From positions 6,076,001-6,140,000 of the forward strand of contig NZ_JAFBCM010000001.1 of NCBI RefSeq assembly GCF_016907715.1: a stretch of DNA of 64,000 nucleotides, given 5' to 3'. This DNA comes from Tenggerimyces flavus (GTDB lineage Bacteria > Actinomycetota > Actinomycetes > Propionibacteriales > Actinopolymorphaceae). Below, in pieces: positions 1 to 64,000 of this stretch. The position numbers and the translations under genes were made by a program. The notes below the pieces were generated by a model. That model saw only the letters and a program-made list of their open reading frames with translations. It ran no database searches and was not told the origin of the DNA. The stretch's first letter is position 1. Each line of letters opens with the position of its first letter.

Positions 1-1761
1 CTGTACGTGAACCTGCGTGGCTTCGACCCTTCGGGACAGCCGCTGTCTTCCGACGCCGCCGTACGCGGATTCCTGCACGCGTTGGGTGTGCGGTCGGAGG
101 TGCTGCCTGCCGACAGCCATGCTCAGCTCGCTCTCTATCGGAGCCTGACGGCCGAGCGACGGCTGCTCGTGGTGGTCGACAACGCGCTGTCCTCGTCCCA
201 TGCGGCGCCGCTGTTGCCAGCCGGGCCTTCGTGCCGCGCCGTCGTGACGAGCCGTACGCAGCTGGCCAGCCTGGTGACAGCGAGCGGCGCGCATCCGTTG
301 GCGCTGGAGGTGCTGGAACCGGACGAAGCGCGCGACCTGCTTCGGCAGCGGCTCGACGTACCGGACTCGCCGGTGCTCGACCGGATCGTGTCCTCGTGTG
401 GCCGGCTCCCGTTGGCGTTGGCCATCGTCGCCGCGCGTGCCGCCATCACCCCGCACCGGCCGTTGTCCTTACTGGCTTCGCAGTTGTCCGACGCGGGGCC
501 GACGTTGGACGCGTTCTCCACGGGCGAGCTCGACACGGATCTGCGGGCGGTCTTCCGGTGGTCGTACGACTACCTGGCCGCTCCGGCCGCGCGGGCGTTC
601 CGGCTGCTCAGCGTTCACCCCGGCGCCTCGTTCGGCATCGACACGGCCGCGAGTCTTCTCGGCGAGCCGATCGCCGAATCCCGCCGCCTGCTTGATGATC
701 TGACCCGCGTCCACCTCCTGGAGGAACGCGCGGACGCCCGGTACGCTTTCCACGACCTGCTACGCGTCTACGCCACCGAGCTCGCTGACGCCGACTCGGC
801 GCGCGCCGACGCGTTCCGGCGACTCCTGGACCACTACCTGCACTCCGGTCACTGTGCAGGAACGCTCATCAGCCCGGCGTTCGCCGACCTGCCACCACCT
901 CCTCCCGTTCCGGGCGTCGTCGTCACCGAGCCAACCGATGCCGACTCCGCGCTGGACTGGTACCTGACCGAGCACGACAACCTGGTCCGGATCATCGAGG
1001 TCGCCGCGGAGCGCGGGTTCGACGCGCACACGTGGCGGATGACGCACGACGCGATGTTCCACTTCGACCGCCGGCACCTGTGGGCGGATGCCGAACGCTG
1101 CCTGCGACTGTCCTTGCCGGCGGCCGAGGCCGATGGCCACCTGGTCGGTTGGGGTCGGACGCACAGCAACCTGGCCCGTACGTGCCTCCAGGTGGACAAG
1201 ACCGACGAGGTCCCCCACCACGTCGCGCGGGCGGTCGAGCTGCTGGAGGCGGCAGGGTCGCCGGAATGGGCCGGCTTCGCCGAATGGCACCTCACCCACC
1301 TCTGCCTCACCCGTTCCGACTATGTGGGCGGACTCGCGTACGCGCGGTCGGTGCTGGAACGATTCGAACGGGCCGGGCACGCACTGGGAATCGGCCGGTC
1401 GTACACCACGATCGCCCACTTCCAAGCCCTGCTGGGGAACCACGCCGAAGCGCTCGCCACCGGCATGAAGGCGGTACGTCTCACTCGGGCGAACGACGAC
1501 GACAACGGATCAGCCCATGCGCTGGATCGCCTCGGCTTCATCTACCTGAAGACCGGTGACTTCGCCCTGTCGAAGAAGCACCTGCGCGCGTCCCTCGAGC
1601 TGTTCCGCAAGCTGCGGAACGTGCGCAACGAGGCCGCGGTTCTCGAACGCCTCGGCGACACCCACGAAGCCGCCGACGAGGCCGGCAAAGCCCAACGCCA
1701 CTGGCAGGAAGCCCTCACCCTCCGACGCAGGCTCGACGGTCTCACCGCGTCCCCGGAGTGA
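1..1761 (+). CDS. AfsR/SARP-type NB-ARC and TPR transcriptional regulator, C-terminal part
   Basis: The 5' end lies outside the window; the frame is open from base 1, which encodes the LYVNLRGFDP stretch typical of the NB-ARC domain of AfsR-type regulators. A kinase-2-like strand (LLVVVDNA, about residue 55) and a GLPL-like motif (CGRLPLALAI, about residue 137) follow, then a winged-helix-like segment and a helical C-terminal half (residues about 300-586) with TPR-like repeats. In this family an N-terminal DNA-binding domain (SARP/BTAD) would precede, but it cannot be seen here. Such proteins are ATP-dependent signal-integrating activators. The gene converges on the next unit and overlaps it by 20 nt at the 3' end. 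Confidence 0.85.
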   Translation: MYVNLRGFDPSGQPLSSDAAVRGFLHALGVRSEVLPADSHAQLALYRSLTAERRLLVVVDNALSSSHAAPLLPAGPSCRAVVTSRTQLASLVTASGAHPLALEVLEPDEARDLLRQRLDVPDSPVLDRIVSSCGRLPLALAIVAARAAITPHRPLSLLASQLSDAGPTLDAFSTGELDTDLRAVFRWSYDYLAAPAARAFRLLSVHPGASFGIDTAASLLGEPIAESRRLLDDLTRVHLLEERADARYAFHDLLRVYATELADADSARADAFRRLLDHYLHSGHCAGTLISPAFADLPPPPPVPGVVVTEPTDADSALDWYLTEHDNLVRIIEVAAERGFDAHTWRMTHDAMFHFDRRHLWADAERCLRLSLPAAEADGHLVGWGRTHSNLARTCLQVDKTDEVPHHVARAVELLEAAGSPEWAGFAEWHLTHLCLTRSDYVGGLAYARSVLERFERAGHALGIGRSYTTIAHFQALLGNHAEALATGMKAVRLTRANDDDNGSAHALDRLGFIYLKTGDFALSKKHLRASLELFRKLRNVRNEAAVLERLGDTHEAADEAGKAQRHWQEALTLRRRLDGLTASPE

Positions 1762-2611
1762 TCTGCTGGTTCCCGACCCGCACCCGGAGCGGGTTGACGT
1801 CGGGCCAGTCGAGCGTGCTCTGGAAGGCCAGCAGGGAAGCCGAGATGTGGCCAGCGTCCTCGGTGAGGCGCTCCTTGTGTTGGTTCAGGGCCTCGATCAT
1901 CGCGTCGTAGATGGTGTACGGGGTGTCGCCCTCGACGAACTTGATCTCCTGAGCCGCCAGCTTGCCGATGCCCTTCATCGCCTCGCCGACCGCGGTGGCG
2001 ATGCCGCCACTCTTCCCGCCGCCGCCACCACCCTGGGTCACGGTCGTGAACAGCTCCACGATCGTCGCCACCCGTTCCCGGCGCTTGGTGTCCTGTTGTT
2101 CCTCCTCCTTGCGCAGCGATGCCGTGGTCTGCCGGCAGATCTGCAGCGCACCCTCCCGCGCGGCCGCGACCAGTCGGGCCTGCGCCTGCGCGAGCACCTT
2201 CAGGGTGGTCGCCAGTTCGATCTGGCAGTACACCGCGTTCGTGACGTCCTTGCGGTACGTGTCGTAGCTGCTCCCAGCGGGTCCTGTCCACAGGTGCTCG
2301 AGATTGAGCGACTCGAGGGTCGTCCCCTGATCCCGGAGCTCGGCCCCGAGAGCGCCGGGAAGGCTCTCCGCGAAGTCGGGGGTGAGGTTGTCGCCCGCGA
2401 CGTCGGAGACGTCGTCGATGCTGAACCAGGTGTACGGGCCGAACTCGCGTTCCCACGAGTCGGTGAACTTGGCCGCCAGCTCGTCGAGCTCTCCGTCGAG
2501 GACCTCGGAGATCATGTTCTCTCGTAGATAGGCGACGATGGCGTCGCCCGCCGCCTGCACGAGGTCGCAGTAGGCCGCGTACAGATCCTGCGCGTAGCTG
2601 TCGTCGTTCAT
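1742..2611 (-). CDS. Hypothetical protein, 289 aa, second gene of a two-gene unit
   Basis: No known family is recognised. The start MNDDSYAQDLYAAYCDL is preferred because it lies 4 nt past the stop of the upstream gene, indicating coupling; an upstream in-frame extension would overlap that gene. The protein is soluble and largely helical, with a Gly-rich linker (six consecutive Gly, about residue 188) followed by a Ser/Gly-Ile-Ala segment. No signal peptide or membrane segment is visible. The two-gene arrangement beside an AfsR-type regulator suggests co-regulation, but the function is unknown. Confidence 0.6.
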   Translation of the reverse strand: MNDDSYAQDLYAAYCDLVQAAGDAIVAYLRENMISEVLDGELDELAAKFTDSWEREFGPYTWFSIDDVSDVAGDNLTPDFAESLPGALGAELRDQGTTLESLNLEHLWTGPAGSSYDTYRKDVTNAVYCQIELATTLKVLAQAQARLVAAAREGALQICRQTTASLRKEEEQQDTKRRERVATIVELFTTVTQGGGGGGKSGGIATAVGEAMKGIGKLAAQEIKFVEGDTPYTIYDAMIEALNQHKERLTEDAGHISASLLAFQSTLDWPDVNPLRVRVGNQQITPGTR

Positions 2612-2615
2612 CGGG

Positions 2616-2942
2616 TCACTGCGCTCCGCTCTCGGTGGAGAACTCGTCGGCGGGCATGGATTGCACGCCAACGTCTTCCACTGCCCGATACCTGTCAGCG
2701 ATCTGTTTGAGCAGGTGCCCTGCCTCGTCGAGGTACTCCGCCGAGGTGGTGAGAACGACGTAGAGGCCGTAGCAGGCGTTCTCCCAGTCCGACGAGAGCG
2801 GCGGGCCCCAGTCGTCACGAAAGAGGCCTCTGACTCCTTCGGCGCCCCGGACACCGCCAGCCGTGGACCTCAGCTTCGAGGCCAGGTTGGGCAGTTCGGT
2901 GACACCGACGTCCTCGATGGCGTCGATGACGATGGTCGGCAT
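2616..2942 (-). CDS. Hypothetical protein, 108 aa, first gene of a two-gene unit
   Basis: The ATG start at 2942 has a GAGGAG ribosome-binding site 7 nt upstream, which decides it over the earlier in-frame Met. The product begins MPTIVIDAIEDVG and has a helical C-terminal half with IADRYRAVED. Its size and that ending resemble small helical WXG100/EspC-like proteins of type VII secretion systems, but there is no WXG motif, so this is only a resemblance. It is followed after 4 nt by the 289-residue gene. Confidence 0.6.
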   Translation of the reverse strand: MPTIVIDAIEDVGVTELPNLASKLRSTAGGVRGAEGVRGLFRDDWGPPLSSDWENACYGLYVVLTTSAEYLDEAGHLLKQIADRYRAVEDVGVQSMPADEFSTESGAQ

Positions 2943-3008
2943 GGGTGGTCTCCTCGGTCGGCCATCCAGGCGGGCTGCCTGGTCGACCAGCAAGGCTTGC
3001 ACCCGTCA

Positions 3009-3030
3009 CTGACGCGACTCTGACGCGACT
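3009..3030. promoter_or_regulatory. Tandem 11-bp direct repeats, possible activator site
   Basis: CTGACGCGACT occurs twice in perfect tandem, and a third degenerate unit at 3031-3041 keeps GACGC at the same phase. The block lies about 67 nt upstream of the start at 2942. Direct repeats with 11-bp period are the known binding format of SARP/AfsR-type activators; assigning this site to one is inference. Confidence 0.4.
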
Positions 3031-3053
3031 TCGACGCAAGTCGGCGCCGGGGA

Positions 3054-3815
3054 TTACGAGGGGCCCGCTCCCTGCCGAAGTCGCACGCTCAGGGCGCCGG
3101 TCGAGGGGTCGGTGGCGAACGTCAAGGCCCGGGCCAGGACACCGAGGGCGAGTACGCAGGCGCCCATCTCCAGTGTCTCCTCGACGCTGGTGCCGAGCAG
3201 GTAGCGCAGGCTCGCGCCGTGATGTTTGAACCAGCCGTTGGCGGCCTCGACCACGAGCGCGCCGGAGAGGTACAGGATGAGCGCGGTGACGAGTCCGTAC
3301 CGCAGACCAGGCGGCAGAGACCGTGCCCACAGCACGAACAGCACCAACCCGACCGTGGCGAGGAGAGCACCGGGCAGCACCCAGGCGTACGTCGGCAAGC
3401 TGACCGCGTTCGACTGAGCCCACGCGCCGACCGGCTGACCGAGCCGTTCGTGCAGGGAGATCGTCTCGTCGAGGGCGAGAAGGGTGACCGCGACAGCCAC
3501 CGCCAGCCACGACCGGCGCGCGCCCTTCGGGCCGGTGAGCGCCATCACGAGCAACGCCATCGCGGCGACGCCGAGCAGCAGTGTCGCGTTCCACCAGGCG
3601 GCGACGTTGCCCTCACCGCCGACGTCGAAGACCGCCTTGAGCGCCGTGACCCGCTCGAAGTACCGGTCGTACCCCTTGATCACCAGGTCGACGAACAACA
3701 GCACAGCGGTGACGCCGGCGACCACGAGCACGCCTGGCGGCGGCAGCCAGCGCGGCCTGTCAGTGTCGACCAGTGGACCTGTAGGTGACGGATCGACCAA
3801 CCCCCGATGAACCAT
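3054..3815 (-). CDS. Polytopic integral membrane protein of unknown function
   Basis: About 253 residues from the preferred ATG at 3815. Six hydrophobic segments are visible, starting with VLVVAGVTAVLLFVDLVI and ending with MGACVLALGVLARAL. Charged or polar loops between them include ALDETISLHERLG. No transporter motif was recognised. The start is uncertain because no clear ribosome-binding site precedes the ATG and the frame stays open upstream. It appears to be a single-gene unit. Confidence 0.6.
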   Translation of the reverse strand: MVHRGLVDPSPTGPLVDTDRPRWLPPPGVLVVAGVTAVLLFVDLVIKGYDRYFERVTALKAVFDVGGEGNVAAWWNATLLLGVAAMALLVMALTGPKGARRSWLAVAVAVTLLALDETISLHERLGQPVGAWAQSNAVSLPTYAWVLPGALLATVGLVLFVLWARSLPPGLRYGLVTALILYLSGALVVEAANGWFKHHGASLRYLLGTSVEETLEMGACVLALGVLARALTFATDPSTGALSVRLRQGAGPS

Positions 3816-4013
3816 GCCTCGCGATTCTAGAGCCACCGGGCCCCCACCGCCCGCGCCGGCCAATGAGAGTCGCCTCATGCGGACGTTCCGCGGGGGCCGG
3901 TTCGACCGAGCTTCGGAAACCCTTCGGCCCGGAGCCCGACGGTTGGGACTGGGCGTACGGATGGCGCAGACTGTGCGGCGGCGCCGCCTCCAGGGCCGCC
4001 GCTACCGAGGGGG

Positions 4014-4480
4014 ATGACGATGATCGGACGACGCGCCCGAACGGTGCTCGCAGCACTGGCGACGCTGCCGTTGATGGCTCTGTTGCTGGTCGGCCTTGGG
4101 CAGACCGCCGGGGCGGCGCATCCGTCCGAGGCCTCCAGCGGGTTCGTGCCCGAGCCGGGTTCGGTCGTGACGAAGTGTGGACCGAGCTGGCGTCAGTTCG
4201 ACCACTGGGTAAGGCGGTGCGGGCAAACCTCTGCCGGCTATGGCCGGACCGGCTACTACCACTCGGACACGAACAAGGGTGTCTGGGACGCGTGGCGGCC
4301 GGTCGCCTCCAAGGTCCTCGTCAGGCGGATCGTGCTCTCGACCGACGGTGAGAGGGGATGCTTCTACGCGGCTACGAGGTCATCAATCGCGAGTCCGCCA
4401 CCTACGCCCGCACCATCTGCGCGCAGAACGGCGCGGGCACAGCTCGGTACGCCTGCACGACCCGTACCTTCCGAGGCTGA
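4014..4480 (+). pseudogene. Small secreted cysteine-containing protein, interrupted by a frameshift
   Basis: The N terminus (MTMIGRRARTVLAALATLP onwards) is a clear signal peptide ending near TAGAAHP, residues 1-35. The mature part has Cys in TKCGPSW, RRCGQTS and GCFY. At about 4366-4370 the good coding sense moves to another frame, which continues GYEVINRESATYARTICAQ and ends with a Cys-containing tail at the stop 4478-4480. A missing single base after GCFY would restore one protein of about 155 residues with five Cys. Without it the frame runs to 4556 with a low-complexity, non-protein-like tail. This is either a real mutation or a sequence error. The family was not recognised. Confidence 0.6.
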
Positions 4481-4533
4481 ACGACCTTCCCCGCTTGGTC
4501 ATCGGGTTCGACCCGATGACCAAGCGGCGTGGC

Positions 4534-5487
4534 TCAGAACGTGGCGATCGGGTTGACCGGGCTGCCGGACGTACCGGCGAGGCGCATCGGCGCGAGCGCG
4601 AGGTGGAAGTCCCACTGGCCGAGCTCGGCGGCCGTCGTCGCGCAGGCCTCCAGGTCACAGTTGTCGAGCAGCCACAGACCCATCGCGACGAGGCTCACGG
4701 CGTGCACGGGCATCAACACGTCCGCGTACCCCGACGGCTGAACGTCCTGCGGGGTGTCGGCGGCGATCACCGCGACCTCCCGTTCGTGCAACCAGGGCAG
4801 GCAGGACGCGTGCCAACCGGCCTGCGTGAAACTGAACGTCGCGCCGGCCTCGTGCCGTGCGCGGCCGTAGCCGGTCCGCAGGAAGACCGCATCGCCGGAC
4901 CGCACCTGGACACCCTGGCGACGCTCGGCCTCCTCGAGATCCTCGGGATGGACGCCCTCCCCCGGCTCCAACCACGGCGCGTCGCGGACCTTCGCGACGT
5001 CCAGCAGGACGCCGCGCGTGACGATCCCGTTCGCCGCCGCCGTGACGGCCGCCCACCCCGATCCCGATTCGGCGTCGACCAGCGAGTGCGACCGCCCGTT
5101 GTAGATCTTGCCGTCCCAGAAGAGGTGGCACGGCGAGTCGAGGTGGGTGATGGTGTTGCCGTGGTACGCGATGCCCAGCCGCTCGTTCGAGAAGCCCCAC
5201 CGCCGGTCGGCGTGGAACGCGGGCGGCATGCCCTCGGCCCCCGGCATCTCGACGGCGTACGGGCACACCGTCGTCGACCGCTCCAGTTCCCCCGGCACGG
5301 CGATCTCCCACGCGCAGGACACGCTCCTGCCGTGGCGAACGGCCCGCGCAGCGGCCAGCCGAACGTCGTCGGTGATGTGGTTCAGCGTGCCGAGCTCGTC
5401 GTCGTCGCCCCACCGCCCCCAGTTCGACAGCGTGTCGAAGTACCCCAGCACGTCGTCCTGAGTGGGCATCGGCCGTCCTGCCGTCAT
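4534..5487 (-). CDS. Cyclase family protein (KynB-like metal-dependent hydrolase)
   Basis: 317 residues. The protein shows the family's metal-binding stretch HGNTITHLDSPCHLFWDGK (about residues 110-128), a variant of HxGTHxDxPxH, a GVLLDV segment and DAVFLRTGYG. Members of this fold include arylformamidase (KynB) and other hydrolases acting on cyclic substrates; the substrate cannot be told here. The ATG at 5487 is chosen because a GGAGGAG ribosome-binding site lies 11 nt upstream; a GTG 24 nt earlier is possible. It is divergent from the aldo/keto reductase. Confidence 0.8.
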   Translation of the reverse strand: MTAGRPMPTQDDVLGYFDTLSNWGRWGDDDELGTLNHITDDVRLAAARAVRHGRSVSCAWEIAVPGELERSTTVCPYAVEMPGAEGMPPAFHADRRWGFSNERLGIAYHGNTITHLDSPCHLFWDGKIYNGRSHSLVDAESGSGWAAVTAAANGIVTRGVLLDVAKVRDAPWLEPGEGVHPEDLEEAERRQGVQVRSGDAVFLRTGYGRARHEAGATFSFTQAGWHASCLPWLHEREVAVIAADTPQDVQPSGYADVLMPVHAVSLVAMGLWLLDNCDLEACATTAAELGQWDFHLALAPMRLAGTSGSPVNPIATF

Positions 5488-5637
5488 CGCTGCATCGACT
5501 CCTCCGGTCACGCGGTTCGAGACACCGCGGGCAGGCTATCCGCCAGCTTCGCGGTGGCTCGAAGCCGGCGGGCTTTGATCCGTCTGGCGCATCGATTCGG
5601 CCACTATCTTGCATTGGACGCATCGAGGGTGCTGGCC

Positions 5638-5643
5638 TAGCGT
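5638..5643 (+). promoter_or_regulatory. -10 element of a probable leaderless promoter
   Basis: TAGCGT lies 7 nt before the GTG start at 5651, the spacing expected when transcription begins at the start codon. The same hexamer and spacing recur at 41467 and 53904. Confidence 0.4.
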
Positions 5644-5650
5644 CGACCTC

Positions 5651-6655
5651 GTGGAGCAACGATCACTCGGCAGGACCGGACTCAGGGTCACAGAACTGTG
5701 CCTCGGCACCATGACGTTCGGAGGCGACACCGACGAGCGGGTCGCCCATCAGATGCTGGACGCGTTCGCCGAAGCGGGTGGCACGTTCATCGACACCGCC
5801 AACGGCTATACCGGAGGCGCCTCGGAGGAGATCCTCGGCCGCTGGCTCAAGCGCAGACGGCGAGACGACTTCGTGGTCGCGACGAAGGTCTTCCATCGCG
5901 TCGGGCGGGGCGGCAACGACCGGGGGAACGGCCGCAAGCACCTCCTCGCCGCGGTCGAGGCGAGCCTTCGCCGGCTCGACACCGACTATGTCGACCTCTA
6001 CCAGACCCACGTCTTCGACGAGAACACGCCGCTCGAGGAAACCCTGTCCACGCTGGACAAACTCGTCGCCAGCGGCAAGGTCCGCTTCATCGGTGCGAGC
6101 AGCCACAGCGGTTGGCAGCTGCAGAAGTCGATCGATCTGTCCCGCCAGCACGGTTGGGAGCCGTACGTCTGCGTGCAACCGCTCTACAACCTGCTGGACC
6201 GCGACACGGAGTGGGAGCTCGTTCCGCTCTGCCAGGAGGAAGGTCTCGGTCTCATCGCCTGGAGCCCGCTGCGGATGGGCATGCTCACCGGGAAGTACCG
6301 CCGCGGCATGACCCAACCGTTGCCTCAGACGCGCATCGAACGGTTGGATGACAGCGGCGACTGGGCCTGGTCGCGGTACGCGAACGAGCACACGTGGACG
6401 GTCCTCGACACCGTCACCGAGATCGCCAAGGAGACGGGCAAGAGCGTGGCTCAGGTCTCGCTGCGCTGGGTGATGCAACGCCCCGGTGTGACCGCGCCGA
6501 TCATCGGCGCCCGAACGTTCGCGCACTTCGAGGACAACCTCGGCGTCCTCGGGTGGTCGCTCACCGACGAGCAGCTGAGCCGGCTGAACGCCGTCAGCGA
6601 GCCTCGGATCCCACACCCGTACGACGTTCTGCTCTGGGCGCGGACCCTGGCCTAG
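5651..6655 (+). CDS. Aldo/keto reductase
   Basis: 334 residues of the AKR TIM-barrel family, NADP-dependent oxidoreductases of carbonyl compounds. Visible family features are the start [28 protein letters not shown] with the catalytic Asp and Tyr, the Lys in VVATKVF, YQTHVFD in the active-site His region, [17 protein letters not shown], and the cofactor-binding end [18 protein letters not shown]. The GTG at 5651 is preferred over an upstream ATG because it matches the family's N terminus and a leaderless -10 element. The gene overlaps the converging LysR gene by 4 nt. Confidence 0.88.
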
Positions 6656-7554
6656 TCCATCGCGAGGAACCGAGCCAACGGGGTCGACGGGTTGTCCGGG
6701 GACCAGACCAGCGCCAGGTCCCACGTGGGCAGCTCGTCGGTCAGCGGTCGGAACACCACGAGCGCGGGATCGATGGGAGGCGGTGGGCCGATCAGGATCG
6801 AGATGCCGAGGCCCGCACCCACCAGCGCGACGATCGTCGCCGTGTTGTGGGCGTGATGGATCACGTCCGGTGTGAACCCTGCGTGCGCACACCGCTCGAC
6901 GATCAGGTCGAAGCCGGTCGAGCCAACTTCCTTGCCATGCAGGATGAACGGCTCGCCTGACAGCTGCGTCAACGCCAGCTTGCGCCGCCGGCTGAGGCGA
7001 TGCCCGGTCGGCAACGCCACCACCATCGAGTCGCGCGAGAGCACGCGGAACCGCAGACCCGGGTGCGGATCCGCGGCAGGAACCGGCTGCTGTGGGCGGA
7101 GCAAGCCCACGTCGAGCTCGTCGTTGGTCAGCGCGGGGAGTTGCTCCAACGTCGTCATCGGTCGAGCGTCCAGTCGCACGTCTGGGCACTCGGCGCGGAA
7201 CTGCTTGGCCAACCGGGGAAGGGCGTCGTACGTCGCCGACTGGACGAAGCCGAGCCGCACGACGCCGATCTCACCTCGCGCGGCTCGTTGGGCGTGCTGC
7301 TTCGCGCTGTCGGTCCGTTCGAGGATCGCGTGAGCCTCGGCCAGGAACGCAATACCGGCCGAGGTGAGCTGGAAGCGGCGGTGAGCACGGCTGAACAGTT
7401 CCACGCCGAGCTCGCGTTCCAGTGCGGCGATCTGCCGGCTCAACGTGGGCTGCGCGAGATGCAGGCGACGCGCGGCCCGACCCATGTGCAGGTCCTCGGC
7501 CACGGCGACGAACGTACGCAGCTGCTGCAGTTCCACAAGCAACGATGGTGCCAC
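6652..7554 (-). CDS. LysR family transcriptional regulator
   Basis: 300 residues. The N-terminal winged helix (residues about 7-66) is typical: [39 protein letters not shown] with the LysR turn. The effector-binding domain follows, with [19 protein letters not shown]. The start could be the GTG at 7554 or a second GTG at 7536, which gives the usual N terminus of the family; no ribosome-binding site separates them. It converges with the aldo/keto reductase gene but is not divergent from an obvious target, so the regulon is unknown. Confidence 0.85.
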
Positions 7555-7560
7555 GAGAAC

Positions 7561-7598
7561 GAACGGGGGCCGGCGCGCCCACGCGCTGGCCCCCGTTC
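7561..7598 (-). terminator. Hairpin terminator after the subtilase gene
   Basis: An 11-bp perfect stem (GAACGGGGGCC with its complement), extended by a second GCGCG/CGCGC stem, sits 2 nt after the subtilase stop codon and before the LysR start. There is no U-tract, as is common in high-G+C genomes. Confidence 0.6.
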
Positions 7599-7600
7599 CG

Positions 7601-10600
7601 CTACTTCAGGTGCCAGGCGTTCTCGATCGTCTGCACCAGCTTGTTGCCGCCGCGGTCGGCCGCGGTCACCCGCAGCGTGGCCTCGGTCGCACCGGCCGGG
7701 GCCTTCGGCAGCTTCGCCTTCAGCGGCGCGTTCCAGCCGGAGGTGCCGACCGTGCGCCACGTGTTCCCGTCGTACGACACCTCCGCCCGCAGCTGGATCC
7801 GGCCCGGCCCACTGGCGCCGGGCTGGTAGCCCGGACGCAGCGTCAGCGCCGCGCCGCCTGCTCGCGACACCGCGTTTTGCAGGTCGACGTCGAGGTCGTA
7901 CCGCACCTGCAGCAGCGGGAGCACCTTCCGCGTCCGCACGTGCCCGGAGGTGAAGCTCCACACCGACCGCGTCGCCGTCGAGGTGTTCGCCCACGACGCC
8001 GGGAGCCGGGTGACGTCGTACCGCAGTTCGTACCGCGCGGACGCCGCCGGCACCGGGAACTTGCCGGCCGACCCGGCGAACGACTCGACCAGCTTGCCGT
8101 TGCGGTGCAGCGACAACGTGGACTTGCTCTGCAGGCCACGGTTGTCGTTCCAGCCGTACGTCGTCGCGTCGCCGGAGACGAACGGCGGGATCAGCGCCCG
8201 GATCGCGTCCTCGTACCTCGCCACGGGCAGACCGTCCGCCTCACCGCCGACGACGTCCGGGATGCCGGGACGGGTGATCGCGCCCCACACGTCCTGGTGC
8301 GCGGTGTCGCCGCGTCCCAGCTCCTGGTTGAGGCCGAACTCGGAGCCGACCCAGTCCCACAGGTCGGCGGTCGTCGAGGTCGACCAGACGCCGGCGTTGA
8401 CGTAGTCCGTACGGTGCAAGGGCGCCTTGACCTGACGCGTGATCGGGTAGCCGACCGGGTTGCCCTCGACCCACGCCGAGCGCGACTCCGACTTCCCGAC
8501 CTTCTTCGCGTGCTGGTGGAAGTCGGTGGTGATCGTCGCCATCGGCAGCTTCCGCGCGTCGTAGTTGATCGGCCCGCGGACCTGGCGCTCGACGAACATC
8601 AGGTCGTAGCGGTACGTCGAGTCCGACACGCCGGCGAGCTTGGCCTGCCGTTCGCCCTTCACCAGCAGGTCGTACAGGCGGCGGCCGCCCTCGTACTGCA
8701 CGGTGTAGAAGGGAATCGGACCCTCCCACACGCCGTCGCTCCAGTAGCCGGGAGCGTCCCGCCACAGCAGCATCACCTTGGCGCCCGCCGCGGCGGTCGC
8801 CTCGATCTGTGCCCGCGTGTTCTGGTAGCTCGTCCATCGCACGAGTGCGACGGCTCCCGCGACGTTGGCATTGGCGAGCTCCGCCGGCGTCGCCGTACCC
8901 GCGTCGACGATGCGCAGCACCGCGTTCCCGACGAAGTGCGTTCCCCACTGTCCGTCCGGAGAGGGCACCTTGAAGCCACCCTCGCCGAGCACGTCGACGC
9001 TGAGCAGCGGCTGCTCGAGGTCCCACCGGTGCGTGACCTCGAAGGTGCCGGTCCGCGGCCGGTCGACGTGACCGACGTAGACCTCCTTGGTGGTGCCGCC
9101 GAACAGGGTCCAGCCGAGCAGCGCGTGCTTGCCGTTGACACCGCGGTGCCACGCGATGATGAAGGCGTTCGGGTCCGCTTCCTTGGGCGTGGAGAGGTTG
9201 ACGCGTTCGGCCGTACGGGCGTCGAAGCGTACGGCCGTCGAACCCCGCACCTCGAGCTCCGGCTTGGCGAACAGCGTCATCGACTCCGGGTACTCCTCCT
9301 CGTCCTCGGTCGTCGCGAACACCGTGAGCGAGTACCTGCCGTCCGGCACCTGCACGACGGCCTTGCCGGCATCGATCGCGTAGGCCGTCAGCTCCTCCGC
9401 GTCGATGCTCTGCACGACCAGGGAGGTCAGGGCACCGTCGGCCGGCCTGCCCAGGCGGTCGGTCACGTCCACCGTGATCGTGTTCAGCTCGCCTTCGACG
9501 ACCGCGCTGTACGCGGTCTGCACGTTCGTGCCGTTGCTGCTGCGCGCGACGAGCCGGCCGGCGTACGTGCCCGGCCTCGTCCCGTCGACGTCGAGCGCGA
9601 CCGTCGCGGTCGCGGTCTTGCCGGGCGCGATCTTCAACGTGCTCGGGAAGAACCGCACGCGGGCGTCGGGGTGCCGCCCGTACGCGATGTTCGCGACGTC
9701 GGCCGACAGCCTTACCGTGACCTCTCGGTTTCCGGTGTTGGTGTAGCTCAGGGTGCGCTCGGCTTTCGGCCGTTCGGTGCCGGTCCACGCGATCGTGCCG
9801 AGCGCGATGGACGGGGTGCCGACCACGTTGCCCTTCAGGGCGGCCGGGATGTCGACGAGCCCGAGACCCTGCTCCGCCGCGGAGGCCTTCGTGCTCGGTC
9901 GTGCGCTCGAGATCAGCGCGTTCTTCAGCTGCTGACCGGTCCAGGTGGGGTGCTTCTGCGCGACGATCGCCGCGGCGCCCGCGACGTGGGGCGTGGCCAT
10001 CGACGTACCGGACAGGCCGGTGTAGTACTCGCTCACGTCGCCGCCGATGTGCGTACCGGCCGCACGGGCGGCGACGATGCCGACGCCTGGTGCGGTCACC
10101 TCGGGCTTGACCATGCGGTCACCGAGCCGGGGGCCGCGGCTGGAGAACGGGGCCAGCGCTCCGTCGCGGTCGACCGCGCCGACAGTGAGCGCCGACGTCG
10201 CGGCACCGGGGAACGTCACCGTCGTGGCGTTCGGACCGGCGTTGCCGGCGGCGATCACGAACAGCGTCCCGGAGTTCGCCGACATCGTGTCGACGGCCTG
10301 GCTGAGCGCGTCGGAGCCGTCGGACGGAACGGCGCCGCCGAGGCTCATGCTGACGATCTTCGCGCCGTTCGCGATGGCCCACTCCATGCCGCCGAGGATC
10401 CACGAGTCGTAGCCCGACCCGGTGTTGTCGAGCACCTTGCCGACGAGCAGGCTCGCACCGGGCGCGACGCCCTTGCGTACCTTGCCGTCGGTCGAGGCGG
10501 CGCCGGAGCCGGCGATCGTGGAGGCGACGTGCGTCCCGTGTCCCTGGAGGTCCTGGACGGACTCCTCGGGGACGAAGCTCTTCGAGGACTGCACGCTCTT

Positions 10601-11344
10601 CTTCAGGTCGGGATGCGCCTGGTCGTACCCGGTGTCGAGCACCGCGACCTTCACGCCCTTGCCGTCAAGACCGGCTTGCCAAGCCTTGTCGGCGCCGATC
10701 TGCTTCGTGCTCTTGTCCAGCGTCACCTTGACGCGGGCGTCGAGCCAGATCTTGTCGATACCGTTGGCCAGTGTGGGTCGTACCGTCCGGCGGTCGTCGT
10801 CGACGGACTCCCAGAACGTCCGGACCTGGCCGTCGAGCGGGGTGACCGCGAGGGTGGCGATCGAGGAGAACGTACGCTGCCGCGCGAGTGCCTTCGGCAT
10901 CACCGGCGCCTTGCGCGCCCGTGCGTTCGCGGCAGTCGGGGTCAGCAGCAGCGGCAACGTACGGCCGGCGAACCCCTGCTCGACGAGCGAGGTCAGGTTG
11001 AACAGCTCGGGGTCGAGACGCCCGGCGGCGAGGTACGGGTAGGCCTCGGCCGGGACCAGGCGCAAGTCGCCCTTGACGAGGCTGGTCTGATAGCCGGCGC
11101 TCACCTTGCCTGGCTTTCCGGCCTGCGGGACGAGGGTGGCGGACTGCCGGCCGTCCGGGAGCACCGACAGGCGCGCGACGTCGCCGGTCACGAGCGTGAG
11201 CGTGTAGGACTTCGCGCCGGCCGGCGCTGTCTGTTGGGCCGGCGCGGGGTCGGGGGCGGCGTGACCCGCCGGAGCGTTCAGCACGAGGGCGCTGAGCACT
11301 CCGACGGAGGCCACGACGGCAAGCGTCGGGCGTAGATGCGGCAC
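7601..11344 (-). CDS. Secreted S8 family serine peptidase (subtilase), 1247 aa
   Basis: A signal peptide (residues 1-29, ending AGHAA) is followed by a propeptide-like region and a subtilisin catalytic domain. The triad is visible: Asp237 in VAVLDTGYD, His269 in GHGTHVAS and Ser448 in GLSGTSMATPHVAG, with oxyanion Asn368 in AAGNAGPN. The long C-terminal part (about residues 490-1247) is beta-rich with Fn3/PA-like sections and no membrane anchor, so the enzyme is probably released as an extracellular protease. The GTG start has a GGGGAG ribosome-binding site about 10 nt upstream. It is one of the large multidomain actinobacterial subtilases and stands alone with its own terminator. Confidence 0.93.
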   Translation of the reverse strand: MPHLRPTLAVVASVGVLSALVLNAPAGHAAPDPAPAQQTAPAGAKSYTLTLVTGDVARLSVLPDGRQSATLVPQAGKPGKVSAGYQTSLVKGDLRLVPAEAYPYLAAGRLDPELFNLTSLVEQGFAGRTLPLLLTPTAANARARKAPVMPKALARQRTFSSIATLAVTPLDGQVRTFWESVDDDRRTVRPTLANGIDKIWLDARVKVTLDKSTKQIGADKAWQAGLDGKGVKVAVLDTGYDQAHPDLKKSVQSSKSFVPEESVQDLQGHGTHVASTIAGSGAASTDGKVRKGVAPGASLLVGKVLDNTGSGYDSWILGGMEWAIANGAKIVSMSLGGAVPSDGSDALSQAVDTMSANSGTLFVIAAGNAGPNATTVTFPGAATSALTVGAVDRDGALAPFSSRGPRLGDRMVKPEVTAPGVGIVAARAAGTHIGGDVSEYYTGLSGTSMATPHVAGAAAIVAQKHPTWTGQQLKNALISSARPSTKASAAEQGLGLVDIPAALKGNVVGTPSIALGTIAWTGTERPKAERTLSYTNTGNREVTVRLSADVANIAYGRHPDARVRFFPSTLKIAPGKTATATVALDVDGTRPGTYAGRLVARSSNGTNVQTAYSAVVEGELNTITVDVTDRLGRPADGALTSLVVQSIDAEELTAYAIDAGKAVVQVPDGRYSLTVFATTEDEEEYPESMTLFAKPELEVRGSTAVRFDARTAERVNLSTPKEADPNAFIIAWHRGVNGKHALLGWTLFGGTTKEVYVGHVDRPRTGTFEVTHRWDLEQPLLSVDVLGEGGFKVPSPDGQWGTHFVGNAVLRIVDAGTATPAELANANVAGAVALVRWTSYQNTRAQIEATAAAGAKVMLLWRDAPGYWSDGVWEGPIPFYTVQYEGGRRLYDLLVKGERQAKLAGVSDSTYRYDLMFVERQVRGPINYDARKLPMATITTDFHQHAKKVGKSESRSAWVEGNPVGYPITRQVKAPLHRTDYVNAGVWSTSTTADLWDWVGSEFGLNQELGRGDTAHQDVWGAITRPGIPDVVGGEADGLPVARYEDAIRALIPPFVSGDATTYGWNDNRGLQSKSTLSLHRNGKLVESFAGSAGKFPVPAASARYELRYDVTRLPASWANTSTATRSVWSFTSGHVRTRKVLPLLQVRYDLDVDLQNAVSRAGGAALTLRPGYQPGASGPGRIQLRAEVSYDGNTWRTVGTSGWNAPLKAKLPKAPAGATEATLRVTAADRGGNKLVQTIENAWHLK

Positions 11345-11484
11345 AGGTATGGCTCCCCACCAAGCGGATGAACAGGTCCGAAACGTCCAATGTCAATGTC
11401 CATCAGCGAAAACCGGTCGGTCCACCACAAAGGTTGTCGACTCAGCGTCATGTCTCAGCTTCGCCACACCGCGGCGCACGTCCG

Positions 11485-12060
11485 TCAGTCGAGGAGCTCC
11501 CCGTCACGGGGGCGAAGGTCGACCTCGTAGATGATCTCCAGGCCGTCCTCGTCGTCCCATTGCTCACCCACCTCGACAAAGCCGTACTGCGAGGCCAACT
11601 GGTGAGAGGCATCGTTGTCCGGGCTGATGGTCACCCGCACCGTACGTACCCGTGGCTCGCGAACCGCACGCTGGAGCAGGACCTCCAGCGCCGCCCGGGC
11701 GTACCCGCGTCGTCGGTACGCCGGGTCGACCGCATAGCCGATCTCCACCATCCCCGCCGCATCGGGCGGCGCGTGGTAGCCCGCTCGACCGACGGCCAGC
11801 TGCTGCCGTTCGTCCCAGATCACCCCGGTCACCCATGCCGCGCTGGCCGGGTCCTCCTCGACCTGCTTGCGGCGCATCTGCCAGACCCCTCGCCACTCCT
11901 GGCCGGCGAAGTACGCCGAGAGCGGCACGGGGCTCGCCAGGTTCGCGGCCGGCAGGTCACCGTCGACCAGGGCGCGGAACACCGGCGCAGTCAGGTGCAC
12001 GATGCGCACGCTCAGCGGGGAACGCCGTTCGAACGGATCGACCTGCTCCTCTGGACTCAC
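11485..12060 (-). CDS. GNAT family N-acetyltransferase
   Basis: 191 residues. The acetyl-CoA-binding motif A is present as EIGYAVDPAYRRRGYARAAL (about residues 106-125), followed by motif B around DNDASHQLASQYGFVEVGE. The N-terminal half is less typical. It acetylates an amine of a small molecule or protein, but the substrate cannot be inferred. It lies in the same direction as the methyltransferase gene, 23 nt downstream of it, so the two may be co-transcribed. Confidence 0.85.
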   Translation of the reverse strand: MSPEEQVDPFERRSPLSVRIVHLTAPVFRALVDGDLPAANLASPVPLSAYFAGQEWRGVWQMRRKQVEEDPASAAWVTGVIWDERQQLAVGRAGYHAPPDAAGMVEIGYAVDPAYRRRGYARAALEVLLQRAVREPRVRTVRVTISPDNDASHQLASQYGFVEVGEQWDDEDGLEIIYEVDLRPRDGELLD

Positions 12061-12083
12061 CGCGCAAGCATGCCAGCGCCGCG

Positions 12084-12893
12084 CTAGTCCGGACGGCGTC
12101 CCCAGGCCGAGATCAGCGGCGCGAGGGTCAGGTCGAGCTCGCCGGCGTGGATGGCGGCCAGGTGCGCGTCGATCTCGGCGTCGTCGGCCAAACCGGCCGC
12201 GAGCAGCTTGCCGCGCACGTGCCGGATCGTCGACTCCTCCAGCCGGTCACAGGCGAGCCCGCCCACCGGGAACGAGCCCGACGCGGCGACCTCGACCAAG
12301 CCGGCCTCACGCAGTGCTCGCGGCAGTGTCCGGCCGTAGCGCAGGTCCGCACCGCGGCCCGCCAGCAGCTCCCGGATCGCGTCGCGCAGCCGGTTGGCCC
12401 GCCGCTGCGCGGGGCCGCTGTCGTCCAGGCAGGCCAGTGGCTGCAGCGCGGTGTCGGCGTCCTCGACCAACAGCCAGCCGCCGGGCCGTAGCGCTGCCGC
12501 CATCGTGGCCAACGCCCGAGCCCGGTCGGGTACGTGGACCAGCACGAGCCGGGCGTGCACCAGGTCGAACGTCCCCGGCTCGGGGGCCGGATCAGCGCCG
12601 ACGTCGTGCCGGCGTACCTCGTACCCGCCGCCTGCCTTCAGCCACGACGGGTCGAGGTCCGTGGCCAGGACGTGCCCGGTCGGACCGACGGCCGCCGCGA
12701 GCGCCTCCGGGATGCTGGGGCCACCGGCCCCCACCTCCCAGCAACGCGAGCCAGCCCCGACCCCCAGCCGTTCGAAGTGCCCGCGCGTGACACCGTCGAA
12801 CAGCTCAGCCAGCCACACGAACCGCTCGCCCGCCTCGGCGCGCGCGTTGTCCAGCAGATACCCGCCGTGCGGCGGACGGGGCGAGGAGGTCAT
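12084..12893 (-). CDS. Class I SAM-dependent methyltransferase
   Basis: 269 residues from the preferred ATG at 12893; an ATG 36 nt earlier (12929) is in frame. The Rossmann SAM-binding loop is CWEVGAGGPSIPEALA (about residues 52-67), followed by VLATDLDPSW with the acidic ribose-binding residue, a motif II region DLVHARLVLVHVPD, and LRPGGWLLVEDAD. The general pattern of small-molecule methyltransferases is clear; the substrate is unknown. The next gene downstream is a GNAT acetyltransferase. Confidence 0.85.
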   Translation of the reverse strand: MTSSPRPPHGGYLLDNARAEAGERFVWLAELFDGVTRGHFERLGVGAGSRCWEVGAGGPSIPEALAAAVGPTGHVLATDLDPSWLKAGGGYEVRRHDVGADPAPEPGTFDLVHARLVLVHVPDRARALATMAAALRPGGWLLVEDADTALQPLACLDDSGPAQRRANRLRDAIRELLAGRGADLRYGRTLPRALREAGLVEVAASGSFPVGGLACDRLEESTIRHVRGKLLAAGLADDAEIDAHLAAIHAGELDLTLAPLISAWGRRPD

Positions 12894-13063
12894 CGCCCTA
12901 TGGTCGACCTCGTAGGCCACGCGCGCCATGACGACGGGAGATGGGACATCTCACACAGCCAGCGGGCGAACCTCGGCCGCGGCTTGGCCACCTGGCCGAT
13001 GTTCTCTTCGCGCGAACAGCGCGATGCTCCTACTCCGGCCCAACGAAGCTCTGAAGGAGTCAC

Positions 13064-13674
13064 ATGAGCAAGGTGATCGCCGACATCTCGATGTCGCTGG
13101 ACGGCTATGTCACCGCACCAGCTCCGGACCAGGACCACGGCCTCGGCGTCGGCGTCGGCGGTGACGCGATCCACGCGTGGGTGCTCGAGGAGCCCCGTTC
13201 TGCCGTTGACGAGGAGGTGCTGGCGAGCAGCTTCGCGGCGACCGGCGCGGTGGTGTTGGGGCGGCGACTGTACGACATCGTGGACGGACCGAACGGCTGG
13301 AGCGACGACGTCGGGTACGGCTACGACCAGGACCAGTCGGCCGCGCCTCCGTGCTTCGTCGTCACCCACGTACCGCCCATCTCGGTGCGGCTCGCGTCGA
13401 GGTTCGCTTCGTGACCGAAGGCGTCGAGGCCGCCGTCGAGCAGGCCAAGGCGGCCGCGGGCGACAAGGACGTCGTCATCATGGGCGGGGCGAACGTCATC
13501 GACCAATGCCTGGCGGCGAGGCTGGTCGACGAGCTCCGCATTCATCTGTCTCCGCTGGTACTCGGCGGCGGCACGCGACTGTTCGAGGTCGCCGGCCGCA
13601 CCACACTGGTCCAGCGGACCGTCACCGAGTCGCCGCGGGCGACGCACCTCACCTACGACGTCGCCAAGGACTGA
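13064..13674 (+). pseudogene. RibD/DHFR-family protein, disrupted by one frameshift
   Basis: The first part starts at ATG 13064 with a GAAGGAG ribosome-binding site and reads MSKVIADISMSLDGYVT to CFVVTHVPP, typical of the dihydrofolate-reductase-like/RibD C-terminal family. This frame stops at 13414. The remainder (RFVTEGVEAAVEQAK, VIMGGANVIDQCL, HLSPLVLGGGTRLF) is in another frame and ends at 13674. The switch falls between about 13390 and 13410 and a 1-nt deletion explains it. Joined, the protein would be about 203 residues, normal for the family. It is followed by a second, intact family member, so a tandem pair was probably co-expressed. Confidence 0.75.
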
Positions 13675-13708
13675 GCAGTCGTCCGATCCCCCTCCTGAGG
13701 AGTTTCTC

Positions 13709-14254
13709 GTGCGTTCTCTCATTCTCCGCAACAGCCTGTCCCTCGACGGCTACGCCGCACCCCCAACCAACGTGCCCGAAGACTTCTTCCTGGAGTACGA
13801 CGAAGACGAGGAGTTCGTCGCGCACATGACCGAAGTGCTCGGCAGCGCCGGCGTGCACGCGATGGGTGCCCAGGCGTACCGCGAGATGGCGGGACACTGG
13901 CCGTACACCGACGGCCCCGAGGCCGACGCGATGAACAGGATCCCGAAGGTCGTCTTCTCCCGCAGCCCGATCGACACCCCGTGGGAGAAGACCACGGTCT
14001 GCTCCGGAGACCTCGCCACCGAGATCGCGGCCCTCAAGGCGCAGGACGGCGGCCCGATCCTCGCCCACGGTGGCGTACGGTTCGCCCAAGCACTCGTCCA
14101 GGCCGATCTCGTCGACGAGTACCACCTGCTGATCAACCCCATCGCCCACGGCGGCGGCCGCCCGCTGTTCACCCAGTCCACGAAGCTGAAGCTGGTCGAC
14201 GTGAAATCGTTCCCACGAGGCAACCTCGCACTGACGTACAGACCCGCGTCCTGA
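13709..14254 (+). CDS. Dihydrofolate reductase family protein (RibD C-terminal-like)
   Basis: 181 residues from a GTG with GAGGAG upstream. Family features are RNSLSLDGYAAPP at the N terminus, MNRIPKVVFSRS in the middle, GPILAHGGVRFAQALVQADLVDEYHLLINP and GGGRPLF. These are the usual nucleotide-binding and C-terminal motifs of RibD-like reductases, which are often of unknown substrate in actinomycetes. The gene sits between its frameshifted paralogue and a pyridoxamine-oxidase-fold gene in a likely operon. A 34-nt stretch at about 13926-13959 recurs exactly near 43.97 kb. Confidence 0.87.
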   Translation: MRSLILRNSLSLDGYAAPPTNVPEDFFLEYDEDEEFVAHMTEVLGSAGVHAMGAQAYREMAGHWPYTDGPEADAMNRIPKVVFSRSPIDTPWEKTTVCSGDLATEIAALKAQDGGPILAHGGVRFAQALVQADLVDEYHLLINPIAHGGGRPLFTQSTKLKLVDVKSFPRGNLALTYRPAS

Positions 14255-14267
14255 GGCAGGAGAAGGC

Positions 14268-14741
14268 ATGCAACCCGACGTGCTGGCCAAGCACCTGATC
14301 GACAGCAACCGCTACATGGTCCTCGGAACCGTGGACCCAGACGGCCGCCCCCGGGTGTCGCCGGTGTACTTCTCGCCGGACGGCTACTCGACCGTCTACT
14401 GGGTGTCGTCGGTCGAGTCACACCACTCGCAGAACCTCGCCGAGCGGCCCGAAGTCAGCATGGTCGTCTTCGACTCAGCGGCAGAGATCGGCAGCGGCCA
14501 GGCGGTCTACCTGATCGCGCGGGCAGAGGTCGTCCCGGACGAGGAGTTGCATGGCTGTCTCGACGCCGTGACGTGGACACGGTTCCCCGGACTCAGACAG
14601 TTCACCGCGGCAGAACTGAGTGCCCCCGAGAAGTGGCGCCTCTACCGAGCCCAGGTCAGCGAACACTCCATCCACATCCCCGGCCGCCACCCCCAATACG
14701 GCACAGGCACTGACCGTCGCATGACCGTGGACCTCAGCTGA
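14268..14741 (+). CDS. Pyridoxamine 5'-phosphate oxidase-fold protein
   Basis: 157 residues, start ATG with GGCAGGAGAAGG upstream. The split-barrel flavin/F420-binding fold is suggested by NRYMVLGTVDPDGRPRVSPV (residues 15-34), YWVSSVESHHSQNLAERPEV and the downstream VYLIARAEVV. Such proteins reduce or bind FMN, F420 or heme; no cofactor can be fixed from the sequence. It lies 13 nt after the RibD-like gene and probably belongs to the same transcript. Confidence 0.8.
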   Translation: MQPDVLAKHLIDSNRYMVLGTVDPDGRPRVSPVYFSPDGYSTVYWVSSVESHHSQNLAERPEVSMVVFDSAAEIGSGQAVYLIARAEVVPDEELHGCLDAVTWTRFPGLRQFTAAELSAPEKWRLYRAQVSEHSIHIPGRHPQYGTGTDRRMTVDLS

Positions 14742-14833
14742 CGCCAGCCCACTGCAAGACACTGAATGTACCCAGGTCCGCCGATGCGAAGCAGGAACCA
14801 GCCAGCCCACGCTCGACGTCCTTCCGCCTCTAG

Positions 14834-14947
14834 CTCGAGGCCCTCGACCAACTCGTCCCCGACGAACAAGCCCACGTCAGCGCCCTGATCGAAGGCGCAC
14901 TCCTACGCCACGACGCTCGCCAACACCTCACCGGACAAGCCAGCTGA
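14834..14947 (+). pseudogene. Possible remnant of a small helical (antitoxin-like) protein
   Basis: A 37-codon frame with protein-like composition (begins LEALDQLVPDEQAHVSALIE) runs to a stop at 14945 and is preceded directly by a stop codon with no start. It resembles the C-terminal helices of ribbon-helix-helix antitoxins. It is too short to assign and may be chance. Confidence 0.25.
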
Positions 14948-14952
14948 ACACG

Positions 14953-15546
14953 ATGACGCCCCCACTTCGGCAGGTGCGTGCTGTTTTCGACCAAAGCACC
15001 ATCACTGTCTACCAGGCTTACTCACCGGCGATCGCGGCTCCCGCAGTTGCCGCCAAGACGTTCGTCGCGCCGTTCAAGCTCGAACGAATGACGTGGATCA
15101 AGCCTTCATTCCTCTGGATGATGTACCGCTCCGGCTGGGGCGCCAAGGGCGGACAAGAGCGCATTCTGTCGATCCGAATCACCCGGGCCGGGTTCGAGGA
15201 GGCGCTCTCACTCGCCTGCCTCAGCCACTTCGACCCCGATGTCTACGCGGACTATGAGACCTGGGTGGAGCGCAAGCTCACCAGCCCCGTACGGGTGCAG
15301 TGGGACCCAGAACGAAGCACCGCCCTCCAGCCGCTCCCGTGGCGCTCCCTACAAGTCGGGCTCGGCGGCGTCGCCGCTCGCCGGTACGTCAACGACTGGG
15401 TCACCGACATCACCGACATCACCGACATCACCGAGCACGCTCACGACCTTCGCCATCTCGCAAGGCAGGCATCGGACCTGCTCCCGCCCGAGATGCCCTA
15501 CCCTCTGCCACCCAACATCGCTACAAACATCGGCGCAGCGATCTGA
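14953..15546 (+). CDS. DUF4291 domain-containing protein
   Basis: 197 residues. The family hallmark is strong: REVRAVFD-like start (RQVRAVFDQSTITVYQAYSP), FVAPFKLERMTWIKPSFLWM and MMYRSGWGAKGGQERIL. The function of DUF4291 is not known. Near the C terminus a 9-nt unit is tandemly repeated so that the protein reads DITDITDIT (15403-15432), a small in-frame minisatellite. No operon partner is evident; the neighbouring RHS remnants are on the other strand. Confidence 0.88.
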   Translation: MTPPLRQVRAVFDQSTITVYQAYSPAIAAPAVAAKTFVAPFKLERMTWIKPSFLWMMYRSGWGAKGGQERILSIRITRAGFEEALSLACLSHFDPDVYADYETWVERKLTSPVRVQWDPERSTALQPLPWRSLQVGLGGVAARRYVNDWVTDITDITDITEHAHDLRHLARQASDLLPPEMPYPLPPNIATNIGAAI

Positions 15547-15549
15547 CCG

Positions 15550-16071
15550 TCAGCTGAGTGTTTGCTTCATGTCTACGGTGATCGCACCTGCAGCTCGGAG
15601 CAACCATTCGAATGCGCCCAACGGCGCAGGCCAGCCCAATACCTCGACCCAGACGCTGGCAGAGCCTTCCTCCTTGACCAACGCATCCCACCAGTACCAC
15701 TGTCGTTCCTCCGGCTGGAGCCAGTGCAACCAATCGGCGACGCTCCACGGCCTCTCCCGAGCCGCACGCTCCCTGGCGTCGGGATCCAACGCGCGCCAGC
15801 AGGCCAACCATGCGGCCGCCTCTTCAGAAGACTGCTCGGGTGCGCATGCATCGAGGAACCACGTCGGCAACAGACCAGCCCACGCGGCCTCGGAGACAAG
15901 CTCTTCAGCAGTCATCGAAACGACAACGAGTAAGACCTCCTTGGCTCGAGATACGACATCGTCGGCGCTAACCGTGGAAGTCAACACGACTTCAATGAGT
16001 CCGCTGCCACCAGGCAGCTCACCAGCACGAGGCCCGTGATTGAGATGTCGCCGTTCCTCAGGCGGGATCAA
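15550..16071 (-). CDS. Hypothetical protein, possible orphan immunity protein of the RHS locus
   Basis: 173 residues, beginning MIPPEERRHLNHGP from a TTG start at 16071. The start is supported by GGGGAG 6 nt upstream and follows the stop of the preceding frameshifted gene by about 25 nt. The sequence is acidic and Trp-rich (WSVADWLHWLQPEERQWYWW, about residues 109-128), soluble, with no membrane segment. No family is recognised. Its position at the end of a chain of small genes downstream of two RHS toxin/immunity cassettes suggests an immunity or accessory protein, but this is inference. Confidence 0.55.
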   Translation of the reverse strand: MIPPEERRHLNHGPRAGELPGGSGLIEVVLTSTVSADDVVSRAKEVLLVVVSMTAEELVSEAAWAGLLPTWFLDACAPEQSSEEAAAWLACWRALDPDARERAARERPWSVADWLHWLQPEERQWYWWDALVKEEGSASVWVEVLGWPAPLGAFEWLLRAAGAITVDMKQTLS

Positions 16072-16095
16072 CAGCCACTCCCCGGAATGATGACG

Positions 16096-16313
16096 CTACA
16101 GGGCCCCGAACTCCGACAGGTCGCGGATGAACGCGACGGCTCGCAGCCGTAGATCGCCACGCGCTCGTGCCGCGTCCAGACCTCGTAGTAGGTGGCCGGC
16201 GCGTCGTCCAACGTGAGGCCTCGTGCACCTCGAGCCTGCCACCAGAACGCCGTTCGCGCCTTCATCAAGGCGCTCGCCTGCGCCACCTGGTCCGACACTT
16301 CAATGCCAGACAA
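16096..16313 (-). pseudogene. Small hypothetical gene with a frameshift, RHS locus
   Basis: The frame from about 16313 reads EVSDQVAQASALMKARTAFW and VWTRHERVAIYGCEP, then becomes poor Ser/Cys-rich sequence. The +2 frame at this point gives AFIRDLSEFGAL and a stop at 16096-16098, so a 1-nt deletion near 16140 is likely. Restored, the protein would be about 72 residues. No good start codon is present (a TTG at 16311-16313 or an internal GTG), so the 5' end may also be lost. It lies between the Im9-like gene and the 173-residue gene and may be an orphan immunity gene. Confidence 0.45.
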
Positions 16314-16338
16314 CCGTCAATTACCACGCAGCGACGGT

Positions 16339-16563
16339 TCATAGCTCCGTCGGCCGGTAGGCAACTGCCCTCTCGACAACCTCTTCGGCACTGGGCTCGT
16401 GGTCGAACTCCTCATCCCAGTAGTAGATGAGGCCGGACGCGTTCGGATGCGGAACGGCGGCCTCGAACGCAGCCACGTCGTTGTCGGCCTCGGCCTCGCT
16501 CTGGTAGTCGCCCGAGATGAGCCTGCGGACGAGAGCAATGAGGCGGTCGCGCTCGGGACTCAT
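16339..16563 (-). CDS. Colicin E9-type DNase immunity protein (Im9/pyocin immunity family)
   Basis: 74 residues. Most of the protein matches the four-helix Im family in order: LIALVRRLISGDYQSEAEAD (helix I and II start), FEAAVPHPNASGLIYYW, and a final helix VVERAVAYRP. The DLIYYP motif of Im9, whose tyrosines bind the DNase, is preserved as GLIYYW, with the Asp changed to Gly. The ATG overlaps the stop of the DNase toxin gene by 4 nt (ATGA) and has GGAGG upstream, the expected arrangement for toxin and cognate immunity. It protects the producer by binding the DNase domain in the cytoplasm. Confidence 0.8.
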   Translation of the reverse strand: MSPERDRLIALVRRLISGDYQSEAEADNDVAAFEAAVPHPNASGLIYYWDEEFDHEPSAEEVVERAVAYRPTEL

Positions 16564-17735
16564 CGTCGTCCACCTCCGTAGTGATATCTGGGATCGAGGA
16601 TCTCGGCGTGGTACCGCGGAGTCGAGACGACGATGTTGTCGAGGTCGAACTCCCCACCACCACGTGATCGCGGGGTCACGTGATGCAGTTCATATCGCAA
16701 CCGCCCGCCATACCTCTGACCGGGGTGGACGAACGGCGCAAGACCCTGGCTCATCTGCCGCTGGTTGCTCGCCGAGAACTGCCCGGCCAGCGCCGGGTCC
16801 GCGCTGACGGCCCTCCAGAACTCGCCTCGGAACTCTTTCCATGAGTTGAACTTACGTCCGCTCAGAGCGGTGTTAACCGAATCCGGAACGCGACCAGCGT
16901 TACCGTGTGTACCACGTAACCAAGGTTTTGTCGCAGCGCCGGCTTCGGGTGCGCGTTTGGGTGTCTTGCCAAGGAGGCGGCCGAAGTAATCCCTCAGTAC
17001 ACTGAAGAAGCCTCCGGAGCTGACTTCGCTGGGGATCCTGCCGAGACTTCCGCCGCCGCCGCACATTCCCAACATGCGCAAGCCGCAGCTGGTTGGGGCG
17101 ACAGCGAGAAGGTCGGCGTCGCTACCAGTGCTGCTGTTGCGGATCCAATCTAGTAGAGACCTGGTTATGGAACTGAAATCAGCGATAGCCGCTGGGAGGC
17201 GGGCGGTCCTGGTGCCGCCGGTGCTGTGGCGATCGCCTCGATGCCGGCTGCCGGCGTTCCCGCCGCCGTTGTTGCTTCGCTGTTCCTCTGGCGTGGGTCC
17301 GCCGGAGGCGCTCCAACCTCCCGGTTCAGTGGAGCGTGAGCCGCAGTCAACACAGCCGTCCTCTTCGGTCATCGGCCTCAGGCCTGTGGGGTCGGACAGG
17401 GTGGTGGGGTTGTTGCTCGCGTAGTTGTAGGCGTTCAACGACTGCAGGTCGGCCGGGTCCAGCACCGGGTCGACGGAGACGAACAGGCCGGTGTAGGGGT
17501 CGTAGTCGCGAGCGCCGAGGTGTGTGAGGTCGGTGTGGTTGTCGGTTTCTCCGCCGACGAAGCCACGGGTGGACGGCCAGGTGGCGGGGCGGTGCGGGGG
17601 CGGCCGTACGGGTTCTCGCGGCGCCGAGTGACCGTGTGGGTATCGGCCTGGACCGTGATCAGCGGGGTGTCGTGTTGATCGGTGATCAGCCAGTTCCGCC
17701 CCGTACCGGTCGGCCGGACCATGACGTCTTCCCAC
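16560..17735 (-). CDS. RHS C-terminal fragment with colicin-E9-like HNH DNase toxin domain
   Basis: From about residue 57 the frame encodes the RHS core end (GARDYDPYTGLFVSVDP, NAYNYASNNPTTLSDPTGL), then a variable linker, and from about residue 277 a DNase domain. That domain follows colicin E9 closely: VPDSVNTALSGRKFNSW, FWRAVSADPALAGQFSASN, ELHHVTPRSRGGGEFDLDNI and TPRYHAEI. The HH pair, the Asn and the next His of the HNH motif are kept. The last zinc-ligand His of E9 is Leu here, with another His six residues later (YHYGG). The first 55 or so codons are out of frame relative to the RHS sense, so the original long protein is broken. Toxin and immunity genes overlap by 4 nt. Confidence 0.75.
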   Translation of the reverse strand: MGRRHGPADRYGAELADHRSTRHPADHGPGRYPHGHSAPREPVRPPPHRPATWPSTRGFVGGETDNHTDLTHLGARDYDPYTGLFVSVDPVLDPADLQSLNAYNYASNNPTTLSDPTGLRPMTEEDGCVDCGSRSTEPGGWSASGGPTPEEQRSNNGGGNAGSRHRGDRHSTGGTRTARLPAAIADFSSITRSLLDWIRNSSTGSDADLLAVAPTSCGLRMLGMCGGGGSLGRIPSEVSSGGFFSVLRDYFGRLLGKTPKRAPEAGAATKPWLRGTHGNAGRVPDSVNTALSGRKFNSWKEFRGEFWRAVSADPALAGQFSASNQRQMSQGLAPFVHPGQRYGGRLRYELHHVTPRSRGGGEFDLDNIVVSTPRYHAEILDPRYHYGGGRR

Positions 17736-17905
17736 CGAACCCGGCAGTACCGCACACCGAACAACGCGCCAGCAGACGACCGGTGCAGCTCGGTATCACC
17801 GAGGTAGAGGATCGTCTCGGTCGGGTCACGACGGGATCAGCAGGCTCCCATTGGCGTCGTACACCTGTGTCGAGGTCGACCCACCCTCGGTCACGGTAGG
17901 TGCGT
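17560..17905 (-). pseudogene. Out-of-frame RHS core remnant upstream of the DNase cassette
   Basis: Reading toward lower coordinates, VYDANGSLLI (from 17864) continues in a second frame as DPTETILYLGDTELHRSSAG and TGRNWLITDQHDTPLITVQA. It then continues in a third frame as TWPSTRGFVGGETDNH. This is the ordered end of an actinobacterial RHS/YD-repeat core, broken by at least two indels near 17845 and 17590, the latter in a C-rich run. No start or upstream RHS sequence is visible beyond about 17905, so the locus is a truncated, decayed RHS gene. Confidence 0.65.
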
Positions 17906-18087
17906 CGTGCCGCGCTCGACATCAATCTGGATCTAGGCAGAGTCCTTCCACAAGGGGTGACCGGGTGGCCAAGAACTCGCGGGCGTCGACACAGCCAAGG
18001 TCGACGGAGCCGTGCGCTCAATTGGTACCCCGCCTGCGCGCCGAAGTGTCGAAGCCCTGTTCCCTCGAATCGGAAGGTAGGGCTTAG

Positions 18088-18504
18088 TCATCGGACACCC
18101 CACCGGTACTCAACTCGCAGTCGATCGAGCTGCTGCGCGGCCTCCTCGTTCGGGTCGAGTTCCTCCGACTCTATAACAATCCCCTCCGAGTTGAATCGGC
18201 GTGCCAGAAGGCAGATCCCATACTCGTAATTGGCTTCAGCCACTATACGGCCGCTTTCGTCGAACTCACGGCTAGTGCCGTGCAGGACTCCCTGAACGTA
18301 GTGCGACTCGCCCTGCAGGAGCCCCGACGGGTACCAGTCCCTTGCAGGACCCTCTTGAACGCCTTCGCGGTAGCTGACCTCCGATCTCCCAAGGTCCGGC
18401 GACTCCTCGTAGGCAACGCCTGTGAAAGCTTGCCCATTGAGCTTGGTCACCAAGTCTGCATCGTAGTCCAATTCCGAATCGCGAACGATCGGCGAATTGT
18501 TCAT
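18088..18504 (-). CDS. YwqK/MORN-repeat-like immunity protein
   Basis: 138 residues. The middle has short MORN-variant repeats: GVAYEESPDLGRSEVSYREG, DWYPSGLLQGESHYVQGVLH and REFDESGRIVAEANYEYG. This is the pattern of the YwqK-type antitoxin family. The ATG overlaps the deaminase stop by 4 nt. In Bacillus subtilis YwqK is the immunity protein for the YwqJ deaminase toxin, so the pairing here matches a known association in a different (RHS) backbone. It acts in the cytoplasm by binding the toxin. Confidence 0.75.
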   Translation of the reverse strand: MNNSPIVRDSELDYDADLVTKLNGQAFTGVAYEESPDLGRSEVSYREGVQEGPARDWYPSGLLQGESHYVQGVLHGTSREFDESGRIVAEANYEYGICLLARRFNSEGIVIESEELDPNEEAAQQLDRLRVEYRWGVR

Positions 18505-19058
18505 CGTACTAGGTCCTCAGCTCCCTTGAGAAGGCTCGAGCAGTTGGGACACATTATAATCGGGCTCCCCTGACCCGTGCCCCGGAGGCGCACGCTGTAG
18601 AGCGAGAAGTCCGAAATAGACGATCCTTGGCGCGCGAGGAGTCCTGCGCTGACAGCATAGATTTCCGCATGGGCGCCGGGTACGCCTTTTCCAGCTGCTG
18701 CAGGCCCGCGGAAATTGTTGAGTGCTGTCCCGAGCTCGGGGTGCAATGGCCGTGGGATGCCAGTGTTCTGTCCAAAGAAGACCTGGCCGGTCTGACGGTC
18801 CATCGCACCGGATAGAACTGGCCCACGTCGCCGATTCGACTGCGAGCCGATCATCCGCGCAGCCTCGGCATCGACTCTCCCGTCGAGATACCCGGCGACG
18901 CCACGCTTGCCACATTGACGCCTAGCTTTGCGCTCAATCCTGCCGCTCCAGCGACCGGGATCGGTGGGCCTAGGTCCTCGGCGATCTGGAATTCGCCAGC
19001 TCGCGTGTTTACACCGTGCTGGGCGAAGAGATCCCGCATAGGCATTGCGGGATCCCAA
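18501..19058 (-). CDS. YwqJ-like deaminase toxin domain (RHS C-terminal)
   Basis: The meaningful sequence begins about residue 55 (GYLDGRVDAEAARMIGS), in frame with a deaminase domain: MDRQTGQVFFGQNTGIPRPL, PGAHAEIYAVSAGLL and SPIIMCPNCSSLLKG. The HAE and CPNC motifs are the zinc-binding and catalytic residues of the cytidine-deaminase-like fold as found in YwqJ-type toxins. Upstream codons in this frame are nonsense; the RHS part continues in the frame of the 18851-19759 gene, so the toxin is split by a 1-nt deletion near 18898. It is followed by its immunity gene with an ATGA overlap. Substrate (nucleic acid base or free nucleotide) is not determined. Confidence 0.75.
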   Translation of the reverse strand: MGSRNAYAGSLRPARCKHASWRIPDRRGPRPTDPGRWSGRIERKARRQCGKRGVAGYLDGRVDAEAARMIGSQSNRRRGPVLSGAMDRQTGQVFFGQNTGIPRPLHPELGTALNNFRGPAAAGKGVPGAHAEIYAVSAGLLARQGSSISDFSLYSVRLRGTGQGSPIIMCPNCSSLLKGAEDLVR

Positions 19059-19759
19059 CCGAACATCATGGCGCCCGCGCCGAACGGCCCGGCAGTCGCC
19101 AAGGTCAAGACTCCAAAGGTTCCTGTCGCCATGCCGGCGCCGGCGTTCCTTACCTTTTCCTTTCCAGATCTCGTACTGAACGTCGACTTGTTCGCCGCTC
19201 GGGTGACCTTGCTCGGGCCGCCCGAGGCCTCCAGCGGATGGTCACGCACGTACCTTTCGTACGCCTGCATACCGGCCTCATGGGCATACGGGCTCCCACC
19301 GCCGAGGTAGCCCTCGTAGTCGGCGTTCATGAGGCCGCTGGGGTCGGAGAAGGTGGCGGGGTTGTTGCGTCCATAGCTGTAGGCGTTAAGAGACTGAAGA
19401 TCCGTGACGTCGTTGATGGGATCCACCGACATGAAGAGGCCGGTATATGGGTCGTAGGAGTGCCAGTACGGTGCCGGCCCGCCAAGACCCGCCAATGTGG
19501 GTGTGTCGGCGCAGCTGCCGGTGGCGGTGCGGGTCCAGGCGTTGGTCAACCGGCGGTGCCCGTCGTAGCGATAGCACTCGAAGTCATCTGCGGTCGCCGG
19601 GTCGGCGTACTCGCTGGCAGCAATGACATTGCCGACCTCGTCGTAGGCGTAGCGGCGATCGGCAATGACGGGCAGATTCGTCGGATCGACCGAGACCCGC
19701 GTCAGCCGACGGGTGCCGGTCTCATACTCCATCCCCATCCCCGGCTGCCACTTCACCAC
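18851..19759 (-). pseudogene. RHS core fragment, 5'-truncated, belonging to the deaminase toxin
   Basis: 302 codons. YD-repeat sequence (RRYAYDEVGNVIAASEYAD, CYRYDGHRRLTNAWTRTATG) leads into the conserved RHS end (HSYDPYTGLFMSVDP, SLNAYSYGRNNPATFSDPSGL). A linker and a Gly/Ala-rich hydrophobic stretch (GAGMATGTFGVLTLATAGPF) follow before the frame diverges at about 18898, where the deaminase domain continues in another frame. There is no ribosome-binding site or signal at the GTG at 19759 and no RHS sequence before it, so the 5' part is missing. The gene is very likely non-functional as it stands. Confidence 0.7.
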
Positions 19760-19946
19760 CGGCCCGCCACCTCACCACGGCCGCAGGTCGGCACCACCGA
19801 TCCTCGCCGTTCCTGCATCGCGCCGCCGGCTGCCATCACTCCCATCCTCTTTGCCATCGCCCCCTTGGGGGCGTACTGTCCCCTGTCGCTTTGCTCAACT
19901 GTGCTTGGGCAATCGGCTGGTCGGGCTGTGGCGGCGGTCGAGTGTG

Positions 19947-20050
19947 GTGGCCGGTCCGGGGCGCGTCAAGGGCGTCGCGGCGGCTTCGCAGACGGGGCGA
20001 CGTCGCTACGCGACTGCTACGCAGCCCTTGACTCGCCCCGGCCCGGCCAC
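19947..20050. repeat. 27-bp inverted repeats forming a large hairpin
   Basis: The arms at 19947-19973 and 20024-20050 match in 25 of 27 positions (starting GTGGCCGG and ending GTCAAGGGC). Inside them a second stem, GTCGCG at 19974-19979 with CGCGAC at 20009-20014, extends the hairpin. It lies about 180 nt upstream of the DUF222/HNH gene. It may be a REP-like element or the end of a mobile segment. Confidence 0.65.
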
Positions 20051-20220
20051 CAGTTTCATACGCGCCGCCCCCGCCCCCGGAACAGTTCCCCGGGACAGGC
20101 CTGCCTGCGCCTTGGGTCTGTGGCCGTGTTGCGGTCTCTTGTGGAGCCCCCGGTCTCTTGTAGTTTCGATGAAGCCGGGGATTGCCCTTGCTGGGTTGGG
20201 CATTAAGCCGATCCGGCTGG

Positions 20221-20226
20221 TAGAAT
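20221..20226 (+). promoter_or_regulatory. -10 element, leaderless promoter of the DUF222/HNH gene
   Basis: TAGAAT ends 6 nt before the ATG at 20233, and a TTGGGC (20196-20201) could serve as -35 with 19-nt spacing. Confidence 0.45.
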
Positions 20227-20232
20227 TCTGCT

Positions 20233-21486
20233 ATGGAATCGACCACCTGCTCGAACACCACCGGCACCGCCGATGGTGTGTCGGCGTGGTCGATGTCCGA
20301 TGACCAACTCACCACCGCACTCCTCGACAACGCCACCCAGCTGAACCAGCTCCAAGGCCGCCAGCTCGAACTCATCCGCGAAGCCGACTCCCGCAACCTC
20401 GCCGTCACCGCCGGTGCCGCGAACACCGCGCAGTGGGTCGCCGGCAAGCTCCGGGTCCCGACGGCCGAGGCGGGGGCGATGGTGAAACTGGCCTCTCATC
20501 TCGACGCCGAGTTGCCCGCCACCGCGCAAGCGTTGGCAGATGGCCACCTGTCTGTAGGTCACGCGCGGGTGATCTCCCGGGTGGTGCAGATGCTGCCCTC
20601 CCACATCGCCACCCCGGAACTCCGCTCCGAGGTGGAGGCGACCCTGCTGAAGAATGCCGCCATCTTCGACCCCAAAGTCTTGTCGAAGGTCGGGAACAGG
20701 CTCTTGGAGACCGTCGCGCCGGACCTGGCTGACCAGGTCCTGGAGTTGAAGCTCAAACAGGAAGAGGCCAGCGCCGAACGGGATCGGTTCCTGCGTATGT
20801 CCTTCGACGAGACGTCGGGCACGTGGCGGGTCACCGCCCGGCTCCCCAAACTCGTCGGGGAACGCCTCAAGCTGGTTCTCGACCCGCTGGCGGCGCCGCA
20901 GCCCGGACCCGACGGACGTGACACCCGCCTCCCCGAACAGCGCAACGTCGACGCATTGGATGAGGCCTGCCGCCGACTCCTCGCCGAGCGGCTCGTTCCC
21001 TCCCACGGTGGGAACCCGACCCAGGTGGTGGTGACCGTCACCCGCACGGGTGGGCGGACTCTGCACACCGGGATCGAACTGTCCCGCAAACTCGTCGACC
21101 AACTCATGTGCGAAGCAGACCTCACCTACCTGGTCAAGCCCGAGGACCAGCCCGGCAGAGTCACACTGCTGACCGACACCCAACAGCGACTCTTCCAAGG
21201 CAAACTGCGCCGGCTGCTCGAGCTCCGAGACGGCGGCTGCGCGTTCCCCGGCTGCGACCGCCCACCCGGCTGGTGCCACGCCCACCACGTCACCCCCTGG
21301 AGCAAAGGCGGACCCACCACCCGCGACAACGGGGTCCTACTCTGCGGCTACCACCACCGCCTCATCCACCAAGGCGCCTGGCAAGTCCGCATCGCACTCG
21401 ACGGGTTACCCGAGTTCTTACCCCCCGACTGGATCGACCCCCACCAACAACCACTCCGCCACCACCGCCTCACCCCAGCCGCCTAG
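20233..21486 (+). CDS. DUF222 and HNH endonuclease domain protein (13E12-repeat family)
   Basis: 417 residues. The DUF222 part (about 20-260) is helical: WSMSDDQLTTALLDNATQLN, QWVAGKLRVPTAEAGAMVKL, ALADGHLSVGHARVISRVV. The C-terminal HNH nuclease is complete: CAFPGCDRPPGWCHAHHVTP, then a DNG and CGYHHRLIHQG. These proteins are multicopy in actinobacterial genomes and are thought to be mobile or selfish nucleases, though their role is not established. The gene is flanked by the 27-bp inverted repeat upstream and by a palindromic dispersed repeat about 70 nt downstream, consistent with a mobile unit. Confidence 0.9.
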   Translation: MESTTCSNTTGTADGVSAWSMSDDQLTTALLDNATQLNQLQGRQLELIREADSRNLAVTAGAANTAQWVAGKLRVPTAEAGAMVKLASHLDAELPATAQALADGHLSVGHARVISRVVQMLPSHIATPELRSEVEATLLKNAAIFDPKVLSKVGNRLLETVAPDLADQVLELKLKQEEASAERDRFLRMSFDETSGTWRVTARLPKLVGERLKLVLDPLAAPQPGPDGRDTRLPEQRNVDALDEACRRLLAERLVPSHGGNPTQVVVTVTRTGGRTLHTGIELSRKLVDQLMCEADLTYLVKPEDQPGRVTLLTDTQQRLFQGKLRRLLELRDGGCAFPGCDRPPGWCHAHHVTPWSKGGPTTRDNGVLLCGYHHRLIHQGAWQVRIALDGLPEFLPPDWIDPHQQPLRHHRLTPAA

Positions 21487-21535
21487 AGCGGCGGCCGGGG
21501 CCAGCGGAGCGCCGACCGCCGGCTGGGGGGCACCT

Positions 21536-21816
21536 CACCCGGCCAACCACCCCCCTACCTGGCGCCCACCCCACGTAAAGCGGCAAATGATCATGTAAAC
21601 ATGATCATTGGCCCCCGCGGCGGCCGGGGGTGTGGTTGTCAGCGTCGCATAGACGAGGGCGAGGGTCATGAATGCCGTGATCGACGGTATGAGGACGATC
21701 GGCGCTGCCCACTTGGTCGTGTCGGTCCACGCGGGAGTGGTGGCGAGAAGCCCTTCAGGCAGCGCGAGGATGGTCAGGAGCGGGTCCGCCAGCAGGGATC
21801 CCTGCGACCGTGCCAG
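21536..21816 (-). pseudogene. Possible C-terminal remnant of a membrane protein
   Basis: The frame from 21816 to 21536 encodes DPLLTILALPEGLLATTPAW followed by a hydrophobic helix (PIVLIPSITAFMTLALVYAT), then repeat-derived sequence. It starts right after a stop codon and has no start codon or ribosome-binding site. It may be the last helices of a permease truncated by the DUF222/repeat segment. The family is not recognised. Confidence 0.3.
21555..21617. repeat. Dispersed repeat A, copy 1, with long palindrome
   Basis: The element runs from CTACCTGGCG through CCCCACGTAA to a palindrome with 11-bp arms (AATGATCATGT at 21586-21596, AA spacer, complement at 21599-21609) and ends GGCCCC. A second copy in inverse orientation lies at 61443-61504. 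It may also work as a terminator hairpin for the DUF222 gene. Confidence 0.75.
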
Positions 21817-21862
21817 CTACTCCGAAACATGACCAGCTGGGAACGGTAGCGAGACTCGTCCG

Positions 21863-22693
21863 CTACTGCTGCTCGGACTGGAGGCGCACCGAACCGTCCT
21901 CGTCGTGGTCGACGAGGAACAGCGTGCCGGGTGGGAACTCGCCTAGGACCTCCGGTGGCAGCTGGACGGTGCCGTCGCCGGCGACTACTGCGAAGTCCTG
22001 GCCGTCCCGGCCCTCGGCACCGACCCGGCCGTCGCGGATGGTGACCACGCGGCCCAGCTGCGCGCCGACTTCGGGGTCGTGGGTGACGATGACCACGGTG
22101 GTGTCGCGCTTGGCGTTCACGGCCTTCAGCGCGGCGAGGACCTCGTCGCGGCCGGCGGTGTCGAGCTGGCTGGTCGGCTCGTCGACGAGGAGCAGACCGG
22201 GACCCGCCGCGATGCCGACTGCGAGTGCCGCTCGCTGCTGCTGGCCCATTGTCAGGTCTGCTGGCTTCGCCTTGGCCAGGCCGGTGAGTCCCACGAGGTC
22301 GAGGATCTCGTCGGCCTCGGCAAGCTCGATCCCGCGCGTCTTGGCGGCTCGACGCTGGGCGAGCCAGATGTTGCGCGACAGTGTTGCGTACGGAAGCAGG
22401 TTTCGGCCGACACCCTGGAGCACGACGCCGATCTCGGTGCCCCGCAGCCGGTTGAGCTCGGCATCGCTGAGCTTGCCGATGTCGTAGCCACCGACCGCGA
22501 TCCGCCCGGCGGCCGGCCGCATGAGTCCGGCGAGCAGCGAGATCAGGGTGGACTTGCCCGATCCGGAAGGTCCGACGAGGGCAACCATCTCCCCTGAGGT
22601 GATGGACAGGTCGACTCCGGAGAGCGCCACCACGTCGGAGCCCTCGACCCGGTAGATGTGCACCACCCGACGGCACGCCACTGCGATGCCCAT
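21863..22693 (-). CDS. ABC transporter ATP-binding protein (LolD/MacB type)
   Basis: 276 residues, starting MGIAVACRRVVHIYRVEG. Walker A is GPSGSGKST (about 40-48), Q-loop VVLQGVGRNLL, a degenerate signature LTMGQQQRAALAVG in place of LSGGQ, Walker B LLLVDEPTS and H-loop VIVTHDPE. The extra C-terminal 40 residues (LPPEVLGEFPPGTLFLVDHD) are unusual. The ATG overlaps the stop of the permease gene by 1 nt. It is the last of four genes of an operon with two long permeases, so it should energise an FtsX/MacB-like export or lipoprotein complex at the membrane. Confidence 0.85.
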   Translation of the reverse strand: MGIAVACRRVVHIYRVEGSDVVALSGVDLSITSGEMVALVGPSGSGKSTLISLLAGLMRPAAGRIAVGGYDIGKLSDAELNRLRGTEIGVVLQGVGRNLLPYATLSRNIWLAQRRAAKTRGIELAEADEILDLVGLTGLAKAKPADLTMGQQQRAALAVGIAAGPGLLLVDEPTSQLDTAGRDEVLAALKAVNAKRDTTVVIVTHDPEVGAQLGRVVTIRDGRVGAEGRDGQDFAVVAGDGTVQLPPEVLGEFPPGTLFLVDHDEDGSVRLQSEQQ

Positions 22694-25600
22694 CAGCCAC
22701 TCCTCTCCTCGCGTTGTCGGACGACCCGACGCTGCCACCAAGCGCCGGCGACGACCGCCGCGGCCAGGACGGCCACGACCAGGATCTCCGACACCAGGAC
22801 GTACGGCCATCGCGGCCAGGCCGGCAGCAGTGAAGGCTCGACGCCGACGGGCAGCCGGCCGCCCGCCACGTACCACGTTGCTCCGGCGGCGAGAGCACCC
22901 ACTACCGCGCTTGTCGCCACGATGCCGCCGTACGACCAGAGCGCCGCGGTCGTGGTCGTCCGTTCCCTCGTGCCCTGTGCGCGCAGTGCTCGCATCCCCG
23001 GAATCCAAGCACGCCGGTCGACGACCACGATGAGGGCGAGCGCGCCGAGCCCGACGAGCACCGTCACGCCGGCACCGAGCTGGTAGGACTGCAACGCCAT
23101 CGCCGCGCCGGACTTGTCGAGCGTGCCTCGGATGGTCTCCACCGTGCGGTCACCAGCGATCACCAGGCCCTGGTCACGCAGCTTGGCGACGATGCTGTCC
23201 GGTGCGTCGGCGCTCAGCCATACCTGCGGGGACGAGGCCGTGCCGGGATCGCGGGTGAGCCGTTCGGCGTACTCCAGGTCCACCAGCACCCCGAAAGCTC
23301 CGAGACCGGGCACGCCGGTCATCGTCGCCTTGGTGTCGAGCCGGATCTGCTCGACGTCGAGGTTGGGCAGCAACTTGCCCCGGATCTGCCCGGCGGTGAT
23401 GGCAGGGAGCGGGTACGGAACGTCGACGGCCAGCAGCTCGTACTCCTCGTCGACCTGTGGGGACGGCTGCGAGAGCCGGAGGCCGTCAGGGGTCGGGTTG
23501 GCCCAGAGCTGTTCGACGGACTCCGGCCCCTCCGGCGCCCGCCACCGGCTCTCGTCGGCAAGCTGTTCGGCCGACAGGACCGTACGGTCGCCCTGGCGCA
23601 GGGAGCCGAACGTGAGGCCGAACTGGACGACGTCGTCGTCGGTCGAGCTGGCCGTGATGCCGGTCACCCGGCACTGACCGTCGCAGCCGCTGACGGCGGC
23701 GCGGTAGGTGGACTGGGTCCTCGTGAGCGGGCCGAAGCTGGCGATCACGCGGTCCCCGTCCGCCGACACCAACTGCAGCGCGACCCGCAGCGTCTTCTCC
23801 GTGGTGACCGCGTCGGGCCACAGGTTCGCGACCAGCTCACCGTCGCCGAGCGTCGTGGGCTCGCGCGCCGGTGGTCGCAGCAGCTCCGCCGCCTGGGCAG
23901 CGCGAGTCGCGCCGTACCGCTCCGGCCAGTACGCGACGTGGGAGAGCCGGGTGGAGTCGACCGCGAGCAGCGGCGGGTTGTCCCCGGTGGAACGGTAGGC
24001 GGCCACGACGGCCATCGCGTCCTTCCCGCCCGGATCCGCCTTGCGTACGGCCTTCAGGAACGCCTCCCGGTTGATCGGCCGCACCTCGAGCACGCGGGGC
24101 GCGCCGAGCAGCTGCTGGGCCTCGGCCTGCCGGCCCTGGGCGGCCACGTCGGTGGCGATCGCGGCGAACCCCAGCGTGCCGAAGACCAGGACGAGAACCG
24201 CCAGCAGGCGCGCCGACGCTGCCGGTCGCCGGGCCAGGTAGAACGCCGCGACCGCCGGGCCGATCCGTCCTCGCCGCAGGGTCCAGCGACCCAGCAGGTC
24301 GAGCAGCGAAGGGACCGCGAGGGCGGCGAGCATCGCCACGGCGAGGATGACGAGGACGGGCGCGGCGACCCGGACACCGACGAGGTGACCGCCGAGCTGG
24401 CGGAGCTCGACGACCGAGACGATGCCGAGCGCGATCACCAGGACCTCGAACGCGGCCACCGCGAGACGGTGTGACCGCGGCGCCATCTGGCGCAGCAGCC
24501 GGCCTACCGGGCCGGCCAGCTCCCGGCGCAGGGCCAGCAGGCCCGCCGCGACGGTGCCGGCGGCGGCGAGACCGGCCGCGACCAGTTGGTCGTCGTCGAT
24601 GCCGATCGGCGAACCGTCGCCCGGTCCGGTCATCCCCACCAGCGGTCCGGCGAGCAGCAACCCGACAGGGACGCCGGCGAGCAGCGGGAGCAGGCTCTCA
24701 CCGGCGACCGTGGCGGCGCGGGTCGGCCAGCGCGCGCCACGCAGAACGACGGCACCGACCTCCAGCCGCCGTCCCCACATCCCGTGGCCGACAGCGAGGT
24801 GGATGACGAACCAGCACAAGACGATCACCGGAACGGCCGCGATCGGCAGCAGCGCCCGCCCGTTCTGTCCGTGGGCTTCGATGCGGTCGAGCAGGCTCGG
24901 CAACGACGTCAACAGCCCGGCGCCGAACCCGCCTTCCTCCTCCGAAATTCGCTGTTCGGCCGCGTCGAGCTGGTCGCGGAGCACGGGGATCCGTTCCGGC
25001 GTCAACAGCCGCGGAGGCATCACCGCGTCGAGCCAGACGATCTCGTGCCCGTGCTCGATCGTGTCCATCGTGGTTCGGTTGGTGAACGCCTTCGGCAGGT
25101 CGAACTGGCCGAGCGGGTCCTCGGCAACCCAGTAGGGATCAGCGGCGTTCCTGGGCTCGAACACCCCGACGATCGTGATCGCGACAGGTGGTCCGTCCAG
25201 CTCGATGCTCTCCTGGGTGCGCTGGACCGGAGTGAGCACGGACTGGTCACCGGTACGCAGTTTGAGCTTCTTGGCCAGGTTGGCCGGCAGGGCCAGCTCC
25301 CGGTTGCCGACCGGGCAGCGGCCGACCGAGAACGTCACGTACCGGCAGAAGCCGTCCCGCGCGATCAGGCTGTACAGGACACCTCCGTCCTTCTTCCGGT
25401 CGAGGCCCTGCACCTGGATCTGGACGGTCGTGAGCGGGAGGAAGCCCGCGAGCCGGGAGCGTGCGTCCGCGTAGGCGGTCAGGTCCTCCGTCGTCCCGTC
25501 GTCCACGACGCCCTCGCCCTCCTCCGCGGGGGGCTGCTTCGACACGGTCGCGACGGACACCACGAACTCGCTGGCGTCCGCCGCGGCGCGTTCGTTCGCT

Positions 25601-25734
25601 ACGGCCGCCCGGTCGATCGCCACGGCGAACGCGGGAACGCTCACGGCCACGACGGTCGCGGCCACGGACAGGACGAAGAGCGTGACCGCCTGGCCCCATC
25701 GGGCGGCGAGCTGGGAGAGCACCAGGCTGATCAC
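22693..25734 (-). CDS. FtsX/MacB-like ABC permease, 1013 aa
   Basis: The GTG start at 25734 overlaps the upstream stop by 4 nt; earlier in-frame codons are antisense-like Arg-rich sequence. One N-terminal helix (QAVTLFVLSVAATVVAVSVPAF) is followed by a large extracytoplasmic domain. A cluster of helices comes next (VIVLCWFVIHLAVG, LLPLLAGVPVGLLLAG and others, about residues 290-520), then a second large domain with Cys pair SGCDGQCR and a C-terminal helix group. The duplicated extracytoplasmic/TM layout is that of long FtsX-domain permeases. No cargo can be named. It is the paralogue of the adjacent permease. Confidence 0.8.
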   Translation of the reverse strand: MISLVLSQLAARWGQAVTLFVLSVAATVVAVSVPAFAVAIDRAAVANERAAADASEFVVSVATVSKQPPAEEGEGVVDDGTTEDLTAYADARSRLAGFLPLTTVQIQVQGLDRKKDGGVLYSLIARDGFCRYVTFSVGRCPVGNRELALPANLAKKLKLRTGDQSVLTPVQRTQESIELDGPPVAITIVGVFEPRNAADPYWVAEDPLGQFDLPKAFTNRTTMDTIEHGHEIVWLDAVMPPRLLTPERIPVLRDQLDAAEQRISEEEGGFGAGLLTSLPSLLDRIEAHGQNGRALLPIAAVPVIVLCWFVIHLAVGHGMWGRRLEVGAVVLRGARWPTRAATVAGESLLPLLAGVPVGLLLAGPLVGMTGPGDGSPIGIDDDQLVAAGLAAAGTVAAGLLALRRELAGPVGRLLRQMAPRSHRLAVAAFEVLVIALGIVSVVELRQLGGHLVGVRVAAPVLVILAVAMLAALAVPSLLDLLGRWTLRRGRIGPAVAAFYLARRPAASARLLAVLVLVFGTLGFAAIATDVAAQGRQAEAQQLLGAPRVLEVRPINREAFLKAVRKADPGGKDAMAVVAAYRSTGDNPPLLAVDSTRLSHVAYWPERYGATRAAQAAELLRPPAREPTTLGDGELVANLWPDAVTTEKTLRVALQLVSADGDRVIASFGPLTRTQSTYRAAVSGCDGQCRVTGITASSTDDDVVQFGLTFGSLRQGDRTVLSAEQLADESRWRAPEGPESVEQLWANPTPDGLRLSQPSPQVDEEYELLAVDVPYPLPAITAGQIRGKLLPNLDVEQIRLDTKATMTGVPGLGAFGVLVDLEYAERLTRDPGTASSPQVWLSADAPDSIVAKLRDQGLVIAGDRTVETIRGTLDKSGAAMALQSYQLGAGVTVLVGLGALALIVVVDRRAWIPGMRALRAQGTRERTTTTAALWSYGGIVATSAVVGALAAGATWYVAGGRLPVGVEPSLLPAWPRWPYVLVSEILVVAVLAAAVVAGAWWQRRVVRQREERSG

Positions 25735-28700
25735 GGCAGCTCCCGGGTCCGGCGGAGCAGCGCGGCGCCGGACACGACGACGACCGTGCCGAGCACCACG
25801 GTCGTCGTGACGGCGGCGACCAGGACGGGTGAGGTCTGCATGGCCGCCGGAGGAAGGACGGTCCAGCCGTCGATGAAGCCGGGGGACAGCCTCCGCGCGA
25901 CCGCGGCTCCGGCGAGCCCCGCGCCGACGCCGACCACGGTCCCGGCGGCCACGAGGGCGGCGACGCCGCCGTACCCGACGGCTCGAACGTCCCGCAGCTT
26001 GACGCCCTGGGCACGAAGTGCCGCGAACTCGGCGGCCCGCACCGTCTGATCCCTGGCCGCGTCGACCAGCACCGCACCAGCGGCCAGCAGCAACCCGACG
26101 AGGGCCACCAGCAGCTGGAACCGTTCGGTCACCGCGGTCCCCTCCGAGCGCAGCGAGGACAACCGTTCGGACAGCGACTCCGTGCGGAGCGGGCGGAGGC
26201 CCGCCTTGGCCAACTCGTCCACGATCGAAGGCGGCGCGTCGGCGGACAGCCACACCTGCGGGGTCACGCCGATCTGGAGCGGGAACGGCACCAGCCGGTC
26301 GGCGTAGGTGAGGTCGACCAGGACGCCCTCCGCGCCGTACCTGGGGACGAGTTTCGCGTTACCGACGATCGCGGCGGGAACCGCGGCTCCGGGCAGCGGA
26401 TGGACCCGCAGCTCGGCGGTCGTATCGGGTTGCCAGCCCGCGGCCACGACGGGCAGCGGGGCCGGGGTGTCGGCGACGTACGCCCAGCCGGACAGGTCGA
26501 CCTCCTTGCCGCGGGGAACCGCGGCCATGGTGACGCGCAGGCTCTTCTGTGTCCCGGCGGTGATCGCCGGGCCGAGCTCGCGTGGCCCGAGCGCCGGCCG
26601 CCAGCGGGTCGGATCGGCGACCAGTGCCGGTGGCAGCAACGGCTCCGACTCGCTCGCCGGGAACAGCTCGACCTGGGTCCCGGGCGGTGCCGGTAGATGT
26701 CCGACCGACTCGGCGTCCGCGGCGTTGCCGCTGGAGACGTCGGCACGTTTCGGTCCGAGAAGCTGTACGCCCACCAGCCGGCAGCCGTTCGCGCACGCGG
26801 CCAGGTCCGCGGCGTAGGACTGGCGGCTCGTGCCCAGCGGTCCGACGATCGCGTCGACAGGCTTCGCGTCCGCGACGGTCCGCAGGTGGAAGCGGAGATA
26901 GAGGTCGCCGGTCGCGTTGGTCGCGGCTGCCTCGAGGGCGAGCCGGTCCGCTTTGGCCTGGACGGACGTGACGTCGGTCGGGCGGAGCGCCGCGGCCACC
27001 CGCTCGACGCTGCCTCCGTAGCCGTCGCGCCAACCGGCGACCACGCTCAGCCGGGTGCTGTCCACGGCGAGGATCGGTGGGTCGAACGTGCTGCCCTGTT
27101 GGTCGATGACGGCCATCGCCCGCGTTCCCTCTGGATCGACCGAGCGCACCGCCTCCCGCAGCCGCGCGGGGTCGTCGACGTCGACGGTGACCACCCGGTC
27201 GGCACCCACCTCCAGCGCGGCACGTTCCCACCGCGTGCGGTTTCCGGTGTCCCAGCCAACGAACGCGGTCGTCACCAGCGCGACCCCGACGACCACGAGG
27301 GCGAACATCCGATGCGTCTCCGGTCGCCGAGCCGTCAACGACGCGATCAGGGTGGTGCGCAACCGCCCGGAGTGCCGGGCCTGGGACGCCAGCCAGGTCG
27401 CCAGCGGCAGGACTGCCCACGCGGTGACCAGGGCAACAGCCAGCCCGGCGAGCACGGGCGACAGTGCCGACAGCCCGCCGACGCCTTCGCGGACGACCAA
27501 CGACTGGACGACGCCGTAGGTGGCGAGTCCGACCAGGACGAGGTCGACGAGCGACCGCCGCCACCCGGGCCGGCGCACCGGGATGCGACGCAGCAGGTCA
27601 CGGACGGGAGTGACGAGCGTGCCGAGCTGAGCGGCCACCACCGCCAGCAGCCCTCCGACAAGGGTGAGCGCGACGAGCAGCAGCGCCAGCAGCAGAGCGG
27701 AGCGACCGGCGTCGCTCGGGAGGTCACCGACCAGGAGCCGGCCACCACCGAGCCCGATGCCGGCACCCAGGACGGCGCCGGCGACCAGCGGAACGATGCT
27801 CTGGCCGAGTGCCAGGATCCAGCCGCGGCCGGACGGGGCGCCCCGCAGCCGCCACCAGCCAATGTCGGCACGGACCTGCACGCCAGCGCCGCGGACGACC
27901 ACGGACAGCGCGAACCAGGTGAGCAGCAGCAGGACGACCACGCCCACACCGACACCTGTGGCGACGTTGCGCCGGTCCTCGGTGATCCTGTCGATCACGA
28001 ACTGGAAGTCCGTCGTGCTGGCGGTGAATCCCTGCTCTCGCAGCTCGGCCACCGCGGAGCTGAGCGTCTCGGACAGCTCGTCGATGTCGATCGTGGCGAA
28101 CGCCTCGGCGCCGGGGAGCAGATCGTAGGTGTGCGTCACGCCGTCCAAGCCGCGCAACGTTTCCGGCGCGGTGAACATGACCAGCGAGTCGTTCGAGGAA
28201 CTCTCGCCCCGTTCGACGAGGGAGCCGTCTCCCCAGTAGGGCTCGCTGGGGTCGCTCACGTCGTACACGCCGGTGACGTGGACGGGGATCCGGTTCTCGT
28301 CGTTGTCCTCGAGTTGCACCTGGTCGCCGACGTCGAGGCCGAGTTCGTCGGCGAGCGTCGCGGGAACGGTGACCTCGCCCTTGGCCTTCGGGCAGGATCC
28401 GTCGATCAGCTCGAGGTGCTGGCAGGCGTCCTCGCGGGCGGCGGCGACCACGTCTGCCGAGGACTTCTTGGCTCCCGGCTGCCACAGGTCGAAGGTGGTC
28501 GTGGCGCTGACGATCCCGGTGAAGCCGGCCGGCCTGAACTGCTCCCGCGCCCGCCTGATCGCCGCCTCGCCGTCGGCGTCGGAGTCGGTGTTGAAGCCGC
28601 CTCGCCAGCTGATGGTGATCAGCCGCTGCTGGGCACTGGCGCCTTCGACCGCGGCGATCCCGACGTCCTGCGAGGCGCGGACGGCGTACCACGGTGCGGC

Positions 28701-28793
28701 CGCGAGCGCGGCCGTGGCGAGCAGAGCGACGACGGCGACGATGACCGCCTGCTTGCGTCGCGCCGCGAGAACGCTGGCGAGGACAACCCACAT
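25731..28793 (-). CDS. FtsX/MacB-like ABC permease, 1020 aa
   Basis: MWVVLASVLAARRKQAVIVA begins an N-terminal helix, then an extracytoplasmic domain (residues about 40-275), a helix bundle (VVVLLLLTWFALSVVVRG, LLLALLLVALTLVGGLLAVV, about 280-540), a second extracytoplasmic domain with Cys pair AACANGCR, and a C-terminal bundle (LLVALVGLLLAAGAVLVD to VLGTVVVVSGAALLRR). The same order as in the following gene shows an ancient duplication. The ATG is 7 nt past the stop of the upstream ATPase. The pair probably forms a heterodimeric transporter. Confidence 0.8.
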   Translation of the reverse strand: MWVVLASVLAARRKQAVIVAVVALLATAALAAAPWYAVRASQDVGIAAVEGASAQQRLITISWRGGFNTDSDADGEAAIRRAREQFRPAGFTGIVSATTTFDLWQPGAKKSSADVVAAAREDACQHLELIDGSCPKAKGEVTVPATLADELGLDVGDQVQLEDNDENRIPVHVTGVYDVSDPSEPYWGDGSLVERGESSSNDSLVMFTAPETLRGLDGVTHTYDLLPGAEAFATIDIDELSETLSSAVAELREQGFTASTTDFQFVIDRITEDRRNVATGVGVGVVVLLLLTWFALSVVVRGAGVQVRADIGWWRLRGAPSGRGWILALGQSIVPLVAGAVLGAGIGLGGGRLLVGDLPSDAGRSALLLALLLVALTLVGGLLAVVAAQLGTLVTPVRDLLRRIPVRRPGWRRSLVDLVLVGLATYGVVQSLVVREGVGGLSALSPVLAGLAVALVTAWAVLPLATWLASQARHSGRLRTTLIASLTARRPETHRMFALVVVGVALVTTAFVGWDTGNRTRWERAALEVGADRVVTVDVDDPARLREAVRSVDPEGTRAMAVIDQQGSTFDPPILAVDSTRLSVVAGWRDGYGGSVERVAAALRPTDVTSVQAKADRLALEAAATNATGDLYLRFHLRTVADAKPVDAIVGPLGTSRQSYAADLAACANGCRLVGVQLLGPKRADVSSGNAADAESVGHLPAPPGTQVELFPASESEPLLPPALVADPTRWRPALGPRELGPAITAGTQKSLRVTMAAVPRGKEVDLSGWAYVADTPAPLPVVAAGWQPDTTAELRVHPLPGAAVPAAIVGNAKLVPRYGAEGVLVDLTYADRLVPFPLQIGVTPQVWLSADAPPSIVDELAKAGLRPLRTESLSERLSSLRSEGTAVTERFQLLVALVGLLLAAGAVLVDAARDQTVRAAEFAALRAQGVKLRDVRAVGYGGVAALVAAGTVVGVGAGLAGAAVARRLSPGFIDGWTVLPPAAMQTSPVLVAAVTTTVVLGTVVVVSGAALLRRTRELP

Positions 28794-28800
28794 GCGGGAT

Positions 28801-29568
28801 CTACGCGCTCGGGGGTTGGTCGAGCCGATGGGCGCCGGCCCCGACGCGGGCCTGCCCTGCCTGTCCTGACTTCGCCTTGCCGTTGCCGTTGCGGTCCTGG
28901 TCGGTGCTGATGGGCTCGGTCCGGACGAGCTCGGCCCGTCCGTCGACCAGGTGCAGCTCGGCGTCGCAGACGGCCGCCGCCTCCGGGTCGTGCGTGGCGA
29001 AGACCACCGCGGCTCCTCGGTCGGCCTCCGCGCGGAGCAGGTCCAGCACCGTCTGGCGGGACACCGCGTCGAGCTCGCTGGTCACCTCGTCGGCGAGGAG
29101 CACGTCGCCCCGCAGCGCCAGACCGCGGGCGATCGCGGTGCGCTGCTGCTGGCCGCCGGAGAGCTCCTCCACGAGTTGGTTGCGCTGCCCGGACAGGCCG
29201 AGCCGATCCAACGACTCCACGGTGAGCCTGCGCGCGTCGGACGGGGTGCGGCCGTTGGCGAGCAGGGCGACCTCGAGGTTCTCCCCCGCGGTGAGGAACG
29301 TGGCCAGCCCGTTCCCCTGGGGAACGAGGACGATGCCCTGGGCGACCGCATGGTCGCGGTCGCCGAGGCGTTCGCCGTCCACGGTGACCGTGCCGTCGGA
29401 GGGGCGAAGCAACCCGGCGATCGTCGACAGCAAGGTCGTCTTGCCAGCACCCGATCGCCCGCTGATCGCCACGATCCGTCCGGGCTCGGCGGAGAGCGTC
29501 ACATCCCGCAGCACCGGAGGTCGGTTGCCGTAGGCGACGGTCACCTGATCAACCGACACGGTCCTCAC
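28801..29568 (-). CDS. ABC transporter ATP-binding protein, first gene of the operon
   Basis: 255 residues from a GTG preceded by GGGGAG. Walker A SGRSGAGKTTL, Q-loop VLVPQGNGL, signature ELSGGQQQRTAIARG, Walker B LLADEVTSELD, H-loop VFATHDPE. The C-terminal tail is Asn/Gly/Lys-rich. Together with the ATPase at the other end of the operon it gives two different nucleotide-binding subunits for two paralogous permeases. The two ATPases may form a heterodimer, as inferred from gene order alone. Confidence 0.85.
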   Translation of the reverse strand: MRTVSVDQVTVAYGNRPPVLRDVTLSAEPGRIVAISGRSGAGKTTLLSTIAGLLRPSDGTVTVDGERLGDRDHAVAQGIVLVPQGNGLATFLTAGENLEVALLANGRTPSDARRLTVESLDRLGLSGQRNQLVEELSGGQQQRTAIARGLALRGDVLLADEVTSELDAVSRQTVLDLLRAEADRGAAVVFATHDPEAAAVCDAELHLVDGRAELVRTEPISTDQDRNGNGKAKSGQAGQARVGAGAHRLDQPPSA

Positions 29569-29980
29569 GAAACGGTCTCCCCTCCCCCGGTCGCATGTGG
29601 CTGGAGCGGGTGGCAGCGTAGTTCGGCGAGGTCGATCATGTAAGGACGTGACCAGAACGTGAGGGTCGCTCAGGCGGTCTGACCGGGGACCATGACCTGA
29701 ACTGGTCGAGCTCGGAGCTGGCGATCAGGTGCGACGGCGTCGGCGACCTGTGGCTCCGGGTAGCATGGGACGTAGCACCGGCTCGGATGTCCCAGCGTGG
29801 GACCTTCTTCCAGCGGCGTCCGCTTCTCGTGAGATCGCTGTTCGACGTCGGTGCGTCGGCGCTGAAGCTGCGCGCGAAGGTCCCGGGTGCTGAGGCGCGC
29901 TCGTCGAGGGGCCAGGGCATCGCGGCTCAGCCGGCAGGAATCTCGACCTTCGGGTCCAGGTGAGCTCAGTAGGAGGCTCA
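29569..29980. other. Divergent intergenic region, about 410 nt
   Basis: Lies between the ABC operon and the helicase gene. A TAGCAT at 29762-29767 could be a -10 element on the + strand. Short frames inside have no protein-like sequence. No repeat was seen. Confidence 0.3.
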
Positions 29981-32119
29981 GTGGCAGAACGTGCACGGCG
30001 TGCACGGCGTTCCGGGGGGACCAGGGGGACTCGGACAGCCCAGCGCGACAGGCGTGGTCCGCGGGACAACGACGGGATCTTGCCCGTCCTCGCCATAGCG
30101 GTCCGCGAGCTCGAGGCGCGCGTCCGGCGCGGGCAGATCGACGCGGCGAGGTTCCAGGCCGTCGCTTTGCTGGCGCGTGACGAGCGTGCGCGGGTGAAAG
30201 CCGACGTGTCCTTGACCGAGGCGCAGCGTGACACGTACCTGAAACGGCTGGACGGAATCGCGACGATCCTGGCCCAGACCGCGGCCCGTCAGCCGTCGCT
30301 GTTCCTCGTCCTCCACGAGGACGCCGAGATCAGTGACTCGGCGCTGAGGCTGAAGCGCGCCATGCAGGTCGACGGCGGCATGGAGCCGGACCCGGAGCCT
30401 GTGCGGCCAGAGACGCCACCGACCGCCGTACGCGATCAGCGGCCTGTGGTACCGCGGTCTGTGGCCACCGCGCAACTGGCCAACCCGTTCCTCGAGCCGG
30501 ACTTCAGTGCCGTCGAACAGCGCCGCCCCACTGCACGGCGTCTCGCCGGCTGGGAGCTGATCACGCCGCTGCTGAGCTCGTTCGAACAAGCCGTCCCCGG
30601 CGCGTCGTCGAGCATGGAGCTGCCCGAACCGACCCCATCCCGGCTGCCGTCCGGGCTCGAGCTGATGCCCCACCAAGCACGGGTGGTCGCGGCCGCGGTT
30701 CACGGTCACCGAACGTTCCTGCTGGCCGACGAGCCGGGCCTGGGCAAGACCGCCCAGGCGCTGCTGGCCGCCGAGGCCGCGAACGCCTACCCGCTGCTGT
30801 GCGTGGTGCCGAGCGTGGTCAAGACGAACTGGGCCCGTGAGGTCGCCCTCTGGACGCCCACCCGTAGCGTGACCGTCGTCCAAGGCAGCGGCGACACGAT
30901 CGACGGGTTCGCCGATGTCGTCGTCGTGAACTACGAGGTGCTGGACCGACACGTCGGCTGGATCACCACCCACGGCTTCCGTGGCATGGTCGTCGACGAG
31001 GCGCACTTCATCAAGAACAAGAAGTCTCAGCGATCCCAGCATGTTCTCGAGATCGCCGATCGGATCCGGCAGCGGATCCCGCGGCCGTTGATGATGGCGC
31101 TCACCGGAACGCCGCTCATCAACGACATCGACGACTTCCGCGCGATCTGGCAGTTCCTGGGCTGGATCGACGAACGCAAGCCCGGACCGCGGCTCATGGC
31201 CGGGCTGGAGGAGACCGGCCTGACTCCCGCCGATCCCGGTTTCCGGCCCGCGGCCCGACAGACCGTCGTCGATCTCGGCATCGTCCGCAGGCGCAAGGCC
31301 GACGTCGCCAGCGACATCCCCGCTCGGCGGATCGCCGACCTGCCCGTCGAGCTCGACGCCGCCACCACCCGCGCCATCCGCAACGCCGAGCAGCGGCTCG
31401 CGCGGCGCCTGGTCCAGCGCTACGACGCCATGGCCGCGCGCGCGGAACGTTCGGACAAGACCGTCGACGGCATCGACCACGAGCTGGTCCGGCGAGTCGC
31501 GCGCCGGGAGCTCACCGAGGCGGCCGAGTCGTCGTCTGGCGAGAACGTGTTCGCCGTGGTACGCCGGATCGGACAGGCCAAGGCCACCCTCGCGGCCGAC
31601 TACGCCGCCCAGCTGGCTCGCAACGCGGGCAAAGTGGTGTTCTTCGCCAAACACATCGACGTCATGGACGCCGCCTCCGAACTGTTCGAGTCACGGGGTG
31701 TCCGCTACGCCTCGGTCCGCGGCGACCAGACTCCTGACGTACGCCAACGCAACATCGACGCGTTCGTCAACGACCCCAACGTGACGATCGCGGTCTGCTC
31801 CCTCACTGCCGCCGGCGTTGGCCTCAACCTCCAGGTCGCCAGCAACGTCATCCTCGCCGAACTCTCCTGGACCAACGCCGAGCAGACCCAGGCCATCGAC
31901 CGGGTTCACCGGATCGGACAGACCGAACCCGTCACGGCCTGGCGGATCATCGCCGCCCAAACCATCGACGCCAAGATCGCCGTGCTCATCGACGCCAAGG
32001 CAAGCCTCGCCGCGCGCGCTCTCGATGCCTCCGGCGATGAGACCGTCTCCCCTGCCGACGTCCAACTCGAGGCACTGGCAGGACTGCTGACGGAGGCGCT
32101 CACCGACCGGCAGACCTGA
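29981..32119 (+). CDS. SNF2-family DEAD/DEAH-box helicase-like ATPase
   Basis: 712 residues; the GTG at 29981 is chosen because AGGAGG ends 4 nt before it. An N-terminal helical part of about 220 residues precedes a SNF2 ATPase: motif I DEPGLGKT (about 250), motif Ia CVVPSVVKTNWARE, motif II DEAH (about 338), motif III MMALTGTPL, and the C-terminal lobe with VVFFAKHIDVMDAA, QNRIHRIGQTE-like motif VI (AIDRVHRIGQTEPV) and GVGLNLQVAS. It resembles the SMARCAL1/HARP-like subgroup that remodels forked DNA; the exact DNA substrate is inference. It is a single-gene unit. Confidence 0.87.
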   Translation: MAERARRARRSGGTRGTRTAQRDRRGPRDNDGILPVLAIAVRELEARVRRGQIDAARFQAVALLARDERARVKADVSLTEAQRDTYLKRLDGIATILAQTAARQPSLFLVLHEDAEISDSALRLKRAMQVDGGMEPDPEPVRPETPPTAVRDQRPVVPRSVATAQLANPFLEPDFSAVEQRRPTARRLAGWELITPLLSSFEQAVPGASSSMELPEPTPSRLPSGLELMPHQARVVAAAVHGHRTFLLADEPGLGKTAQALLAAEAANAYPLLCVVPSVVKTNWAREVALWTPTRSVTVVQGSGDTIDGFADVVVVNYEVLDRHVGWITTHGFRGMVVDEAHFIKNKKSQRSQHVLEIADRIRQRIPRPLMMALTGTPLINDIDDFRAIWQFLGWIDERKPGPRLMAGLEETGLTPADPGFRPAARQTVVDLGIVRRRKADVASDIPARRIADLPVELDAATTRAIRNAEQRLARRLVQRYDAMAARAERSDKTVDGIDHELVRRVARRELTEAAESSSGENVFAVVRRIGQAKATLAADYAAQLARNAGKVVFFAKHIDVMDAASELFESRGVRYASVRGDQTPDVRQRNIDAFVNDPNVTIAVCSLTAAGVGLNLQVASNVILAELSWTNAEQTQAIDRVHRIGQTEPVTAWRIIAAQTIDAKIAVLIDAKASLAARALDASGDETVSPADVQLEALAGLLTEALTDRQT

Positions 32120-32172
32120 CCTCACGGTCTGCCCGGAGCCAGGAAGGACGACAAACCCCCGCGAGTAGCGCG

Positions 32173-33465
32173 TCAGCTCAGGTAGCGAAGCCACAGGTAC
32201 GGGACGGCGAGCGCGATGGTGATGACGCTGACAACCAGGCCGTAACGGGTGAACTCCCAGAACGAGATCGGCTTGCCGGCTCGTTCGGCGATGCCCAGCA
32301 CGACCACGTTCGCCGAAGCGCCGATCGCGGTCGCGTTGCCGCCGAAGTCGGCGCCGATGGCGAGCGCCCACCACAGCACTTGGGCGTTCTGGTTGCCGCC
32401 GTTGCCGGCGACGAGTTCCGCGACGATCGGTGAGACGGTCGCCACGTACGGGATGTTGTCCACGATCGCCGACAGTCCCGCCGAGGCCCACAACAGCACC
32501 ATGCTGGCCAGCCCGAGCCGACCCTCCACCGCCTCCGTCGCAGCACTCGCGAGCCGGTCGATCACACCGGTCGACACCAGTCCTCCGACCATGACGAACA
32601 GACCGGCGAAGAACGCGAGCGTCGGCCACTCCACGTCGCGGACCACCTCGCCAGGATCCAGCCTGGACAGGGCCAGCAACGCCAGACCGCCCACCAGGGC
32701 AACGACCGCGGGCTCGAGGTGCAGCACAGTGTGGAGAACGAACGCGACGAGAACCAGTCCCAGCACGACCAGCGAAACGACGAGCAGACGGGGGTCGCGG
32801 ATCGCCTCACGCTCGTTGAGGGTCGCGACCTCGGCCGACCTGTCTGCCGCGTCGCGGAAGGCGTCGCGGAACAACCAGCGACACAGCGCCACGTACACGA
32901 CGAGCACCACGGCCACGAACGGCGCCATGTGCACGAGGAAGTCGTTGAAGCCCAGGTCGGCTCGAGACGCGATGATGATGTTCGGCGGATCGCCAACGAG
33001 CGTGGCCGCACCGCCGATGTTGGACGCGAGCACCTCCGCGATGAGGAACGGTGCCGGCGGAACGCCCAGGCGCGCGCAGACCAGGAACGTCACCGGCGCG
33101 ACAAGCAGCACCGTGGTCACGTTGTCCAACGCCGCTGAGGCGATCGCTGTCACCAGGACGAGGATCACCATGACCCGGAACGGCTCGCCGCGGGCCTTCT
33201 TCACCGACCAGATCGCGAGATACTCGAACAAACCCGTGCGCTTCAACACCGCGACGATCAGCATCATCCCCAGCAGCAGGAAGATGACGTTCCAGTCGAT
33301 GCCCGCCTCTTCGGAGAAGAAAGCATGTTCGGCATCGGTGATCCCCAGGAGCAGCATCACCGCCGCGCCACCGATGGCCGCGGCGAGTCGATGCACCCAT
33401 TCGGTCGCGATCAGGATGTACGCCAGGGCGAAGATCGCGACCGCGAGCCAAGCGATCGCCGTCAT
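32173..33465 (-). CDS. SLC13/ArsB-type membrane permease (anion or Na+/H+ transporter)
   Basis: 430 residues with about 11 hydrophobic segments. Two family signatures are visible: SAALDNVTTVLLVAPVTFLV, with VGDPPNIIIA, in the first half and SAIVDNIPYVATVSPIVAEL with GADFGGNATAIGASANVVVL in the second half. This internal repeat is typical of the ion transporter (IT) superfamily containing ArsB, NhaD and citrate carriers. The substrate is not determined. It converges with the helicase gene. Confidence 0.82.
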   Translation of the reverse strand: MTAIAWLAVAIFALAYILIATEWVHRLAAAIGGAAVMLLLGITDAEHAFFSEEAGIDWNVIFLLLGMMLIVAVLKRTGLFEYLAIWSVKKARGEPFRVMVILVLVTAIASAALDNVTTVLLVAPVTFLVCARLGVPPAPFLIAEVLASNIGGAATLVGDPPNIIIASRADLGFNDFLVHMAPFVAVVLVVYVALCRWLFRDAFRDAADRSAEVATLNEREAIRDPRLLVVSLVVLGLVLVAFVLHTVLHLEPAVVALVGGLALLALSRLDPGEVVRDVEWPTLAFFAGLFVMVGGLVSTGVIDRLASAATEAVEGRLGLASMVLLWASAGLSAIVDNIPYVATVSPIVAELVAGNGGNQNAQVLWWALAIGADFGGNATAIGASANVVVLGIAERAGKPISFWEFTRYGLVVSVITIALAVPYLWLRYLS

Positions 33466-33700
33466 GCCGCGACCACGAGATCAAGGAGCGCGCCCGGCGC
33501 TGTGGGTGAATGCGGAAAGAGGGCAGCCAGGTCACCGGCACGCATGGGGTGGCCTCTCAGATCGACAACGGGTAACAACGCCGCCGACCAGACTTCCCGG
33601 CACACCAGTTGTCACCCTACCTGCTCGGCGGGCCGGAGATCCAACGCGGCAACGTGGGCCGCCTGTTAGGGTCCCGGCGAAGGACAGAAGGGGGGCGGCC

Positions 33701-34936
33701 GTGACGACTCTCCTGCTTGCGTTCGCCGTCGTTCTGCTGATCGCGGTTCTGGTGTCGAGCCTCGCTCACCGGACCGTCATGTCGACGGCGGTGCTGTTCC
33801 TCGCCGCTGGCTTCGTGCTCGGTGACGGCCTGCTCGGCGTGATCGGGCTGCGCGCCGGCGACCCGATCGTGAAGGGTCTCGCGGAGCTCGCCCTCTTCAC
33901 GGTCCTGTTCACCGACGGCATGCGCGTCGGCTGGAAGGAGCTCACGACAGCATGGCGGCTTCCGGGCCGTGCGCTGGGCTGGGGAATGCCGCTCACGTTG
34001 GGCGTCACCGCGGTGGTCGCCCACTACGTCGCCGGGCTCGACTGGCCGGAGGCGTTGCTCATCGGCGCCGTCCTGGCCCCCACCGACCCGGTCTTCGCCG
34101 CGGCCCTCGTCGGCAACGAGAAGGTGCCACCCCGGCTGCGAAGCCTCCTCAACGTCGAGTCAGGTGTCAACGACGGCTTGGCACTGCCGTTCGTCGTGCT
34201 GCTGTTGGCGGTCGCGGCACGTTCGGACGACCTGCACCTGGCCGAGCTGGGCGTCGAGCTCGGCCTCGGCCTGCTCATCGGAGTGGCCGTACCGCTGGTC
34301 GCGATCTGGCTGGAACAGCTGCCGATCTTCTCCGCGTCGACGAAGTACGAACCCCTCAACGCGGTGGCAATCGGGCTCGCCGTCCTCGCCCTCGCGTACG
34401 CCACGCACGCCAACCTCTACCTCGCGGCGTTCGCCGCCGGCATCACGGTCGCCACGTTCGGCGACAAGCAGCGCGAGTCGTTCGAGGAGTTCGGAGAACT
34501 CGTCGCGGAGCTGCTCAAGCTCGCCGCGCTGCTGGTCTTCGGCGCCCTGCTCACGCCCGCCCTGTTCGCCGAGATCTCCTGGACCGGTTGGCTGTTCGCG
34601 ATCCTCGCTCTCGTCGCGGCCCGCCCGATCGCGCTCTTCGTCTCGTTCCTCGGCGCGAAGCTCAGCTGGCGCGAACAGGCCGCCGCGATGTGGTTCGGCC
34701 CGAAGGGCTTCGCGTCCGTGGTGTACGGGCTGCTGGTGCTCGAGTCCGGCATCCCCGAAGCAGAGAAGATCTTCCACCTGGTCGCCGTCACCATCGCTCT
34801 GTCCATCGTTCTCCACTCCTCCACCGACGTCCTCGTCGCCAAGCAGTTCGACGACGCCACCGAGACGCCTGCCTGGCATGAGGCGATCAAGCAGCGACTC
34901 AAGGGACGCGGCACCGAGGACCGACGGTCCGACTGA
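33701..34936 (+). CDS. Cation:proton antiporter, CPA1/NhaP-like
   Basis: 411 residues from a GTG with GAAGGGGGG upstream. Twelve or so membrane helices are visible, with the CPA1 core ILAPTDPVFAAALVGNE-like segment (VLAPTDPVFAAALVGNEKVP, about residues 126-145), SLLNVESGVNDGLALPFVVL with the NDG motif, and FGPKGFASVVYGLLVLESG near the C terminus. These are the ion-binding and fold-crossing regions of Na+(K+)/H+ antiporters. It may export monovalent cations in exchange for protons. It is followed after about 85 nt by the ABC-2 operon regulator. Confidence 0.87.
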   Translation: MTTLLLAFAVVLLIAVLVSSLAHRTVMSTAVLFLAAGFVLGDGLLGVIGLRAGDPIVKGLAELALFTVLFTDGMRVGWKELTTAWRLPGRALGWGMPLTLGVTAVVAHYVAGLDWPEALLIGAVLAPTDPVFAAALVGNEKVPPRLRSLLNVESGVNDGLALPFVVLLLAVAARSDDLHLAELGVELGLGLLIGVAVPLVAIWLEQLPIFSASTKYEPLNAVAIGLAVLALAYATHANLYLAAFAAGITVATFGDKQRESFEEFGELVAELLKLAALLVFGALLTPALFAEISWTGWLFAILALVAARPIALFVSFLGAKLSWREQAAAMWFGPKGFASVVYGLLVLESGIPEAEKIFHLVAVTIALSIVLHSSTDVLVAKQFDDATETPAWHEAIKQRLKGRGTEDRRSD

Positions 34937-34974
34937 GCTCTGTGACGCGAAACGCAGTCCAGCTCGTGAGATCT

Positions 34975-34992
34975 TTTCAGAGATTATTGAAA
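34975..34992 (+). promoter_or_regulatory. AT-rich inverted repeat upstream of the GbsR-like gene
   Basis: TTTCA-N8-TGAAA sits in an unusually AT-rich stretch 30 nt before the start at 35022. An autoregulatory site for the GbsR/MarR protein is possible. Confidence 0.3.
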
Positions 34993-35021
34993 CTTTTGAC
35001 CAGGCGAGGTTCGCTGATCCG

Positions 35022-35543
35022 GTGAGCGAGCTGGACGAGTACGTCGAGGAGATCGGGCTCTTCTTCGCCAACGCGGGACTGCCGCGGATGCCCGGACGGA
35101 TACTCGGCTGGTTGCTGGTGTGCGAGCCGGCTCACCAGTCGGCGGACGAGCTGGCGGCCGCGCTGCGGGTGAGCAGTGGCTCGATCAGCATGGCCGTGCG
35201 GATGTTGGTGCAGGCTGGAGCGGTCGAACGCTACGCGTTGACCGGATCGCGTCGCACGTTCTATCGGCTACGGCCTGGCTTCTGGTTGCGCGAAGCCGAG
35301 GAGAAGGCGAAGCTCGCCGCGGACTGGCGCAAACTCGCCGACCGCGGGTTGGCGATGCTCAGCGACAACTCCGGGGACGCGCCCAGCGAGGGTCAGGCCG
35401 CGCGTTCGCTCCGACTCGAGGAGATGCGGGACATGTACGCGTTCCTCGAGACGGAGTACACGCAGATCGAAGCCCGTTGGCGGCAACGGGAGAAGAAGCA
35501 GGACAAGGGAAAGCGATCCAGTTCGAAGGAGTCCGGGGCATGA
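35022..35543 (+). CDS. GbsR/MarR-family transcriptional regulator
   Basis: 173 residues from GTG 35022. The winged helix is clear: GRILGWLLVCEPAHQSADEL, AAALRVSSGSISMAVRMLVQ and YRLRPGFWLREAEEKAKLA follow the GbsR pattern, with a charged C-terminal helix ending in KKQDKGKRSS. It overlaps the start of the ABC ATPase by 4 nt (ATGA) and so heads the operon of an ABC-2 exporter. Likely role: local, ligand-sensing control of the transporter. The start is uncertain since no strong ribosome-binding site precedes the GTG. Confidence 0.8.
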   Translation: MSELDEYVEEIGLFFANAGLPRMPGRILGWLLVCEPAHQSADELAAALRVSSGSISMAVRMLVQAGAVERYALTGSRRTFYRLRPGFWLREAEEKAKLAADWRKLADRGLAMLSDNSGDAPSEGQAARSLRLEEMRDMYAFLETEYTQIEARWRQREKKQDKGKRSSSKESGA

Positions 35544-36409
35544 GCGCTGTCGTGGCGGTCGATGATCTCACCTTCACCTACCCGAAGTCGGCACAACCGG
35601 CCGTGCGAGGCATGAGCTTCGAGGTCGACGAGGGCGAGGTGTTCGGATTCCTCGGCCCGAGTGGAGCCGGGAAGTCGACGACGCAGAAGATCCTGATCGG
35701 CTTGCTCGGCGGGCACGGTGGCGACGTGTCCGTGTGGGGCAAGTCCCCGGCGGAGTGGAAGGCCGCCTACTACCAGCGGATCGGCGTCTCGTTCGAGCTG
35801 CCCAACCACTATCAGAAGCTCACCGGCCTGGAGAACCTCGAGTTCTTCGCGTCCTTGTATCCGGGCGAGAAGGAGGATCCGATGCGGCTGCTGGACCGCG
35901 TCGGGCTCGCGGAACATGCCAACCTCCGGGTGGCCAAGTACTCCAAGGGCATGCAGATGCGACTGGTGTTCATCCGGGCGCTCCTGCACAAGCCACGGTT
36001 GCTGTTCCTGGACGAGCCGACCTCTGGCATGGATCCCGCGAACGCTCGCATCGTCAAGGACATCATCCGAGAGCTGCGCGCCGAAGGACGCACCGTGTTC
36101 CTCACCACGCACGACATGACGACCGCGGACCAGCTCTGCGACCGGGTGGCGTTCGTCGTCGACGGGAAGATCGCCGCGCTCGACTCCCCCGCCGAGCACA
36201 AGGTTCGTCGAAGCCATCGGACGGTGCGCGTCGCCTATCGCACGCCAGCGTTCGACGACCTGCAGCACAAGGACTTCGCGATGGACACGCTCGCCGACGA
36301 TGACGCCTTCGCCACGCTCGTGCGCACCAGGAGTGTCGAGGCGATGCACAGCCAGGAGGCCAGTCTCGAGGACGTGTTCATCGACATCACAGGACGGACT
36401 CTGCAATGA
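35540..36409 (+). CDS. ABC-2 transporter ATP-binding protein
   Basis: 289 residues. Walker A FLGPSGAGKST (about 38-48), Q-loop GVSFELPNHYQKLT, signature YSKGMQMRLVFIRALLHKP, Walker B LLFLDEPTSGMDP and H-loop FLTTHDM are present. The start overlaps the regulator's stop and its stop overlaps the permease start (ATGA in both cases). It is the paralogue of the ATPase at 39333-40199, with which it shares the unusual FELPNHYQKLT/FELPAYYPKLT Q-loop region. Confidence 0.88.
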   Translation: MSAVVAVDDLTFTYPKSAQPAVRGMSFEVDEGEVFGFLGPSGAGKSTTQKILIGLLGGHGGDVSVWGKSPAEWKAAYYQRIGVSFELPNHYQKLTGLENLEFFASLYPGEKEDPMRLLDRVGLAEHANLRVAKYSKGMQMRLVFIRALLHKPRLLFLDEPTSGMDPANARIVKDIIRELRAEGRTVFLTTHDMTTADQLCDRVAFVVDGKIAALDSPAEHKVRRSHRTVRVAYRTPAFDDLQHKDFAMDTLADDDAFATLVRTRSVEAMHSQEASLEDVFIDITGRTLQ

Positions 36410-37173
36410 GCGCCGCAAGGCGCGCGACGACCAGCGTCGCCGGACCTTTGTGGAACGTCGTCAAGCTGGATCTGCGGCTGCAGTGGAGGTACGGGTTCTA
36501 CTACGCTGCCGGATTCTCCCTTGTGCTGTGGGAGGTTGTCGTCCTGCTCATCCCCGAGGGCATCCGGCAGGTGGCGATGCCATACGTCATCTTCGGCGAC
36601 TCCGTCATCATCGGGTTCTTCTTCATCGCCGGCGCGGTGTTCTTCGAGAAGGGTGAACGCACCCTGTTCGCGCTGCTGTCCACGCCAGTGCGGTTCCGGC
36701 ATTACCTTGCCGGCAAGCTCGCCACCCTCAGCCTGCTCAGCCTGGTCGCAGCCGTCGTACTCGCACCGCACGCGCTCACCAGTCCCGGCGATGGCCTGGC
36801 CACCATAGCGGTGAAGTCGGTGACATTGGTCGTCGCCGTACTCCTGTGTACGTTGCTGTTCCTGCTGTGCGGCATGATCACAGCCGCGCCGTTCCCTTCG
36901 ATGACCGACTGGATGATCCCGTCCACGATGGTGATCGCGGCCCTGAACGTTCCGCTGCTGTCGTACAGCGGTCTGATCGACCATCCCGCGTTCTACCTGC
37001 TCCCGACGCAGGGAAGCCTGCTGCTGCTCGGATCGGTGTTCGACCAGGTCTCCCTCTCGGGATGGCAGGTCGCGTACGCCGTGAGCTGTCCACTGGTGTG
37101 GATCGCCGGGCTCGTCGTGCTCGCCCGCCGGGTGTTCGACCGGTACATCGTGGCCAAGGAGGGCAGCGCATGA
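36406..37173 (+). CDS. ABC-2 transporter permease 1
   Basis: 255 residues with about six membrane helices. Landmarks: VVVLLIPEGIRQVAMPYVIF, ALLSTPVRFRHYLAGKLATL and SMTDWMIPSTMVIAALNVPL. These correspond to the N-terminal half of the 473-residue permease on the opposite strand (SVVLVLIPVDAARAATPYVL, LLATPVRRGEYVATRLATL). It is translationally coupled to the ATPase upstream and to permease 2 downstream. Confidence 0.85.
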   Translation: MSAARRATTSVAGPLWNVVKLDLRLQWRYGFYYAAGFSLVLWEVVVLLIPEGIRQVAMPYVIFGDSVIIGFFFIAGAVFFEKGERTLFALLSTPVRFRHYLAGKLATLSLLSLVAAVVLAPHALTSPGDGLATIAVKSVTLVVAVLLCTLLFLLCGMITAAPFPSMTDWMIPSTMVIAALNVPLLSYSGLIDHPAFYLLPTQGSLLLLGSVFDQVSLSGWQVAYAVSCPLVWIAGLVVLARRVFDRYIVAKEGSA

Positions 37174-37910
37174 GCGTCATGAACGCGATCGCCGGCTTCG
37201 GGCGCAACGACCTGCGGAGCGTACGCCGCGACTCGATCATGATCGGCGTCGCGCTCGGACCGTTCCTGTACGCGGCGGCGATGTGGTTCCTCCCACCCCT
37301 GACGACCTTCCTGGACCGCCAGTACGCCTTCGACCTGACGCCGTACCACATCCTGATCGTGAGCGGCTTCGTCGTCATCGGCCCCGTCGCCGTGCTCGGC
37401 GCGCTGTGCGGGCTCATGCTGCTCGACGACAAAGACCAACACACCCTCGCGGCACTTCGGGTCGCGCCGATCCCGCCGCTCACCTACCCGCTGTACCGAG
37501 CCGCGATGATCACCGCCGTCACCACCGTGTCGATCACCGCCGCGCTCGCCTTGACCCGACTCCTCCCCGCGGAGCTCGTCCTCGCGTCGATACCGATCGC
37601 GTTCGTCTGCGGACTCGGCGCCGCGGTCGTCGGCCTGCTCATGCCCGCCGTCGCGAACAACAAGGTCGAAGGCCTCGCCGTCATGCGCGCGACCGGCATC
37701 GCACTCTTCGGACTGCCGCTCGTCCCATGGTGGCTCGACTCCCCCGCGCAACTCCTCTTCGGCCTGCTCCCCACCTACTGGCCGGCCAAGGCGTTCTGGC
37801 TCGCTGCCGACCACCAGACGTACTGGCCGTACATCGTCGGCGGCATCGCCTACTGCGGTCTCGTCGGCTACCTGCTCCTGCGCCGGCTCGCCCGAACCGC
37901 GGAGAGATGA
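37170..37910 (+). CDS. ABC-2 transporter permease 2
   Basis: 246 residues, six or so helices. FGRNDLRSVRRDSIMIGVAL, AVLGALCGLMLLDDKDQHTL and ALRVAPIPPLTYPLYRAAMI correspond to the C-terminal half of the fused permease (PRADLRNVRRETMLVALVLS, AIVVLDDIEDGVLGIVRTSP). The ATG overlaps the stop of permease 1. The operon ends 4 nt before the converging fused permease stop. Confidence 0.85.
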   Translation: MSVMNAIAGFGRNDLRSVRRDSIMIGVALGPFLYAAAMWFLPPLTTFLDRQYAFDLTPYHILIVSGFVVIGPVAVLGALCGLMLLDDKDQHTLAALRVAPIPPLTYPLYRAAMITAVTTVSITAALALTRLLPAELVLASIPIAFVCGLGAAVVGLLMPAVANNKVEGLAVMRATGIALFGLPLVPWWLDSPAQLLFGLLPTYWPAKAFWLAADHQTYWPYIVGGIAYCGLVGYLLLRRLARTAER

Positions 37911-37914
37911 ACCG

Positions 37915-39336
37915 TCAAGCCAGGCGGTGCAGGACTCGGCGGATGAGGAAGACTCCCCAGAGTGCGGCGCAGCCGAGGCCGGCGCCGAGCGTCAGGGGCG
38001 TGGGTCCGTCCCATGCCCGCACGACCCAGTAGGTCGGAAGCGGGGCGAGCAGGTACCCAACGGGACCGGTGAGCCACCACGCGGCAATCGGAAGGTACGT
38101 GGGGAATCCGAGCGCCTTCGTCGCCGCCACGCCCTGCACCCGGCCAGCCGCGAGCGCGAGCGTCGCGAGCAAGAACAACGGCGCGATCGGAAGAGCGAGC
38201 AGCGCGGACGCCCACGCCGTCGTGGGCACGACACCGGACAGCGGCCCCGCCGCAGCGAGGCCGACCCCGGCCGCGGCGGTCACGGTGGCGAGCCGGTAGG
38301 CCAGATAGCGCCGCAGTCCGAGTGGCGACGTGCGCACGATGCCGAGCACACCGTCCTCGATATCGTCCAGGACGACGATCGCGGCGGTCATGCCGAAGCT
38401 CATCGGCACGTGCACGAGTACCGCACCCAGCGCGATCACCGGGCGGTGCGCCGCGAGCTCCAGCCCGTGCGCGGTGAACAGCCAGGACTCGAACGGTGGC
38501 AGCCCGAACCGCAGTGCGAGACCGAGCGCCAAGGGACTGAGGACGAGGGCGACCAGCATGGTTTCCCTGCGTACGTTGCGCAGGTCCGCGCGCGGGAACA
38601 CCAACCAGCGCGGGCGAATCGGCAGCGGGCGCATCCGTACTGCCCGCCACGTTCGCGGTCCGGCGGCCTCGCGGCGGATCGAGCGAACGGCCAATGCTGC
38701 CGCGGCGAGCGCCCACAGGGCGAGGTAGCCGAGCAGGACACCGGCGGGATACTGCGCCTCGCCCCGCAGCAGGGCGAGCGCACCGGTCGTTGGTAGCACG
38801 TACCAGACCGGCCCGCCCACCAGGCCGATCGCGACCGCCGGCGGAACCCCGAGCAACGGCACGAGCGGCAACGGAACGGCGAGTAGGAACCCTACGAACG
38901 AGCTGGATCGGTGCGCGATCCCCGCACCGATCCCCAGCAGGACAAGCCCGGAGAGCACCGCCGCCGGGAGCGCTGTGGCCATCCGATCGCCGAGCCGTCC
39001 GGCCAGCAGCACCAGCACAACCCCGCCGGCCGTGAGAACTCCGAGGGTAGCCAGCCGAGTCGCGACGTACTCTCCCCGGCGTACCGGCGTCGCCAGCAGC
39101 GCCGCCGTCGCTCCGGTCGCACGCTGCCGGAGCTCCAGCGCACCCACCACGGTGACCGCGACCGCCGTGGTCTCGAAGAACAGGACGTACGGCGTCGCGG
39201 CCCGCGCCGCGTCGACGGGGATCAGAACCAGCACCACAGACCACACGGCGGCCAGACCGAGCAGGATTACAGGGACGGCGTCGCGGCTCTCGGCCCGCCA
39301 CTCCAACGCGAGCATCGCCTTCAGACGTTGGATCAT
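37915..39336 (-). CDS. Fused ABC-2 permease (two permease halves in one ORF)
   Basis: 473 residues with about 12 helices. The N half (to about 235) aligns in order with permease 1 and the C half with permease 2 of the neighbouring operon, as listed there, so this looks like a natural fusion, or conversely the neighbour is a split. A charged linker (RSIRREAAGPRTWRAVRMRP) joins the halves. The ATG overlaps the stop of the ATPase by 4 nt. It probably works as a full transporter with one ATPase partner. Confidence 0.85.
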   Translation of the reverse strand: MIQRLKAMLALEWRAESRDAVPVILLGLAAVWSVVLVLIPVDAARAATPYVLFFETTAVAVTVVGALELRQRATGATAALLATPVRRGEYVATRLATLGVLTAGGVVLVLLAGRLGDRMATALPAAVLSGLVLLGIGAGIAHRSSSFVGFLLAVPLPLVPLLGVPPAVAIGLVGGPVWYVLPTTGALALLRGEAQYPAGVLLGYLALWALAAAALAVRSIRREAAGPRTWRAVRMRPLPIRPRWLVFPRADLRNVRRETMLVALVLSPLALGLALRFGLPPFESWLFTAHGLELAAHRPVIALGAVLVHVPMSFGMTAAIVVLDDIEDGVLGIVRTSPLGLRRYLAYRLATVTAAAGVGLAAAGPLSGVVPTTAWASALLALPIAPLFLLATLALAAGRVQGVAATKALGFPTYLPIAAWWLTGPVGYLLAPLPTYWVVRAWDGPTPLTLGAGLGCAALWGVFLIRRVLHRLA

Positions 39337-40199
39337 CGGACCGCGCGGCCGGAGCCGGCGACCGCGACGAACACCTCCGCCAACGCCGCCTCGCGCGTGT
39401 GCACGGTCTGCACGACACCGCTGGCCAACAGGCGCACCAGTTCGGGCGCGTCGGTGGCCGGGAACTCCGCGGTGCGCGTCCGGCCGTCCTCGGCGTACTC
39501 CACGACGACCGAGCCGCGGCCGTAAGCCAGCCGCAGGTTGCGCGGGGAGTCGACGGCAACGATCAGACCGTCGTCCATGAACGCGACCCGGTCACAGAGC
39601 TGCTCGACCGTTGGCATGTCGTGGGTGGTGAGGAACACCGTGCGGCCGGCGTCGGCCTGGGCCCGGATCACTGCGCGCACGTCAGCTGCGTGCGCAGGGT
39701 CCAGCCCCGACGTCGGCTCGTCCAGGAACAGCAGCTCTGGACGATGAAGCAACGCGCGCGCGAGGTTCAGCCGCATCTTCATGCCCTTGGAGAAGTGGGC
39801 GACCCGCTCGTCCGCGACGTCGGCGAGACCGACGATCGCCAACGCGTCCTCGGGTGAGTCCACGGGGCCGACGTACAACGCACCGAAGGCGGCGAGGTTC
39901 TCCCGGGCGGTGAGCTTCGGGTAGTACGCGGGAAGCTCGAAGCCGACACCGATCCGCTCGTAAAGCTCCCGGCCCCAGTCGCGCACCGGCTGGCCCAACA
40001 CCTCGACGCTCCCGGCGAAGTCGCGGCGCTGGCCGGTCAGGACGTGCAGCGCGGTCGACTTGCCCGCACCGTTCGGACCAAGCAGGCCGAAGATCTCGCC
40101 ACGGGTGACGGTGAGGTCGATCCCGGCGACGGCGTCGTGACTCGCTCCGGCATAGCGCACCCGGAGGTCAGCGACGTCGATTGCGTTGACGGCAGTCAT
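39333..40199 (-). CDS. ABC-2 transporter ATP-binding protein, TetR-linked
   Basis: 288 residues from ATG 40199 (MTAVNAIDVADLRVRYAGAS). Walker A LLGPNGAGKST, Q-loop GVGFELPAYYPKLT, signature FSKGMKMRLNLARALLHRP, Walker B LLFLDEPTSGLDP and H-loop FLTTHDM are all intact. An ATG with poor sequence further upstream is rejected. The ATG lies 9 nt downstream of the palindrome 40208-40221, and the TetR gene is divergent, so repression by TetR is likely. Confidence 0.9.
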   Translation of the reverse strand: MTAVNAIDVADLRVRYAGASHDAVAGIDLTVTRGEIFGLLGPNGAGKSTALHVLTGQRRDFAGSVEVLGQPVRDWGRELYERIGVGFELPAYYPKLTARENLAAFGALYVGPVDSPEDALAIVGLADVADERVAHFSKGMKMRLNLARALLHRPELLFLDEPTSGLDPAHAADVRAVIRAQADAGRTVFLTTHDMPTVEQLCDRVAFMDDGLIVAVDSPRNLRLAYGRGSVVVEYAEDGRTRTAEFPATDAPELVRLLASGVVQTVHTREAALAEVFVAVAGSGRAVR

Positions 40200-40207
40200 C
40201 GTAATTC

Positions 40208-40221
40208 TGCAGTGTACTGCA
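40208..40221. promoter_or_regulatory. TetR operator candidate, perfect palindrome
   Basis: TGCAGTGTACTGCA has 6-bp arms around a 2-bp centre. On the minus strand it contains TACACT, a possible -10 of the ABC ATPase gene, 11 nt before the start. It sits between the divergent TetR and ABC genes, so one site could control both. Confidence 0.6.
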
Positions 40222-40239
40222 ATTTTGCATCCAACTGTA

Positions 40240-40245
40240 TAGAAT
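40240..40245 (+). promoter_or_regulatory. -10 element, leaderless promoter of the TetR gene
   Basis: TAGAAT ends 6 nt before the ATG at 40252, with the same hexamer and spacing as for the DUF222 gene. Confidence 0.45.
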
Positions 40246-40251
40246 GCCGCC

Positions 40252-40875
40252 ATGACAGGCGGAGACGACGAGACGCTTGGGCTACGGGAGCGCAAGAAAC
40301 GCCGTACCCGCGAGGCCCTGACCGATGCCGCCCTCGCACTGTTCGCCGAGCGCGGGTACGAACGAACCACCGTTGCCGACATCGCGGCCGCCGCCGACAT
40401 CGCACCGCGGACCTTCTTCAGCTACTTCCCCAACAAGGAAGCCGTGCTCTTCGCCGGCACCGACCAACGGCTCGAGCTGATCGCGGCGGCGTTCGCGGAC
40501 CTGCCGGACGGACTCGAGCCAGTCAACGCCATACGCCGCATCGTCGACCGGATCGCGGACATGGCCGACCTCGCCGGACCCCAACGCCTACAGCGAGTCG
40601 GCGCCCTGTTGTCCGACACCGGGCTCCAAGCGATGGCTCTACAACGCCTGTTCACAGCCGAACGCTTGATCGCTGAGCAACTGCGCACGACCTACCCCGA
40701 CCGGTACGACGACGCCATCGCCCGCACCCTCTCCGGCGCTCTCGTCGGGGCCTTGGTCGCCACGGTGTTGCACTGCGCGGAGCGCGGCTACTCGGCGGAG
40801 CGAACGCGCACCGAACTCCATCGTGCACTCGATCTCCTCGGGCCCGGCTTGAACCGCCCAGCGCAACGTCGCTGA
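40252..40875 (+). CDS. TetR/AcrR family transcriptional regulator
   Basis: 207 residues. The N-terminal helix-turn-helix reads KKRRTREALTDAALALFAER, then GYERTTVADIAAAADIAPRT and FFSYFPNKEAVLF, as in the family. The C-terminal domain is helical and ligand-binding, with no known ligand. It is divergent from an ABC exporter operon, so it probably represses that exporter and itself through the palindrome at 40208-40221. Confidence 0.9.
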   Translation: MTGGDDETLGLRERKKRRTREALTDAALALFAERGYERTTVADIAAAADIAPRTFFSYFPNKEAVLFAGTDQRLELIAAAFADLPDGLEPVNAIRRIVDRIADMADLAGPQRLQRVGALLSDTGLQAMALQRLFTAERLIAEQLRTTYPDRYDDAIARTLSGALVGALVATVLHCAERGYSAERTRTELHRALDLLGPGLNRPAQRR

Positions 40876-40958
40876 AATGCGCTGAGGAGCACGGAGTCCT
40901 GGCGGGGCATTGGTCCCGTCGCGCTGCGCTCGTCCTGAGCGGGGCTATCCTGCGGGCT

Positions 40959-41342
40959 GTGAGTACGTCGGAACAGGACGAACGCGAGTACGTCGCGAAG
41001 GTGCGGTCGGCGCCGGTCGAAGGGCTGGTGTCGGAGCTGCTCTTCCAGCTGCTCAGCGCGGCCCAGATCAAGCTCGGCCGGCGGGACGCGCGGCTGCTGA
41101 TCGACCTCGCGGGGGTCGTGACCGATCACGCGCGTGGGCACGTGCCGGCCGATTTCGCCAAGCAGGTCGACGAATCGCTCGGTCAGCTTCGCCTCGCGCA
41201 GGTGTCGGCCGAACGCGAGGTCGCGCAGCGGGCGGAACCGGAGCCGAACGACTTGGCCTCCGTTCCTACGCCTCCGTCCCCCGCGCCCGCGTCGGCGCCG
41301 GCTCCGGCTCCCGCCTCGAAGCTCTGGGTGCCCGGGCGCTAG
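40959..41342 (+). CDS. DUF1844-like small protein
   Basis: 127 residues. LVSELLFQLLSAAQIKLGRR, LLIDLAGVVTDHARGHVPAD and SLGQLRLAQVSAEREV follow the DUF1844 pattern, although the match is not strong. The C-terminal 40 residues are Pro/Ala-rich and disordered. The GTG start is supported by TATCCT 7 nt upstream, a leaderless -10. Function unknown. Confidence 0.55.
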   Translation: MSTSEQDEREYVAKVRSAPVEGLVSELLFQLLSAAQIKLGRRDARLLIDLAGVVTDHARGHVPADFAKQVDESLGQLRLAQVSAEREVAQRAEPEPNDLASVPTPPSPAPASAPAPAPASKLWVPGR

Positions 41343-41371
41343 TCGGCGCTTCGCCGTGCTTTGAGAAGGAG

Positions 41372-41464
41372 CAAACCCGCAGTGGACCTGCCGGCATCGC
41401 CAGGCCGTTTTGGGATGTTCACCGCGCTCCTGGTCTGGCGCGGCCTCTGAGGGAGTCTTCTTTG
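41372..41464. repeat. Dispersed repeat B, copy 1
   Basis: About 93 nt from AAACCCGC to TCTTTG, with a 28-nt core at 41413-41440 (starts GGATGTTCACC, ends GGTCTGGCG) that is identical to the complement of 57930-57957. It lies in the gap between two small genes. Confidence 0.7.
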
Positions 41465-41466
41465 GG

Positions 41467-41472
41467 TAGCGT
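41467..41472 (+). promoter_or_regulatory. -10 element of a probable leaderless promoter
   Basis: TAGCGT lies 6 nt before the GTG at 41479. It directly abuts the end of dispersed repeat B, so the repeat may influence the promoter. Confidence 0.4.
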
Positions 41473-41478
41473 GACGGC

Positions 41479-41994
41479 GTGCGTCGCCATCGGGATCTGC
41501 CCAAGGACATCAAGGACACGCTGCCGCTCGAGCGGGGTGAACGGGTGCTCGCCGCCGCTCCGGACGCGAGCGCGCGGTGGTGTGCGGGTACCGACCGGGC
41601 GCTCTACCTGCCGGGCGACGACGGCGCGGTCGTCCGGATCCCGTGGCAGCAGATCGAGCACGCCGAGTGGGACCAGGACGCCGACATCCTCCGCGTGACC
41701 GAGTCGGCGCCGTTCGGCGAGCAGCTGCCGTTGCGGGTCGTACGCCTCGAGGAGCCGCCCACGCGCCTGCTCAGCCTGATCCGCGAGCGCGTCACGGCGA
41801 GCGTCGTAGTGTCCCAGCACGTACCCCTGCGCGGTCCTCTCGGCGTCCGCGTGGTCGCGCGCCGGCGGCCGGGCAGCGACGAGCCGATGGTCTGGTCGGT
41901 GGCGTTCGACGAGGGCCTCGACCCGGACGTACCGGGCGTGCTCGACGCCGCCGAAGGAGCGCTCGCGGAGGTCCGCGGCCAGGTGGAGCCGTGA
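41479..41994 (+). CDS. Conserved hypothetical protein, 171 aa
   Basis: Soluble. MRRHRDLPKDIKDTLPLERG and WCAGTDRALYLPGDDGAVVR, followed by IPWQQIEHAEWDQDADILRV, suggest a PH-like beta sheet fold seen in small actinobacterial proteins. No enzyme motif was recognised. The stop overlaps the start of the lipoprotein gene by 4 nt (GTGA), so the two are coupled. Confidence 0.65.
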   Translation: MRRHRDLPKDIKDTLPLERGERVLAAAPDASARWCAGTDRALYLPGDDGAVVRIPWQQIEHAEWDQDADILRVTESAPFGEQLPLRVVRLEEPPTRLLSLIRERVTASVVVSQHVPLRGPLGVRVVARRRPGSDEPMVWSVAFDEGLDPDVPGVLDAAEGALAEVRGQVEP

Positions 41995-43556
41995 GGCGAC
42001 TGGCCGGTGCCCTGTGCGCCGTCGCCCTGCTCGCGGGCTGCATGCCGGAGGCGTCGCGGTCGACCTCGGCTCCGGAGCCGTCGGAGCCGCCCGCTTCTCG
42101 CTCTGCCGAGCCGGTACCGCCGACGAACGAGCCTCAGCCTGAGCCAGGGGAGAGCCCGCAACAGCAGGACGAGAACGGCTGCCCCACGGGCGGCGGCGGG
42201 TCGCTCAGCACGCTGGTCTCGTACCTCGACGCCGCGCCGAGTCCGGCGTGGAAGGACCGTCCGGTCGTGCGGCTCTGCTTCGACGTACCCGCGGACCGCC
42301 GCGTGGTGACGGGGCACGAGACGGTGTCGTTCAAGCCGGACCGGCAGACATGTGAGCTCGTGTTCCGTGCATGGCCGAACAAGCCGGACTCCGCGGTCAA
42401 CGGGACGAAGCTCGAGGTCAAGACGGTCGTCGTGGCCGGCGAGCCGGTGACCCCGCGAGTCGAAGCGGCGGGGGCGCCGAAGGGGGTGCCCGGAACGCTG
42501 ATCCGGGTGCCGTTGGCGAGCTGCCTGAAGGCCGGGCAGCCGTTGACGGCGGATCTGGACTTCACGCTCACGTTGGGGCCGGACGGGGACGAGCGGGCGA
42601 GCTACTCGTCGGAGGACAAGACGGCGTGGCTGGCGACCGCTTTCCCCTTGCTGGCTTGGGAACGTGACCGGGGTTGGGCGACCGAGCCAGCGGTGAACCT
42701 GTTCGGTGAGATGACGACGAGCGAGGAGTTCGACCTCGAGTCGTTGCTGGTGATCGCGCCGTCGAGCGACGAGGTGCTGGGCACGGGCCGTTCGGAGGGG
42801 GCGGTGGCAGGTCCGCGGGCTGGCACGACGGCGCACAGCTTCTCCGCGGACGCCGTACGCGACGTGGCGGTGACGGTGGGGGAGCTGACCGTCGTCGAGC
42901 GTGAGGTCGGCGACCTGACGGTGCACGTGGGAGCGCCGGCGGCTGGGTCCGAGGTGTCGCCGGACGTCTGGGCGGACGAGACGGTGGCGACGATCCGTTC
43001 GCTGGTGTCGGAGCTGGGCGACTTCCCGTACGACGACCTGTGGGTGACGATCGCGCCGGACGTGTCGAGCGGGATCGAGCTGGCGGGGGCGATCCAGTTC
43101 GGCGACATCGACCCGCGCGAGTACAAGGCGCTGGTGCCGCACGAGGTGGCGCACATGTGGTTCTACGGGCTGGTGGGGAACGACCAGGCGCGGGATCCGT
43201 GGCTGGACGAGGCGTTCGCGGAGTATGCGGAGACGCTCGTGAACGGCCAGGAGTCCTCGGCGTCGTCGTTCGTGGCCCCGTCGGCGGTGCGGAACCAGGT
43301 GGGGCGGCCGATGGCCTGGTACGCGGCCCAGCCGGACTCGGCCGACTTGTACGCGGCGGGGGTGTACCGCCAGGGCGGGGCGATGCTGCACAAGGCACGC
43401 GCGGCGGCGGGGCCGGAGGTGTTCGACCGGCTGCTGCGGGAGTACATCGAGACGTACGCCCACACCATCGCCACGCCCACCTCGGTGGCCCGGGCCTTCG
43501 CCTCCGCCCCGGCCGCCCTGGCCGTGATGCGCGAGTACGGCGCCCTCCCACGCTGA
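41991..43556 (+). CDS. M1-family-like metallopeptidase lipoprotein
   Basis: 521 residues. A lipoprotein signal peptide is present with lipobox LAGC (Cys17), then a Pro/Glu-rich linker and a beta-sandwich N domain. The zinc site is HEVAHMW (HExxH) with the third ligand Glu 19 residues further in WLDEAFAEY. The GAMEN substrate loop is altered to LAGAIQFGD, as in other bacterial M1-like lipoproteins, so aminopeptidase activity is not certain. The GTG start overlaps the upstream stop. It should be anchored to the outer face of the membrane. Confidence 0.87.
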   Translation: MRRLAGALCAVALLAGCMPEASRSTSAPEPSEPPASRSAEPVPPTNEPQPEPGESPQQQDENGCPTGGGGSLSTLVSYLDAAPSPAWKDRPVVRLCFDVPADRRVVTGHETVSFKPDRQTCELVFRAWPNKPDSAVNGTKLEVKTVVVAGEPVTPRVEAAGAPKGVPGTLIRVPLASCLKAGQPLTADLDFTLTLGPDGDERASYSSEDKTAWLATAFPLLAWERDRGWATEPAVNLFGEMTTSEEFDLESLLVIAPSSDEVLGTGRSEGAVAGPRAGTTAHSFSADAVRDVAVTVGELTVVEREVGDLTVHVGAPAAGSEVSPDVWADETVATIRSLVSELGDFPYDDLWVTIAPDVSSGIELAGAIQFGDIDPREYKALVPHEVAHMWFYGLVGNDQARDPWLDEAFAEYAETLVNGQESSASSFVAPSAVRNQVGRPMAWYAAQPDSADLYAAGVYRQGGAMLHKARAAAGPEVFDRLLREYIETYAHTIATPTSVARAFASAPAALAVMREYGALPR

Positions 43557-43629
43557 GCGCCAACCCGTTCGTCTCGACGTCGGCCCGGCTGCTAGTCTTT
43601 CCTGCGTTGTCCGGCATGCCCGGGCATGG

Positions 43630-43702
43630 TCCCGCGTAGCTCAATTGGCAGAGCGTTCGGCTGTTAACCGATAGGTTGCTGGTTCGAGTCCAGCCGCGGG
43701 AG
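43630..43702 (+). tRNA. tRNA-Asn (anticodon GTT)
   Basis: 73 nt without CCA. The acceptor pairs TCCCGCG with CGCGGGA, the anticodon loop is CTGTTAA, and the T arm contains GGTTCGAGTCC. All stems are intact. CCA is not encoded. Confidence 0.95.
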
Positions 43703-43714
43703 CACCCCACCTGA

Positions 43715-43734
43715 CCAGGCCTCCTGAGGCCTGG
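43715..43734 (+). terminator. Hairpin after tRNA-Asn
   Basis: CCAGGCCT and AGGCCTGG form an 8-bp stem around a CCTG loop, 13 nt after the tRNA. Confidence 0.5.
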
Positions 43735-43778
43735 CACCCCTCCGCCCGCCGCTAAGCTCGGTCCGTCGCGCAGCACAA

Positions 43779-43852
43779 GGGGCGGTAGCTCAGCTGGTTA
43801 GAGCAGGGGACTCATAATCCCTGGGTCGCGGGTTCGAGTCCCGCCCGCCCTA
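43779..43852 (+). tRNA. tRNA-Met (anticodon CAT, elongator type)
   Basis: 74 nt. The acceptor GGGGCGG pairs with CCGCCCT with a G:U at the first position, the anticodon loop is CTCATAA, and the T arm is GGTTCGAGTCCC. The first base pair and the loop sequence favour the elongator over the initiator type. An Ile-CAU (lysidine) tRNA was considered less likely. Confidence 0.9.
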
Positions 43853-43927
43853 CCCGCGAACCTGCAGTTCAGTGCCTTGCCCGTGCCGTCGTCCGACTGC
43901 CCGCCGTGTTCGGCTTCGTGGATCGGC

Positions 43928-44725
43928 CTACCGGAGAAGACGACCTTCGGGATCCTGTTCATCGCGCCGGCCTCGGGGCAGTGCGGCGAGGAGCGGGATC
44001 GCGGCGATCTTCTCCTCGGTGAGCGCGTCCCAGTCGATCCGACCGGGCGCACGGCGGTGGTCGCCGCGGCAGTCGATCACGCGGTCCGGCGTCACGACCA
44101 GGTCGACACGTACGTCGTGCGACGTCTCCGGGATCTCCCCCGCGCGCCGTACCTGCAGCGGGTGCACGGTCGTCACCACCACGGTCGACGCGCCGATCAG
44201 TCCGGCCTCGCTGGCGAGCGCGAACTCCAGGTCCGAGAACCCACCGCCCTTGCCGAGCCGGGCGCCGTCCATGCCGGCCGCCACGCTGCCGGCGACGACG
44301 AGGTCGACCGGCGTCAGCTCGTCAACCCGTACCCGGCGGGCCGAACGCGAGGCACCCTTGATCGACGACGCCTTCCGCGGTGTGTCGGCCAGGTCCTCGG
44401 GGTCGAGCAGGAAGAACGGCTCGGGCTCGGCCAGCCGCGGAACGGCCATGTAGACGAGCTTCCCGTCCTCCAGCGCGCGCTGCCGTACGGGCCACTGCGC
44501 GGCGTCCGGGTTGGCCTTGATCGTGCGCGCCTTCGCCCACTCCGGCGTCGCGCGGAGGCGTTCGGCGGCCGCCTCCGAGCCGGTGAACGAGGGGATCCGC
44601 CCCACCGCGCCGGGGAACCGGGCGACGTGCGCCTCCCTCATCGCCGTCCAGACCTCGTCGCGCAGGGCCGCCTTCGCGGCGAGGAGGTCGGCCGGACCGC
44701 CGGCATCGTGATCGTGACGAGGCAT
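43928..44725 (-). CDS. 5-formyltetrahydrofolate cyclo-ligase family protein
   Basis: 265 residues. Family features are ALRDEVWTAMREAHVARFPG at the N terminus, KLVYMAVPRLAEPEPFFLLD, DLVVAGSVAAGMDGARLGKG with the conserved GxRLGxGxGFxD motif (GARLGKGGGFSDLEFA), and a VDLVVTP strand. The family is linked to the ATP-dependent reaction that forms 5,10-methenyl-THF; the N part resembles MTHFSD-like proteins. The last 14 residues (from PRGRRDEQD to the stop) come from an out-of-frame RibD-like DNA fragment, so the natural C terminus seems replaced. The gene is divergent from the MFS exporter. Confidence 0.8.
   Translation of the reverse strand: MPRHDHDAGGPADLLAAKAALRDEVWTAMREAHVARFPGAVGRIPSFTGSEAAAERLRATPEWAKARTIKANPDAAQWPVRQRALEDGKLVYMAVPRLAEPEPFFLLDPEDLADTPRKASSIKGASRSARRVRVDELTPVDLVVAGSVAAGMDGARLGKGGGFSDLEFALASEAGLIGASTVVVTTVHPLQVRRAGEIPETSHDVRVDLVVTPDRVIDCRGDHRRAPGRIDWDALTEEKIAAIPLLAALPRGRRDEQDPEGRLLR
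43938..43980 (-). pseudogene. RibD/DHFR-family gene fragment
   Basis: On the minus strand this stretch encodes EAGAMNRIPKVVFS, a conserved motif of the RibD/DHFR family. A 34-nt exact match to the intact gene near 13.93 kb is included. Further downstream toward the tRNA the similarity disappears. It forms the last codons of the cyclo-ligase in another frame. Confidence 0.55.
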
Positions 44726-44785
44726 CCGCCCAAACTAGCCCGTCGCGAGGTGTCCATCCCGGCCGCGGCCGTTCGTCGACTGGGC

Positions 44786-46006
44786 ATGACGACGACGATG
44801 ACACCAGAGCGGATAGCGGCGCGGCCAGCCAGGGCACGGTTCGTCCGCGACGGACTGGTGCTGGGGCTGCTGACGGTGCTCGGCCCGTTCGCGATCGACA
44901 TGTACCTGCCCTCGCTGCCCGCGATCGGCCGGTCCCTCGGTGTGGGTCCGGACGCGGTGCTCGTGAGCCTGACCGCGTACTTCGCGACGTTCGCGCTCGG
45001 ACAGCTGGTGTTCGGGCCGATCTCGGACCTGGTCGGCCGCAAGCCGCCGCTGTACGCCGGGGTGCTGCTGTTCCTCTTCGCAAGCGTCGGGTGCGCCTTG
45101 GCGAACGACCTGCCGACGCTGATCGCGTTCCGCGTGCTCGAGGGCATCGGTGGCGCGGCCGGCATGGTGATCGCGCGGGCGGTCGTCCGGGATCTGCACA
45201 GCGGGCACGACGAGGTGCGGCTCCTGTCGGTGCTGATGCTGGTGTTCAGCGTGTCGCCGGTGCTCGCGCCGATGGTCGGGAGCCTGGTGATCGCCGGTAC
45301 GTCGTGGCAGGTGATCTTCTGGCTGATCGCCGTTCTCGCCGTCGTCGGGCTCGTGCTCGCCGTCGTGCTGATCCCGGAGACGCGGCCGCGCGAGCTGCGT
45401 TCGGCGAGCATCGGCGAGGTGTGGAACGCGTGTGGACGGCTGTTGCGGCACCGTACGTTCGTGGGCTTCACGCTCGTCGGTGCTTGCGCGACGGCGGGGT
45501 TCTTCGCGTTCCTCGCGAGTTCGTCGTTCGTGTTCACCGGGCAGTACGGGCTGTCGCCGATGCTCTACAGCCTCGCGTTCTCGGTCAACGCCGGCGCGTT
45601 CTTCGCCGGTATGCAGCTGAGCGGGCGGCTGGCGCGGCGCTACGGGCTGCGCCGGATCGTCGTGGTGTCGGTCGCGGCGTACGCCTTGGTGACGGTGCTG
45701 CTGCTGGCGCTGACTGCGGCCGGCATCGACCACCTCGCCGTCGTGATCGCACTGCTCTTCGTGGCGTTCACGTTCCTCGGCCTGGGCGGCCCCGCCGCCT
45801 CCGTGCTGGCCCTCGCCGACCACGGCGACATCGCCGGCACAGCCTCGTCGCTGATGGGAACCATCCAACTCGTCATCGGCGCCGCCCTGATGGCCGTGAC
45901 GAGCACCTTCGCCAACGGCACCATCCTCCCCATGACCACCGCCGTAGCCGCCTGCGCCCTCCTCGCCTTCGGGCTGACGTTTACCCTTGCAGGGAAGGGA
46001 AAGTAG
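44786..46006 (+). CDS. MFS multidrug efflux transporter (Bcr/CflA-like)
   Basis: 406 residues from ATG 44786. Twelve membrane helices are visible, starting VLGLLTVLGPFAIDMYLPSL, the Bcr/CflA signature. Motif A is GPISDLVGRKPP, and IARAVVRDLHSGHDEVRLLS and SLMGTIQLVIGAALMAV are typical of this subfamily. It probably exports small drugs with proton exchange. No strong ribosome-binding site was seen. It is divergent from the cyclo-ligase gene and converges with the NADP-dependent oxidoreductase gene, overlapping it by 26 nt. Confidence 0.88.
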   Translation: MTTTMTPERIAARPARARFVRDGLVLGLLTVLGPFAIDMYLPSLPAIGRSLGVGPDAVLVSLTAYFATFALGQLVFGPISDLVGRKPPLYAGVLLFLFASVGCALANDLPTLIAFRVLEGIGGAAGMVIARAVVRDLHSGHDEVRLLSVLMLVFSVSPVLAPMVGSLVIAGTSWQVIFWLIAVLAVVGLVLAVVLIPETRPRELRSASIGEVWNACGRLLRHRTFVGFTLVGACATAGFFAFLASSSFVFTGQYGLSPMLYSLAFSVNAGAFFAGMQLSGRLARRYGLRRIVVVSVAAYALVTVLLLALTAAGIDHLAVVIALLFVAFTFLGLGGPAASVLALADHGDIAGTASSLMGTIQLVIGAALMAVTSTFANGTILPMTTAVAACALLAFGLTFTLAGKGK

Positions 46007-46580
46007 CCCTCGGATCAACGCCGGCGAAGGCGAGGGCGATGAAGAAGCCGGCTGCTTCTTCGAGCTGGCGGGCGCGGGTGAGGGAGCCGAAGACGTGGGG
46101 TACGCCGCCGGCGTCGCGGACCAGGGTCGAGACGGTCTCCATGGCTGCTGGGTCGTTGCCCGCCAACGGGACGGTCAGGTCGGCTGGCCAGGCTACGGCT
46201 GGGACGAGGTGGAACGCCTTCACCACAAGGGATCCGGGCGCCAGGCGGGCGATCTCCTCGGCCGCCGAGACGCCGCCGGGGACGAGGTGGTCGCCCACGG
46301 CGTGGGTCACCGCGTTCGTCGGGTCGATCACCACCACGCCGGCGAGGTCGCCGGCCGCACGCAGCATGGGCTCCACGCCTGACCAGGGGACGGCCAGCAG
46401 GACCGCGTCCCGATCCCGTACCGCCTCCGCCAACGGGGCCGAAGCGGCGCCGATCTTCGAGGCCGCCGCCGCTGCCCGCGAGGAGGAACGGCCCGCGATC
46501 ACCACCTCGTGTCCGGCCGCGACCCACGCGGCGCCCAGTCCGACGGCCACGCCGCCGTTGCCCAAGATCCCGATTCTCAT
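45981..46580 (-). CDS. NAD(P)/F420-binding Rossmann oxidoreductase
   Basis: 199 residues from ATG 46580. The N terminus MRIGILGNGGVAVGLGAAWV is a Rossmann GxGxxA-type dinucleotide fold, and GHEVVIAGRSSSRA follows. VVVIDPTNAV and VVKAFHLVPA match the NADPH-dependent F420 reductase/coenzyme family (Fno-like). The substrate is not fixed. It is divergent from an HxlR regulator remnant, the usual neighbour of such reductases, so that remnant was probably its regulator. Confidence 0.8.
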   Translation of the reverse strand: MRIGILGNGGVAVGLGAAWVAAGHEVVIAGRSSSRAAAAASKIGAASAPLAEAVRDRDAVLLAVPWSGVEPMLRAAGDLAGVVVIDPTNAVTHAVGDHLVPGGVSAAEEIARLAPGSLVVKAFHLVPAVAWPADLTVPLAGNDPAAMETVSTLVRDAGGVPHVFGSLTRARQLEEAAGFFIALAFAGVDPRATFPSLQG

Positions 46581-46628
46581 GCGGGCTACCGTAGAAAGGT
46601 CGACGCACACCAGCTGGTAGGAGACGAG

Positions 46629-46817
46629 ATGGCGCCTGACAAGGTCCTCGTGGACTGCCAGCTCAGAGCGGCGACCGAGCTGTTCGAGCACCGCTGGGAC
46701 GTGCTCGTCGACGGACCGCTCAAAGCACTCGCCGACTGGACGCAGGAGTACGGCAGCGACCTGCTTGACGCGCAGGAAGAAGCTCAGGCGAGGTACTCGC
46801 GCAGCGCCATCGAGTAG
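46629..46817 (+). pseudogene. HxlR-type regulator with an internal deletion
   Basis: 62 residues from ATG 46629 (GTAGGAG upstream). The first 25 residues (LVDCQLRAATELFEHRWDVL) match the start of the HxlR winged helix. Then the sequence jumps to the C-terminal LKALADWTQEYG region of the same family. About 60 middle residues, including the recognition helix and wing, are absent, so it is probably not a functional DNA-binding protein. Its 3' end overlaps that of the sigma factor gene by 34 nt. Confidence 0.65.
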
Positions 46818-47926
46818 GTGCCGCCGCGGAGCTTGGCCAGGGTCTTCGCCTCGATCTGGCGGACGCGTTCGCGGGTCACACCGAAGCGGCGGCCGACCTC
46901 TTCCAGGGTGTGGATGTGCCCGTCGGCAAGGCCGTAGCGCATCTGTACGACGTTGCGTTCCCGCTCCCCCAGCTGCGCCAGCGCCGAGTCGATGTGCTCG
47001 CGCATCAGCAGCGACGCGGCGGCTTCGACCGGTACGACGGCGTCGACGTCCTCGATCAGGTCGCCGAGCTCGGACGCCTCCATCTCACCGATCGGCGTGT
47101 GCAGCGAGACCGGTTCGCGCGCCAACCGCAGCAGCTCGCCGACCCGCGCCGGCTCGACGTCCACGACCACCGCCACCTCGTCCGGCCGCGGGTCGCGACC
47201 GAGCTGCTGGAACAGCTGCCGCTGCGCACGCAACACCCGGTTGATCGAGTCGACCACGTGCACGGGTACGCGGATCGCGCGCGACTGGTCGGCCAGCGCC
47301 CGCGAGATCGCCTGCCGGATCCACCAGGTCGCGTACGTCGAGAACTTGTAGCCCCGCGCGTAGTCGAACTTCTCCACCGCGCGGATCAGGCCGAGATTGC
47401 CCTCCTGCACAAGGTCGAGCAGCGGCAGGCCGCGCCCGGTACAGCGCTTCGCGACCGACACGACGAGCCGCAGGTTCGCCTCGATCAGCCGGCGCTTCGC
47501 GTCGTTCCCGATCCGCACCAGCGCATGGAGCTCGGCAGCGGATGCGACGACGTTCTGGCCGTCGGCGAACGTTCCGGTCGCGAGCTGCTCCTCGGCGAAC
47601 AGACCCGACTCGATCTGCAACGCGAGCTCGACCTCGAGCGCGGCCGTGAGCAACGGAACGCGGCCGATCTCCCGCAGGTATTGCCGTACCAGGTCGGGCG
47701 AACGATCACGCGAATCGCCAAGTATGACAACGGGTTCGTCCGGCTCGTCGGCTTCTTCGGTGGTCGCGGGAAGATCAGCCGGCGGCTCCTCGTCGACGGG
47801 CGCGACCAGTTCCTCGCGGTCGTCCGCCTCGGCGAGCTCGAGGTGCCGTCGCTGCTCGGGCGGACGGGTCAGAGAGTCCTTGACGTCGGCTCCGTGAGCC
47901 GCCGCCTCCAGCGCGGAGACCGGCAC
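46784..47926 (-). CDS. RNA polymerase sigma-70 factor, HrdB-like (group 1/2)
   Basis: 380 residues from GTG 47926, chosen for the GGAGGGGAG ribosome-binding site about 7 nt upstream; a GTG 36 nt earlier is also in frame. An acidic N-terminal region precedes region 1.2 ([20 protein letters not shown]), region 2 ([54 protein letters not shown]), region 3 and region 4 ([36 protein letters not shown]). It is close to the primary-type sigma factors of actinomycetes but shorter, so more likely a non-essential group 2 paralogue. It would direct RNA polymerase to HrdB-type promoters. Confidence 0.9.
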
Positions 47927-48297
47927 AGCGCGACTCCCCTCCCGCAGGGTTCGGGTTGGCACTGCTCAGTCTGCCCGTCCACGATGCGCCACGTTCGCGG
48001 TTTCCGATAAGACCTTTGGTCACGTTCGCGCACCAAGCGTGCGAAACCCGAGCAACCCAGGATCTAAACGGCACCACATCACAGCGCACGACCGGAGTTG
48101 AAACGCCCCGTCCCTGAGTCGCGCTCGCGGACACCGAAGCGGCGCCCCTCACCACTCCAGGCTGGTACGTGGAGCACCCGACCCACAAGGCGACGGCCGG
48201 AAAAGGACATTCGGACCGCTCCGGACCTGTCCGGAAAATGCCCGAAGGGCGCCCTCCTGCGCGGAGGACGCCCTTCGTGTACGAACGAGCGATGTGG
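47927..48297. other. Intergenic region, about 370 nt
   Basis: Contains the sigma gene promoter region on the minus strand and the hairpin at 48243-48277. No protein-like frame was recognised. Confidence 0.35.
48243..48277 (-). terminator. Strong hairpin terminator of the xyl operon
   Basis: A 15-bp stem with one mismatch (CGAAGGGCG with its complement, then CCTCC/GGAGG) closes a TGCGC loop, 20 nt after the stop of the isomerase gene. Confidence 0.7.
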
Positions 48298-49308
48298 TCA
48301 GTCGGACGAGGCGAACGCCGCGTCGAACGAGGCCGCGGGCGGCTCGATCTCCTGCAGCGCACGTACGATCTTCAGCGCCTCGGGTGCGCCGTGCAGGCGG
48401 TCCATCCCGGCGTCCTCCCACTCGATCGAGATCGGCCCGTCGTACCCGATCGCGTTCAAGGCGCGGAAGCTGTCCTCCCACGGCACGTCGCCGTGCCCGG
48501 TCGACACGAAGTCCCACCCGCGCCGCAGGTCGCCCCACGCGAGGTGCGACCCGAGCCGGCCGTTGCGGCCGTTGCCGACGCGACGCTTCGCGTCCTTGCA
48601 GTCGACGTGGTAGATCCGGTCCTTGAAGTCGAAGATGAAGTCGACCGGGTTGAGGTCCTGCCAGACGAAGTGGCTCGGGTCCCAGTTCAGGCCGTACGAC
48701 TCGCGGTGGTCGATCGCCTCGAGCATGCGGACGGTCGTCCAGTAGTCGTACGCGATCTCGCTCGGGTGCACCTCGAACGCGAACTTCACGCCCTCGGAGT
48801 CGAAGACGTCGATGATCGGGTTCCAGCGGTTCGCGAAGTCCTCGTACCCGGCGTCAACCATGGCTTGCGACGCCGGCGGGAACATCGCGACGTACTTCCA
48901 GATCGACGAGCCGGTGAAGCCCACGACGGTGTCGACCCCAAGAGCGCGCGCGGCGCGCGCTGTCACCTTCATCTCCTCGGCGGCCCGCTGCCGGACGCCT
49001 TCCGGATCGCCGTCGCCCCAGATCTTCGAGGGGAGAATGTCTTTGTGGCGTTGGTCGATCGGGTCGTCACAGACCGCCTGACCCTTGAGGTGGTTGGAGA
49101 TCGCCCAGACCTTGAGGTTGTACTTGTCGAGCACCTCCCGCTTGGCCTTGACGTACCCCTCGTCCTCGACGGCCTGCCAGACGTCGAAGTGGTCGCCCCA
49201 GCAGGCGATCTCGAGGCCGTCGTAGCCCCATCCCGAAGCCAGCTTGCACATCTCTTCGAACGGCAGATCGGCCCACTGGCCGGTGAACAACGTGACTGGA
49301 CGTGGCAT
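48298..49308 (-). CDS. Sugar phosphate isomerase/epimerase (TIM barrel)
   Basis: 336 residues. The AP-endonuclease-2/xylose-isomerase-like barrel shows [42 protein letters not shown] and [10 protein letters not shown], where the Glu, His and Asp residues would bind the divalent metal. [12 protein letters not shown] is the last conserved metal-ligand segment. It is the third gene of an operon with xylose isomerase and an oxidoreductase, 14 nt after the Gfo/Idh stop. The likely role is epimerisation or isomerisation of a sugar (phosphate), substrate unknown. Confidence 0.85.
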
Positions 49309-49322
49309 CGAAACAACCTTCC

Positions 49323-50501
49323 CTACTTGTCGACCGTGACCCAGCCGGAGGAGTTCGCCGCGCTGCGTTCGACGGCGTCAAGAACGAGTTGCACCTGCAG
49401 ACCTTCGGCGAACGTGGGCGACGGGTCGGTGTTGTCGCCGATCGCCGTGAGGAGGTCGTACGCCTCGTGGGTGAACGTGTGCTCCCAGCCGATGATGTGG
49501 CCGGCGGGCCACCAGGCACCGACGTACGGGTGCTCGTTCTCGGTGATGAGCAGGCGGCGGAAGCCCTGGATCCGGCTGTCCTCCTCGGCCAGGTAGAGCT
49601 CCAGCTCGTTCAGCCGCTCCAGGTCGAACGCGAGCGAGCCCTTCTCGCCGTTGATCTCCAGCCGCAGGCCGTTCTTCCGGCCGGTCGCGAACCGGGTCGC
49701 CTCGTACGTCGCGATCGCGCCGCCGGACAGCCGCGCGGTGAACAGCGCCGCGTCGTCCACCGTCACCTGGCCGTGCTCCTCCGAGCCGGTGCCGCGCAGG
49801 CCCTCGGTCGACGCGACGAGCGGGCGCTCCTTGATGAACGTCTCCAGCAGCGCGCTGACGCCGGTGACGGACTGCCCGGTGATGAACTGGGTGAGGTCGA
49901 CGATGTGGGAGCCGATGTCGCCCAGCGCGCCCGAGCCGGCCTGGTCCTTCTGCAGCCGCCACACGAGCGGGAAGTCCGGGTCGGTGATCCAGTCCTGCAG
50001 ATACACCGCGCGGATGTGGCGGATCGTGCCGAGCTTGCCCTCGGCGACGAGCTGCCGGGCGAACGTGGCGGCAGGAACGCGGCGGTAGTTGAAGCCGACC
50101 ATCGCGCGGACGCCGTTCTGCGCCGCGGCCTCGGCGGCCTCGACCATCGCCCGCGCCTCGTCGACGGTGTTCGCCAGCGGCTTCTCGCACAGCACGTGCT
50201 TGCCCGCCTGTAGGGCCGCGATCGCGACCTCGGCGTGGTTGCCGCCCGGGCTGCACACGTCGACGAGCCCGATGTCGTCGCGGTCGATCACGCGGTGCCA
50301 GTCGGTCTCGTACGACTTCCATCCGAACTTGTTCGCCGCGGCCTTCACGTTCTCTTCATTGCGGCCCACGATCGCCGCCATGTCGACCGTGAAGGGCACG
50401 TCGAACGCCGAGTTCACGGTACGCCAGGCCTGGGAGTGCGCCTTCCCCATGAACGCGTACCCCACCATGCCCACGCCCAGCGTCGGCTTGCTGTCGGTCA
50501 T
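49323..50501 (-). CDS. Gfo/Idh/MocA family oxidoreductase
   Basis: 392 residues. The dinucleotide fold starts [20 protein letters not shown], with [17 protein letters not shown], then the catalytic EKP motif [26 protein letters not shown] and the C-terminal sheet HIVDLTQFI follow. Such enzymes oxidise sugars or inositols with NAD(P). The start has GGAAGGGAATGGC upstream and is 15 nt after xylA, so they are co-transcribed. Confidence 0.9.
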
Positions 50502-50516
50502 GCCATTCCCTTCCGT

Positions 50517-51695
50517 CTACCTCACTCCGAGCAAATGGTCCATCGCGAGCTGGTCGAGCCGCTCGAAGCCCATGCCTCGGCTCGCGAGGGCGTCCACATC
50601 GACATCCTCGCGGCGCAGGTCGGCCACCGTCTCGCCGGCGTCCAGGGTCGGCCGGGCCAGCTCGTCGAGCTTCGACGCAGCGAGCGCCTCCTGGACCTCG
50701 GGATCCGCCCGGAATGCCTGGGAACGTTCCCGCAAGATCAGGTAGTTGCGCATGCAGCCGCGCGCCGACTCCCAGACGCCGTCCAGGTCCTCGGTGCGCG
50801 GAGGCTTGAAGTCGAAGTGTCGCGGCCCCTCGTACCCGCCGCGTTCGAGCGTGTCGACGGTCCAGAACGCGCCGCGCAGGTTGCCGGCGCCGAAGCGCAG
50901 GTCCTGGTCGAAGCGCGGGCCGGTCTGCCCGTTCAGGTCCACGTGGAAGAGCTTGCCGTGCCAGAGGGCCTGCGCGATGCCGTGGGCGAAGTTGACGCCG
51001 GCCATCTCCTCGTGGCCGACCTCGGGGTTGAGGCCCACCAGCTCGGGATGCTCGAGCTCGTTGATGAACGCGAGCGCGTGCCCGATCGTGGGCAGCAGGA
51101 TGTCGCCGCGCGGCTCGTTCGGCTTCGGCTCGACGGCGAAGCGGAGGTCGTAGCCCTGCTCGAGGACGTAGGCGGACAGGACGTCGAACGCCTCCTTCAT
51201 CCGGTCCAGCGCGGCCCGGATGTCCTTCGCGGCGCCCGACTCCGCGCCCTCGCGGCCGCCCCAGCAGACGTACGTCTTCGCGCCCAGCTCGACGGCGAGG
51301 TCGATATTTTCGACGACCTTCCGGATCGCGAACCGGCGGACGGCCCGGTCGTTCGCGGTGAACCCGCCGTCCTTGAAGATCGGGTGGCCGAACAGGTTCG
51401 TGGTGGCCATCGGCACGATGACGCCGGTCTCGTCGAGAGCCTTCCGGAAACTTCCGATCGCCTGGTCCCTTTCGGCGGCGCTCGCGCCGAACGGGAAGAC
51501 GTCGTTGTCGTGGAACGTGACGCCGTACGCGCCGAGCTCGGACAACTTGTGGACGGCGGCGGCCGGGTCGAGCGGCGCCCGGACGGCGTCGCCGAACACG
51601 TCGACGCCCTGCCACCCGACGGTCCACAGGCCGAACGAGAACTTGTCCGCGCGGGTCGGCGTGTAGTCGTCTCGCGCTTCGCCGAGGTAGTTCAT
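50517..51695 (-). CDS. xylA: Xylose isomerase
   Basis: 392 residues from ATG 51695 (GGAGAGG upstream), the usual class I length. [26 protein letters not shown] with the catalytic His and Asp, [22 protein letters not shown] with metal-binding Glu and Lys, [11 protein letters not shown] and [10 protein letters not shown] carry the known active-site residues. Reaction: D-xylose to D-xylulose. It heads an operon with an oxidoreductase and a sugar isomerase. Two palindromes (51746-51760 and 51769-51778) lie just upstream and may be operators of a xylose repressor. Confidence 0.95.
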
Positions 51696-51745
51696 GTGCG
51701 CTGAGCCCTCTCCAGGTGCCGCCGTCCGGGACCGGTCGCACGGGC

Positions 51746-51760
51746 TCCGAAAGTTTCGGA
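51746..51760. promoter_or_regulatory. Palindromic operator candidate upstream of xylA
   Basis: TCCGAAAGTTTCGGA is a 15-bp perfect palindrome about 50 nt upstream of the xylA start. CGAA-N-TTCG-type sites are known for sugar repressors of the ROK/LacI type in actinomycetes; assignment is inference. Confidence 0.5.
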
Positions 51761-51768
51761 ACAACCGC

Positions 51769-51778
51769 GGAACGTTCC
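51769..51778. promoter_or_regulatory. Second palindrome upstream of xylA
   Basis: GGAACGTTCC, 10 bp, perfect, 8 nt further from the gene than the first palindrome. It may be a weaker or different regulator site. Confidence 0.3.
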
Positions 51779-51897
51779 CGGCTGACAGTTGATCTTCCGT
51801 CGCAGTCTTTCGTAGCAGGCTGCCGGGCCCGCCAACAGGTCCACGCCTGGATTGGACTCGATAAGACAGGTCTGGAGAGTGGAATCGGGCGCGGGGC

Positions 51898-52386
51898 TCA
51901 GTCCGCGCGGCGAAGCTCCATCATGAAGCAGCCGTACTCGGCGTTCCGGGCGTGCACGAACGAAACTTCCGGATCGGCCAGCAGCCGGGCAGCCTCGGTC
52001 TCGACGTCGTCGGACGGCCCGACGATCACGCCGCCGTGGATGCCGCCGACGCCGTTGTAGGCGCGCAGGATCTTGGTCTTACCGTCGAACCACTTCCGCG
52101 GGATCCCGCCGCCGGCGTACCCGGGGCACTCGTCGGCGTGCACGAAGACCGGACCGACCTCGTCGTACGGCGCCAACGTCCCGGTGGCGCGGCCGGCGAC
52201 CGGCGCGTACGAGATCAGCATGAACCGATCCGACGCCGTCGAATGCGTCAGGCAGCACCGGAGCTGGTCGCCGGGATCGTTCGTCCGGATCTCGAACGGC
52301 GTGCCGTAGTCGTCGTGCCCCTGCGCGCGGATCCGCTTCAGGTAGTCGGCGGGGATGGCCACCGCCTGGAGCTGAGAGGTCGTCAT
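51898..52386 (-). CDS. DUF1203 domain-containing protein
   Basis: 162 residues. The family pattern is visible: [45 protein letters not shown] and [20 protein letters not shown]. Function unknown. The ATG is preceded very closely by AGGAG. It does not appear to be linked to the neighbouring sugar genes. Confidence 0.75.
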
Positions 52387-52707
52387 GTCTCCTGAGCATG
52401 CCGCCGCACCGGAGGCTCTGCCGGCGGGAATCGGACACCGCTTTCCACCACCCCACCTCACTCCCAACCCGCTGTCCACAGCTCGCGCGACTTTACCCAT
52501 CGAGATGGGGTTTCGCGGCGCCAGCAATCGGTTGCCAACCCCGCTTCGGTGGGTGAAGTGCGGGCGAGTTGTGGGAGACCGCTTTCCGGCGGCTTAGATC
52601 AGGACGTGATGAAACAAGTGGCAACCCCTTGACGCGACATCTCGGACGTGCCGAGACTGGCCAGGAACTCGCGTCTCCACGTCTCCCCACGTCTCGGAGG
52701 TGCTCGG
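52387..52707. other. Intergenic region upstream of the alginate-lyase-like gene
   Basis: About 320 nt. No gene is seen. It contains a TTGACG (52629-52634) and an inverted repeat TCTCGG-N5-CCGAGA at 52640-52656, possible control elements of the downstream gene. Confidence 0.35.
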
Positions 52708-53862
52708 ATGTTCGTGCGCATTTTCGCAGTCCTGCTTGCGATCTGCCTGCTCCCTGCCGCGCCTGCGGTTGCCGCTCCGGACGTCTTCACCCATCCCGGC
52801 GTGCTCGTCAGCGCCGCCCAGCTCGACTTCGTCCGGGGCAAGGTGAACGCGAATGCCCAACCCTGGAAGGCCGCCTGGGACCAGATGATGGCGAGCCGGT
52901 ACGCCAGCCTCAGCCGCGTACCCAAGCCGCGCGCCGTCGTCGAGTGCGGGTCGTACTCCAACCCCAACCTCGGCTGCACCGACGAGCGCGAGGACGCGAT
53001 CGCCGCGTACACGTTGGCGCTCGCGTGGTACGTGACCCGCGACAACCGCTACGCCACCAAGGCGATCGAGATCATGGACGCCTGGTCCAACACGATCCGG
53101 GACCACACGAACTCCAACGCTCCACTGCAGACCGGCTGGGCCGGCTCGTCCTGGCCGCGAGCCGCCGAAATCATCAAACATGCTTACGGAAACTGGCCGA
53201 ACGCCGGCCGCTTCGCCACCATGCTGCGCACCGTCTACCTGCCCAAGATCATCAACGGCAGCCACAGCAACGGCAACTGGGAGCTCACGATGATGGAGGC
53301 CGCCGTCGGCATCTCCGTCCACCTCGACGACAAGGCGAACTACGACCGCGCGATCGCCAAGTTCAGAACGAGAGTCCCCGCGTTCGTCTACCTCACCAGC
53401 GACGGCGCTCTCCCGCGGACGGCTCCCGGCAGCGGGCTCGACACCCGCGACGAGATCATCGGCTACTGGCACGGCCAGACCACGTTCGTCGACGGCCTCA
53501 GCCAGGAGACCTGCCGCGACTTCACCCACACCGGGTACGGCATCGCCGCGATCGCGAACACGGCCGAGACCACGCGGATCCAACGCCAGGACCTCTATCC
53601 CGAGATCGGCGACCGGCTCCGCCACGCGCTCGGCTTCCACTCCAAGTACCAGCTCGGCACCGCGCCGCCGTCCTGGCTCTGCGGCGGCTCGCTCCACCTG
53701 GGGCTCGGCCCGGTCACCGAGGTTGGCTACAACGCGATGAGCTTCCGGCTCGGCAACGCAATGACCAACACCAAGACGCTCACCGAACGCCAGCGCCCCG
53801 CCGGCACCAACAACCTGTTCGTCGCCTGGCAGACGCTGACACACGCGAGCAACCCGAACTGA
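52708..53862 (+). CDS. Secreted alginate lyase family protein
   Basis: 384 residues from ATG 52708 with GGAGGTG ideally placed. A signal peptide (FVRIFAVLLAICLLPAAPAV, ending VAAPD) is present. The catalytic alpha-toroid shows family residues NWELTMMEAAVGISVHLDD, RDFTHTGYGIAAIANTAETT and DGALPRTAPGSGL. It should depolymerise a uronic-acid polysaccharide outside the cell; the exact polymer is not determined. It is flanked by unrelated genes and lies between xylose genes. Confidence 0.85.
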   Translation: MFVRIFAVLLAICLLPAAPAVAAPDVFTHPGVLVSAAQLDFVRGKVNANAQPWKAAWDQMMASRYASLSRVPKPRAVVECGSYSNPNLGCTDEREDAIAAYTLALAWYVTRDNRYATKAIEIMDAWSNTIRDHTNSNAPLQTGWAGSSWPRAAEIIKHAYGNWPNAGRFATMLRTVYLPKIINGSHSNGNWELTMMEAAVGISVHLDDKANYDRAIAKFRTRVPAFVYLTSDGALPRTAPGSGLDTRDEIIGYWHGQTTFVDGLSQETCRDFTHTGYGIAAIANTAETTRIQRQDLYPEIGDRLRHALGFHSKYQLGTAPPSWLCGGSLHLGLGPVTEVGYNAMSFRLGNAMTNTKTLTERQRPAGTNNLFVAWQTLTHASNPN

Positions 53863-53903
53863 GCGCCGCAAGATCGGAGAAGACGCGGCTCGACGGCCAC
53901 GTC

Positions 53904-53909
53904 TAGCGT
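53904..53909 (+). promoter_or_regulatory. -10 element of a probable leaderless promoter (VOC gene)
   Basis: TAGCGT precedes the ATG at 53917 by 7 nt. It overlaps a GTG at 53908 that could otherwise be taken as the start, so the ATG is preferred. Confidence 0.45.
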
Positions 53910-53916
53910 GAGCGGC

Positions 53917-54297
53917 ATGATCACGCGCATCCATTCCACGACCGTGCTCGTCAGCGACCAGGACAAGGCACTCGCGTTCTACATCGACAAGCTGGATTGG
54001 GAGAAACGAGCGGACTCCCCGTTCGGCGAAGACGGAGCGGGCAGGTGGTTGACCGTCGCGCCGGAGGGTGCGGCGACGGAGCTGGTGCTCGGCACGGCGG
54101 CGATGTACGAGCAGACGCCGACGTCGGCGATCGTCTCCAGCGGCATCTCGCTGACGGTCGAGGACCTCGACGCCACGTACGCCACGCTGACCGAGCGCGG
54201 CGTGGCGTTCGAGAAGCCGCCGGAGACGATGCCGTGGGGCACGAGGGCCGCCTGGCTGCGCGACCCGGACGGCAACACGTTCTTCCTGTCCGAGTAG
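53917..54297 (+). CDS. VOC (glyoxalase/bleomycin resistance) family protein
   Basis: 126 residues of the vicinal-oxygen-chelate fold: TTVLVSDQDKALAFYIDKLD, WLTVAPEGAATELVLG, SGISLTVEDLDATYATL and WLRDPDGNTFFLSE, with His and Glu metal candidates near the ends. Small, probably a dimer. The reaction is unknown. The leaderless promoter signature supports the ATG start. Confidence 0.83.
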   Translation: MITRIHSTTVLVSDQDKALAFYIDKLDWEKRADSPFGEDGAGRWLTVAPEGAATELVLGTAAMYEQTPTSAIVSSGISLTVEDLDATYATLTERGVAFEKPPETMPWGTRAAWLRDPDGNTFFLSE

Positions 54298-54301
54298 AGC
54301 C

Positions 54302-55687
54302 TCAGCCGTAGAGCGACGACTGGGCCTCGGCGTAGGCCGCCCGGATCTGCTCGCCGGCGGTCTCGTCGATGTCGTCGCGCACCGTGGTCTCGCCGAGGTC
54401 CCAGTGCGGCGGCGCGGCGCCGTCGGCGTACGCCCAGGCGGCCTGCCGGGCCGCGCCCAGCGCGACGTACTGCGCCGGCGGCGGCACCGAGATCGGTACG
54501 CCGAACACGGTCGGCGCCACGGCCTGGACGACCGGCGAACGGGCCGCGCCGCCGATCAGCAGCACCCGGCGGACGGCGACGTCCTGCGCGCGCAACGCGT
54601 CCAGCCCCGCGGCCAGCCCGCTGAGCATGCCCTCGACGGCGGCGCGCGCCACGTTCTCCCGCGTCATCGCGCCGCGGCGCAGGTTGTGCAGCGAGCCGGC
54701 GGCGGTCGGCAGATTGGGCGTGCGTTCGCCGTCGAGGTACGGCAGCAGCACCAGCCCGCCGGCGCCGGGCGACGCGGCGAGCGCGAGCTGGTTGAACTCC
54801 GGCAGCGAGACACCGAGCAGCTCCGCCGTCGCCGAGATCACCCGTGCCGCGTTCAGCGTGCAGACGAGCGGCAGGTAGCGGCCGGTCGCGTCGGCGAAGC
54901 CGGCGACGAAGCCCGACTCGTCCGCGGTCGGCTTGTCGTGCACGGCGAAGACCGTCCCGCTCGTTCCCAACGAGACCACGACGTCGCCCGGCTCGAGGCC
55001 CAGGCCGAGCGCCGCGCCCATGTTGTCGCCGGTGCCAGCCGACACCGCGACGCCGGCGGCGGTCGAGCCGGCCAGCTCGGCCGGCCCCAGCACGCGGGGC
55101 AGCTGGGGTACGCGGCCGAACGCGAGCTCGAGCAGGTCCGTGCGGTACTCCCCGGTCGCCGGCGACCAGTACGACGTGCCGGACGCGTCGCCGCGGTCCG
55201 TCACGGGCTCGGTCTGACCGGTCAACCGCCAGGTCAGGTAGTCGTGCGGAAGCATCACGGTCGCGACCCGCGCCGCGTTCGCCGGCTCGTGCTCGGCCAG
55301 CCAGGCGAGCTTGGTGACGGTCATCGCCGCGAGCGGAACGGACCCGGTCGCCTCGACCCACGCCTTCGGCCCGCCGAGCTCCTGAACGAGCCGGGTGGCG
55401 GCGTCGGCCGAACGGGTGTCGTTCCAGAGCAGCGCGGGACGTACGACGTCGCCGCGCTCGTCCACCGTCACCATGCCGTGCTGCTGGCCGCCAACGCCGA
55501 TCGCGACGACGTCGCCGAGCAGCCCGTCGCCGGCCTGCTGGAGCGCGTCCCACCACGCCTCCGGCGGGCACTCGGTGCCGTCCGGGTGCTGCGCCGTCGC
55601 TTCAGCGAGCACGTCGCCGGAGTCGGCGTCGCAGATCACGACCTTCGTGGACTGGGTGGAGGAGTCGACTCCCGCGACCTTCGGCAT
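54302..55687 (-). CDS. xylB: Xylulokinase
   Basis: 461 residues of the FGGY kinase family. DSSTQSTKVVICDADSG is the phosphate-binding N-terminal motif, GGQQHGMVTV and LLWNDTRSADAA are substrate-binding, and VSLGTSGTVFAV with GGAARSPVVQAV mark the second ATP domain. Reaction: D-xylulose plus ATP to xylulose 5-phosphate, the step after xylose isomerase. It starts 10 nt after the stop of the ubiquitin-like JAB-E1 gene in the same direction and converges with the VOC gene, so it is physically attached to the Ubl operon. Confidence 0.92.
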   Translation of the reverse strand: MPKVAGVDSSTQSTKVVICDADSGDVLAEATAQHPDGTECPPEAWWDALQQAGDGLLGDVVAIGVGGQQHGMVTVDERGDVVRPALLWNDTRSADAATRLVQELGGPKAWVEATGSVPLAAMTVTKLAWLAEHEPANAARVATVMLPHDYLTWRLTGQTEPVTDRGDASGTSYWSPATGEYRTDLLELAFGRVPQLPRVLGPAELAGSTAAGVAVSAGTGDNMGAALGLGLEPGDVVVSLGTSGTVFAVHDKPTADESGFVAGFADATGRYLPLVCTLNAARVISATAELLGVSLPEFNQLALAASPGAGGLVLLPYLDGERTPNLPTAAGSLHNLRRGAMTRENVARAAVEGMLSGLAAGLDALRAQDVAVRRVLLIGGAARSPVVQAVAPTVFGVPISVPPPAQYVALGAARQAAWAYADGAAPPHWDLGETTVRDDIDETAGEQIRAAYAEAQSSLYG

Positions 55688-55697
55688 GCCCTCGATC

Positions 55698-57215
55698 CTA
55701 GGCCGCGACTTCGCCGACTCTCAGCCGTCGCTCGGCGACGCCGAGCAGACGCGCGTGCAACCGGTGCAGCAGATCGTCGGCGGCGCGGCCGAGCCGCACG
55801 TCCCAGGTGCGCTCGGCGGCACGGCGCGCGGCCCTGCGGTGATCCGCGGCATGGTGCGCACCGGCGAGGGCCAGGGCCAGGTCGCCGTCGGCGATCGTCG
55901 CCTCGACCGGGCACGCCGGGCGGGTGTGGGCAGGCACATGCTCGAGGGTGTGGGTACTGAGCACGTAGCGCAGTGGGCCGGGATCGCCCAGCCCGCCAGG
56001 GGCGACCGTGAGGCTGACGTACTGCGCGAGGAGGCCCGCTGCCGCGCTGACGGAGAGCGCGGCGACGTTCTCGCCCTGGTCGCCGCCGTTGCCGGCGATG
56101 TAGCGCTGGTCGTCGAGGTCGCCGGCACGGTCGGCGGTCACGGCAGCCAGGTTCAGCTGTCCGTTGCAGGCCAAGCACGGCCGGCCGGGGCGGACGACGT
56201 GCGAGCGCCAGGTCGCCCCTCGCATGCCGTTGCCGTCGGAGAAGGCGTCGACGCCGATGCCGCCGTCGACGACCGGGATCAGGTGCGCGTACGCCACGCT
56301 GTTGAGGACCGCCCGAGCCCACGGACGGTCGACGCAGCTGAAGATCACGTCGAAGTCGAGCGCCGCCGCCAAGCCCGCTGGCTCACAGACGCTGAGCTCC
56401 GAAGTCTCCAGCCGCAAGCTCGCCGCCGTCGCGTTGAGATCGACGAGCCGTCCGACCACGTCGACCTTCGACCGGCGCAGCCAGGCGTCGACCCGCGTCG
56501 CGCCGACCAGCCGGTCGAGGTTGTGCTCCTCGACGGTGTCGAAGTCCATCAGCCCGATCCGCGTCACCCCCGTCGCCGCCAGCCGCACCGCGACGTCGAG
56601 ACCCACCGACCCGGCGCCGACGACGAGCACGGCACGACGCGTGAGGTCGCGGTGTGTCCGCTCGCCCCACGAGGCAACGGTGCGGGCCTGGCCGCGCCGC
56701 GTCCTGGGCGGCGGAACGAGGTCGTCGTTCCAGCTGACGACGAGCCGGTCGCCGACGACCCGGACGTTCTCCGCGACCGTCGCCCCGACGTCGCGGTCCC
56801 AGTGCCGAGCGGTCCAGCTCTGGTCGCTGGCGAGCGTCAAGCCCACGAGCGGCAGCCCGGTGATCTCCTGGGCGAGGTCGGCGTAGGCGGCCTCGGTCTC
56901 CCGGTCCGCACCGCTCACGCCCTGCCAGCCCTGCTCGCCGGGGTGGCCGTGCGCGAGGATCAGCCCACAGCTGTCGGCCCACGCGAGCGTGGCGGCGCGA
57001 CGTACGTACCTGCCGGTGAGCGCGGCGTTGCCACGGAACCCAAGCTCGCCAGGCTCGGGCGGAACGAGCCGGCGCACCAGAGCGGTTCGCCGGGTCGCGC
57101 CGGTGGAGGGGCGGTAGGTCGCGAGGCGGACATCCTCCCGGCCGTCGAGGAGCAGAGCCCGAGCGAGGGCGTCATGGGTGTCGGCGGTCATCGCGACCGA
57201 GGTCCGCTGGGTCAT
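55698..57215 (-). CDS. JAB peptidase-ThiF (E1-like) fusion of a bacterial Ubl system
   Basis: 505 residues from ATG 57215, overlapping the E2-like stop by 4 nt. The N-terminal JAB/Mov34 domain has the metal motif HGH (89-91), then Ser101 and Asp104, with a loop two residues longer than the standard H-x-H-x7-S-x2-D. The C-terminal part is a ThiF/E1 adenylyltransferase: VLVVGAGSVGLDVA (196-209), LMDFDTVEEHNLDR, SCVDRPWARAVLN and a PCLACNG Cys pair. In the known bacterial ubiquitin-like pathway such fusions adenylate and deconjugate the Ubl protein. The operon partners are the E2-like and Ubl genes directly upstream. Confidence 0.8.
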   Translation of the reverse strand: MTQRTSVAMTADTHDALARALLLDGREDVRLATYRPSTGATRRTALVRRLVPPEPGELGFRGNAALTGRYVRRAATLAWADSCGLILAHGHPGEQGWQGVSGADRETEAAYADLAQEITGLPLVGLTLASDQSWTARHWDRDVGATVAENVRVVGDRLVVSWNDDLVPPPRTRRGQARTVASWGERTHRDLTRRAVLVVGAGSVGLDVAVRLAATGVTRIGLMDFDTVEEHNLDRLVGATRVDAWLRRSKVDVVGRLVDLNATAASLRLETSELSVCEPAGLAAALDFDVIFSCVDRPWARAVLNSVAYAHLIPVVDGGIGVDAFSDGNGMRGATWRSHVVRPGRPCLACNGQLNLAAVTADRAGDLDDQRYIAGNGGDQGENVAALSVSAAAGLLAQYVSLTVAPGGLGDPGPLRYVLSTHTLEHVPAHTRPACPVEATIADGDLALALAGAHHAADHRRAARRAAERTWDVRLGRAADDLLHRLHARLLGVAERRLRVGEVAA

Positions 57216-57535
57216 CGCGCGGTGGCCAGGACGCCGCGTACGTGGGCGACCCACGCCCGCACGGGGTCGGCGTCACCGCCCCAGCCGTCGACCTGTCGCG
57301 AGTGCCGCAGCCAACCCGACCTGGTCGACCGCTGGCTGTTGGTGGCGGGCAGCACGACGACGGCCGGCAGATGGATCCAGTGCGGCGGGGCCATCGGCCA
57401 CCCGGTGAGCTCGGCAACCTCGACCGCGGTCTCCACGAGGTCGACCCGGTAGACGACGAGCCCGTCGCGTACCTCGGGGTGAGCCCGCAGGCGACGCAGC
57501 CCTTCGACGAAGGCGGCTACGTGGTCGCCGGTCAC
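57212..57535 (-). CDS. Prokaryotic E2-like (Prok-E2_E type) protein, no cysteine
   Basis: 107 residues. WPMAPPHWIHLPAVVVLPAT and SGWLRHSRQVDGWGGDADPV (about 46-90) match the small E2/UBC-like proteins of bacterial ubiquitin-like operons. There is no Cys in the protein, so classical thioester chemistry by this gene product is unlikely. Start and stop overlap neighbours by 4 nt (GTGA and ATGA), so all three genes are translationally coupled. Confidence 0.7.
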   Translation of the reverse strand: MTGDHVAAFVEGLRRLRAHPEVRDGLVVYRVDLVETAVEVAELTGWPMAPPHWIHLPAVVVLPATNSQRSTRSGWLRHSRQVDGWGGDADPVRAWVAHVRGVLATAR

Positions 57536-57783
57536 GCGACGTCGGCGTTCCGGCGGATGGTGACGAACCGCGCGCCCGGGTGGACCTGGACGAGATCGTG
57601 GCCGGCGAAGCGGCTGGGCGCAGGAGGCTGACCGCGCAGCTCACCAAGGTCGTACAGCGTCGGGTCGACGCCGGCCAGGCGGAGCAGCTCGGCGACGGGG
57701 TGCCACGGGACGCGGGTCTGGTAGACCCGGCCGTCGATGGTGAACGGGACGCTCGGCCGCAGTTCGGTGGGCTTGTCGGTCAT
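57532..57783 (-). CDS. Multiubiquitin-type ubiquitin-like protein
   Basis: 83 residues. FTIDGRVYQTRVPWHPVAEL, LLRLAGVDPTLYDLGELRGQ and GHDLVQVHPGARFVTIRR form a beta-grasp domain of the multiubiquitin family. Only one domain is present and the C terminus (RRNADVA) lacks a Gly-Gly, so conjugation, if any, may need processing or be absent. The start has GGAGAGGAG 6 nt upstream. It heads a three-gene operon and is divergent from the sigma factor operon. Confidence 0.75.
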   Translation of the reverse strand: MTDKPTELRPSVPFTIDGRVYQTRVPWHPVAELLRLAGVDPTLYDLGELRGQPPAPSRFAGHDLVQVHPGARFVTIRRNADVA

Positions 57784-57873
57784 CGTGGCTCCTCTCCTGC
57801 CGGGGCCGTCTGCTCCCGGTCACCCTGCTGTCGGCCGGCCGGGTGCCGGTGAAAGAGCGCCACGAAATCTGGC

Positions 57874-57907
57874 TGTCGTCTTTCACGGACGGCGTGGGAG
57901 CAGACAA
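57874..57907. repeat. 34-bp perfect direct repeat, copy 1
   Basis: Begins TGTCGTCTTTCACGG and ends GAGCAGACAA; the same 34 nt occur at 58026-58059. The two copies bracket dispersed repeat B. Confidence 0.85.
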
Positions 57908-58001
57908 AGAGGATCCCCTCCGGACGCCACGCCAGACCAGGAGCGCGGTGAACATCCGGTACCGGCCCGGCGATGACAACAGTCGACTCGCGGGTTTCCC
58001 C
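57904..58001. repeat. Dispersed repeat B, copy 2 (inverse orientation)
   Basis: Complement of the element at 41372-41464, including the 28-nt identical core at 57930-57957. It fills most of the space between the two 34-bp direct repeats. Confidence 0.7.
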
Positions 58002-58024
58002 AAAAAGAGCCTGACGAGTTCTGA

Positions 58025-58726
58025 ATGTCGTCTTTCACGGACGGCGTGGGAGCAGACAAGGTGTACGAGATGGCCGAGCCCGCGACCCCCGTTCCCCGCA
58101 GCCACCCGCTGCTGCGGGATCGCGCCCGGTTGGAGAAGATCAAGAACAACATGCACGTCCAGATCCAGCTCGTGCTGCACCGCAGGCGCGTCTCCGACGA
58201 CGTCGCGCTGCTGCTCCCCGGGGGCGGGTCCGTCACGGACGTCCTGCAGGACGCTCTGGTCGCTCTGCTGCGGACGGATCCCGCGAACGTGCGGACCACC
58301 TGGGAGGCGCTCGGCACCGCGATCGCCCGCAACAAGGCGAAGGACGCGCTGTCGAAAGCGACGAGAGGCCGGCGCAAACGGGGTGCCGAGCCGGGTGCGC
58401 CGGACGAGGTGACGCTCGTGGCGCTCGACGAGGACGTCGACGCCGTCGACACCTCCCTCGGCTCCGACCCCGAGACGGCGTTCGTCGCTGCCGAGCAGCT
58501 CCGGGTGTTGCTGCGCCTGGCGCGGGCGACGTTGACGGAACGGGAGAGCCAGATCTTTCACGCCGGCTTCTACCGGACGAAGACCGACAAGGAACTCGGC
58601 GAGCAACTCGGGATCTCGGGCCAGGCCGCCGGACAACAGCGCCGTCGCATACTCAAGAACCTGTACGAGGTCGCTCGACGAGACAAGTCCTTCCCGACGC
58701 TCAACGTCAGCGACGAAGGGAGCTGA
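58025..58726 (+). CDS. ECF-like RNA polymerase sigma factor
   Basis: 233 residues from ATG 58025. LQDALVALLRTDPANVRTTW and AIARNKAKDALSKATRGRRK form region 2, and LTERESQIFHAGFYRTKTDK with ELGEQLGISGQAAGQQRRRI form region 4. The start is uncertain: GTG 58061 has GGGAG 8 nt upstream and ATG 58070 is another option, both giving shorter proteins. The 34-bp repeat covers codons 1-11 of the longer version, and the first copy encodes the same SSFTDGVGADK, so a duplicated gene start is likely. It is coupled to the next gene by a 1-nt gap. Confidence 0.75.
   Translation: MSSFTDGVGADKVYEMAEPATPVPRSHPLLRDRARLEKIKNNMHVQIQLVLHRRRVSDDVALLLPGGGSVTDVLQDALVALLRTDPANVRTTWEALGTAIARNKAKDALSKATRGRRKRGAEPGAPDEVTLVALDEDVDAVDTSLGSDPETAFVAAEQLRVLLRLARATLTERESQIFHAGFYRTKTDKELGEQLGISGQAAGQQRRRILKNLYEVARRDKSFPTLNVSDEGS
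58026..58059. repeat. 34-bp perfect direct repeat, copy 2
   Basis: Identical to 57874-57907 and includes the possible sigma factor start. Confidence 0.85.
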
Positions 58727-58727
58727 G

Positions 58728-59588
58728 ATGATGGGAAACAGCGACGCCGTCGACGACGTCCTCGCGGCGTTCTCAGATCACCTCGAGCACGGAAGTCCGC
58801 GCCCCGCGCTCGACCAGCTCGACCCGCGCGACCGGCAGTTGGCCGAGGACCTGATGCGGCTGATGGAGACAGGTCAGTGGATCGACCCGTCGGCGTCGGC
58901 ACCGTCGCTCGAGGCCTTGCTCGCCGGCACCGAGTTCGCCGACGCACTGCCGCCCGTCGCACTTCCCGTCGAAGCGCCCGTCCTGCACCGGATGCAGGAT
59001 CTGCTCACCGACGTCGATCCTCGCGTCGAGACGCACATCGACGACAGGGGGTTCTTGGCCTTCGGTTGCCTCGACCTGCTCGCGCAGTTCCACCCGCTCG
59101 ACACCGACGACCCATGGCTTCCGGAGAACGCGCTCCGCGCGCTGTTCGACGCGGACAGCAACCTCGACTTGGTGGCGCTGGTCGCCGTACGGACCGACGA
59201 ACTGCTGACCCGAGTGGTCACGCGCTACACCGTCGACCGCACCATCTCCACAGCTGCCCACCACCCGGTTTCGCTGGTGCCGGCGGTCCTGCCCCTTGCC
59301 GTTGCGGGTCGGGCGATCATCGAGGAGAGCGCGCCGGAGTGGGGCGAGTTCGGTCTCGACCACGCAGCGCCCGACCTCGTCGACGTCGGCACTCTCGAGC
59401 TGGAGGTCGCGACCCGCGTACTGGCCGAGGAAGCCAAGCGGCGCTACCAGGGCGACAAGGCCGTCGCCTACCGCTCGCTCGTCGGGAACGAGCGCCGCCT
59501 CGTGGAGCTCCTCACGACCGCCACGCGACCGGGACAGCCCGTCGACCTCGCCGCCGAGGTCGACCACTTCATCAGGCAGGTCGCGTGA
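58728..59588 (+). CDS. Hypothetical protein, 286 aa, sigma/Rad50-linked
   Basis: Soluble and mostly helical. It begins MMGNSDAVDDVLAAFSDHLE; DPRDRQLAEDLMRLMETGQW and LVGNERRLVELLTTATRPGQ stand out. No enzyme motif or known family was recognised. It is translationally coupled to the sigma factor before (1 nt) and to the Rad50-like ATPase after (GTGA overlap), so it probably works with that ATPase. A regulatory or adaptor role is possible, including an anti-sigma role. Confidence 0.6.
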   Translation: MMGNSDAVDDVLAAFSDHLEHGSPRPALDQLDPRDRQLAEDLMRLMETGQWIDPSASAPSLEALLAGTEFADALPPVALPVEAPVLHRMQDLLTDVDPRVETHIDDRGFLAFGCLDLLAQFHPLDTDDPWLPENALRALFDADSNLDLVALVAVRTDELLTRVVTRYTVDRTISTAAHHPVSLVPAVLPLAVAGRAIIEESAPEWGEFGLDHAAPDLVDVGTLELEVATRVLAEEAKRRYQGDKAVAYRSLVGNERRLVELLTTATRPGQPVDLAAEVDHFIRQVA

Positions 59589-61396
59589 TCCGCGGTCTGC
59601 GCCTGCGCGGCTGGCGTTCGTTCGAGGAGCAGTCCCTCGAGCTTGCGCCGGGCCTCACGTTCGTGCTCGCTGACAACGGCGTCGGCAAGACCTCGTTGAT
59701 CGAGGCCGCCGCGTGGGGACTGTACGGTCAGCTCTCCGGCGTCGACGCCGTCGCCGCTCGCCGCATCGGCGCCGACGAGACGAGTGTCGAGCTCGAGGTC
59801 GAACTTCCCGACCTGCGCGTGCTCGACATCCGGCGGGCCGTCGACGCGGGCGGAGCAACCGACGTCGCGGCGAAGCTCGCGGGAAAGACCGTGGGCGCCG
59901 CGAAGCTCGACGCCATGCTTGCCGAGGCGTTCGGGGCATCGGCCGACTTCCTCGCGAGGACCACGACCGCACCAAGCAGCGCCGTCTACGACCAGAAGCA
60001 GAGCGCGTTCGCCCTCCGTGACCACCTGGGCCGGGTGCTCGGAGTCGACGACCTGATCGACGTCGCGGACCGGATGCGGCAGCTACACGACCAGTACGAA
60101 GCCGAGGCGAAGAGTTTCCGCACCGCTTCACGGCGTGCCACGGCAGACCTTGCTGACCTGACGGACCAGCTCGACGACGCCCACGAACGACTCGCGGCGC
60201 TGAACGACCAGCGGGCCACGTTGCGCGACGAGCTCGACACCGCCGAGGACCAGCTGCGACAGGCGCGCCGTGACGTCGAGGCGGGCAAGCGCGCCGCGGC
60301 GGCACACGCCGCTTTCCAGGATGCTCACGCCATCGCGCGGGACGCCCTGCCCACCGACCGGAAAGTACGCCGCGTGCGGACGATCGACAACCTGGTCCGA
60401 ACCCTGGAGGACGCCGAGCGGTCCGCCCTGGCCTCGGTCGACGAGCTTCGCCAGACCCTCGCCGTCGTCGCCGGACGCCGCGAGGCGATCACGAGCGCGG
60501 CGGCTGAGCTCGACGAGGCGTCCGGGACCTGCCCAGTCTGCCGACGTCCGCTGAGCGAGGAGGACGTCGAGCACGCTCGGCAAGGTCACGACTCGGACCT
60601 GGCAGCACTGGAGTCCGGTCGCGTCACCGGGCAGGCGGAGCTCGCGCAGGCGAGCCAACACCTCGTCGCCGTACGTCGGGCCCTGCGGAAGGCGCTCGCG
60701 GTCCCGTCACCCGTCGACTCGCCAGCCGCGGAGAGTACCGACGTGGACGCCGCACGCGCCGCCGTCGAGGCGGTGCGCGCGCGTCACGACGACGTCTCCG
60801 AGCACGTGGCAACCGCCCGGGCCGCGCGGGCAGCGCTGGAGACGCAGATCGCCACCGAGCAGGCGGCCGCGACGGAGCGGGAGGAGTCCCTGCTGGCACA
60901 CCGTCGGGCGGCGGTGACGCGTACCGCCGCCCTCGTTGCCCGACAGACCGCGGACCAGCTGCTGACGGAGCGCATCGACCCGCTGGCCGCCGAGGTCCGC
61001 GCCCGCTGGAAGCGCGTGTTCGGCGACCGCGGCGCACTCCAGCTCCGCGCCGACGGCCGGTTGACCCTGCGGCGCGGGGTCGACGACATCCCGTTCGAGT
61101 ACCTCTCCAGCGGCGAGAAGGTCGTCGCGCTCCTCGCCGTCCGACTGCTCGTGCTCGGGTCGTCGACGCGGTCGTCGTTCCTCTGGCTCGACGAGCCGTT
61201 GGAACATCTCGACCCCCGCAACCGCCGACTCGCCGCGTCGCTGATGTCGGCCGCCGGCGCGCAGGTGAGACAGGTCCTCGTCACCACCTACGAGGAGGAT
61301 CTGGCGAGGCGACTCGCCCGCCGCGGACAGGCCTCCCTGCTGCGGGTGCGCTCGGCCGACGCGGCATGGCCGCCTGGGTCCGACCTGCCGTCTTAG
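59585..61396 (+). CDS. Rad50/SMC-like ATPase with zinc hook
   Basis: 603 residues from GTG 59585. VIRGLRLRGWRSFEEQSLEL leads to Walker A ADNGVGKTSL (about 29-38). A long coiled coil follows (residues about 160-290 and 330-460) with a Rad50-type zinc hook CPVC at 316-319 in the middle. The C-terminal ATPase half has signature EYLSSGEKVVALLAVRLLVL and Walker B SFLWLDEPLEHLD. No nuclease (Mre11) gene is adjacent. The fold binds DNA ends or proteins; here the operon links it to a sigma factor and an unknown protein opposite a ubiquitin-like operon. Confidence 0.85.
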   Translation: MIRGLRLRGWRSFEEQSLELAPGLTFVLADNGVGKTSLIEAAAWGLYGQLSGVDAVAARRIGADETSVELEVELPDLRVLDIRRAVDAGGATDVAAKLAGKTVGAAKLDAMLAEAFGASADFLARTTTAPSSAVYDQKQSAFALRDHLGRVLGVDDLIDVADRMRQLHDQYEAEAKSFRTASRRATADLADLTDQLDDAHERLAALNDQRATLRDELDTAEDQLRQARRDVEAGKRAAAAHAAFQDAHAIARDALPTDRKVRRVRTIDNLVRTLEDAERSALASVDELRQTLAVVAGRREAITSAAAELDEASGTCPVCRRPLSEEDVEHARQGHDSDLAALESGRVTGQAELAQASQHLVAVRRALRKALAVPSPVDSPAAESTDVDAARAAVEAVRARHDDVSEHVATARAARAALETQIATEQAAATEREESLLAHRRAAVTRTAALVARQTADQLLTERIDPLAAEVRARWKRVFGDRGALQLRADGRLTLRRGVDDIPFEYLSSGEKVVALLAVRLLVLGSSTRSSFLWLDEPLEHLDPRNRRLAASLMSAAGAQVRQVLVTTYEEDLARRLARRGQASLLRVRSADAAWPPGSDLPS

Positions 61397-61442
61397 CCTC
61401 GATCCTTCGTCCGGCGGTGGGTTCGCCCGGCCCTGCCCTGCG

Positions 61443-61504
61443 CGGGGCCAATGATCATGTAAACATGATCAGCGGCCCCATTACGTGGGGTAGACGCCAG
61501 GTAG
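61443..61504. repeat. Dispersed repeat A, copy 2 (inverse orientation)
   Basis: Complement of 21555-21617: GGCCAATGATCATGT at 61446-61460 and the second palindrome arm (61463-61471), then TTACGTGGGG and CGCCAGGTAG. It lies directly after the Rad50-like gene. Several positions differ from copy 1, so it is an old repeat. Confidence 0.72.
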
Positions 61505-61601
61505 AGCGGCCACTGGCCGCGTAAGGCGACCACGACGCCTCACCCAACGGAGCGCCTTCTTCACGAGCCAAAGTCGCCCACAAACGATGAAGTCCCGAGG
61601 C

Positions 61602-61925
61602 TTAGTCCCCGATGATGCAGAACAGGTTGCCCTCGGTGTCGGCGAGTACGACGAAGTCGGCGCCCTCCGGGTAGACCCAGTCGGGCTTGGTCGCGCCGAG
61701 CGCGAGCAGCCGTTCGACCTCGGCCTGCGCCTGGCCGGGCTCGGCCCACAGGTCGAGGTGACTGCGGTCGGTCTCGTCCACATGCACCCGCGTGCCCTTG
61801 CCGGACGGGTCGAAGAGGAAGTCCTGGTTGTGCTCGTCATGCTCATAACCGAGCGCCTTGGCCCAGAACTCGGCACCGCGGTGTCGATCGGCGACGTTGA
61901 CGATGATCGCTCCGATTTTCAGCAT
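61602..61925 (-). CDS. VOC family protein
   Basis: 107 residues. MLKIGAIIVNVADRHRGAEF, WAKALGYEHDEHNQDFLFDP, VHVDETDRSHLDLWAEPGQA and FVVLADTEGNLFCIIGD give the vicinal-oxygen-chelate fold of small glyoxalase-like proteins, with the HLDL and GNLFCI metal-binding positions. The reaction is unknown. It follows dnaG by 21 nt and may be co-transcribed. Confidence 0.82.
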   Translation of the reverse strand: MLKIGAIIVNVADRHRGAEFWAKALGYEHDEHNQDFLFDPSGKGTRVHVDETDRSHLDLWAEPGQAQAEVERLLALGATKPDWVYPEGADFVVLADTEGNLFCIIGD

Positions 61926-61946
61926 CGCCGCATCATCGCAGGTCGA

Positions 61947-63866
61947 CTACGCCAAGCCCCCGGCCGCGCGAGCCCGAAGGTCTTGGCGCAGCTTCTCCAG
62001 CCCGACCAGCTCGCCGAACATCCGGTTGTACGTCTCGGTCTGCTCGACCGGGTTGGTCCGCTGCAGCCGGGACTTCAGGTCGTTGACCTTCCGCCCGATA
62101 GACAGCTCCTGCACGCGGGCGACGAGCGCGCCGGCGTACTTCGGGCCGGGCTCGCCCGTCGAGCGCACCGGCTCGACCGCGAGCGCGGAGACGAGCGAAC
62201 GGACGGCGTCGTCGGTGGCCTTGTCCTGCACGTTCGACACCCACACGTCGCTGCCGACCGCGGTGCCTGCTCCCCCGGCCGCGCCGATCGCCTGCCGGAT
62301 CGCGACGTACGCCGGGTGGGTGAAGTCGGTGTCCTCGAGCACGTCGAACTCCGGTCCGACGGCGGTCGGCATCTGGATCGCGCACTTGAGCAGCTCGCGC
62401 TCGGAGGAGATGCGCGGGTCGTTCGGGTGCGGCATCGGGATCGTCGCCACCGCGACCGGGGCGCCGGCCGTTGCCGGCGCCACGGGGCGCTGGCCCGCGC
62501 GGTTGCCGCGGCCCTGCTGCCCCTGACGTCGCGGGTCGGCGGCCCGGCCGACCTCGGCGCGGACCTCCTCCATGTCCATGCCGAGCATGCCGGTGAGCTC
62601 GCGGCTGAACGCGGCGACCTTCGCCTTGTCGCGGATCGAGGCGACCAGCGGCGCGGCGGCGCGCAGCGCGTCGACGCGGCCGTCGGCCCGGTCGAGGTCG
62701 TAGCGGCGCAGGACGTTCGTCAGCACGAACCGGTAGAGCGGCACTCGTCGCGCGACCAGGTCACGGACCGCGGCGTCGCCCTTCGCCAGGCGCAGGTCGC
62801 ACGGGTCGAGGCCGTCCGGCTCGATCGCGACGTACGTCTGGGCGACGAACTGCTGGTCGCCCTCGAACGCCCGCAGCGCCGCCCGTTGCCCGGCCTCGTC
62901 GCCGTCGAAGGTGAAGATGACCTCGCCGCGGAACTCGTCGTGGTCGAGCATCAGCCGGCGCATCACCCGGGCGTGGTCCTCGCCGAACGCGGTGCCGCAG
63001 GTCGCGACCGCCGTGGGCACGCCGGCGAGGTGGCAGGCCATCACGTCGGTGTAGCCCTCGACGACCACCGCCTGTGCGCGCTTGGCGATCTCGCGGCGGG
63101 CCAGGTCGACGCCGTACAGCAGCTGGCTCTTGTGGTAGATCGCGGTCTCGGGCGTGTTGAGGTACTTCGCCTCGACCCGGTCGTCGTCGAACAGCCTCCG
63201 CGCGCCGAAGCCCACGACGTCGCCGGACAGCTCGCGGATCGGCCAGAGCAGCCGGCCGCGGAACCGGTCGTACGGGCCGCGCGCGCTGGTCGCGACGAGG
63301 CCGGACGCCTGCAGCTCCTCGTCGTTGAACCCCTTGCCGCGCAGGTGGTCGAGCAACGCGGAGTTGCCGCGCGGCGCGAAGCCAACACTGAACTGCTCGG
63401 CCGCCGCCTTGTCGAAGCCGCGGCTGGACAGGAAGTCGCGGCCCTTGGCGGCGTCGCCCGCGGCGAGCAGCTGCTCCTGGTAGAACTCGGCGGCGATCCG
63501 GTGCGCCTCGACCAGCCGCGCCCGCGTGTTGTGATCGCGCCGCTCCGGCCGCGCGCCGCCGTCCTCGTACCGCAGCTGGACGCCGGCCTTCAGCGCGAGC
63601 CGTTCGACCGCTTCGGCGAACCCGATGCCCTCGATCTTCTGCAGGAACGAGATGACGTCGCCGCCCTCCCCGCAGCCGAAGCAGTGCCAGAACCCGACGT
63701 GCGGACGCACGTTGAACGACGGCGACTTCTCGTCGTGGAACGGGCACAGCCCCTTCATCGACCCGACGCCGGCCTGCTTGAGCGTGACGTACTGCGAGAC
63801 GACCTCGTCGATCCGGGAGCGCTCGCGGACGAGCGCGATGTCCTCGTCCCGGATCCGACCTGCCAT
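61947..63866 (-). CDS. dnaG: DNA primase
   Basis: 639 residues. The N-terminal CHC2 zinc domain is GLCPFHDEKSPSFNVRP (Cys41, His44) with FWHCFGCGEGG (Cys62, Cys65). The core includes the basic segment GYDGRGRLLWPI-like (GPYDRFRGRLLWPI), and the TOPRIM domain VVVEGYTDVMACHLA with FTFDGDEAGQRAA carries the catalytic Glu and Asp residues. A DnaB-interacting helical C terminus ends the protein. It synthesises RNA primers at the replication fork. TAGACT 8 nt upstream of the ATG may be its -10 element. Confidence 0.95.
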   Translation of the reverse strand: MAGRIRDEDIALVRERSRIDEVVSQYVTLKQAGVGSMKGLCPFHDEKSPSFNVRPHVGFWHCFGCGEGGDVISFLQKIEGIGFAEAVERLALKAGVQLRYEDGGARPERRDHNTRARLVEAHRIAAEFYQEQLLAAGDAAKGRDFLSSRGFDKAAAEQFSVGFAPRGNSALLDHLRGKGFNDEELQASGLVATSARGPYDRFRGRLLWPIRELSGDVVGFGARRLFDDDRVEAKYLNTPETAIYHKSQLLYGVDLARREIAKRAQAVVVEGYTDVMACHLAGVPTAVATCGTAFGEDHARVMRRLMLDHDEFRGEVIFTFDGDEAGQRAALRAFEGDQQFVAQTYVAIEPDGLDPCDLRLAKGDAAVRDLVARRVPLYRFVLTNVLRRYDLDRADGRVDALRAAAPLVASIRDKAKVAAFSRELTGMLGMDMEEVRAEVGRAADPRRQGQQGRGNRAGQRPVAPATAGAPVAVATIPMPHPNDPRISSERELLKCAIQMPTAVGPEFDVLEDTDFTHPAYVAIRQAIGAAGGAGTAVGSDVWVSNVQDKATDDAVRSLVSALAVEPVRSTGEPGPKYAGALVARVQELSIGRKVNDLKSRLQRTNPVEQTETYNRMFGELVGLEKLRQDLRARAAGGLA

Positions 63867-63874
63867 GAGTGTGG

Positions 63875-63880
63875 AGTCTA
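63875..63880 (-). promoter_or_regulatory. -10 element before dnaG
   Basis: TAGACT on the minus strand, 8 nt from the ATG, would give a very short or absent leader. Confidence 0.35.
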
Positions 63881-63937
63881 CGACCGCGCCCCACCCGACT
63901 CACCGGCAGCGCTCGGACCTGTGGACGAAGGGTGCCT

Positions 63938-64000
63938 TCAGTGGACGAAGCCGCGCTGCAGCTGACGCAGAGCCTCCCGCCGCTCGGCCTGGTCCTGGCT
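63938..64000 (-). CDS. Unidentified gene, last 20 codons only
   Basis: The frame reads SQDQAERREALRQLQRGFVH and ends with TGA at 63938-63940; the rest lies outside the window. A charged helix is visible. In many actinobacteria dgt precedes dnaG, but this end does not clearly match, so no name is given. Confidence 0.4.
   Translation of the reverse strand, partial: SQDQAERREALRQLQRGFVH

Follow-up and report, generated by a model that had tools for sequence, protein, structure and literature searches.

The window, a 64,000-nucleotide stretch of the Tenggerimyces flavus genome (contig NZ_JAFBCM010000001.1, positions 6,076,001 to 6,140,000), holds a minus-strand operon for a ubiquitin-like protein (Ubl), an E2-like protein and a fusion of a JAB protease to an E1-type adenylation domain. 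Divergent from this Ubl operon lie three plus-strand genes for a sigma factor, a protein that we call G5 and a Rad50-like ATPase, and copies of a promoter-like element stand between the two sets:

55698..57215, minus strand: JAB (JAMM) protease plus ThiF/E1 adenylation domain (BubCD-like), 505 aa, with a ThiF match and a BubCD match
57212..57535, minus strand: E2-like protein (BubB-like), GTG start, 107 aa, without Cys, Ser79-Arg80 in an H/W-S-R motif
57532..57783, minus strand: Ubl (BubA-like), one beta-grasp domain, 83 aa ORF, C terminus ...ADVA
57829..57854, minus strand: predicted sigma promoter of the Ubl operon, TTTC-N18-GACA, beginning 71 nt before the Ubl start
57881..57906, plus strand: second TTTC-N18-GACA copy, inside a 34-bp exact repeat (57874-57907 and 58026-58059)
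58033..58058, plus strand: predicted sigma promoter of the sigma operon, TTTC-N18-GACA, beginning 37 nt before the ATG at 58070
58070..58726, plus strand: sigma-70 family sigma factor (TIGR02937 3.7e-12; Sigma70_r4 2e-6; alignment with relatives)
58728..59588, plus strand: G5, 286 aa, proposed anti-sigma or coupling protein, conserved between the sigma and ATPase genes
59585..61396, plus strand: Rad50/SMC-like ATPase with a CPVC zinc hook (AAA_23 5e-15; Rad50_zn_hook 1.3e-6), joined to the G5 gene by a GTGA overlap

The sequence-only reading had covered the three minus-strand genes from 57783 to 55698, and its coordinates, strand and overlaps are correct: both junctions are 4-nt overlaps (GTGA and ATGA). 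It was also right that the Ubl lacks a terminal Gly-Gly, the C terminus reading ...RRNADVA, and that the E2-like protein contains no Cys in its 107 aa. The gene order is the Ubl, E2, JAB-E1 order of Bub and type 6e operons. An E2-like gene lies at most 200 nt upstream of the E1 gene in 82 of 83 related-E1 loci (counting the window and two duplicates; relatives being the best 80 of 117), so the pairing is not due to chance; the remaining locus, L032, also has an E2-like gene but a split E1 frame. On the same strand, a gene that by eye resembles xylulokinase (54302-55687) starts 11 nt past the JAB-E1 stop, and the cluster may therefore have inserted before it.

Relatives were collected by scanning a species-genome collection, which yielded 117 related stretches; the best 80 entered the analysis. 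The related E1 loci include members of Actinomycetota, Chloroflexota, Acidobacteriota, Bacteroidota, Planctomycetota and Pseudomonadota. Close relatives (50-55% identity) occur in 4 of 292 other genomes of the same taxonomic order, and seven other genomes of the same family, among the matches listed, contain distant ThiF-type matches only. Scans of viral contigs and of phages found no E1 relatives. Counts omit L083 (a copy of L005) and L048 (a near-copy of L047), L103 is a truncated locus, L032 was left out of the E1 alignment and tree because of its split frame, and L077 was left out of alignment A4.

Profile searches had been proposed with the sequence-only reading as its check, to fail if they placed the small proteins outside the Ubl and E2 families. 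ThiF was recognised (PF00899, 5e-25), and the JAB-ThiF fusion, which is homologous to BubCD in the PDB, holds. The window Ubl and E2 on their own had no credible match in Pfam, PADLOC or NCBIfam (for the Ubl only DUF348 was listed, E 0.11), though their relatives do match the anticipated families: Multi_ubiq (PF14452) is matched by 24 of 54 Ubl relatives and Prok-E2_E (PF14462) by 10 of 75 E2 relatives. No profile put either protein into a different family. The AF2 model of the Ubl (pLDDT 86.9) is closest to multi-ubiquitin proteins in the PDB (Z 9.4-10.8), followed by BubA (Z 8.0), with a best Foldseek E of 2.2e-4, which together with the Multi_ubiq matches bears out the description of the Ubl as multiubiquitin-type. 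For the E2 model (pLDDT 93.9) the best PDB match, in agreement with its earlier naming as E2-like, is Citrobacter BubB (9eae_C, Z 8.1 over 102 residues, Foldseek E just 0.088), ahead of UFC1 in the next row (Z 5.0) and of secretion chaperones, all below Z 5. This structural match is modest, Z 8.1 being near the level that a common arrangement can give. Searched by sequence, PDB chains gave no match to a profile of the 75 E2s and none to a joined Ubl-E2 protein from L090; the joined protein of L098 matched UBE2S (E 0.0013).

The JAB-E1 protein itself matches PDB Citrobacter BubCD at 4.2e-21 over residues 8-400 of 505. Its JAMM residues Glu27, His89, His91 and Asp104 are each present in 80 of 80 aligned proteins, and Ser101, kept in the window, in 67 of 80 (relatives being the best 80 of 117); the adenylation residues are likewise invariant in the alignment. 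The only Cys conserved in at least 78 of 80 rows of the same alignment are C294, C347, C350 and C435. C294 corresponds in alignment to the Uba4 'CTD' Cys, and C347, C350 and C435 look like zinc ligands in the alignment, forming a CxxC...C set that we take to be zinc-binding. The crossover loop is the usual location of an E1 Cys.

Family membership, modelled folds and intact JAMM and adenylation sites, as read from alignments and models, show the trio to be a Bub-type operon, predicted to conjugate and deconjugate the Ubl, in which BubA and BubB are separate proteins and BubCD is a fusion. The earlier assignment to the known bacterial Ubl operons thus stands and, from relatives, AlphaFold models and solved structures, can be narrowed to the Bub pathway. 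The trio is of a known kind, because type 6e of Iyer, Burroughs and Aravind 2006 (PMC1779556) already covers it: in that paper's account of the operon type, one to three Ubl repeats accompany a standalone Cys-less E2-like gene and a JAB-E1 gene, the same set as in the window, with the E2-like gene between the Ubl and JAB-E1 genes. The main text of that paper contains 0 occurrences of 'sigma factor', whereas the window operon adjoins one.

Citrobacter Bub (BubA, BubB and BubCD; PDB 9ea4, 9ea5, 9ea8, 9eae and 9eav) shares with the window the JAB-E1 fusion, the multi-ubiquitin-type Ubl and the WSR E2. The window differs from it in having BubA and BubB as separate genes (they are joined in the Enterobacter relative L126), a Ubl of a single domain rather than several, an E1 that retains the CxxC absent from the Citrobacter chain, and the sigma-G5-Rad50 module alongside. 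No gene for DUF6527, a Bub accessory that is not universal, was found in the window and its relatives, a weak test given two seed proteins only. Bub proteins are reported to act by a non-thioester mechanism, to which we gave no weight.

Bil and CBASS Cap2 follow a common logic of Ubl or target, E2, E1 and JAB. Catalytic Cys residues are found in the Bil and CBASS E2s and in Cap2, whereas the E1 and E2 of the window show none: the window E2 is Cys-free and no E2 alignment column exceeds 19 of 80, and in the E1, C294, C347, C350 and C435 are the only conserved Cys, none of them looking like a thioester site. The Bil E1 uses a catalytic Cys, according to the part of PMC11354881 drawn on here.

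In the E2-like proteins, Ser79 is the only fully invariant residue, present in 80 of 80 aligned domains, and Arg80, and with it the SR pair, is kept in 77 of 80; Cys is absent altogether from 34 of the 80, and the top Cys column reaches 19 of 80 (relatives in each case being the best 80 of 117). The W-S-R motif is also present in the solved BubB and in Synechocystis. At the level of sequence, then, a thioester-like Cys appears to be conserved in neither E1 nor E2, and it is because no catalytic-looking conserved Cys is seen in either that we propose transfer of the Ubl through Ser79, which would carry the Ubl. The E2-like protein could instead be a dead scaffold, its Ser-Arg pair structural or used to bind the Ubl tail, with Ubl-AMP passing to the target directly on the E1 or with no protein target at all. 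Iyer 2006 (PMC1779556), in its treatment of this operon type, called the Cys-less E2s likely inactive, and a catalytic dyad is not obvious in the E2 sequences. Yet the serine is strictly invariant across phyla while E2 relatives fall to 15% identity with the window protein, which suggests chemistry, and a visual estimate based on motif spacing and secondary structure would put Ser79 near the E2 active site. We regard the scaffold as somewhat improbable, though to be taken seriously, and prefer transfer by way of Ser79.

The Ubl has no C-terminal glycine, in contrast to the usual E1 substrates, and the usual tail among its relatives is P/G-V-A/S. The tally of tails was filtered on the last residues and could not count GG ends; in the unfiltered list, a Gly-Gly end is found in 0 of 73 separate Ubl ORFs (the L044 and L077 entries are wrong-frame ORFs). 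In L090, L098 and L100 the Ubl and E2-like domains are part of one protein that keeps the Ubl tail (TPVS, APVS or TTVA) where the two domains meet, a possible cleavage site for the JAB domain.

The start of the sigma gene was set at 58070 from its relatives, as the longest ORF begins at 58025, ahead of the promoter element. G5 has no match in Pfam, PADLOC or NCBIfam. Sigma, G5 and ATPase genes also adjoin the Ubl, E2 and E1 genes of three other loci, in tandem in L031 (Acidobacteriota) and divergently in L033 and L034 (both Chloroflexota). A Mycobacterium avium plasmid (L125) likewise carries all six genes in tandem; its annotation names, for some of them, a ThiF family adenylyltransferase, a sigma-70 factor, a hypothetical protein and an AAA ATPase. 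Searches with G5 only, in which five or six candidates were scored per genome, gave 1 match in 393 other genomes of the class and 4 in 395 other genomes of the phylum (draws that may overlap), and none in 399 other genomes of the phylum of L034 or in 395 of that of L031; two of the four phylum matches, L123 and L124, are weak (E 1.5e-5 and 1.9e-4). Among the five loci found with G5, all six genes are present in L121 and L130, L122 has sigma, G5, ATPase and Ubl genes with E2 and E1 not found, and L123 and L124 have sigma and ATPase genes beside G5 with Ubl genes not found. Full six-gene clusters hence number seven in three phyla (window, L031, L033, L034, L121, L125 and L130), and the module is not exclusive to Bub operons, since L123 and L124 carry it where no Ubl genes were found. 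In the E1 tree, which does not include L125 and L130 because these came from other routes, the window, L031, L033, L034 and L121 fall into one clade with 100/98 support, shared by L035 and L036, which have ImmA-type neighbours.

Upstream of the Ubl and sigma genes we find a shared promoter-like element, TTTC-N18-GACA. It occurs in all eight discovery regions (at most 150 nt before the Ubl and sigma starts of the four first loci), where it is the commonest spaced pattern, and in 60 shuffles no pattern did better than 3 of 8; the eight are not all independent, as L033 and L034 are close relatives. In regions not used for discovery, the strict element is present in 6 of 10 (L122 Ubl and sigma, L123 sigma, L125 Ubl, L130 Ubl and sigma) and a version with one mismatch in 2 of 10 (L124 sigma and L125 sigma). 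L121 has the strict form in neither promoter, both reading TTTC-N18-AACG by eye, and the L125 Ubl site lies 118 nt before the annotated start. Overall, the element precedes both operons in 5 of 7 clusters in strict form and in 6 of 7 with one mismatch allowed. Within 650 nt before the E2 gene at the 80 E1 loci (relatives being the best 80 of 117), it is found at 4 of 4 loci that have the module and at 1 of the 76 that lack it; the latter, L089, appears to have it inside its own Ubl gene, and about 0.8 matches overall are expected by chance. A scan of whole loci gave one extra strict match elsewhere in each of L031, L033, L034, L123 and L125, about the chance level. A 26-base stretch of the window's 34-bp repeat occurs only twice in the 8.5-Mb genome at up to three mismatches. 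The element starts 27-46 nt before the sigma start (34-39 nt in seven of nine cases; the L130 start was placed by comparison with the window), and this short distance suggests leaderless transcripts. An earlier candidate, CTTTCAC paired with GGGAGCAGAC as a repeat element, was dropped when comparison across loci gave TTTC-N18-GACA.

Judged from these sequence comparisons, the Bub pathway is most likely under the control of a dedicated sigma factor. Other Bub operons are regulated differently: CapK+CapS, CapH+CapP and CapW adjoin them as regulators responding to DNA damage, with CapW or CapH+CapP present in 219 of 544 published Bub operons, and phage protection by Bub operons had not been demonstrated, in the portion of PMC13373217 used here. 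The window has a sigma factor and a Rad50-like ATPase instead. Peptidase, kinase, STAS and WYL models match none of the six window genes, and no HTH and ImmA-type peptidase genes, the trait of CapH+CapP, were seen among the six genes or the adjoining ORFs as inspected. Such a peptidase is near 39 of the 80 related loci (best 80 of 117; 32 recognised by their motif, plus 7 SIGB loci that were counted in), absence being scored with one pattern that misses diverged forms (L037 has a Peptidase_M78 domain).

One could read the sigma, G5 and ATPase genes as a stress or repair island that adjoins the Ubl operon by accident, as the module without detected Ubl genes in L123 and L124 would allow, and as would the 32 ImmA-type neighbours by motif and the 28 loci with no recognised regulator among the 80 (best 80 of 117). 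Set against this are the seven clusters in three phyla in both divergent and tandem orders, the element before both operons (five of seven strict, six with one mismatch), and the single E1 clade of the five clusters included in the tree, and we consider an accidental neighbour improbable. A sulfur-carrier role like that of ThiS/MoaD, compatible with the beta-grasp fold of the Ubl and a ThiF-type E1, is highly improbable given the missing Gly-Gly, an E1 with no match to any rhodanese model and only common and zinc-type cysteines, the E2 and JAB partners, and multi-ubiquitin proteins as the closest structures.

Our explanation of the cluster is accordingly that of a Bub-type operon transferring its Ubl by a Ser79 route, with positive feedback by the sigma factor and with G5 and the ATPase holding the sigma factor until DNA ends or damage appear; we give this a probability of about 60%. 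In this scheme, the E1 would adenylate the C-terminal alanine of the Ubl, and the activated Ubl would pass to its target through the invariant Ser79 of the E2-like protein, as an oxyester or by serine-assisted direct transfer, with the JAB domain taking it off the target again. The sigma factor would recognise TTTC-N18-GACA upstream of both operons, its own and that of the Ubl, creating positive feedback, and G5 and the Rad50-like ATPase would silence it as long as the ATPase has encountered no DNA ends or damage. Holding or releasing the sigma factor is the probable task of G5 and the ATPase; an anti-sigma role for G5 is a guess. DNA breaks are proposed as the signal because of the Rad50 homology, the Ku genes in L122 and L123, and the DNA-damage regulators of other Bub operons as set out in the cited portion of the literature, and the sigma-controlled Bub operon is probably tied to DNA damage; release of the sigma factor on DNA ends or damage is what we infer by analogy with those regulators. 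The fully specified version, in which the sigma factor answers to a Rad50-like DNA-end sensor and a coupling protein, TTTC-N18-GACA gives feedback, and a Cys-free Ubl pathway with a Ser oxyester performs tagging induced by DNA breaks, is doubtful as a whole.

A literature search, mostly of titles and abstract openings, found no published sigma-factor or Rad50-like control of such an operon. Provisionally, the proposed sigma-G5-Rad50 regulation of a Bub operon is new, and the module with its shared promoter lies outside the coordinates that the sequence-only reading gave. The six-gene cluster would be a new regulatory variant in which the three Ubl-E2-E1 genes are ordinary members of a known family. 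It links a Bub pathway of unclear purpose to a defined transcription switch and a likely signal, DNA breaks, and singles out Ser79 for how tagging can work without the thioester cysteine of ubiquitin enzymes.

Several related loci show other arrangements. Sigma, G5, ATPase and Ku genes (Pfam Ku 3.6e-47) overlap in L122 (2729-7465) as one operon, the Ku gene overlapping the ATPase gene, and a lone Ubl gene, preceded by the promoter element TTTC-N18-GACA, is transcribed away from this operon; in L123, a Ku gene (Pfam Ku 2.8e-49) is beside the sigma gene. A Rad50-like ATPase gene adjoins the Ubl operon in L038, L068 and L073, and in L038 and L068 the ATPase is accompanied by two differing partner proteins, one of which shows, by eye, an anti-sigma-like HxxxCxxC motif. 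The strict element is absent before these partner genes and before the Ku genes of L122 and L123. L035 has an adjoining sigma-like gene (Sigma70_r4_2, 8.5e-4, below Pfam's cut-off). Another sigma gene lies upstream of the Ubl operon in L040, L041, L044, L059, L061, L064 and L095, which are partly close relatives. On inspection of L041 and L061, this gene is followed by that of a short protein and then by an ImmA-type peptidase gene; the L061 protein has a weak HTH match (E 0.074). A different pattern, TAAC-N20-CTAC, stands before the sigma gene in all seven of these loci and before the Ubl region in three.
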